This document shows, one piece after another, positions 1-35,008 of a stretch of DNA of 35,008 bases. The first letter of the stretch is position 1. The number at the start of each line of letters is the position of its first letter. The stretch is from Alphaproteobacteria bacterium. GTDB lineage: Bacteria > Pseudomonadota > Alphaproteobacteria > Rhizobiales > Devosiaceae. Location: contig JAJRRG010000106.1 of assembly GCA_024279675.1 (NCBI GenBank), positions 1-35,008 on the forward strand, given 5' to 3'. The translations under genes and the position numbers were made by a program. Below the pieces are notes generated by a model. That model did no database searches. It was not told where the DNA came from and saw only the letters and a program-made list of their open reading frames with translations.

Positions 1-1
1 A

Positions 2-922
2 ATGTTGCTTATTCGTCGGTTTGAGGAAAAGGCCGGGCAAATGTATGGCATGGGCCTCATTGGCGGATTTTGTCACTTGTATATCGGTCAGGAAGCTGTG
101 GTTACCGGCATCAATATGGCCGCTAGGCCTGAGGATGCATCTATCACCTCCTACCGAGATCATGGGCATATGCTTGCAGTTGGTATCGACCCCAAGGGTG
201 TGATGGCAGAATTGACTGGGCGCGCCGACGGCCTCTCAAAGGGCAAGGGTGGCTCCATGCACATGTTCTCTACAGAAAAGAGATTCTACGGGGGCAATGG
301 TATTGTGGGGGCGCAAGTTTCCTTGGGAACTGGCTTGGCCTTCGCCGCCAAATATCGCGGTGAGAACACTGTTTCGCTCACCTATTTTGGCGATGGTGCT
401 TCTAACCAGGGCCAGGTCTATGAGAGTTTTAACATGGCAAAACTTTGGGACTTGCCAGTCGTTTATATTATCGAGAATAACAAATATGCCATGGGCACAT
501 CTCTGGAACGCTCCTCAGCGGTTACGGACCTTTCCAACCGTGGCGCGAGTTTTAATATCCCCGGCGAAAAGGTTGACGGAATGGACGTGCGCTATGTACG
601 CGATGCGGCAGAACGCGCCATCAACCATGCGAGTTCAGGCAAGGGGCCCTATATTTTGGAGATGAATACCTATCGCTATCGCGGCCACTCCATGTCTGAC
701 CCGGCAAAGTACCGCTCCAAGGACGAGGTTCAAACCATGCGCAGTGAGCACGATCCCATTGAGCAGGTCAAACAGCGCATCTTGGACAAAAAATATGGCA
801 CGGCTGACGAGTTAAAACTCATTGAAAAAGATGTGCGTGCCATTGTTACCGAAGCCGCCGATTTTGGCACAAATTCACCAGAGCCGGATGCATCCGAGCT
901 TTGGACAGATATAACCGTTTAA
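2..922 (+). CDS. pdhA: Pyruvate dehydrogenase E1 component subunit alpha (5' end truncated by window edge)
   Basis: ORF 306 aa; RRFEEKAGQMYGMGLIGGFCHLYIGQEAV and TPP-binding GDGASNQGQVYESFNMAKLWDLPVVYIIENN motifs; followed by pdhB and pdhC. Confidence 0.95.
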   Translation: MLLIRRFEEKAGQMYGMGLIGGFCHLYIGQEAVVTGINMAARPEDASITSYRDHGHMLAVGIDPKGVMAELTGRADGLSKGKGGSMHMFSTEKRFYGGNGIVGAQVSLGTGLAFAAKYRGENTVSLTYFGDGASNQGQVYESFNMAKLWDLPVVYIIENNKYAMGTSLERSSAVTDLSNRGASFNIPGEKVDGMDVRYVRDAAERAINHASSGKGPYILEMNTYRYRGHSMSDPAKYRSKDEVQTMRSEHDPIEQVKQRILDKKYGTADELKLIEKDVRAIVTEAADFGTNSPEPDASELWTDITV

Positions 923-938
923 GTAGGGAAGCGACATT

Positions 939-2342
939 ATGCCAACAGATATTTTAATGCCCGCCCTGTCACCCACTATGGAAGAGGGTAATCTGGCCAA
1001 ATGGCTGGTTAAAGAAGGTCAAAGCGTAGCGCCCGGCGATGTGATTTGCGAAATCGAAACCGATAAAGCCACTATGGAAGTAGAAGCCGTCGACGAAGGC
1101 ACAATCGGCAAAATTCTAGTTGCTGAAGGAACAGAAGGCGTTGCGGTTAATTCGGTAATTGCAATTTTGCTTGGTGAGGGCGAAGACGCGAGCGCCGTAA
1201 CTGAGAGTGCTTCATCGCCTGTACCGGCACCTGCCGCAACTAACGCCCCTGAGCCTGCAAATGTTGCAAAAATTGAGGCGTCTCCAACTGTTATTGAAGC
1301 AAGTGCAGCCCCTAAGTTTTCCCCAGCTGCGGACCCAGATTTACCACCTGATGTTGAAATGGTTGAAATGACCGTGCGCCAAGCGCTCAACGAGGCCATG
1401 GCCGAGGAAATGCGCGCCGACGAAGATGTGTTTTTGATGGGGGAAGAGGTGGCTCAATATCAGGGTGCCTATAAAATTTCCCAAGGGTTGTTGGATGAAT
1501 TTGGCGAGAAACGGGTGATTGATACTCCCATCACCGAGCATGGTTTTACCGGTATTGCCGTGGGCGCGGCCTTTGCGGGTCTTAAGCCAATTGTTGAATT
1601 TATGACCTTTAACTTTGCCATGCAGGCGATTGATCAGATCATAAACTCCGCCGCTAAACAGCTTTATATGTCGGGCGGACAGGTGCATGCACCCATCGTA
1701 TTTCGTGGGGCCAATGGTGCCGCGTCGCGCGTGGGGGCACAGCATAGTCAGGATTTCACCGCGTGGTATGCACAGGTGCCGGGTCTCACAGTTATCGCGC
1801 CCTATAGTGCGGCAGACTGTAAAGGCCTACTCAAGGCGGCCATACGCTCCAAAAACCCGGTGGTATTCCTTGAAAACGAACTGATGTATGGCGTAAGTTT
1901 CGATGTGCCAAAAATGGATGATTTTGTACTTCCCATTGGCAAGGCGCGGACCGTACGTGAGGGCGCAGACGTGACCATCGTTTCGTTCTCCATTGGTATG
2001 AAGTATGCAACGGAAGCGACGGAAAGATTGGTCGCCGAAGGCGTTGATGTGGAACTGATTGATTTGCGCACAATCCGGCCCATGGATTTTGAAACGGTGC
2101 TGAATTCGGTCAAGAAAACCGGGCGTTGCGTGGTTGTTGAAGAGGGTTGGCCACAATTCTCGGTTGGCTCAGAGCTTTCCGCCAGGTTGATGGAAGCCGC
2201 CTTTGATTATCTGGACGCACCTGTCACCCGTATCGCTGGCAAGGACGTACCCATGCCCTATGCGGCAAATCTTGAAAAATTAGCCCTGCCCAATGTTGAC
2301 GAAGTCATCGCGGCGGTTAACGCTGTGACCTACAGGTCGTAA
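939..2342 (+). CDS. pdhB: Pyruvate dehydrogenase E1 component subunit beta with N-terminal lipoyl domain
   Basis: 467 aa; lipoyl motif [17 protein letters not shown] followed by transketolase-type E1 beta domain ([30 protein letters not shown]). Confidence 0.96.
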
Positions 2343-2356
2343 AGGGAAAACACGCC

Positions 2357-3691
2357 ATGCCCATTAACATCACCATGCCAGCCCTTTCCCCCACCATGGA
2401 AGAGGGCATCCTCGCCAAATGGCACGTCAAGGAAGGCGATTCTGTTGTTGCCGGTGACGTCATTTGTGAGATCGAAACCGACAAAGCCACCATGGAAGTG
2501 GAAGCGGTAGATGAGGGAACGATCGGCAAAATTCTGGTCGCGGATGGTACCGAAAATGTCGCGGTTAATTCTGTAATCGCGATTTTGTTGGAGGAGGGGG
2601 AAAGCGCTGATGATATTGGTGCAACCGCCGCCGTACCAGCACCAGTTAAAGCTGCACCTACTGAGGCCACAACTGCCAAATCAGAACCAGTCAAACAAGA
2701 ACCCGCCAAAGCGACACCCGTTGCACCCACAACGAAGGCAATCGCAACCGCAACATCCAATACCGGCGCACGCACTTTTGCCTCGCCCTTGGCCCGACGT
2801 TTGGCCAAAGAAGCCAATATTGATGTCGCGGCACTAAACGGTTCTGGCCCCAAAGGTCGGGTCGTCAAAGCTGATATTGAGGTGGCGATCCGCGATGGTG
2901 TACCCACCAAACCCAGCACGAACAAAGCTACAACTGCTCTGGCAAGCGGCATGGGCGCCGCCGATGTTCTTGCTCTTTATGAGGAAGGCACCTATGAGGC
3001 GCGCCCCAATGATGGCATGCGCACAGTTGTTGCCGCGCGCCTGACCGAGTCCAAACAAACCGTACCGCATTTTTATCTCACAATTGATTGCAATTTGGAC
3101 AATTTGCTGGCCGCACGGACGAATATCAACGCCTCGGCCCTCAAAAACAAAGAGGGCAAACCTGCCTTCAAGCTCTCGGTCAATGATTTCATTGTCAAAG
3201 CATGGGCCCTAGCCTTGCAACAGGTTCCCGACGCCAATGCCACATGGGCCGGGGACTCCATCCTTTATCACAAGTCCTCAGACGTGGCGATTGCGGTTGC
3301 TGTGCCCGGCGGACTGTTTACCCCGGTTGTGCGCGCCGCAGAAACCAAATCCCTCAAACAAATATCGGATGAGGTACGCGATTACGCGACCCGTGCAAAA
3401 ACCAAAAAGCTTGCCCCCCATGAATATCAGGGTGGTTCAAGTTCCATTTCCAATCTGGGCATGTACGGCATTAAACAATTCTCTGCTGTTATCAATCCGC
3501 CCCATGGAACAATTTTGGCCGTTGGGGCCGGGGCCGAGCAGGTCATTGCCGTTAAGGGCGAAATTAAAACAGCCACCATTATGTCGGTTACGCTTTCCTG
3601 CGATCACCGGTCTGTGGATGGGGCGCTGGGGGCAACGGCCCTCAACGCATTTAGGGCCATGATTGAAAACCCAGTAATGATGTTGGCGTAA
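2357..3691 (+). CDS. pdhC: Dihydrolipoamide acetyltransferase (E2) of pyruvate dehydrogenase
   Basis: 444 aa; lipoyl domain, Ala/Pro linker, peripheral subunit-binding domain ([34 protein letters not shown]), catalytic [12 protein letters not shown]. Confidence 0.96.
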
Positions 3692-3694
3692 AAA

Positions 3695-4351
3695 ATGATA
3701 GAGGCAAAAACGGTTCTTTGTTACGGCGATAGTTTGACATGGGGCGACATGCCAAATGGTGTGCGCCACAGGTTTGAAGATCGTTGGCCCAGTGTACTCA
3801 ATGTAGAAGTGGGTCTTGATAGGGTACGCGTTATCAACGAAAGCCTTGGCGGGCGCACGACTATTTTTGACGATTATGCAGTCGCTGCAAACCGTAATGG
3901 CGCGCAGATATTACCGACTATTCTTGAAAGCCACGCCCCCCTTGATCTGATAATCTTCATGCTCGGTACAAACGACTTAAAAAATTACATGTGTGGCAAT
4001 GTAACCGCCATTGCGCGCGGTATGGGCAGACTGGTAGAAATTGTCAAAAACCACCAATATTATTTGGATATTGCGGCACCCGAAATTCTGATTGTTTCAC
4101 CGCCCCATTGTGTTGAGACTGACGAGCCCGTGTTAGCCAGCATCTTTGAAGGCGCAATAGAAAAAAGCGCCGAATTTGCAGAAAAATATAAAATGGTTGC
4201 CGAGCAATATGGTTGCGCATTTTTTGACGCCGCAACGATTGCAAATGCATCACCTGTTGACGGGGTACACCTGGACGCACAAAATACCCGCGCTATCGGT
4301 AAAAACTTAGCACCAATTGTTGCAAAGATATTGAAATTGAATAATAAGTGA
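3695..4351 (+). CDS. SGNH/GDSL hydrolase family protein (arylesterase-like)
   Basis: 218 aa; CYGDSLTWG block I, GGRTT, GTNDLK block III, DGVHLD block V. Confidence 0.85.
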   Translation: MIEAKTVLCYGDSLTWGDMPNGVRHRFEDRWPSVLNVEVGLDRVRVINESLGGRTTIFDDYAVAANRNGAQILPTILESHAPLDLIIFMLGTNDLKNYMCGNVTAIARGMGRLVEIVKNHQYYLDIAAPEILIVSPPHCVETDEPVLASIFEGAIEKSAEFAEKYKMVAEQYGCAFFDAATIANASPVDGVHLDAQNTRAIGKNLAPIVAKILKLNNK

Positions 4352-4409
4352 CTACTTACTCACTTATGGCACTGGATGTCAGATCATCGTAAATTAAGGA
4401 ACTTAAAAT

Positions 4410-4649
4410 ATGGCCAACACACCCCACGAACTTCATGAAGAATTCCCAAATCGGGCCGATAAAATTCACGAACTTAAAACCAGCAACACCCATTTTTCTA
4501 AGCTCTATGATGAGTATCATGAAATAAATCGCAAGGTGCACACGGCTGAAACTGACATCAAACCCACATCTGACGAACACTTGGCTGATTTACGTAAAGA
4601 ACGACTTTCCCTAAAAGACCAACTTTTTGCCATGCTGACCGCCGACTAA
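4410..4649 (+). CDS. YdcH/DUF465 family small coiled-coil protein
   Basis: 79 aa; HELHEEFPNRADKIHELKTSNTHFSKLYDEYHEINRKVHTAE pattern typical of the DUF465 family. Confidence 0.8.
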   Translation: MANTPHELHEEFPNRADKIHELKTSNTHFSKLYDEYHEINRKVHTAETDIKPTSDEHLADLRKERLSLKDQLFAMLTAD

Positions 4650-4673
4650 CTTCGCCAACATTATGACCTGCCA

Positions 4674-4723
4674 GGGTCCTTTGAAAACAGGGCCCTTTGA
4701 AAACGGGGTCCTTTATAAAAACG
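4674..4723 (+). repeat. Three tandem copies of a 16-18 bp unit (GGGTCCTTTGAAAACA / GGGCCCTTTGAAAACG / GGGTCCTTTATAAAAACG)
   Basis: Read directly in the ydcH-lpdA intergenic gap. Confidence 0.85.
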
Positions 4724-4743
4724 ACGATTAAGGAACTATCTCA

Positions 4744-6183
4744 ATGCCCAATACATATGATTTAATCGTACTTGGATCTGGCCCTGGCGGGTATATTGCA
4801 GCCATTCGCGCTGCTCAACTGGGACTAAAAACCGCAATTGTAGAGCGTGAACATATGGGGGGCATTTGCCTGAATTGGGGCTGTATCCCCACCAAAGCGC
4901 TATTGCGTTCGGCTGAAATATTTTCACACATGGCCCACGCCAAGGATTTTGGTCTTAAGGTCGAAAAATTTAGCGCAGATATTGAAGCTGTTGTTAATCG
5001 TTCCCGTGGTGTCACCAAGCAAATGTCTGGCGGCATCGGGTTTCTGATGAAAAAAAACAAGATTGATGTGATTTGGGGTGAGGGGACCATCACCAAACCC
5101 GGCGAGATCGTCGTCACAGAAACCAAAAAGGCCATCGTAGAGCCACAAAATCCCAAACCCCGTGGCGTATTACCCACAGGCACCTACAAGGCAAAAAATA
5201 TCATTATCGCGACAGGCGCTCGCCCGCGTGTCTTGCCCGGCATTGAACCGGACGGCGAAAAAATATGGACATATTTTGAAGCCATGAAACCCAAAACCAT
5301 GCCAAAATCCATGCTGGTAATGGGCTCGGGTGCCATTGGCATTGAGTTTGCCTCGTTTTATCGCGCCATGGGCACCGAGGTGACGGTTGTGGATCTTCTA
5401 CCCCAGATCATGCCCGTAGAAGATGCAGAAATCTCCGCGATTGCCCGCAAGCGCCTTGAAAAGCGTGGGCTAAAAATTCTAACCGATACCAAAGTGTCAA
5501 AAATTGAGAAAACCAAAACCGGGATCACCGCGCACCTGTTGTTAAAGAATGGCAAAAGCGAAAAGATTGCAGCTGATGTTGTTATTTCCGCCGTTGGGGT
5601 GCAGGGCAATGTGGAAAATATTGGCCTTGAAAAGCTTGGCGTGAAAACCGAACGCGGCACCATTGTCGTTGACGGGCATGGCCGCACCACTGTAGCGGGT
5701 GTCTTTGCAATTGGCGACGTTGCCGGTGCGCCAATGCTGGCCCACAAAGCTGAACATGAGGCTGTAATCTGCGTTGAAACCATCGCCGGACAAACCGTGC
5801 ACGGCCTGGATAAATCAAAAATCCCCGGCTGCACCTATTGCGATCCGCAAGTGGCAAGCGTTGGCATGACCGAAGCCAAAGCAAAAGAAGCCGGACACAA
5901 AATCAAAGTTGGGCGCTTTCCCTTCGTCGCTAATGGCAAAGCCGTGGCGCTCGGGGAAACGGATGGTATGGTAAAAACTATTTTTGATGCAAAAACCGGC
6001 GAACTCCTTGGCGCCCATATGGTGGGGCCAGAAGTGACAGAATTGATCCAAGGCTTTGTAGTTGCTATGAATTTAGAAACCACGGAGGAAGAATTGATGC
6101 ATACAATATTCCCCCATCCAACACTTTCTGAAACAATGAAGGAGAGTGTACTTGACGCGTACGACAAGGCACTCAATATGTAA
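4744..6183 (+). CDS. lpdA: Dihydrolipoyl dehydrogenase (E3)
   Basis: 479 aa; FAD GSGPGGYIAAIRAAQLG, redox-active GGICLNWGCIPTKALL, C-terminal HPHPTLSE-type motif (IFPHPTLSETMKE). Confidence 0.96.
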   Translation: MPNTYDLIVLGSGPGGYIAAIRAAQLGLKTAIVEREHMGGICLNWGCIPTKALLRSAEIFSHMAHAKDFGLKVEKFSADIEAVVNRSRGVTKQMSGGIGFLMKKNKIDVIWGEGTITKPGEIVVTETKKAIVEPQNPKPRGVLPTGTYKAKNIIIATGARPRVLPGIEPDGEKIWTYFEAMKPKTMPKSMLVMGSGAIGIEFASFYRAMGTEVTVVDLLPQIMPVEDAEISAIARKRLEKRGLKILTDTKVSKIEKTKTGITAHLLLKNGKSEKIAADVVISAVGVQGNVENIGLEKLGVKTERGTIVVDGHGRTTVAGVFAIGDVAGAPMLAHKAEHEAVICVETIAGQTVHGLDKSKIPGCTYCDPQVASVGMTEAKAKEAGHKIKVGRFPFVANGKAVALGETDGMVKTIFDAKTGELLGAHMVGPEVTELIQGFVVAMNLETTEEELMHTIFPHPTLSETMKESVLDAYDKALNM

Positions 6184-6194
6184 GGGAGCATACT

Positions 6195-6307
6195 AGAGTG
6201 TTTTCAGGAAAAGTGGGGCCGGTTATCCGCTTCGAAAACGCGACAAAACAAAGACTTAGAGCATAGGTTTTGACTCAATCAAAACCGACAATGCTCGATC
6301 AGCTCTA
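6195..6307. repeat. Dispersed Rhizobiales-type intergenic palindromic repeat
   Basis: AGAGTGTTTTCAGGAAAAGTGGGGCCGGTTATCCGCTTCGAAAACGCGACAAAACAAAGACTTAGAGCAT followed by GGTTTTGA-ctcaa-TCAAAACC hairpin (6266-6286), GAGCAT/ATGCTC (6259-6264/6291-6296) and TAGAGC/GCTCTA. Resembles from memory the (C)GCGACAAAACAAAGACTTAGAGC family in Rhizobiales intergenic DNA. Confidence 0.65.
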
Positions 6308-6319
6308 AAGGATAATTTC

Positions 6320-6565
6320 ATGGGTTTCATTTTTGCAATAATAATTGGTGGCGTGGCGGGTATAATCGCTGATCGCCTGATGAGTGCGAATAACTCGCTT
6401 GTGCTCAACGTCATTTTGGGTGTCGCTGGTGCGGCTGTGCTAAATTTCATCCTTGGTCTGGTTTTTGGTCTGTGGGGCGGCAATATACTGTGGCAACTTT
6501 TGACCGGTATAGCTGGTGCGAGCGCCTTGATCTGGGGCTATCGCGAAATGCAACGCCGCCGTTAA
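6320..6565 (+). CDS. GlsB/YeaQ/YmgE-like small membrane protein
   Basis: 81 aa; MGFIFAIIIGGVAGIIADRLM start and Gly-rich transmembrane helices. Confidence 0.6.
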   Translation: MGFIFAIIIGGVAGIIADRLMSANNSLVLNVILGVAGAAVLNFILGLVFGLWGGNILWQLLTGIAGASALIWGYREMQRRR

Positions 6566-6591
6566 TCCGGCACCTCAGGAGCGCTATTTCT

Positions 6592-6828
6592 ATGGCAAAA
6601 AAAGTCTTTTTATGGGTATTCGGTTTGGGTGTGGCCCTTGGCACACTCCTGGGATTGGTCAATCTGATTGCACCAGACGCGGTAAGCGTGACACTGAATG
6701 AGGAAAATGTAGAAGGCATGGCTGGATTGTGGACTGCTATGTTCTCCGGCGCAATTCCCGGCTTGATTTTTGGTTTAATTGGCGCAGGTATTGCGGCCTT
6801 GTTTTCGCGCAAAAAGAAAAGCGATTAG
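6592..6828 (+). CDS. Small two-helix membrane protein of unknown function
   Basis: 78 aa from ATG 6592 (MAKKVFLWVFGLGVALGTLLGLVNLI); two hydrophobic helices, basic C-terminus RKKKSD. Confidence 0.65.
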   Translation: MAKKVFLWVFGLGVALGTLLGLVNLIAPDAVSVTLNEENVEGMAGLWTAMFSGAIPGLIFGLIGAGIAALFSRKKKSD

Positions 6829-6834
6829 ATATTT

Positions 6835-7788
6835 ATGGTTACACTGATCAATGCAACAAAACCGGCCCGTGTTCGTCACCCTGAAAAAGCCCACCGGCCT
6901 GACAGTGCCACCTTGCGCAAACCCAAATGGATACGGGTAAAAGCGCCGGGCGGACAGGTCTATCAGGAAACCAAGGACATCATCCGCGAGAATAATATTG
7001 TCACCATCTGCACTGAGGGTGGATGCCCCAATATCGGTGAATGTTTCTCAAAAAAACATGCGTCTTTTATGATCATGGGCGAGATTTGTACCCGCGCTTG
7101 TGCTTTTTGCAACGTGGCTACGGGCCGCCCCATGCCCCTTGATCCTGAAGAACCCGTCAACATCGCCAAGGGCATTGAAAAACTTGGGCTCAATCATGTG
7201 GTTATCACCTCGGTCGATCGCGATGATCTTGCGGATGGTGGTGCGCAACATTTTGTTGATGTCATAAAAGAAACCCGCGCCCGTTGCCCCAACACAACAA
7301 TTGAAGTGCTGACCCCCGATTTTTTACGCAAGGAAGGGGCAATGGAGTTAGTCGTGGCCGCCAAGCCCGATGTGTATAACCACAATATGGAAACGGTGCC
7401 CTCCAACTACCTGACCATTTGCCCCGGTTCGCGCTATTTCTATTCCCTGCGCCTGTTGCAACGGGTGAAGGAGATTGACCCCAATATGTTCACCAAATCG
7501 GGCATCATGGTGGGGCTGGGCGAAACCCGCAATGAAGTGCTGCAATTAATGGATGATCTGCGTTCGGCTGATGTTGATTTTTTAACCATCGGGCAATATT
7601 TGCAGCCAAGCAAAAAACATGCGCCCGTCAAAGACTTCATCACCCCCGAAGAATTTAAGGCCTATGAAAGCATTGCTTACTCAAAGGGTTTTCTGCTGGT
7701 TTCGGCTTCGCCCCTGACGCGCTCATCCCACCACGCGGGGGATGATTTTGCTAAACTTCGCGCGGCACGGGTGAAGAAGAACAACTAG
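6835..7788 (+). CDS. lipA: Lipoyl synthase (radical SAM)
   Basis: 317 aa; [13 protein letters not shown] auxiliary cluster motif and [10 protein letters not shown] radical SAM CxxxCxxC. Confidence 0.97.
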
Positions 7789-7800
7789 GGCATTCTCCAA

Positions 7801-7832
7801 GGGTGGAATGCATCACTCATCGCATTCCCCCC
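7801..7832 (+). terminator. Possible lipA terminator hairpin
   Basis: GGGTGGAATGC - 10 nt loop - GCATTCCCCCC: 11-bp stem with one mismatch, followed by tcgaatttttt. Confidence 0.45.
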
Positions 7833-7843
7833 TCGAATTTTTT

Positions 7844-7860
7844 CTAGGGTCCTGACCTAG
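7844..7860. repeat. Short CTAG-bounded imperfect palindrome sharing a core with the TIR of the 18905-19174 element
   Basis: CTAGGGTCCTGACCTAG; preceded by GAATTT at 7835-7840. Shares GGTCCTGACC with the right terminus GAATTTAACAGGTCCTGACCCTAG. Confidence 0.5.
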
Positions 7861-7926
7861 ATACACCCCTTGCATTTCTATAAAATTCAAATAGTTTGCC
7901 GCTCCACACAATATCGGGCAGGGCCT

Positions 7927-8475
7927 ATGAAACGCATCGCAATCCTTGGCTGTTCCGGCTCTGGAAAGTCCACCCTTGCGGCACGTCTTGCCAAATTGGT
8001 TGACCTGCCACTTATCCATCTGGATCAACATTTTCATCGACCCGACTGGAAAGCACGCCCCCCAGAGGAGTGGGCGTACATTCACGCAGAACTCATCGCC
8101 CGTGACCGTTGGATCATTGATGGATGCTATGGGGGATCCGCCACCGCCCGTACCCAACGCGCAGACATGATTATCTGGTTCGATCTTCCAACCCATGTCT
8201 GTCTATATCGTGTGGTCAAACGCATCATAACCGGGTGTGGAAAACGCCGATTTGACGCCGCCCCGGGGTGCCGTGAACGTTTTGATCTTGAGTTTTTGCT
8301 GTACGTACTGAGTTTTCGGCGCAGAAAAGCGCCAAGATTATTGAAAATACTTGAGGACAGACCCGTAAAGACTGAACTTGTTATCATCTGCAATAATGCT
8401 GACATCGAAATGTTGCTAAGCAGGTTCAAAACGCCACGTTCCGCAAGCAAAACAAGCCCAGAAAACGCATTATGA
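7927..8475 (+). CDS. Adenylate kinase/FlaR-like P-loop NTPase (copy 1)
   Basis: ATG 7927 (MKRIAILGCSGSGKSTLAARLAKLVDLPLIHLDQHFHRPDW); Walker A GCSGSGKST. The ORF-track start at 7870 is upstream of the homology. Confidence 0.8.
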   Translation: MKRIAILGCSGSGKSTLAARLAKLVDLPLIHLDQHFHRPDWKARPPEEWAYIHAELIARDRWIIDGCYGGSATARTQRADMIIWFDLPTHVCLYRVVKRIITGCGKRRFDAAPGCRERFDLEFLLYVLSFRRRKAPRLLKILEDRPVKTELVIICNNADIEMLLSRFKTPRSASKTSPENAL

Positions 8476-8975
8476 AACGCATGGCCCTCTTGGGTGGCCC
8501 CGGTTCAGGAAAATCAACATTTGCCATCCGGCTTGCGCGGGTTTCAAACCTACCACTTGTCCATATTGATGAGGAATTCTGGCTGCCCGGCTGGACAGAA
8601 CCGAGTAAACAGGAATGGACGCGAAAACATTCAGCACTCATCGCGCAGGATTCGTGGATTTTGGACGGCGGCATGCTGCGCACCGGGGAAGATCGCATCG
8701 CAAGGTGCGATTTGGTGGTGCTGTTCGATGTACCCACGCACATTTGCCTATATCGTGTGATCAAGCGAATTGTGAGAAATTATGGCAAGGAACGCGAGGG
8801 CGTAGCCACCGGTTGCCCAGAAAAACTTGATCTGAATTTCCTAAATTATGTATATCATTACAGAGCAAACCACACAGATTTGCGCCCCTTTATCCTAAAA
8901 CATTTGCCCAGTAATTCGGAGCTTGTAATCGTGCGTAACAATGCCGATATTGAAAGCCTATTAAACAGGTTCTGA
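8472..8975 (+). CDS. Adenylate kinase/FlaR-like P-loop NTPase (copy 2, tandem paralogue)
   Basis: 167 aa; MKRMALLGGPGSGKSTFAIRLARVSNLPLVHIDEEFWLPGW; ATGA overlap with copy 1; shares THxCLYRVxKRI and ELVIxxNNADIExLLxRF with copy 1. Confidence 0.82.
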   Translation: MKRMALLGGPGSGKSTFAIRLARVSNLPLVHIDEEFWLPGWTEPSKQEWTRKHSALIAQDSWILDGGMLRTGEDRIARCDLVVLFDVPTHICLYRVIKRIVRNYGKEREGVATGCPEKLDLNFLNYVYHYRANHTDLRPFILKHLPSNSELVIVRNNADIESLLNRF

Positions 8976-8980
8976 TCCCA

Positions 8981-9421
8981 ATGCCTCAATTGAAGTTTTC
9001 CCGCACTGTTCCATTTTCAGCTGCGCAAATGTTAGCGCTCGTCGGGGATCTCAACACATACCCTGACTTTGTGCCCAATTGCTCGGACATGGAACTCAGC
9101 GCCGAAGAGGGCAGTCCCTTATCCTCCTGTGATGCGCGTATGCATGTAAGTTTTGGCCCCATCAATCAGAGCTATACCAGCGAAGTCACCATCGACCATG
9201 ACGCCATGAGCGTGTTTGCCACGTCAACGGACAATCCTTTTGACTATCTGGATAGCACGTGGGTTTTTACTCCCACGGATAAAGGATGCACGATAAAGTT
9301 CGAGATAGATTTTAGCTTTTCAAACCGTTTGATTGCTGCGGTCGCAGAACCGGCCTTTGCCAATATTCAGGTGGAAATTCTTGATGCCTTCATCGCCGAA
9401 GCCAAGCGCCGCTATTCCTGA
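8981..9421 (+). CDS. RatA/COQ10-like SRPBCC (START) family protein
   Basis: 146 aa; FSAAQMLALVGDLNTYPDFVPNCSDMEL and FEIDFSFSNRLIAAVAEPAF motifs; adjacent to cinA. Confidence 0.85.
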   Translation: MPQLKFSRTVPFSAAQMLALVGDLNTYPDFVPNCSDMELSAEEGSPLSSCDARMHVSFGPINQSYTSEVTIDHDAMSVFATSTDNPFDYLDSTWVFTPTDKGCTIKFEIDFSFSNRLIAAVAEPAFANIQVEILDAFIAEAKRRYS

Positions 9422-9912
9422 TTAGGCAGCGCACCAAGCACCAACTCAAATGCCGCATCAATTGTTGCCAATCGCACCGCTTGACGCCCGATATTGATGA
9501 ATCGATATTCCCTATGGTGCGTTTTGCCATTTGTGGCACAAGAAATATGCACCAACCCGACAGGCTTATCAGCGGTGCCACCGCCAGGGCCAGCGACCCC
9601 TGTTACGGCAATGGAAATATCTGTGCCACTTGCTACTTTCAACGCGCCCATAGCCATGGCGCGTGCCACCTGCTCAGAAACAGCGCCATATTGCGCCAGC
9701 ATATCCTCAGGCACATCCAACATGGCCATTTTCGCTTGATTGGCATAGGTGACAAAGCCCCCATGTACCACAGCTGAAGAACCGGGAATTTCAGTCAATG
9801 CACCGGCGATCAATCCCCCGGTACAACTCTCGGCGGTCACGATCATCATGTCCTGCTTTGCCAGTGCGTCGATAACCTGTTTTGCCAGTTCTGTCGTTCG
9901 CATAGGAAACAT
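9412..9912 (-). CDS. cinA: CinA C-terminal domain family amidohydrolase
   Basis: 166 aa; TAESCTGGLIAGALTEIPGSSAVVHGGFVTYANQAK and GVAGPGGGTADKPVGLVHI. Confidence 0.92.
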   Translation of the reverse strand: MFPMRTTELAKQVIDALAKQDMMIVTAESCTGGLIAGALTEIPGSSAVVHGGFVTYANQAKMAMLDVPEDMLAQYGAVSEQVARAMAMGALKVASGTDISIAVTGVAGPGGGTADKPVGLVHISCATNGKTHHREYRFINIGRQAVRLATIDAAFELVLGALPNQE

Positions 9913-11120
9913 CAGTTTTTACCTCGTGGTAATTCTATGGTGGCCGTTCCAAGGGTCATCAGGCCTTCACCCCGGCCAACAAACCCCATTTTTTCGGATG
10001 TGGTTGCCTTCACCGAAACCCGACGTGGCGAAACATCGCAAATTCGCGCGATATTTGCCTGAATTTGCTCAGACACCGGTCCAATTTTGGGCATTTCACA
10101 ATTGATCGTCAAATCAAGATGCACAATTCGCCCCCCGTTTTCACGCACACGATTGGCGGCAAAGGACAGGAATGTTTTGGAGGGTTCGCCCTTCCATTTT
10201 TCCTCAGAAGGGGGGGAGTGCGTGCCGATATCCCCCTCAGCAAGCGCCCCAAGAAGTGCATCAGTGAGGACATGTAAAGCCGCATCCGCGTCTGAGTGAC
10301 CCTTGAGTTTTGCGTCGTGGGCAATATCCACCCCCCCAAGACGCACACTATCCCCCGGCTCAAACTGGTGAATATCCATCCCCGAACCAACCCGTGTCTC
10401 TGTCATCTCATATCCATTCAGTTCAGCCTCGGCCCGGACAAAATCCTCAGGTTTTGTAATCTTGAAAGCTTTTTCTCTGCCCGTAACCAGCACCATATCA
10501 AGACCTGCCCATTCACCAATCGAGGCGTCATCGGTGAAGGAGTTTGACATTTTTGCCGCATTCTTATGGGCCGCAAGGATTTTTACAAAATCAAACCCTT
10601 GGGGTGTTTGCGCGGCGAAAAGTTCAGAACGCTCTTCAGTGCCAGCTATGGTTTTTCCGTCATAGGAACGTTTGATCGTATCGCTCATTTCAAGCACGGG
10701 CAGGGCACCCTCATGGTCCTTTAGTGCATCGCTTACCCGGCCCACAAGCGCACCATCGACAAAGGGACGTGCCCCATCATGGATCATGACAATATCCGGG
10801 GCCATTGCCTCCAATGCCAACAATCCATTAAGGGTCGACCCCTGCCGGGTATCATCACCTATAACGGGCGGTAAAAGTTTTTCATCAGCCAGCCCCATGC
10901 TATCATAATAAAGGGCGCGATGGGTCTCTCCGATCACAGGAAGTACCCAATCCACTGCCTCAAGCTGCAAAAAGGCCGACAGCGTATGCGCCAGAACCGG
11001 CTTGGTACCAATATAGCGATATTGTTTGGGAATATCATTTCCATCAATTTGAGCGCGACTGCCGCTTCCCCCAGCCACGACAATGACCCCAAGCTTCAAC
11101 CGTTTATTGTTGTGGTTCAT
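9912..11120 (-). CDS. ispDF: Bifunctional IspD/IspF enzyme (MEP pathway)
   Basis: 402 aa; IspD (VVAGGSGSRAQ, IHDGARPFV, AQTPQGF) fused to IspF (RVGSGMDIHQF, KGHSDADAALHVLTDALLGA, VSVKATTSEKMGFVGRGEG). Confidence 0.95.
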   Translation of the reverse strand: MNHNNKRLKLGVIVVAGGSGSRAQIDGNDIPKQYRYIGTKPVLAHTLSAFLQLEAVDWVLPVIGETHRALYYDSMGLADEKLLPPVIGDDTRQGSTLNGLLALEAMAPDIVMIHDGARPFVDGALVGRVSDALKDHEGALPVLEMSDTIKRSYDGKTIAGTEERSELFAAQTPQGFDFVKILAAHKNAAKMSNSFTDDASIGEWAGLDMVLVTGREKAFKITKPEDFVRAEAELNGYEMTETRVGSGMDIHQFEPGDSVRLGGVDIAHDAKLKGHSDADAALHVLTDALLGALAEGDIGTHSPPSEEKWKGEPSKTFLSFAANRVRENGGRIVHLDLTINCEMPKIGPVSEQIQANIARICDVSPRRVSVKATTSEKMGFVGRGEGLMTLGTATIELPRGKN

Positions 11121-11219
11121 CTGAAACGCTCATTTGTTCTACTCTGGTCACTGCAATATGACGGTAATTCTTCACGCGCTAAGCATTACGCTACCCAAGC
11201 GGGATTCATCAAGCCCTCT

Positions 11220-11260
11220 GAATATCCATGCCCTTCGAATATCCATGCCCTTCGAATATC
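11220..11260 (+). repeat. Perfect 17-bp tandem repeat, two full copies plus partial third
   Basis: GAATATCCATGCCCTTC at 11220-11236 and 11237-11253, then GAATATC at 11254-11260. Confidence 0.9.
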
Positions 11261-11332
11261 ATTGAGTATTGCCCTCGTTGTCTATAAGAAGGGCAATTAT
11301 TTCAACTGCCCATTATCAAGGCAATCCCATAT

Positions 11333-12346
11333 ATGCCCATAAGCAATTCCCCATCTATCACTGTAGGCGATGTCTCTTTGCCAGGGCGCGCATTTCTCGC
11401 ACCGATGGCCGGGATAACTGATGCACCATTTCGAGATGTGGCCGAGCGGTTCGGGGCGGGGATGGTAGTCTCGGAAATGATTGCCAGCGCCAATCTTGGT
11501 ACGGGACAAAAGGAAATGCTGCGCAAACTCACCCACACCGGTAAACTGCCCCATGTGGTGCAAATCGCCGGGAACGAAGAAAAATGGCTAACCCTTGGCG
11601 TAAAAATAGCCAGCGATGCAGGCGCCGATATTATCGACATCAATATGGGCTGCCCCTCAAAAAAAGTAACCAACGGCTTTGCGGGATCAGCGTTAATGCG
11701 CGTGCCAGACAGAGCCCTAAAACTCATCGACGCTGTTATTGCTGACAGTCCTGTACCCGTGACCCTAAAAATGCGCCTTGGCTGGAACGACGAACAAATC
11801 AACGCGCCAGAGATAGCCAAACGCGCACAAGATGCAGGGGTGCAAATGATCGCGGTCCATGGGCGAACGCGTCAACAATTTTACAAGGGTCAGGCGCGAT
11901 GGGAACCGGTAAGAGACGTGGTTGAAGCGGTCAAAATTCCTGTGATTGTCAACGGCGATATCGTCGATGAAACAACGGCTAAAGCGGCCCTTAAAATTTC
12001 AAAAGCGGCGGGTGTTATGATCGGGCGCGGCGCCCAGGGGACACCATGGATCGTCGGGCAAATTGATGCGGCCCTGCTCGACCGTCAACCTCAAGATTCT
12101 CCGGTGAAAAATGAATTGATACAGCTCATCATTGCCCATCATCAAGCCATGCTCAGCGCCTATGGAATTGACTTGGGTATGCGGGTCTCTCGCAAGCATC
12201 TACGTTGGTATTTTGAGGCAGCCAATATCGCACTAAGCCCTGAACAAAGTCGGGAACTATTAACACAGTCCGACCCTGACAAAACCCATGCACTCATTAA
12301 TCAACACATTAATAACCATGATAATCGTGTAACATCAGCCGCTTAA
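11333..12346 (+). CDS. dusB: tRNA-dihydrouridine synthase (NifR3 family)
   Basis: 337 aa; LAPMAGITDAPFR, DINMGCPSKKV, VHGRTRQQFYKGQARW; directly upstream of ntrB. Confidence 0.95.
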   Translation: MPISNSPSITVGDVSLPGRAFLAPMAGITDAPFRDVAERFGAGMVVSEMIASANLGTGQKEMLRKLTHTGKLPHVVQIAGNEEKWLTLGVKIASDAGADIIDINMGCPSKKVTNGFAGSALMRVPDRALKLIDAVIADSPVPVTLKMRLGWNDEQINAPEIAKRAQDAGVQMIAVHGRTRQQFYKGQARWEPVRDVVEAVKIPVIVNGDIVDETTAKAALKISKAAGVMIGRGAQGTPWIVGQIDAALLDRQPQDSPVKNELIQLIIAHHQAMLSAYGIDLGMRVSRKHLRWYFEAANIALSPEQSRELLTQSDPDKTHALINQHINNHDNRVTSAA

Positions 12347-12377
12347 ACAAACAAATGAAACCATAAGTTTAAATAAC

Positions 12378-13517
12378 ATGACCATACCACATACCGGCAG
12401 TGATACATCAAAAGTTCGATTTGAAAATGCAATATTGCAGGCGCTTCAGCAACCTGTGTTGGTATGTGATGCTGGGGACAATGTGCTTTGGGCCAACCAT
12501 GCGGCGGAAACCTTTTTTTGCGTCTCACAACAGGTCATCGCAGGTTATAAGCTGGTTGACCTGTTTCCTTTTGGCTCCCCTATCATCCAACTCATTCACA
12601 CAGTGCGCCAACGCAATGCGCCCATGAGTGAATACCGACTTTCATTCAGTCCGTTGCGCACAAAAAAGCAGCAACAAACGGACGTGTTCGCCTCTCCGGT
12701 TGCTGAAATTGACGGTGCGGTTTCGCTTCTTTTTCAGGAACGTACAATGGCGGATAAAATTGATCGCCAACTGGTGTCGCGCGGAGCGGCTCGCTCAGCC
12801 ATTGGCCTTGCATCCATGCTGGCCCATGAGATAAAAAACCCACTCGCAGGTATCAGGGGGGCGGCGCAATTGCTGGAACAGACCATTCCTCAGGATGATC
12901 ACCAGCTCACCCAGCTTATTCAGGACGAAACTGACCGCATTGTAAAACTGGTTGATCGTGTGGAAATATTTGGTGACGAACGCCCCATTGAGCGCGCGTC
13001 AGTAAATATTCATGCGGTATTACATCGGGTGAAATTACTGTTGGAAAATGCCCAGGCCTCCGGCGTAGAAATTTCCGAAGAATACGACCCCTCCCTACCT
13101 TTGGTTTTTGGCAATGAAGATCAGCTCATTCAAGTGTTCCTCAACCTGATTAAAAATGCAGCCGAAGCCATTCAGGGGAGTGCAAATCCATGCATAATCC
13201 TTGCAACCGCATTTCGACCGGGGATCAAGATCGGCGCATCCGGCACGAATAACAGAGTTTCGCTTCCCTTGGAAATCGTCATAAAGGACAACGGCCCCGG
13301 CATTCCTGAAGACATTCGTCAATACCTGTTTGATCCGTTTGTAACTGGTAAGCAAAATGGATCGGGCCTTGGATTAGCACTCGTTGCAAAAATAATTTCA
13401 GACCATGGCGGAACAATTGAATGCGAAAGCGATGCTGAGGGCACAATTTTTCGTGTCCTGCTGCCCATGGCTCCATCAAATCGCGCGCAAAAATCATCAT
13501 GGGTGGGAAAACTATGA
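12378..13517 (+). CDS. ntrB: Nitrogen regulation sensor histidine kinase NtrB
   Basis: 379 aa; H-box [22 protein letters not shown]-box [25 protein letters not shown]; overlaps ntrC at ATGA. Confidence 0.94.
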
Positions 13518-14965
13518 GTAAACAAACAATACTTCTCGCCGAAGATGATTCAGCAATTCGCATGGTGCTCAACCAAACCCTGACCCGTGCCGGATATGAG
13601 GTGCGCCCCACAGGCAATCTTTCGACCATGTGGAATTGGGTATCCCGTGGGGAAGGGGATTTGTTGATTACGGATGTATCTCTCCCCGACGGCAGTGCGT
13701 TTGACTTGATGCCAAAAATCAAGGGTATGCGCAAAAACCTGCCCATCATCGTGATTAGCGCCCAAAACACCTTTATGACCGCAATTCGCGCTTCTGAAGC
13801 GGGGGCCTATGAGTATCTCCCCAAACCCTTTGATATCAATGAAATGCTCACCATCGTTGAGCGAGCGTTGGCCGATGTTGCCAAGACCAAAGAAAGCACA
13901 AAGACGGAGTTTCACGAACCCCTTGAGAAAATGCCCCTCGTGGGACGATCCCACGCGATGCAGGAAATTTACCGCTCCCTAGCCCGTCTGATGCAAAGTG
14001 ATCTAACGATCATGATCACTGGGGAAAGTGGTACGGGCAAAGAATTAGTCGCCAAGGCGTTGCATAAGTTTGGCAAGCGCACAAATGGCCCGTTTGTAGC
14101 AATAAACATGGCAGCAATTCCCAAAGATCTGATTGAGGCGGAATTGTTTGGCCATGAAAAAGGGGCCTTTACGGGGGCCAACGCGCGCCAAGCCGGCCAT
14201 TTTGAACAAGCTGAAGGGGGGACGCTTTTCCTCGATGAAATTGGCGACATGCCAATGGATGCGCAAACGCGCTTACTTCGCGTTTTACAAGAGGGTGAAT
14301 TCACGCTTGTGGGGGGAACGAAACCTCAAAAAACCAATGTCCGCATAATCACGGCGACCCATCAGGACCTGTTACAGCTCATTGGGGAAGGCAGTTTCCG
14401 CGAAGATTTGTACTACCGCCTGAACGTTGTGCCATTGCGTCTTCCGCCCCTTCGCGAACGCTTGGAAGACATTGGTGATCTTGTGACACACTTTTTAGCG
14501 ACCGAACGACTTGCCAATGGTCAACAGACACATCTGACGAAAGATTCAATTGAAATTCTAAAGCAATATGACTGGCCCGGAAATGTTCGTGAACTGGAAA
14601 ACCTTATTCGTCGCCTGTGCGCACTTTATGTTGATGAGACCCTGACCCCGCAAATCGTACAAAACGAATTAAGTCGGACGAGCCGAACCGAATTGTCCTC
14701 TGCCTCAACAGATCAGGATTTAAGCACGTCCCTCGAAAGGCATCTGGCCAAGGTGTTCAATCAATACGAACCCAGTTTGCCGCCAAATGGCCTGTATCAA
14801 AATATCCTCGCACAGATAGAAATGCCGTTAATTTCCATGACCTTAAACGCCTGCAACGGCAACCAGATCAAGGCCGCGCAAATATTGGGATTAAATCGCA
14901 ACACGTTGCGCAAAAAAATCAATCTCTATAATATAGAGATTATCCGTCAGACTAAAAAGCCATAG
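13514..14965 (+). CDS. ntrC: Nitrogen regulation response regulator NtrC (sigma54 activator)
   Basis: ATG 13514; receiver domain, Walker [15 protein letters not shown], Walker [15 protein letters not shown]-terminal Fis-type HTH. Confidence 0.95.
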
Positions 14966-15081
14966 CTTGGTTTACTGTCACATTTTAGCAACAATTGTCT
15001 TGAACCAATGTGCGAACTGGTTCATTTTCCATATGAATCAATAATGGACTTCTTGGAGAAGCATTCTTACGCACAGGTTTC

Positions 15082-17514
15082 ATGGGCAATAACGCAATCA
15101 GCATTGAACATATTGATCTCGTTCTAGAACCGGACGACGCAAGCGAGTCTGACGATACGGGAGAATCCAGTGTTACAAACTCTGAGACAGCTTTTGATTT
15201 GGACAGAAAGACTCTGAACGCGTCCAGCAAGCCAGTAGATTTCGCGAAACAACCCAAACCCCCAACTTACCGGACTATCCGCATTCTGGGGGCCGTCATA
15301 ATTTTAGCGAGTGTCGTTGCCGCGATTGGTTCATTTTGGATAATGACCGGTGCCAGCCCAATTGAGCCAACTCCAGATGTCTGGACGGCGGTGTGGGTTA
15401 CCAATGGGGTGTTGGTAATTCTGGTCATCGCACTCGTTTTGACCGAAATTATTGTCATGGTACAATCGCGAATTCGCCAGCATTCTGGGGCGCGGCTACG
15501 CTCCAGGCTGGTCACGCTTTTCGCAGTTGTGGCAACGGTTCCCGCATTGTTGATTGCAGCCTTTGCAGCTCTGACCCTTAATCAGGGTCTTGATCAATGG
15601 TTTTCTGAACGGACACGCGACATAATTGATAATTCGCGCCAGGTTGCCCGCGCCTACATGCTTGAACATGCGCAGGTATTGAGAGATGATATCATATGGG
15701 TCGCCGCAGAACTGGAAACCGCCATTGATACCTTTCAGACTGACCGCGTGCGCTACCAGCGTGTCTTGACCGCGTTGGCCACAACCAGATCACTTCCTTA
15801 CACATATCTTATGTCTCAGGATGGGGACACTCTTTTGCGTGCGCAAATCAATGTATTAGGGCCAATACCCACGCTTCCGGTTTCTGTGATTGCAAAAGTG
15901 GAAGAAGGGATACCCACATTGCTATCCCCGGGACCAACCAATCTCGTTGGCGCCATTGTAAAATTGCGGGGGTATGAAGATGTGTACCTTTTTGTCGCGC
16001 GACCGGTAGATCAGGCAGTCAATGAATATGTAAAACTTACGGATGAAAATATATCCGAATACCGGCTTTATGCGTCTAACCGTCTGGTACTACAACTTAC
16101 CTACGGAGTGATGTATTTGGGGCTTAGCCTTGTGCTATTACTTTCCGCACTTTGGATTGGCATGGCTCTTGCCAATCGGTTTGTGGATCCAATCCGCAAC
16201 CTAATGATTGCCTCATCTTTGGTGTCCCAAGGCAAGCTCAATGTGCAGGTGCCGATCAAAGATAAGTCGGGCGACCTGCATGATTTAGGCATGCGCTTTA
16301 ACTCTATGATCGAGCAACTTCAGTCTCAACGGCAGGAATTGCTGGACGCTAACGAAACCAATGAATTGCGCCGTCAGTTCACTGAAGCGGTGGTGGAGGG
16401 GGTGTCAGCCGGCGTTGTTGGTCTGGATGCGGATGGAGCAATTACGCTTGTAAACAGACATTCCTGCGAAATATTTGAAGCTGAAGAACTTGATTTGATG
16501 GGAAAAGAAATCGATCAGATAGTTCCCCAACTTTCGCCTATTATCCAACGGGCCCGCACCTCAAGGCGCGGACAAATCAGGGACCAAATTAACCTTGGCC
16601 TAGAATCAAATTTACGCACCTATCAAGTTCAGTTGACACGAGAGGGGACTATGACTGAATCCAAGGGCTTTGTTGTCACCTTGGACGACATTACAGATCT
16701 GGTAAGCGCGCAGCGCACCAGTGCATGGGCAGATGTTGCACGTCGCATTGCCCACGAGATCAAAAACCCACTCACGCCCATTCAACTCTCCGCAGAACGT
16801 TTGCGCAAACGCTATGGCAAAAAACTCGGAGACGATTATGAGGTGTTTGACAAATGCACCAGTACTATCATTCGACAGGTTGGTGACATCGGGCGCATGG
16901 TGGATGAATTTTCTTCATTTGCGCGCATGCCCCAAGCCGTTCTTGAAAAGGATGACCTGTCCGATACCATTCGTCAGGCTGTGTTTCTTGAAAGTGTGCG
17001 CGTGCCGCAAATTAACATTGTCACCATTTTGCCAGATCAAACCCTATATGCCTATTTTGACAACCGGCTGATATCACAGGCGTTGACCAATTTGATCAAA
17101 AATGCCGTTGAGGCACTAGAACGGGCAGGACTCAAGGACATTGAGCATCCCCAAGTATCTGTTACTGCCGAGCTGATAGGTAATCATGTCGCTGTTGAAG
17201 TTTGTGACAATGGTCTGGGGTGGCCCGAGGAAAATCGTTTGCGCCTGCTCGAACCCTATATGACCACCCATGCGAAGGGGACTGGGCTTGGACTGGCCAT
17301 TGTTGCAAAAATCATTGAACAACATGGTGGTCGGATTGAATTAACAGATGCCAAACCGGATGAACAACAACGCATTGGTGCCTGCGTCCGGTTTACATTA
17401 CCAGTTAAACCCACATTCGCCACCGATGAGGGCCACGCCCAAGATAGCACAACAAAAAACCGTACAACATCACCGATCACCTCGACAAATACTCAACCAA
17501 TGGCGAAAAAATAA
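15082..17514 (+). CDS. ntrY: Sensor histidine kinase NtrY
   Basis: 810 aa; N-terminal transmembrane segments, HAMP, PAS, H-box [26 protein letters not shown], ATPase domain; upstream of ntrX. Confidence 0.94.
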   Translation: MGNNAISIEHIDLVLEPDDASESDDTGESSVTNSETAFDLDRKTLNASSKPVDFAKQPKPPTYRTIRILGAVIILASVVAAIGSFWIMTGASPIEPTPDVWTAVWVTNGVLVILVIALVLTEIIVMVQSRIRQHSGARLRSRLVTLFAVVATVPALLIAAFAALTLNQGLDQWFSERTRDIIDNSRQVARAYMLEHAQVLRDDIIWVAAELETAIDTFQTDRVRYQRVLTALATTRSLPYTYLMSQDGDTLLRAQINVLGPIPTLPVSVIAKVEEGIPTLLSPGPTNLVGAIVKLRGYEDVYLFVARPVDQAVNEYVKLTDENISEYRLYASNRLVLQLTYGVMYLGLSLVLLLSALWIGMALANRFVDPIRNLMIASSLVSQGKLNVQVPIKDKSGDLHDLGMRFNSMIEQLQSQRQELLDANETNELRRQFTEAVVEGVSAGVVGLDADGAITLVNRHSCEIFEAEELDLMGKEIDQIVPQLSPIIQRARTSRRGQIRDQINLGLESNLRTYQVQLTREGTMTESKGFVVTLDDITDLVSAQRTSAWADVARRIAHEIKNPLTPIQLSAERLRKRYGKKLGDDYEVFDKCTSTIIRQVGDIGRMVDEFSSFARMPQAVLEKDDLSDTIRQAVFLESVRVPQINIVTILPDQTLYAYFDNRLISQALTNLIKNAVEALERAGLKDIEHPQVSVTAELIGNHVAVEVCDNGLGWPEENRLRLLEPYMTTHAKGTGLGLAIVAKIIEQHGGRIELTDAKPDEQQRIGACVRFTLPVKPTFATDEGHAQDSTTKNRTTSPITSTNTQPMAKK

Positions 17515-18902
17515 TGGCCCATGATATTCTAATAATTGACGATGAAGCCGATATACGCGAACTTATTGCCGGCATTTTGGAAGATGAGGGTTATGAGGCC
17601 AGAACCGCCCATGATGCGGATTCTGCTTTGGCCGAAATTGCGTTGAGACGCCCCTCATTGGTTTTTTTGGATATTTGGATGCAGGGCTCCCGTCTTGACG
17701 GTTTGCAATTGCTCGATGAATTTCAATCCCAACATAGCGACATGCCCGTGGTGATGATTTCAGGGCATGGCAATGTGGAAACCGCAGTTTCAGCCATTCG
17801 ACGCGGTGCCTTTGACTACATTGAAAAGCCCTTCAAGATGGATCGTTTGTTGCTTATCAGCCAAAGGGCAATGGAAAGAACCCAACTGAAAAATCAGGTT
17901 GCTGAGCTTGAGGTTAAGTCCTCCGTTAACGAATCCGAATTGGCGGGGAATTCCTTAAATATCAATGATACGCGCGTTGTCATCGAAAAGTCAGGACCCA
18001 CCAATTCACGAATACTAATTTCGGGGGCTTCGGGAACTGGCAAGGCGTTGTGCGCGCGTCTTATTCATAATCACAGCCTGCGGTCAGAACTTCCTTTTGT
18101 GGAATTCAATGTATCCTTCTTCCCGCCCCAAGATGTATCCAACGCGCTGTTTGGACAAGAGAAATTAGGGGAAGATGGCATTATCCGTACTGAAACCGGC
18201 GCCCTTGAAAAGGCCCACGGTGGCACGCTTTACCTGTCGGAAATCGCCTCGCTTCCAGAAGAAACCCAGCGTGTGTTGCTCAGAACACTAGTCGAGAACA
18301 AATTCCACAGAATAGGGGGGCAAGTGGCCGTCCCAATTGATGTGCGCATAATTTCCTCAACGGCACAAAGCATCCCCCAACTGATTGAAGAAAAGCAGTT
18401 CCGCTCCGACCTATATCATCGCCTTGCGGTGGTGCCCCTAAGCTTACAACCCCTTCGGGAGCGACGTGAAGATGTTCCTGCAATTGTGAACATGTTTGTG
18501 ACCCAGGTATGCCGTATGCACGCGATACCAAGTGTGACGATGGGGGAGGATGCCATGGCAGTCCTGCAAGCCCAGGACTGGCCGGGTAACGCACGCCAAT
18601 TGCGCAACGCGGTTGAGCGCGTGTTGATTTTAACTAAGGACACCCCCCCCGAGGACGGTATAATTACGGCCTCCATTCTACCCGCAGACATCGGCGAGGT
18701 ATTACCAACCTTGGGCGCGGGAGAGGAGAGTACACAATTGATGAGCCTGCCCTTGCGTGAAGCCCGCGAAGTGTTTGAACGACAATACTTAACTGCCCAG
18801 ATCGAACGATTTGGTGGCAATATTTCCAAAACAGCACAATTTGTTGGCATGGAACGCTCTGCCTTGCACCGAAAAATTAAATCGTTAGGACTGGTAACGT
18901 GA
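17514..18902 (+). CDS. ntrX: Response regulator NtrX
   Basis: 462 aa; receiver domain ILIIDDEADIRELIAGILEDEGY, AAA+ domain lacking GAFTGA, C-terminal HTH (FGGNISKTAQFVGMERSALHRKIKSL). Confidence 0.93.
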   Translation: MAHDILIIDDEADIRELIAGILEDEGYEARTAHDADSALAEIALRRPSLVFLDIWMQGSRLDGLQLLDEFQSQHSDMPVVMISGHGNVETAVSAIRRGAFDYIEKPFKMDRLLLISQRAMERTQLKNQVAELEVKSSVNESELAGNSLNINDTRVVIEKSGPTNSRILISGASGTGKALCARLIHNHSLRSELPFVEFNVSFFPPQDVSNALFGQEKLGEDGIIRTETGALEKAHGGTLYLSEIASLPEETQRVLLRTLVENKFHRIGGQVAVPIDVRIISSTAQSIPQLIEEKQFRSDLYHRLAVVPLSLQPLRERREDVPAIVNMFVTQVCRMHAIPSVTMGEDAMAVLQAQDWPGNARQLRNAVERVLILTKDTPPEDGIITASILPADIGEVLPTLGAGEESTQLMSLPLREAREVFERQYLTAQIERFGGNISKTAQFVGMERSALHRKIKSLGLVT

Positions 18903-18904
18903 TA

Positions 18905-19174
18905 CTAGGGTCAGGACCTGTTAAATTCGTGCAATTCTGTTTGAAAGAGAGTGTTTAGATAAGGTGAAGCGGCAAGAAACAATGTTTATACCTTTTTGAG
19001 CGCCGATTTGCTTTAGATGAATACCCTCTTTCAAACCCTTTGGGCGCGTATATATTTTGTCCCTGAATGCGTTGCAAAACCTTGAATACTATATAGTATC
19101 GTTCGTTTCTGCGCCTGTTCAGAAACAAAATCTATTGGCGCAGAATGGATGAATTTAACAGGTCCTGACCCTAG
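18905..19174. mobile_element. MITE-like non-autonomous element with perfect 24-bp terminal inverted repeats
   Basis: CTAGGGTCAGGACCTGTTAAATTC (18905-18928) and its exact reverse complement GAATTTAACAGGTCCTGACCCTAG (19151-19174); 270 bp, no long ORF contained; internal IRs at 18939-18949/19026-19036, 19086-19099, 19105-19126. Confidence 0.8.
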
Positions 19175-19208
19175 AACTCAAAATGTCATATGTTTTCGTG
19201 GAGGTTTC

Positions 19209-20585
19209 ATGCGCGTAATTATCTCTGGTGCCGGACAGGTGGGCTACGGCATTGCTGAAAAGCTCTCCCAAGAGGGCAATGATGTAACCGTGATTGATAG
19301 CAATGCAGAGCTTGTGCAACGGGTACGTGATACCCTTGATGCGCGTGGCGTGCACGGCTATGGCTCCCACCCGGACGTGCTCAATCAGGCAGGAGCCCGC
19401 GATGCGGATATGCTCATTGCCGTTACTCAGGCCGATGAAGTCAATATGATTGCGTGTCAGGTAGCCCATTCCATCTTTGGAATTCCGACCAGAATTGCCC
19501 GTATCCGCGCCCAATCCTACCTCAACCCTGAATGGCAAAACCTGTTTGCACGTGATCACTTACCCATAGATGTTATAATATCACCTGAAGTTGAAGTGGG
19601 TGATCTGATATTGCAACGCATGACCTATCCGGGGGCCGATGAGATCGTCAGCTTTGAGGATGATGAGGTCGTGGTTCTGGTAATTGAAATCTCGGAAGAT
19701 TGCGCCGTTGTTGATACGCCCCTCAAGCATCTAACCGACCTGTTTCCAAATCTACAAGCCACTGTTTTGGGTGCCTCTAGGGACGGGGAAACATTGGTTA
19801 TCGGCTCCAGCGAGGTTTTGCGAGTGGGTGACAGCGCCGTGGTTGCTGTAGCGCGAGATCAGGTAACACGTGTATTGTCGCTGTTTGGCCGTGACGAACA
19901 ATCCCCATCGCGTATCATTATTGCCGGCGGGGGCAATGTTGGACGTTATGTTGCAGAAAAGCTTGAGGCCGGAGAACGTAATGTAAGTGTGCGCTTAATT
20001 GAGAACAACCGACATGCGGCACAGGTGGCCGCAGAAACCCTCAAAGACTCAATCGTCGTCTTTGGTGATGCCCTTAATGAAGAAATCCTGCGCGAAGTCG
20101 ACATATCTGACTCCGATATGTTTTTGGGCCTGACCAATGATGATGAAACCAATATCCTGTCTTCGGTGCTGTCGTCCGAACTTGGCTGTAAAGCTAATTT
20201 TGCCCTTGTCAATCAGGCCCATTACACCCGCTTCGCCCACAGGTTAGGTGTCGATGCGTTTATCAACCCGCGCTCGGTTACAGTATCAAAAGTCCTTCGC
20301 CATGTGCGCAGGGGACGCATCAGAGGGGTGTATTCGCTTTTTGATGGTGCCGCAGAATTGTTAGAAGCTGAGGCCCTTGAAACCTCGACATTGGTGGGCA
20401 AGCCGCTCAAGGAAGTTACGATGGGTGATGGGATACGCATCGGGGCCATTATTAGAGGCAATCAAGTGATGATGCCAACCGGGGCCTCGCGCATTGAAGC
20501 GGGGGATTTGGTCATCGTATTCGCCCTGAGTGCAAACGTGCGTCAAGTTGAGCAAATGTTCCGGGTGAGTATTGATTATTTTTAA
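19209..20585 (+). CDS. trkA: Trk system potassium transport NAD-binding regulatory protein TrkA
   Basis: Start ATG 19209 (MRVIISGAGQVGYGIAEKLSQEGNDVTVID) preceded by GGAGG; two RCK domains (second IIAGGGNVGRYVAEKLE). The ORF-track start 19149 lies inside the TIR element. Confidence 0.93.
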   Translation: MRVIISGAGQVGYGIAEKLSQEGNDVTVIDSNAELVQRVRDTLDARGVHGYGSHPDVLNQAGARDADMLIAVTQADEVNMIACQVAHSIFGIPTRIARIRAQSYLNPEWQNLFARDHLPIDVIISPEVEVGDLILQRMTYPGADEIVSFEDDEVVVLVIEISEDCAVVDTPLKHLTDLFPNLQATVLGASRDGETLVIGSSEVLRVGDSAVVAVARDQVTRVLSLFGRDEQSPSRIIIAGGGNVGRYVAEKLEAGERNVSVRLIENNRHAAQVAAETLKDSIVVFGDALNEEILREVDISDSDMFLGLTNDDETNILSSVLSSELGCKANFALVNQAHYTRFAHRLGVDAFINPRSVTVSKVLRHVRRGRIRGVYSLFDGAAELLEAEALETSTLVGKPLKEVTMGDGIRIGAIIRGNQVMMPTGASRIEAGDLVIVFALSANVRQVEQMFRVSIDYF

Positions 20586-20612
20586 GATTTCTCCACGAGG
20601 CAACTTTTTGCA

Positions 20613-22091
20613 ATGGGGTTTCCACCCCCCAAGCTTATTGAATTGGGAGTCTTCCAAATGCCCGGAATAGGCAAACTACTTGCTTTGGTGCTTATGGCCT
20701 TTTGCGTCGCAACACTGGGCAGCTTAGTGATTGCAGCGTTAGATAGAGATATAAAAGCCGTTGAAGTTTTTGGCTTTTTGACTATCACTTATGGCACCAT
20801 TTCGGCTTTTACCTACATGGTTGCCACAACTCAGTCCGCATCAATCAAACGGGGTGGGGTGTTTCTGGGCGCCATCGCCATGTGGGCCACCTTGGTCGCC
20901 ATTGCCATGCCACCTTTTATGTTGTTGGAAAATGCCCACCCAATTGCCGCTTTCTTTGAAGCGTCTTCGGCGGCTGTAACGCTCGGCACTACGCTGTTAC
21001 CCATAAATGCCATCAGCATATCTATGACTTTTTATCGCTCAATTGTTGCATGGCTAGGTGGGTTACTCACTTTGATGTTGGCGGTATATGTTCTTGGCCG
21101 GTATGCAGTTGGGGGCACGCCAAACAGAGATTTACGCTTTGTCCTACATGGTGCATCGCGTGGTACGCCACGGCTTTTAGCCACGTTTTTTGAAGTAGCA
21201 TTACCCTATCTAGCAGTGACAATTGCATGCATTATCTCCCTGATACTTGCAGGAGTAAACCCGGTTCATGCTGTACTTGGAGGTCTTAACACCCTGTCCA
21301 CGAATGGATTTTTAGGTTGGGCCACGACTGGCAGTATCTTTAACAATCGACTGGGGGAAATCCTTCTTCTGGTTTTTATGCTGATTGGCGCAAGCTCAAT
21401 CATCTGGCAACGAACACTATTTTCCCAGCAGTTGGGACAAACCCGTGAACAGCTGGAAAGCCTAAAGTTTCTATTATTTGGGGCAGGGGCTGTTATTTTG
21501 GGGGTCTTATTTTCCCTAACAGCATATCCGTTGGGTTCTAGAATTGGAGATGACTTATTTAATCGAATTTTTGATATCATTTCCACCCTAACCACCACGG
21601 GATTGACGCATATTCCATCCCAAGGAATTCATGTGCCAATTATATTTCTTGTTGGTTTGGCCTTGGTTGGTGGCACATCCTATTCGACCGCCGGCGGAAT
21701 AAAAATTTTTCGTATCAGCGCAATGATGCGCCATTCGACCAATGAAATCATGCGCTTAGTGTATCCAAGCCAACTCATAAAAGGATCAATCGATACGGAT
21801 AGCGGAAAATTTTCTAATTCAAAAGCCATTTGGAGTGCTTTCTTTTCTGTCATGATCTTCATTGTGGTTAGTATGTCCATCTTCACGGGGCTAGGGCATG
21901 GATTTGAACAAGCAATGGCACTATCCTTTGGGGCCTTTAGCTCCGTTTCAAGTCTGGTATCTCAAAACCTATATTTGTCGGATGGAAGCGGTGTACCTCT
22001 CATGTCCTTGCTGTGGATTGGGTTTATGGGACTTGCTGGCCGCATTGAATTACTCGTACTTCTTGCGGCCCTAAGCAGAAATCGCTGGTAG
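20613..22091 (+). CDS. trkH: TrkH-like potassium transporter subunit (exact start uncertain; MPGIGK.. is an alternative)
   Basis: 492 aa polytopic; pore loops SSAAVTLGTTLLP, LNTLSTNGFLG, ISTLTTTGLT; adjacent to trkA. Confidence 0.82.
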   Translation: MGFPPPKLIELGVFQMPGIGKLLALVLMAFCVATLGSLVIAALDRDIKAVEVFGFLTITYGTISAFTYMVATTQSASIKRGGVFLGAIAMWATLVAIAMPPFMLLENAHPIAAFFEASSAAVTLGTTLLPINAISISMTFYRSIVAWLGGLLTLMLAVYVLGRYAVGGTPNRDLRFVLHGASRGTPRLLATFFEVALPYLAVTIACIISLILAGVNPVHAVLGGLNTLSTNGFLGWATTGSIFNNRLGEILLLVFMLIGASSIIWQRTLFSQQLGQTREQLESLKFLLFGAGAVILGVLFSLTAYPLGSRIGDDLFNRIFDIISTLTTTGLTHIPSQGIHVPIIFLVGLALVGGTSYSTAGGIKIFRISAMMRHSTNEIMRLVYPSQLIKGSIDTDSGKFSNSKAIWSAFFSVMIFIVVSMSIFTGLGHGFEQAMALSFGAFSSVSSLVSQNLYLSDGSGVPLMSLLWIGFMGLAGRIELLVLLAALSRNRW

Positions 22092-22300
22092 AATGGCTAA
22101 AGCGTGTAACCCATAAGTTGGAGCCGGTCTTGGGATAGGCATACGACATCACAAGCCCTATATGCATCGCCATTGGACTGTGCCATAATTACAGGGCTAC
22201 TAACATTTGTTTGACATAAAAAACATCGATTGTGCCAAACATTTGTAATCCTCTGCGGTGGGGAAACAACAACATAAAATAATAATGAAGAGGACAAATA

Positions 22301-22540
22301 ATGCCCGAAAAAAACCAAAATTTGCAGGATGCTTTTTTAAACCACGTGCGCAAACAAAAAATACCATTGACCATATTTTTGGTAAATGGTGTGAAATTAC
22401 AAGGTGTTGTAACCTGGTTTGATAATTTTTCTCTTCTGCTTCGGCGCGACGCGCAATCTCAACTTGTCTATAAGAGTGCAATTTCAACCATCATGCCCGG
22501 TGCACCACTCAACATGTTTGATGGCGACACCGATGAATAA
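22301..22540 (+). CDS. hfq: RNA chaperone Hfq
   Basis: 79 aa; [57 protein letters not shown]. Confidence 0.97.
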
Positions 22541-22573
22541 AACTTACCATAAAACCTGTCTGGCAAATATAAA

Positions 22574-23944
22574 TTGAACAATAATCCTCAACCAGGGTTC
22601 GATTTCAAACGTGGCCCAAGCACCTATTTTGAGCGACACAAAGCCCCAACTGTTACCGCACTTATAAGCCCAGATATTCGCACCCTACGCGCTTCACCAC
22701 TTAGCGCGCTTGCCCGTCAGGAAGAATTTAGCGCGTTGGCCCGTGCCATTCGATTAGACGTCGTTTTCCATGACATTGTGCCCATTCGTGCCGCCAAGCC
22801 CGCCACCTTCTTTGGCCCTGGGCAGGTGACATCGATGGCACAAAAGTTTGAGCAGCAGGATGTGAAGCTAGCGCTGGTTGATACCAGCCTAAGCCCCATT
22901 CAGCAACGCAATCTTGAGCGTGATCTTGGGGTAAAAGTGTTGGACAGAACCGCGCTGATTCTTGAAATTTTTGGTGAACGGGCCGCAACTCGTGAGGGCG
23001 TTCTGCAGGTTGAACTGGCTCATCTGAATTATCAAAAATCTCGCCTTGTGCGCTCCTGGACCCACCTTGAACGCCAGCGTGGCGGCTTTGGTTTCCTGGG
23101 CGGACCGGGCGAATCTCAGATTGAATCTGACCGTCGCCAATTGCGCGATCGCGTTTCAGCCCTTGAAAAACGCATTGAAAAAATCCGCAGAACCCGTGCC
23201 ATGCAACGGAAACCACGCGACACTGTGCCGTTCCCGTTGGTCGCACTTGTTGGTTATACAAACGCTGGAAAATCTACACTTTTCAATCGTTTAACCGGTG
23301 CCGATGTTATGGCCAAGGACGTACTTTTTGCCACCCTTGATACCACTGTGCGCAAAGTCGAATTGCCCCACGGCAAAGAAATTATACTTTCGGACACGGT
23401 CGGGTTCATCGCCGATCTCCCCACCGATTTGGTGACAGCATTTCGTGCGACCCTTGAGGAAGTGACCTTGGCCGACGTCATCATTCATATGCGTGATGTG
23501 TCCAACCCCAACCATGAAGCACAGGCCAAAGAAGTGCTCAACGTTCTTAGCGAATTGGGTGTAAACCCCGACACGACTCCCATCATTGAGGCGTGGAATA
23601 AGATTGACCTTGTTGATGCAGACCCCACTGACAACGCCCCCAATATCCCCAAACCAAAACCGGCAGGAACTATTGAAGCCCACGCGGGTATATCGGCCCA
23701 AACCGGGGAGGGGGTCGATGGACTATTGCTTGCCATTGAGGACGCCTTGGCCAAGGGGAGTCGCAGTTTCAAACTCACCATTCCCCACGCGGATGGTCAA
23801 AATGTTGGCTGGCTTTATCAGCATTGCGAGGTTCTGGAGCAAGATGAACCGGGGGAAGAAGGCACGCAATATTCAGTACGTGTCATCCCACGTCATATCG
23901 ATGGATTTCTGGAGCGCTTCGGCCAACAATTGCAACGTGCATAA
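22574..23944 (+). CDS. hflX: GTPase HflX (probable TTG start)
   Basis: 456 aa; FFGPGQV, ERQRGGFGFLGGPGESQIESDRR, GYTNAGKSTLFN, DTVGFI; downstream of hfq. Confidence 0.94.
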   Translation: MNNNPQPGFDFKRGPSTYFERHKAPTVTALISPDIRTLRASPLSALARQEEFSALARAIRLDVVFHDIVPIRAAKPATFFGPGQVTSMAQKFEQQDVKLALVDTSLSPIQQRNLERDLGVKVLDRTALILEIFGERAATREGVLQVELAHLNYQKSRLVRSWTHLERQRGGFGFLGGPGESQIESDRRQLRDRVSALEKRIEKIRRTRAMQRKPRDTVPFPLVALVGYTNAGKSTLFNRLTGADVMAKDVLFATLDTTVRKVELPHGKEIILSDTVGFIADLPTDLVTAFRATLEEVTLADVIIHMRDVSNPNHEAQAKEVLNVLSELGVNPDTTPIIEAWNKIDLVDADPTDNAPNIPKPKPAGTIEAHAGISAQTGEGVDGLLLAIEDALAKGSRSFKLTIPHADGQNVGWLYQHCEVLEQDEPGEEGTQYSVRVIPRHIDGFLERFGQQLQRA

Positions 23945-23960
23945 CCGGACAAAAAAGGTA

Positions 23961-24791
23961 CTATTTTGGTCGACACTTTTCCTCTTGTTTAATTTCATCC
24001 CAAAACCTCTGCAACTGATCCATGTCAGCCTTGGAAATATCAATTTTGTTCTCAAGGCAACGCTTCTCAATATGCTCAAAACGGCGGATAAATTTAGCAT
24101 TTGCATCCCGCATCGCCGCTTCAGGAGACACACCAGCCTTCCGGGCCAGGGAGGTCACCGCAAACAACAAATCACCAATTTCCTCGTGTAGCTTACCCTT
24201 GTCCGCAGCGACAATTTCCTGCTCCACCTCATCCAGTTCCTCACGACATTTGTCTAGTGCGCCCGACACATCAGGCCAGTCAAAACCTATCTTTGCGGCT
24301 CGTTTTGCGAGCTTTTCGCCACGTGCCAGCGCGGGAAGGGTGGTTGGTACATCCTCGAGTATGGATGGAGGCCCAGCATCACCACGTTTTTTTGCTCGCT
24401 TGGCGCGTTCTTCGCTTTTGATTTTTTCCCATTGATCAAGAACCCCATCACTGGATAAATCATCTTTGTTGGCAAAGATGTGCGGATGCCGGCGAATGAG
24501 TTTCTCGTTGATTGAAGCAATTACATCTGAGATATCAAATAGTTGCGTCTCTGAGGCAATTTGCGCATGGAATACTGGCTGCAGCAACAAATCTCCGAGC
24601 TCTGAACACAAATCCTCATAATCCTCGCGCTCAATTGCATCCGCTACCTCATAGGCTTCCTCGATTGTAAAGTTTCGAATAGAGCGAAAATCCTGCTCAA
24701 CGTCCCACGGGCAACCGGTTTCCGGATCGCGTAGTTTTGCCATGATTTCAACAAGGCGCGAAAATTCATTTATGTTAGACTCGTCAGGCAT
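23961..24791 (-). CDS. mazG: Nucleoside triphosphate pyrophosphohydrolase MazG
   Basis: 276 aa; LRDPETGCPWDVEQDFRSI, EEAYEVADAI, ELGDLLLQPVFHAQIA, second MazG domain EEIGDLLFAVTSLAR. Confidence 0.95.
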   Translation of the reverse strand: MPDESNINEFSRLVEIMAKLRDPETGCPWDVEQDFRSIRNFTIEEAYEVADAIEREDYEDLCSELGDLLLQPVFHAQIASETQLFDISDVIASINEKLIRRHPHIFANKDDLSSDGVLDQWEKIKSEERAKRAKKRGDAGPPSILEDVPTTLPALARGEKLAKRAAKIGFDWPDVSGALDKCREELDEVEQEIVAADKGKLHEEIGDLLFAVTSLARKAGVSPEAAMRDANAKFIRRFEHIEKRCLENKIDISKADMDQLQRFWDEIKQEEKCRPK

Positions 24792-24941
24792 GGGGTAAAT
24801 TCCATTGGATAGGATTTGAGACTAAGCGAATCAAATTTCTATTCTAAGGTTTTGCACCCACATGTCGAAGTTTGACTGACAACGGGTAATATATGGGATT
24901 TCACTGGTTGCATGTTACCGGATTTGATTATTTATCTTTAG

Positions 24942-25289
24942 TCATGACTTGTGCAGTTTTCGACTATCCTGTGGTGCTTGAACTCGGTCATACATTCCAT
25001 AATCGCGAATAACTTCTGATATCCGAAGTCGATAATTTGTAAAAATGCCACTGCGTCCTTTCGCCTGCGCACCCCTATGGGCGGTTAACGAACGCCAGTT
25101 TTTCACCGCTTTCTCATCCCTAAAAAAAGAAAGTGAGAGCAATTTTGTCGGTTCAGTTAAACTCTGAAACCGCTCCACCGAGATAAAGCCGTCTATACTT
25201 TCCAGCATCGGGCGCATCTGTTTTGCAATTTCCAGATAGTTTTCCATGCGACCTTCTGCGGGATAAACTTCAAAAATTACCGCAATCAT
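24942..25289 (-). CDS. Antibiotic biosynthesis monooxygenase (ABM) domain protein
   Basis: 115 aa; MIAVIFEVYPAEGRMENYLEIAKQMRPMLESIDGFISVERFQS..LLSLSFFRDEKAVKNWR. Confidence 0.82.
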   Translation of the reverse strand: MIAVIFEVYPAEGRMENYLEIAKQMRPMLESIDGFISVERFQSLTEPTKLLSLSFFRDEKAVKNWRSLTAHRGAQAKGRSGIFTNYRLRISEVIRDYGMYDRVQAPQDSRKLHKS

Positions 25290-25615
25290 AGTTTCACCAT
25301 TTTATCGTGCGGCGCTGAAGCCTGTTTTAAGAATGTACGCTCTTCACGCAGGAGGAACTTTTCTTTTTGTGCAAACGCATAATTCTCTTGTCCCAGAGGG
25401 TCGGCGCTAAGCCGTTCTCGATATTGTTCATAGGCTGCAAGGCTCTCAATGTTGTAGACGCCATATGCTAAGCTGGTCGAACCCTCATGCGGGGCGTAAT
25501 AGCCAACCAAGTCAGCACCACAACGTGGTATAACTTTGCCCCAGTTACGCGAATATTGTTCAAATTGCTCTTTCTTAGTAGGATCGATGCGGTATCGAAT
25601 AAAACAGGTGATCAT
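25286..25615 (-). CDS. NIPSNAP family protein
   Basis: Start ATG 25615 with GGAGGAACAA RBS (MITCFIRYRIDPTKKEQFEQYSRNWGKVIPRCGADLVGYYAPHEGSTSLAYGVYNIESLAAYEQYRERL); overlaps the ABM start. Confidence 0.82.
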   Translation of the reverse strand: MITCFIRYRIDPTKKEQFEQYSRNWGKVIPRCGADLVGYYAPHEGSTSLAYGVYNIESLAAYEQYRERLSADPLGQENYAFAQKEKFLLREERTFLKQASAPHDKMVKL

Positions 25616-25632
25616 TTGTTCCTCCAAAATAT

Positions 25633-25668
25633 GTTTGATATCGAACAATAACATATTGCAGTACAATA
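25633..25668. promoter_or_regulatory. Candidate operator in divergent NIPSNAP/ArsR promoter
   Basis: GTTTGATATCGAAC (25633-25646, 12 of 14 positions symmetric) and TATTG-cagta-CAATA (25654-25668). Confidence 0.4.
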
Positions 25669-25690
25669 ATATTTCGACTACCATCGAAGC

Positions 25691-26371
25691 ATGAAAGAAG
25701 GTCCCGACATTGCTTTACTGGGTTCTCTAATTGGTGACCCAGCCCGTGCAAACATTCTCATCGCGTTGATGAGTGGGAAGGCTTTGACAGCCACAGAGCT
25801 GTCCTTGGAGGCTGGTGTAACTATTCAAACAACAAGCTCGCATCTAAAAAAGCTTACGGACACCGGACTGTTGAAGCAGCGCAAACAGGGGCGGCATCGA
25901 TATTTCGCCTTAGCTAATGAAGATGTTGGCGCCGTTTTAGAAACGATGATGGGACTTGCTGCAAAAAGTGGCATGGTTCGTACACAAACGGGCCCTAAAG
26001 ATAAGGCATTGAGAAAAGCGCGGATCTGCTACAATCACTTGGCGGGAGATTTAGGTGTAAAAATCTACGACAGCATGCGAGCAGGGGGCCACCTAGTTGA
26101 GCGCGATGAAATCGTTACATTGACTAATTCCGGCGCTGTATTTGTCGAAGAATTTGGCATTGATTTGGCAATTGTCTCAAAAAGCCGTCGACCTCTTTGC
26201 AAATCCTGTCTTGATTGGAGTTCCCGCAGAACACACCTCGCCGGTTCTCTTGGCACTGCCATACTTGAACGCATCTACAAGCTAGGATGGGCAAAGCGTG
26301 TAGATGGATCTCGGGTAATAAATTTTTCAAGCACAGGCGAAAAATACTTAGATCAAGTTTTTCCAAGCTAA
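25691..26371 (+). CDS. ArsR-family HTH regulator with C-terminal extension
   Basis: 226 aa; winged helix (LLGSLIGDPARANILIALMSGKALTATELSLEAGVTIQTTSSHLKKLTDTGLLKQRKQGRHRYFAL) plus a ~110-aa Cys/His-containing C-terminal region. Confidence 0.85.
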   Translation: MKEGPDIALLGSLIGDPARANILIALMSGKALTATELSLEAGVTIQTTSSHLKKLTDTGLLKQRKQGRHRYFALANEDVGAVLETMMGLAAKSGMVRTQTGPKDKALRKARICYNHLAGDLGVKIYDSMRAGGHLVERDEIVTLTNSGAVFVEEFGIDLAIVSKSRRPLCKSCLDWSSRRTHLAGSLGTAILERIYKLGWAKRVDGSRVINFSSTGEKYLDQVFPS

Positions 26372-26702
26372 CTGAAACAAATCCCATATTAATTGCATCT
26401 ATGTACCAGCCAAATTTCCGGCATTTCCGGCCAATCAGTGAACCGCAAGAAGAGAACTCAAAGAAGAGAACTCCACCAAACAATTTGCACCAATTCTGCT
26501 TTATCCATTGTTCGCATAATATATATTATGGAACTTTTTGATGTTAGGAATGCTCGTTTTGCTGGGTCGTGACAGTTTTCATGGGGTTGTTACAGCTTTC
26601 ATGAAGCATTGCATTGCCCTACCTTAGGTGCCTCACGTGTCTCGTGCAGCCAGAGCTTGGACGTGATTTTTCTAACCGCGTCCAAAACTATTGAATTTAA
26701 GA

Positions 26703-27098
26703 TCAGTCAGCGGCGCTGGCTTCAATTTCAAACATCAGCCCCAGGATGGCAAGCCGACTAACGCCAAGCAATGTCATTGGAGGCATCGCATTGAACGCCC
26801 CAAACCGTGAACCAAGCACGTCGAAATTCTTCACGGCTTCATCCACATCTGTGGTGTAAATACTGACCCGTGTGACATTGGCGAGATCCATATCAGCGGC
26901 GTTTAGAACAGCCTCTAGATTGTCCATGGTGAGCATGATTTGTTTTCGCATGTCGTCAGGATGTTGTGGATTTCCCTCGGCATCGACAGAGGTTTGCCCA
27001 GCACAGATCAATTGCCGGTTTGTTTTCTCAAGGATCTCTGCCTGATTATAACCGAATTTGAGCGACCATGGCCACGGGTTGATTGGGGTTCTTATCAT
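26703..27098 (-). CDS. RidA family protein
   Basis: 131 aa; QLICAGQTSVDAEGNPQHPDDMRKQIMLTMDNLEAVLNAADMDLANVTRVSIYTTD; GGAG upstream of ATG. Confidence 0.88.
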   Translation of the reverse strand: MIRTPINPWPWSLKFGYNQAEILEKTNRQLICAGQTSVDAEGNPQHPDDMRKQIMLTMDNLEAVLNAADMDLANVTRVSIYTTDVDEAVKNFDVLGSRFGAFNAMPPMTLLGVSRLAILGLMFEIEASAAD

Positions 27099-27149
27099 TG
27101 GGATTCTCCATTTGGTTGGTAGATGAGAACCCAGTTTACGAATACCCTG

Positions 27150-27167
27150 CTGACAGCATGGTGTCAG
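27150..27167. promoter_or_regulatory. Operator-like dyad upstream of ridA-like gene
   Basis: CTGACA-gcatgg-TGTCAG, centred about 60 bp upstream of the minus-strand start at 27098. Confidence 0.4.
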
Positions 27168-27299
27168 TATGCTTTTTATGATGTGATATTTCTTTATATC
27201 AGCGTGACTGGCTCAAGACGCTATGCGCTGATACGACCCACAGCCCACAAATGGGCTTCTGCATTTAACAGGCTTCGCCTCAATGGGCTTCTATTTGGC

Positions 27300-28121
27300 T
27301 TACAAAACTTTCAACACCATACCATCATACGCCATCTTAACATGCTCCGGTGTTTGCGTTGAAATTTGTCGATAATCCAAGTCCACATGTAAATTTGTCA
27401 AGACAGAACGCCTGGGACGCACCCGTTCAATCCAGCCCAGTGTTTCAGGCAAGCTTAAATGACTGGGATGCGGCGTTGGGCGCAATGCGTCAATGACCCA
27501 AGTCTCAAGTCCGGCCAAACTCCCATGACTTTCCTCAGGAAAATCAGTCACATCACAAGAATATAGGAAATCCGCAACCCGAAAACCAAAGGTAGAAATC
27601 GAGCCATGTTCCTGCAATATCGGAAGCAGGGCGATACTCCCCCCCTTCCCCGTTATTTCAACTGACTTTTGCGGGTATATCGTATGGGCGTTCAATATTG
27701 GCGGATATCCGCTCCCTTGGGGCGTAGAAAAACAGTAGCTAAAACAACGTCTTATATGCGCGCCTGCCCGTTCACCGAAGTAAACATCAATCCGTTGACG
27801 GTTGATCAACGCCAAAGAACGCAAATCATCAATCCCATGGGTATGATCCGCATGTTCATGGGTGTAAAATACAGCATCAAGCGCTTTTACCCCGGCATCG
27901 AGCAATTGGGCGCGCATGTCACAACCGGTATCAATCAAGATTTGAGTTTTTCCATCACAATCGTCGCGCGTTCCGCTCAACAACAGCGCACAGCGTTGGC
28001 GCCTATTGCGCGGCTCTTTTGGGTCACATATTCCCCAATCTCCGCCAACACGGGGCACACCCCCGGACGATCCGCACCCCAATATTGTTGCCGATATATG
28101 TTGCGCCGGGCCAATCACCAT
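27300..28121 (-). CDS. MBL fold metallo-hydrolase (PhnP-like)
   Basis: 273 aa; LGCGSSGGVPRVGGDWG, YTHEHADHTHGIDDLR, LTNLHVDLDY; downstream of tatD. Confidence 0.87.
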   Translation of the reverse strand: MVIGPAQHISATILGCGSSGGVPRVGGDWGICDPKEPRNRRQRCALLLSGTRDDCDGKTQILIDTGCDMRAQLLDAGVKALDAVFYTHEHADHTHGIDDLRSLALINRQRIDVYFGERAGAHIRRCFSYCFSTPQGSGYPPILNAHTIYPQKSVEITGKGGSIALLPILQEHGSISTFGFRVADFLYSCDVTDFPEESHGSLAGLETWVIDALRPTPHPSHLSLPETLGWIERVRPRRSVLTNLHVDLDYRQISTQTPEHVKMAYDGMVLKVL

Positions 28122-28140
28122 TATTTTTGAACCAATCGCA

Positions 28141-28920
28141 TTATTTCAAACTGACTTTTGAAAAAAGCCGCGCAAAGTTTTGCGTCGTCTGCGCTCCAAA
28201 TTCTTCCAAACTGACACCGCGTGCTTTGGCTAAATGCTCCGCCGTATGGCGCACAAAAGAGGGCTCATTTGATTTCCCGCGATGGGGAACCGGCGCCAGA
28301 TAGGGCGCATCGGTTTCTACCAATATGCGATCATCCGGGCAGGAATTGGCAATCTCCAGAATTTCTTTGGCGCTGTTAAACGTCACAATTCCCGAGAACG
28401 AGAGATACCCCCCGAGTTCCAACCCCACTTTAGCAAGCTCGGCTCCGGAGGAAAAACAATGCAAAACAAAGGGAAAGGCCCCCTCGCCCGTTTCCTCGCG
28501 CAAAATCGAAATCATATCCTCATCCGCATCTCGCGCATGAATTATCAAGGGCAATCCCGTTTGACGAGACGCCGCGATATGCTGGCGAAAGCTGATCTCT
28601 TGCAGCGCTTTTGTACTGGCATCATGGAAATAATCCAATCCCACTTCGCCGATTGCCACGCATTTTGGGTGCTCGGACAATTGCACCAGCTGAGCGGTCT
28701 TTATGTCCGGTTCCCCATGGGCATTACAGGGGTGCGTTCCAATAGAAAACCAAATGTTTTCATGGGCTTCTGCAATACCAGATATGAGATCATACTCATG
28801 CACCCAGGTGGAGATAGTGACACAACCGCTCACTTCAGCCGCGGCCATACGCGCCATGACACCATCCATATCACTGGCTAAAACATCAAAATCCAAATGG
28901 CAATGGCTGTCAATGATCAT
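28141..28920 (-). CDS. TatD family DNase
   Basis: 259 aa; IDSHCHLDF, IGEVGLDYFHD, IHARDADEDM, LVETDAPYLAP. Confidence 0.94.
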   Translation of the reverse strand: MIIDSHCHLDFDVLASDMDGVMARMAAAEVSGCVTISTWVHEYDLISGIAEAHENIWFSIGTHPCNAHGEPDIKTAQLVQLSEHPKCVAIGEVGLDYFHDASTKALQEISFRQHIAASRQTGLPLIIHARDADEDMISILREETGEGAFPFVLHCFSSGAELAKVGLELGGYLSFSGIVTFNSAKEILEIANSCPDDRILVETDAPYLAPVPHRGKSNEPSFVRHTAEHLAKARGVSLEEFGAQTTQNFARLFSKVSLK

Positions 28921-30476
28921 TAGTTTTTGCCCTCGTCCGCATCTTCAACAAATCGCGGAAACACCCCTACAGGTGTTGGTAAATCCGTGCCAGACACAAG
29001 GCGTCCGGCCGCACCAAGATTGGTAAAATCACGGGTAGATTCGTCAACGTTCAGCAAATCTAAAAGCTTGGCGGATGAGTCGGGCATAATGGGTTGAGCA
29101 AGAATGGCCACCTGACGAATTACTTCGGCGGTCACATAAAGCACCGTTGCCATGCGTGTTGGGTCATTTTTTCGTAAAGCCCATGGTTCTTGAGCGGTAA
29201 AATACTTGTTCGTATCCCCTACAATTTGCCAGATTGCCCCCAACCAATGATGCAAGGCTTGGGTTTCGACAAATTCACGCGCCGGGTCAAGCAACCCATC
29301 GACCCCATCAAGAATTGCCTTATCTTCCTCCGTAAATGCCCCCGGTTGTGGCACTTTAGCTTCACAATGCTTGGCAACCATGGAAAGGGATCGCTGGGCC
29401 AGATTGCCTAAATCATTGGCCAAATCCGCATTAATACGGTTGATAATGGATTGATTGGAGAACGAGCCGTCCTGGCCAAAAGAAACCTCGCGCAGGAAAT
29501 AAAACCGCACAGCGTCAACACCAAATTTATCAATTAAACCAAACGGTTCCACCACATTGCCAACTGATTTGGACATTTTTTGCCCACTGCTGAGCAGGAA
29601 CCCATGGCCAAAAACCCGTTTGGGTAGTTCAATACCAGCGGACATCAAAAATGCAGGCCAATATATCGCGTGGAAGCGCACAATGTCCTTGCCAATCATG
29701 TGCAAGTCCGCCGGCCAATGCCGCCATCGTGGATTATTTTCATCGGGAAATCCGGCCCCCGTAATGTAATTGGTCAACGCATCAACCCACACGTACATAA
29801 CGTGTTTTTCGTCACCGGGTACTTTTACGCCCCAATCAAAATTAGTGCGCGAAATCGAAATGTCCCGAAGGCCCGACTTGATAAAACTCACCACTTCGTT
29901 TTTACGCTCTGGCGGTGCAATAAAATCTGGATTGGCCTCAAAATGGGCCAACAAACGGTCGCCAAATGCACTCAAACGGAAAAAATAGCTTTCCTCTTCC
30001 ACCCATTCAACTTTGGAGCCAAGCGGCTCGCGGCGCACGCCCTCTTCGTCAACTTCCGTTTCTTTTTCGTCGAAATAGGCTTCCTGGGTCACCGAATACC
30101 AACCGGCATAGGTATCGAGATATATATCCCCATTGTCTGCCATAAGCTTCCAGATCGCTTGCGAAGCCTCATGGTGACGCGGTTCGGTTGTGCGGATAAA
30201 ATCATCATGGGAAACATCAAGAGCCGTCCACAATTCCTTAAAAACTTCGGCATTACGCGTTGCCAGTTCAAGCGTAGTAATGCCTTCCTTCTCCGCCGTT
30301 TGTTGCATTTTTAATCCATGCTCATCCGTACCGGTGAGAAAGAATACATCGCGCCCATCTAAACGATGAAAGCGAGCAATGGCATCCGAAGCAATTCCGG
30401 TATAGGCATGCCCGATATGGGGCACCCCATTGGGGTAAAAAATCGGCGTGGTAATATAAAAACTTTTGCGTGTCAT
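28920..30476 (-). CDS. metG: Methionyl-tRNA synthetase
   Basis: 518 aa; [19 protein letters not shown] (HIGH) and [10 protein letters not shown] (KMSKS). Confidence 0.97.
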
Positions 30477-30510
30477 AAGGGGTAATTTGTCAGTTCAATT
30501 GAGCGCGGTT

Positions 30511-31536
30511 TCACTGGCGCGCATAGGTTGTAATCTCGTCGAATAAAGTAATTAGAGCATGTTTGGCATCCAGATTATAGCGATCTGTTTGCTCAAATAA
30601 AGTGTTGGTCTTTTCCCATAGCTGATTGGCTGACGCAAGGCGTTGGTTTAAGGAGCTAGTTCCCTTTTCTAAGGCCAACCCCCGTGCTTCATTGGCAATC
30701 CAGTCAAGGATAATTTCACGAGCAAACCCGGCTTCCATGCCATTCTTTTTGTTAGCCAATGCCTCGGCAATGCTAAGCATCAAACCAGTGTCCCCTTGGG
30801 CGGGCGTCTTAAGCCAGCTGGTCAAATCACTAAGGATGCCATTGTTGGTGATGCCAAGCGCCTCACACCCGCGCCTTGGCCGCCCCCGTGCATGGGAAAG
30901 TGCGCTATTGAGCGCATTTTCTGATGTTGCATTTTGCTGCAACACATCACGAACCTCTGTGTCTGACAAGGTACGCAATGAATGAGCCTGACGGCGTGAG
31001 CGAATGGTGGGCAATAACCGTTGTGGCCGGTGGGAAATAAGAATAATTTGCGTATCCGCTGGCGGCTCCTCCAGCGTTTTCAGCAATGCGTTGGCGGCGT
31101 TTGCATTGCATTCGTCCACACTATCGATAATCAATATGCGATTGCCCGACTTACCCCGTGTTTGGTGCAGTTTGCGCAAAACCCCGCGCACCTCATCAAC
31201 CCGAATGTCATTGTAAAACCCGACACCACGCTCCCGCGGCACACGGCGCAAGACATAGACATTGGGGTGGGAGCCAGAACGTATTTGATCATTGATCCGT
31301 TCCGCTGTTTCATCCCCTGTGGCAAGCAAAATAGACCGCGCCAAAATAAAGGCAAACGTGGCCTTGCCAATGCCCTTAGGCCCATGGAGCAAAATCCCCC
31401 CGGGCAAACGCCCCAGCTCTTGCTGTTGCATCAACAAGTCATAGGTTTCACCATGCCCAACAAGACGCGTTACCAGCTCAGGCGGATTGATGCCCTCGAT
31501 ATGATCGGCTTCTGCTGGGGCGTCTAAATTACTCAC
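30511..31536 (-). CDS. holB: DNA polymerase III subunit delta' (probable GTG start)
   Basis: HGPKGIGKATFAFILARSIL P-loop, IDSVDECNANAANALLKTLEEPPADTQIILISHRPQRLLPTIRSR; GTG at 31536 forms a GTGA overlap with the tmk stop. Confidence 0.88.
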   Translation of the reverse strand: MSNLDAPAEADHIEGINPPELVTRLVGHGETYDLLMQQQELGRLPGGILLHGPKGIGKATFAFILARSILLATGDETAERINDQIRSGSHPNVYVLRRVPRERGVGFYNDIRVDEVRGVLRKLHQTRGKSGNRILIIDSVDECNANAANALLKTLEEPPADTQIILISHRPQRLLPTIRSRRQAHSLRTLSDTEVRDVLQQNATSENALNSALSHARGRPRRGCEALGITNNGILSDLTSWLKTPAQGDTGLMLSIAEALANKKNGMEAGFAREIILDWIANEARGLALEKGTSSLNQRLASANQLWEKTNTLFEQTDRYNLDAKHALITLFDEITTYARQ

Positions 31537-32255
31537 GCTGAGGCTGCGGACTTGAGTTCTAAAAACCGTTTTTGTGTTGCTGTCCACACAGCATCCGCCA
31601 ATTTCATTTCGTCCAGATCAGCAGGAATGACCACACAGCGCTCAGGATTTTCCTTCGCAATTTCAAGAAATGCCTTGCGAAGCCGTTTATGCCATTCCAG
31701 ATTTTCCCGCTCAAAGCGATCACTATCAACCGGAATGCCTGTCTCAATCGCCCGTTGTTCCACGCGCTTAAAAGCAAGCTCAGGGTCCATATCAAGGACA
31801 ATTGTCAAGGCAGGACTGTGCCCGTTCAGTGCCAGCTCCTCCAGCGCTTGGATAAGTTTAGAGTCAACACCCCCGGTTAACCCCTGATAGGCGCGGGTTG
31901 AATCATGGAACCGGTCACAAATCACCCATTTACCATTTTGTAGATTTGGCGCGATGAGCTGATTGACATGATCTAGTCGCGCCGCCGCAAACAAAACAGC
32001 TTCAGCCCCCGTTCCCCAGGGTTCAGAATATCCGCCCAGTATGAAGGTTCGAATAGCTTCTGCATTGGGCGTGCCGCCCGGCTCCCTTGTGCCAATTGCC
32101 CCAATACCAATGCGCTCCAGCCGCTCAATCAAATGCTTGACCTGCGTTGATTTCCCAACACCTTCGCCACCTTCAAATGTGATAAACCGAGCCGTGTTTA
32201 TTTTGGTGGGCTTGGGATTTTCCTTGGAAGTTTCTTTTGAATTTTCTTTGGGCAT
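31533..32255 (-). CDS. tmk: Thymidylate kinase
   Basis: 240 aa; FITFEGGEGVGKSTQVKHL, TREPGGT, CDRFHDSTRAYQG. Confidence 0.94.
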   Translation of the reverse strand: MPKENSKETSKENPKPTKINTARFITFEGGEGVGKSTQVKHLIERLERIGIGAIGTREPGGTPNAEAIRTFILGGYSEPWGTGAEAVLFAAARLDHVNQLIAPNLQNGKWVICDRFHDSTRAYQGLTGGVDSKLIQALEELALNGHSPALTIVLDMDPELAFKRVEQRAIETGIPVDSDRFERENLEWHKRLRKAFLEIAKENPERCVVIPADLDEMKLADAVWTATQKRFLELKSAASA

Positions 32256-32404
32256 AAGCCGCCTAGCTTAAATATATCAACAAAATTAAGTGTAGTTTAT
32301 ACGAATCAAATCACACTATTTTATGGCATTCATATAGCATTTAACGCCAATTTATGTGGCCAAATCACCGGCTCAACAAACGCTGCACAACCTAGAACGC
32401 TGAT

Positions 32405-33571
32405 CTATAGCCAACCAAGCAACAATTCCTTAAGCGCATCACTGGCCTTGCGGACAAATGAGCCATCTCCAACATCATGTCCTGCAAACAATGGAGCCGA
32501 TTGGATAAGCTGTTCGTTACAATAGATACGCAATTCGCCAATTTTGTCCCCTTGCTCAATCGGGGGCATCAGCGGTGCATGATAGGTGATTTCCCCTGCC
32601 AGACAATTGCGCCCACCCCTGGGGAGATAAAGCCGCAAAGCCCCCTCCGCAACAAGAGCGACACTTGATTGCTCACCACCATATACGTTCGCATACCCAA
32701 TGGTTTCCCCGGTTTCAAAGGCGGGAACCTGCTCAAAGGCGCGACTGCCCCAAGTGATAAGCTTACGCGCTTCCTCAGCCCTCTCGCGCTCACTCTCCAA
32801 CCCATGCAGTACAGCAATTAGACGCCGCCCGCCCTCAGTGGTTGAAACCACAATACCATACCCAGCGCTTTCAGTGTGCCCCGTTTTTAGACCGTCGACA
32901 CCAATACCATCATCCCAAAGCACATTACGATTATTTTGTTTGATGCCATTCCACTCAAATTGTGGAATGGAAAATATGGGATAATACTGCGGGTACTCGC
33001 GCACAATAAACCGAGCCAACAGCGCCAAGTCCCGCGCGGTCGTATACATAGCAGGGTCGGGCAGACCGGTTGCATTGGTAAAATGAGAATTTTTCAGGCC
33101 TATATCCTCGGCAATTTCATTCATGATCAAGGCAAAGGTTTCCTCAGAGCCTGCAATACCCTCGGCCAAGGCAATGGAAGCATCATTTCCGGATTGAATA
33201 ATCAGCGAATGGACAAGGTTGTCGACACTAATTTTGGAATTTATCTCAGCAAACATCGTTGAGCCGCCAGAGGATGCGCCCCCTTCGCGCCATGCTTTTT
33301 CGGAGATAAAAAACTCATCCGATAATTCAAGACGTCCCGTCTCAAGGTAATCAAACACAACCGCTAGGGTCATCAGTTTTGCCATGCTCGCGGGTTCCAT
33401 GGCCGCATCCGCATCGTTTTGAAACAATACGGTGCCTGATTCATGATCCATCAAAATAGCAAATCGTGCCTTGGTCGAGTAATCCAATTGCGCCAAGGAT
33501 GCACTAACGAGCCCCAGAAAAAGAATACCCGTCAGAACAATAATTTTGAAAATATAAAATATTTTTAACAA
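32405..33571 (-). CDS. D-alanyl-D-alanine carboxypeptidase (penicillin-binding protein, S11 family)
   Basis: 388 aa; signal peptide, SMAKLM (SxxK), SGNDAS (SxN), KTGHTESAGY (KTG). Confidence 0.92.
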   Translation of the reverse strand: MLKIFYIFKIIVLTGILFLGLVSASLAQLDYSTKARFAILMDHESGTVLFQNDADAAMEPASMAKLMTLAVVFDYLETGRLELSDEFFISEKAWREGGASSGGSTMFAEINSKISVDNLVHSLIIQSGNDASIALAEGIAGSEETFALIMNEIAEDIGLKNSHFTNATGLPDPAMYTTARDLALLARFIVREYPQYYPIFSIPQFEWNGIKQNNRNVLWDDGIGVDGLKTGHTESAGYGIVVSTTEGGRRLIAVLHGLESERERAEEARKLITWGSRAFEQVPAFETGETIGYANVYGGEQSSVALVAEGALRLYLPRGGRNCLAGEITYHAPLMPPIEQGDKIGELRIYCNEQLIQSAPLFAGHDVGDGSFVRKASDALKELLLGWL

Positions 33572-33764
33572 TGCAACACCTGATTTTTATTGGTCGCGCT
33601 TTTACCCAAAAAGCATGCGCAAACAAAAGGATAAAGCCATATGAATATACTATTGAACGTGCGGGGCTTTAGTCAACGCCTCAGCTACACACCCCATCTT
33701 GTCATCAATAAGGTGGTTAATAAGCATCGACTAAAAGAATAGGCGAAACAAGGGAGAAACAACG

Positions 33765-34931
33765 CTAAAACTGCGATAAATTAAGTTTTTCAGCCAATGC
33801 AATAATATCAAGCATCGTCGCACCTGATTTCAGTTCCCGTAAGATCAGGCGTATCGCTGGGCCGCTCTCCAGCATAACACGCTGTTGTTCAACCGCCCCC
33901 AACAAAGCAAACTGACGGGAAATCTCCTGCGCCATGTCAGCGTTGGAAAACACTCCAAGTTCGCTATTACCATCAAACTCAGGCGTATCACTAATTTGCG
34001 CCGCTTCTACATTACTTTTCCATGCATCAAGTGCAGAGACATTTCCCGCCACCTGATTAACCGCCGCATGGGCATCGCTAACAATTGCGCCGCCCTGCCC
34101 CAAGTTTGACCCCGTGTCCGCATAGGAAAACAGGCTGATGAACGAACCGAACAGCCCCCCGCTTTGACGCCCAATAATACTTGGGGGTCGACTGGTTGTT
34201 CTGGTGGCAGGCGATGGTGAAAAGACATTACTCGGCACGCCGCCCCCCGGCGCGTCAATGCTGGCCACCAGATATTGCGTGTCATCCCCTTCAACAGGTG
34301 CGCGCCCAATATAGGTCACACGTACCTCAGCAGTGCCACTTTCAATAAACCCGAGCACTTCGGCAGTGCGCTTTGAAACATCGATAAGACGATTATGGGC
34401 AAACGGGCCACGGTCATTAATCCGTACAACGACAGAACGCCCATTCGCCAGATTTTGCACCCGAACATAGGAGGGCAATGGCAATGTTGTATGGGCCCCG
34501 GACAAATGAAACTGGTCAAACGTTTCCCCATTTGCCGTCATACGCCCGTGGAAATTGGGGCCGTACCAAGAAGCGGTACCCGTTTGATCATAGGATGTGT
34601 TTTCGCTTGGTCGATACCACCGGCCAGCCACCTTGTAGGGTGAGCCCACCATATAACGCCCGCCCCCTTTGGGAACATTGCTGGAGGAAGTCAAACGTGG
34701 GGACGCCGCCACACCAAAGGATGAAACAGAAAACTTTGATTCATCATTCACTATGCCATTTTGCACGGCACTCAATTGCTCACCACGTGAACTGGAGTTT
34801 AAGCTAACACTACTCGAACCAAAAAATGGCCCGGAACAAGACGCCAGTGCGACACTGAGAGTAAGCACACTCAGACCACGCAATACCTTTGCACCAACAC
34901 GGATATTCAAAAAAATTTCAGACTTAAGCAT
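33765..34931 (-). CDS. rlpA: Septal ring lytic transglycosylase RlpA family lipoprotein with divergent SPOR-like C-terminus
   Basis: DPBB domain GTASWYGPNFHGRMTANGETFDQFHLSGAHTTLPLPSYVRVQNLANGRSVVVRINDRGPF; lipobox VALASC; start assigned to MLKSEIF, the ORF opens at 34967. Confidence 0.88.
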   Translation of the reverse strand: MLKSEIFLNIRVGAKVLRGLSVLTLSVALASCSGPFFGSSSVSLNSSSRGEQLSAVQNGIVNDESKFSVSSFGVAASPRLTSSSNVPKGGGRYMVGSPYKVAGRWYRPSENTSYDQTGTASWYGPNFHGRMTANGETFDQFHLSGAHTTLPLPSYVRVQNLANGRSVVVRINDRGPFAHNRLIDVSKRTAEVLGFIESGTAEVRVTYIGRAPVEGDDTQYLVASIDAPGGGVPSNVFSPSPATRTTSRPPSIIGRQSGGLFGSFISLFSYADTGSNLGQGGAIVSDAHAAVNQVAGNVSALDAWKSNVEAAQISDTPEFDGNSELGVFSNADMAQEISRQFALLGAVEQQRVMLESGPAIRLILRELKSGATMLDIIALAEKLNLSQF

Positions 34932-35008
34932 AAGCATCTCTTGCAATTGAATCCCTTCATAACCCAATTAGCACATTTTTTATACAATGTTTTACACCAT
35001 GGTTGAGA

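Follow-up and report, generated by a model that had tools for sequence, protein, structure and literature searches.

The window (the whole stretch of DNA that was analysed, 35,008 nt) carries the co-directional genes ntrX and trkA, identified by the NCBIfam models NF051870 (NtrX) and NF007031 (TrkA) respectively. The last base of the ntrX stop codon is 18902, and the first base of trkA is 19209. The gap between them contains a 264-bp element (18908-19171, + strand, oriented as in the family alignment), with one copy of the dinucleotide TA on each side (18906-18907 and 19172-19173). Read from the sequence, exact inverted repeats of 24 nt, target bases included, are present at 18905-18928 and 19151-19174, GTTTGAAAGAG and CTCTTTCAAAC form an inverted pair at 18939-18949 and 19026-19036, and the right-hand part contains a 14-bp palindrome at 19086-19099 together with two competing pairings. 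An earlier note on this DNA had described the perfect repeats and the inner palindromes, all of which are in place. It had also claimed that no transposase is encoded, and indeed no ORF of at least 60 aa lies inside the element, only trkA-side ORFs entering its right end.

The ribosome-binding region of trkA is intact, with GGAGG ahead of 19209. A shift in ntrX-trkA transcriptional coupling, as suggested by the earlier note, is a possible effect of the insertion. An ATG at 19149, provided by the right TIR, is in frame with trkA (MNLTGPDPRTQ...; 19149-19208) and could add an N-terminal extension of 20 residues; the native start with its GGAGG looks unimpaired despite this upstream ATG.

Copies, target site and empty sites

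The host belongs to Hyphomicrobiales, probably to Devosiaceae, as its closest named matches at the trkA neighbourhood are Devosia, Maritalea and Cucumibacter. Its assembly (2.89 Mb in 282 contigs, 94.6% complete) contains at least ten copies of the element, eight of them complete and 94-100% identical and two cut by contig ends. The outer base next to the TA varies among these copies, being C or T before it and G or A after it. The duplicated target is therefore TA; the C and G outside it are target sequence, not part of the element. CTAG, proposed earlier as a possible 4-bp target duplication, is ruled out by the variable outer bases of the host and family copies. TA is found on both sides in 51 of 66 family copies with distinct flanks, and the site reads YTAR in 48 of these 51 and CTAG in 18. 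G002 and G006, both of the same genus, have a single CTAG and no element at the corresponding point of the ntrX-trkA gap, which is also free of the element in the other genomes aligned. The element is thus inserted at a CTAG between ntrX and trkA. Both checks suggested in the earlier note, for further copies and for empty sites, gave a positive answer, and the single copy of conserved position that it had set against mobility was not what we found. By every feature tested the element is a MITE: it is short and without a transposase gene, and it has TIRs, a TA duplication, dispersed copies and empty sites.

Copies lie at or near the ends of contigs C3, C266, C33 and C90 of G000, so the short-read assembly probably broke at the MITE repeat and at the partner IS. 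At the same position just after ntrX, genomes G003 (L237) and G004 (L235) carry TAGGGTCAGCATC and CTAGGGTTGGAGCC, which are possibly the eroded end of an older insertion and possibly due to chance.

Since the element begins with G, insertion into the TA of a stop codon restores a TAG stop, which may explain the presence of the element at gene ends. In the host copies on C245 (L004) and C90 (L005) the stop of the adjoining gene is located at the boundary, its TAG consisting of the target TA and the terminal G. A solitary TIR, TAGGGACAGGACCTGTTAAATTC, occurs at the stop of a prs-like gene (G000:C93:17312-17333; L036, from about 513), where the TAG again combines the target TA with the element's first G and no second end is found nearby. 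In the host copy on C143 (L006), an aspartate-semialdehyde-dehydrogenase-like gene has its 3' end about 20 nt inside the element and takes its last residues from the TIR.

Family members and IS5-family ends

Used as a query, the ntrX-trkA element retrieved relatives in other families of Hyphomicrobiales. A pattern made of the two ends spaced by 258-287 bp, with the interior ignored, matched 23 of 398 Hyphomicrobiales genomes, belonging to 17 of 142 genera and with homologues of 262-276 bp, and the reversed control gave no match. In a class-wide draw the same pattern matched 2 of 386 genomes, namely the host and G717, which belongs to another order. The ntrX-trkA element gave no match as a plasmid query; diverged members used in the same way identified relatives on plasmids of Sphingopyxis, Nitratireductor and Phyllobacterium, the Sphingopyxis member being 264 bp long with its ends at 2355 and 2618 of L308. 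Almost all members measure 262-268 bp, a few 270-278 bp and one 285 bp. The mean identity among homologues is 54%, and each of the members tested has one clear orientation against the family HMM. No match was obtained in a phage collection queried with one diverged member. A complete member is present at L205:8317-8582, on a contig filed as viral (IMG/VR contig IMGVR_UViG_3300027790_000529); this contig, if truly viral, would represent a route of spread for the MITE family. The openly available papers searched on IS427, ISKpn12 and MITEs of Rhizobiales and Alphaproteobacteria yielded no description of the family.

Plasmids searched with the terminal 34 nt yielded several IS5-family elements, including ISKpn12 from Salmonella and related IS5 elements from Agrobacterium and Paracoccus, whose ends read CTA-GGGTCAGGACCCATTGAT. 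The 18-20-bp TIR GGSTCAGGACYYATTRAT is common to the MITE and to ISKpn12-type IS5-family insertion sequences, and insertion sequences with these ends are flanked by CTAG or TTAG. The third base of the end is variable, giving GGGTC or GGCTC, and the variants of MITE and IS agree in six genomes: both carry GGCTC in G096, G149 and G337, and GGGTC in G103, G258 and G717, G149 having GGGTC MITEs as well. The ISKpn12-type elements therefore resemble the MITE in their TIR, in a TA target within YTAR or CTAG and in terminal base variants matched within genomes, but differ from it by a two-frame transposase in about 850 bp and by a dissimilar interior.

The earlier note had called for a transposase gene bounded by the ends of the element. 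Complete insertion sequences that have the two ends and encode a two-frame transposase (PF13340 and PF01609; NF033580, IS5 family) are indeed present at G096:C89 and G103:C422, but the host assembly, in which 282 contigs and 94.6% completeness make the loss of repeats easy, contains no IS5 or IS630 transposase. It is possible that the partner was a repeat lost in the fragmented assembly, and it is also possible that the partner itself was lost. PF13340 gave no match in 6 of 18 further MITE-bearing genomes, and the same-genus genome G002 retains an IS remnant with a GGCTC end. The element at G103:C422:2-1657 (L207), 1.65 kb long and with the same TIRs as the MITE, has a two-frame transposase preceded by an extra ORF of 192 aa that matches no Pfam or NCBIfam model, and its left end recurs on other G103 contigs.

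These data strongly suggest that an ISKpn12-type IS5-family transposase moves the MITE in trans. The partner group is presumably IS427, judging from a target preference for TA in YTAR; the family name IS5 rests on NF033580. Of the earlier proposal of a MITE mobilised in trans, the multiple copies, TIRs, target duplication, empty sites and ends common to an IS5-family IS are observed, and mobilisation itself is what we infer from them. An IS630/Tc1-mariner transposase, as for RUP, would account for the TA target duplication. However, the TIR is borne by IS5-family elements whose transposase is recognised as IS5, and the host genome contains no DDE_3 domain, and we consider this mobiliser extremely unlikely. 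A tyrosine (Y1/REP-type) transposase, suggested only by the look of GGGTCAG, was set aside on the basis of the IS5-family insertion sequences with identical ends.

The element could also have arisen from an IS5-family element by plain deletion, with a meaningless interior. It shares its TIRs and target with the IS, and such a derivative exists in G149:C19 (290123-290541, L219), where about 419 bp retain the two TIRs and part of the transposase gene. This is a MITE-like element of the ordinary kind, which the MITE family of the ntrX-trkA element does not resemble. The family HMM matches the IS loci over their terminal bases only, about 18-27 of them, so the interior of the MITE is not a remnant of the IS. 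As this interior shares nothing with the IS sequences compared and covaries strongly, a plain deletion derivative is very improbable.

The four-way fold

Folded as RNA, the 264 nt of the element reach -112.1 kcal/mol, compared to a mean of -59.5 in 200 dinucleotide shuffles (z -11.6), and the same 264 nt folded as DNA give a z of -11.1. The foldability of the element is far beyond chance. From a structure-blind MAFFT alignment of the family, RNAalifold calculated a consensus with four parts: a TIR stem, a left arm, a CCC-nnn-GGG mini-hairpin and a right arm. In the ntrX-trkA element, all on the + strand, the left TIR with its imperfect inner extension (GGGTCAGGACCTGTTAAATTC...ATTCT, 18908-18938) is the left strand of the basal stem, its outer 18-20 bp being those common to the IS5-family ends, and pairs with the right TIR and its own inner extension (AGAAT...GAATTTAACAGGTCCTGACCC, 19142-19171). 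The left arm (18939-19036) runs from GTTTGAAAGAG to CTCTTTCAAAC and includes an inner hairpin. It is followed by the junction mini-hairpin CCC-TTT-GGG (19036-19044), paired in 100% of cells, and by the right arm (19044-19141), whose apical hairpin is the palindrome ATACTATATAGTAT.

At least one compensatory double change was found in 67 of the 93 pairs. Shuffled controls reach 74.1% paired cells and 95 double-change cells, and controls with a slid partner 34-46% and 59-73; the real structure has 91.8% and 297. Moreover, a phylogeny-aware covariation test similar to R-scape was written for this analysis and applied to 51 sequences, with 100 null alignments that keep the tree and the substitutions of every branch. 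Nine pairs were detected at E<=0.05 and 21 at E<=1, all within the fold. At E<=5, 31 of 32 pairs belonged to the fold, one was adjacent to it and none lay elsewhere. The nine pairs at E<=0.05 are distributed over the left arm (alignment pairs 36-127, 37-126, 39-124, 40-123, 44-119 and 54-109) and the right arm (141-233, 161-212 and 184-189). The inner palindromes are therefore the arms of a conserved fold common to an order-wide family, which the earlier note had missed.

A functional RNA read from one strand is expected to show G-U far more often than A-C on that strand; as a yardstick, three tRNAs, a small sample, gave 5 G-U and 0 A-C. With pairs chosen without strand preference, the family shows 105 G-U and 129 A-C cells, and the + strand is the more stable one in 16 of 33 elements. 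With G-U and A-C exceptions in balance and the two strands equally able to fold, the element is not constrained as an RNA read from one strand would be. In a first count the two arms had appeared to be biased towards opposite strands. When pairs were chosen strand-symmetrically, the left arm lost its bias and the right arm showed a mild A-C excess, so no RNA strand is claimed. The whole element, ends included, belongs to an old family with one four-way-junction fold, kept by compensatory changes that respect both strands equally. Such a strand-equal constraint fits the folding of DNA, selection on RNA averaged over random orientations of insertion, or templated correction of palindromes.

Drift of resident copies and the proposed role of the fold

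Private changes in the host copies fall at paired positions in 20 of 33 cases, close to the expected 66%, and 13 of these 20 break their pair. Resident copies thus change almost regardless of the fold, which argues that the fold is kept for mobility and not for a host function at each site.

If the fold acted as RNA, read-through from a neighbouring promoter on either strand would produce a structured transcript that sets mRNA processing (by RNase III), stability or termination, and selection on the host would keep it. The genes on either side of the element are co-directional here and on the Nitratireductor and Phyllobacterium plasmids, the RNA of both strands is very stable, and random orientation of insertion could expose both strands to such selection and so give strand symmetry. 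Neisseria NEMIS and Yersinia ERIC offer precedents (PMC2229807). Nevertheless, no strand is preferred, resident copies drift nearly freely, the presence of the element is patchy with the relatives examined lacking it at ntrX-trkA, and the Rfam 15 covariance models gave no match at the gathering cut-off for the window and seven relatives. An RNA role is therefore unlikely to be what maintains the fold.

A purely mutational origin of the compensatory changes would dispense with selection. Template switching acts on the DNA of any long palindrome, copying one arm of a quasi-palindrome onto the other, and predicts the equality of G-U and A-C mismatches that we observe. However, it should perfect the arms, yet the same internal loops recur in 33 diverged sequences, as do the mini-hairpin and several unpaired bases. 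Length is constant at 262-268 bp in most members, and the private changes of resident copies are mostly uncorrected. We regard this origin as improbable.

The reading that we favour, and consider highly probable, is a MITE mobilised in trans whose foldability as DNA is kept for its own propagation, this last step being the one that we infer. An ISKpn12-type IS5-family transposase would act on the MITE in trans through the common ends. The fold may act as DNA, a snapped-back strand or a cruciform bringing both ends side by side, and the ends so placed may constitute a duplex available for binding of the transposase. Selection for the ability to move would then keep the fold in those copies that move.

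A more specific form of this mechanism can be compared with integron attC sites, which are DNA kept for its foldability and in which a tyrosine integrase recombines the folded single strand. Like the MITE, attC sites favour foldability over sequence; unlike it, they have no IS-shared TIRs and no TA duplication. The element might move or be copied as a folded DNA strand, its TIR stem offering an ordinary IS5-family transposase a duplex end that is already formed. This is a doubtful proposal, which if true would reveal a DDE-transposase-dependent element under attC-like selection, for shape over sequence, across a bacterial order.

Descriptions of bacterial MITEs usually cover one species at a time and regard them as degraded remains of insertion sequences. 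The present family extends over Hyphomicrobiales (17 genera) and at least two further orders, and it has maintained its length and its four-way fold although its members average 54% identity. This breadth, together with the kept fold and the strand-equal pairing, makes possible a direct test of whether the folding of a MITE is a by-product, a host RNA device or part of its movement. The family profile can also locate unannotated copies in many alphaproteobacterial genomes.

RUP of Streptococcus pneumoniae is similar in being non-coding, with a TA target, TIRs common to an IS and a presumed mobilisation in trans (PMC2229807). It differs in its length of 107 bp, its IS630 type and its restriction to one species, and the same paper reports no order-wide covarying fold for it. 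Correia/NEMIS, ERIC and YPAL are likewise small intergenic elements whose transcripts fold, but they have other sequences and ends, measure 107-168 bp and form one long stem-loop instead of a four-way junction (PMC2229807). The CIR repeats of Caulobacter and Brucella share with the MITE their alphaproteobacterial hosts, two arms with a linker and a conserved structure, whereas they are about 110 bp long, have no TIR and carry GANTC in the arm loop (PMC2229807). By this description they are set apart from a 264-bp element with perfect TIRs, and identity with CIR was rejected on these features. QMITE1 and QMITE2 of Coxiella form long palindromic folds, and QMITE2 has a relative in Bradyrhizobium, but their termini are different and their target duplications are 2-4 or 7-9 bp (PMC5896051); the words "covariation" and "compensatory" are absent from that paper. 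The nearest precedents are thus RUP for the common ends and the TA target, CIR for the two arms in Alphaproteobacteria and QMITE for folded MITEs. The present family is unusual in its taxonomic breadth and its fixed length, and in that the entire element covaries strand-symmetrically.
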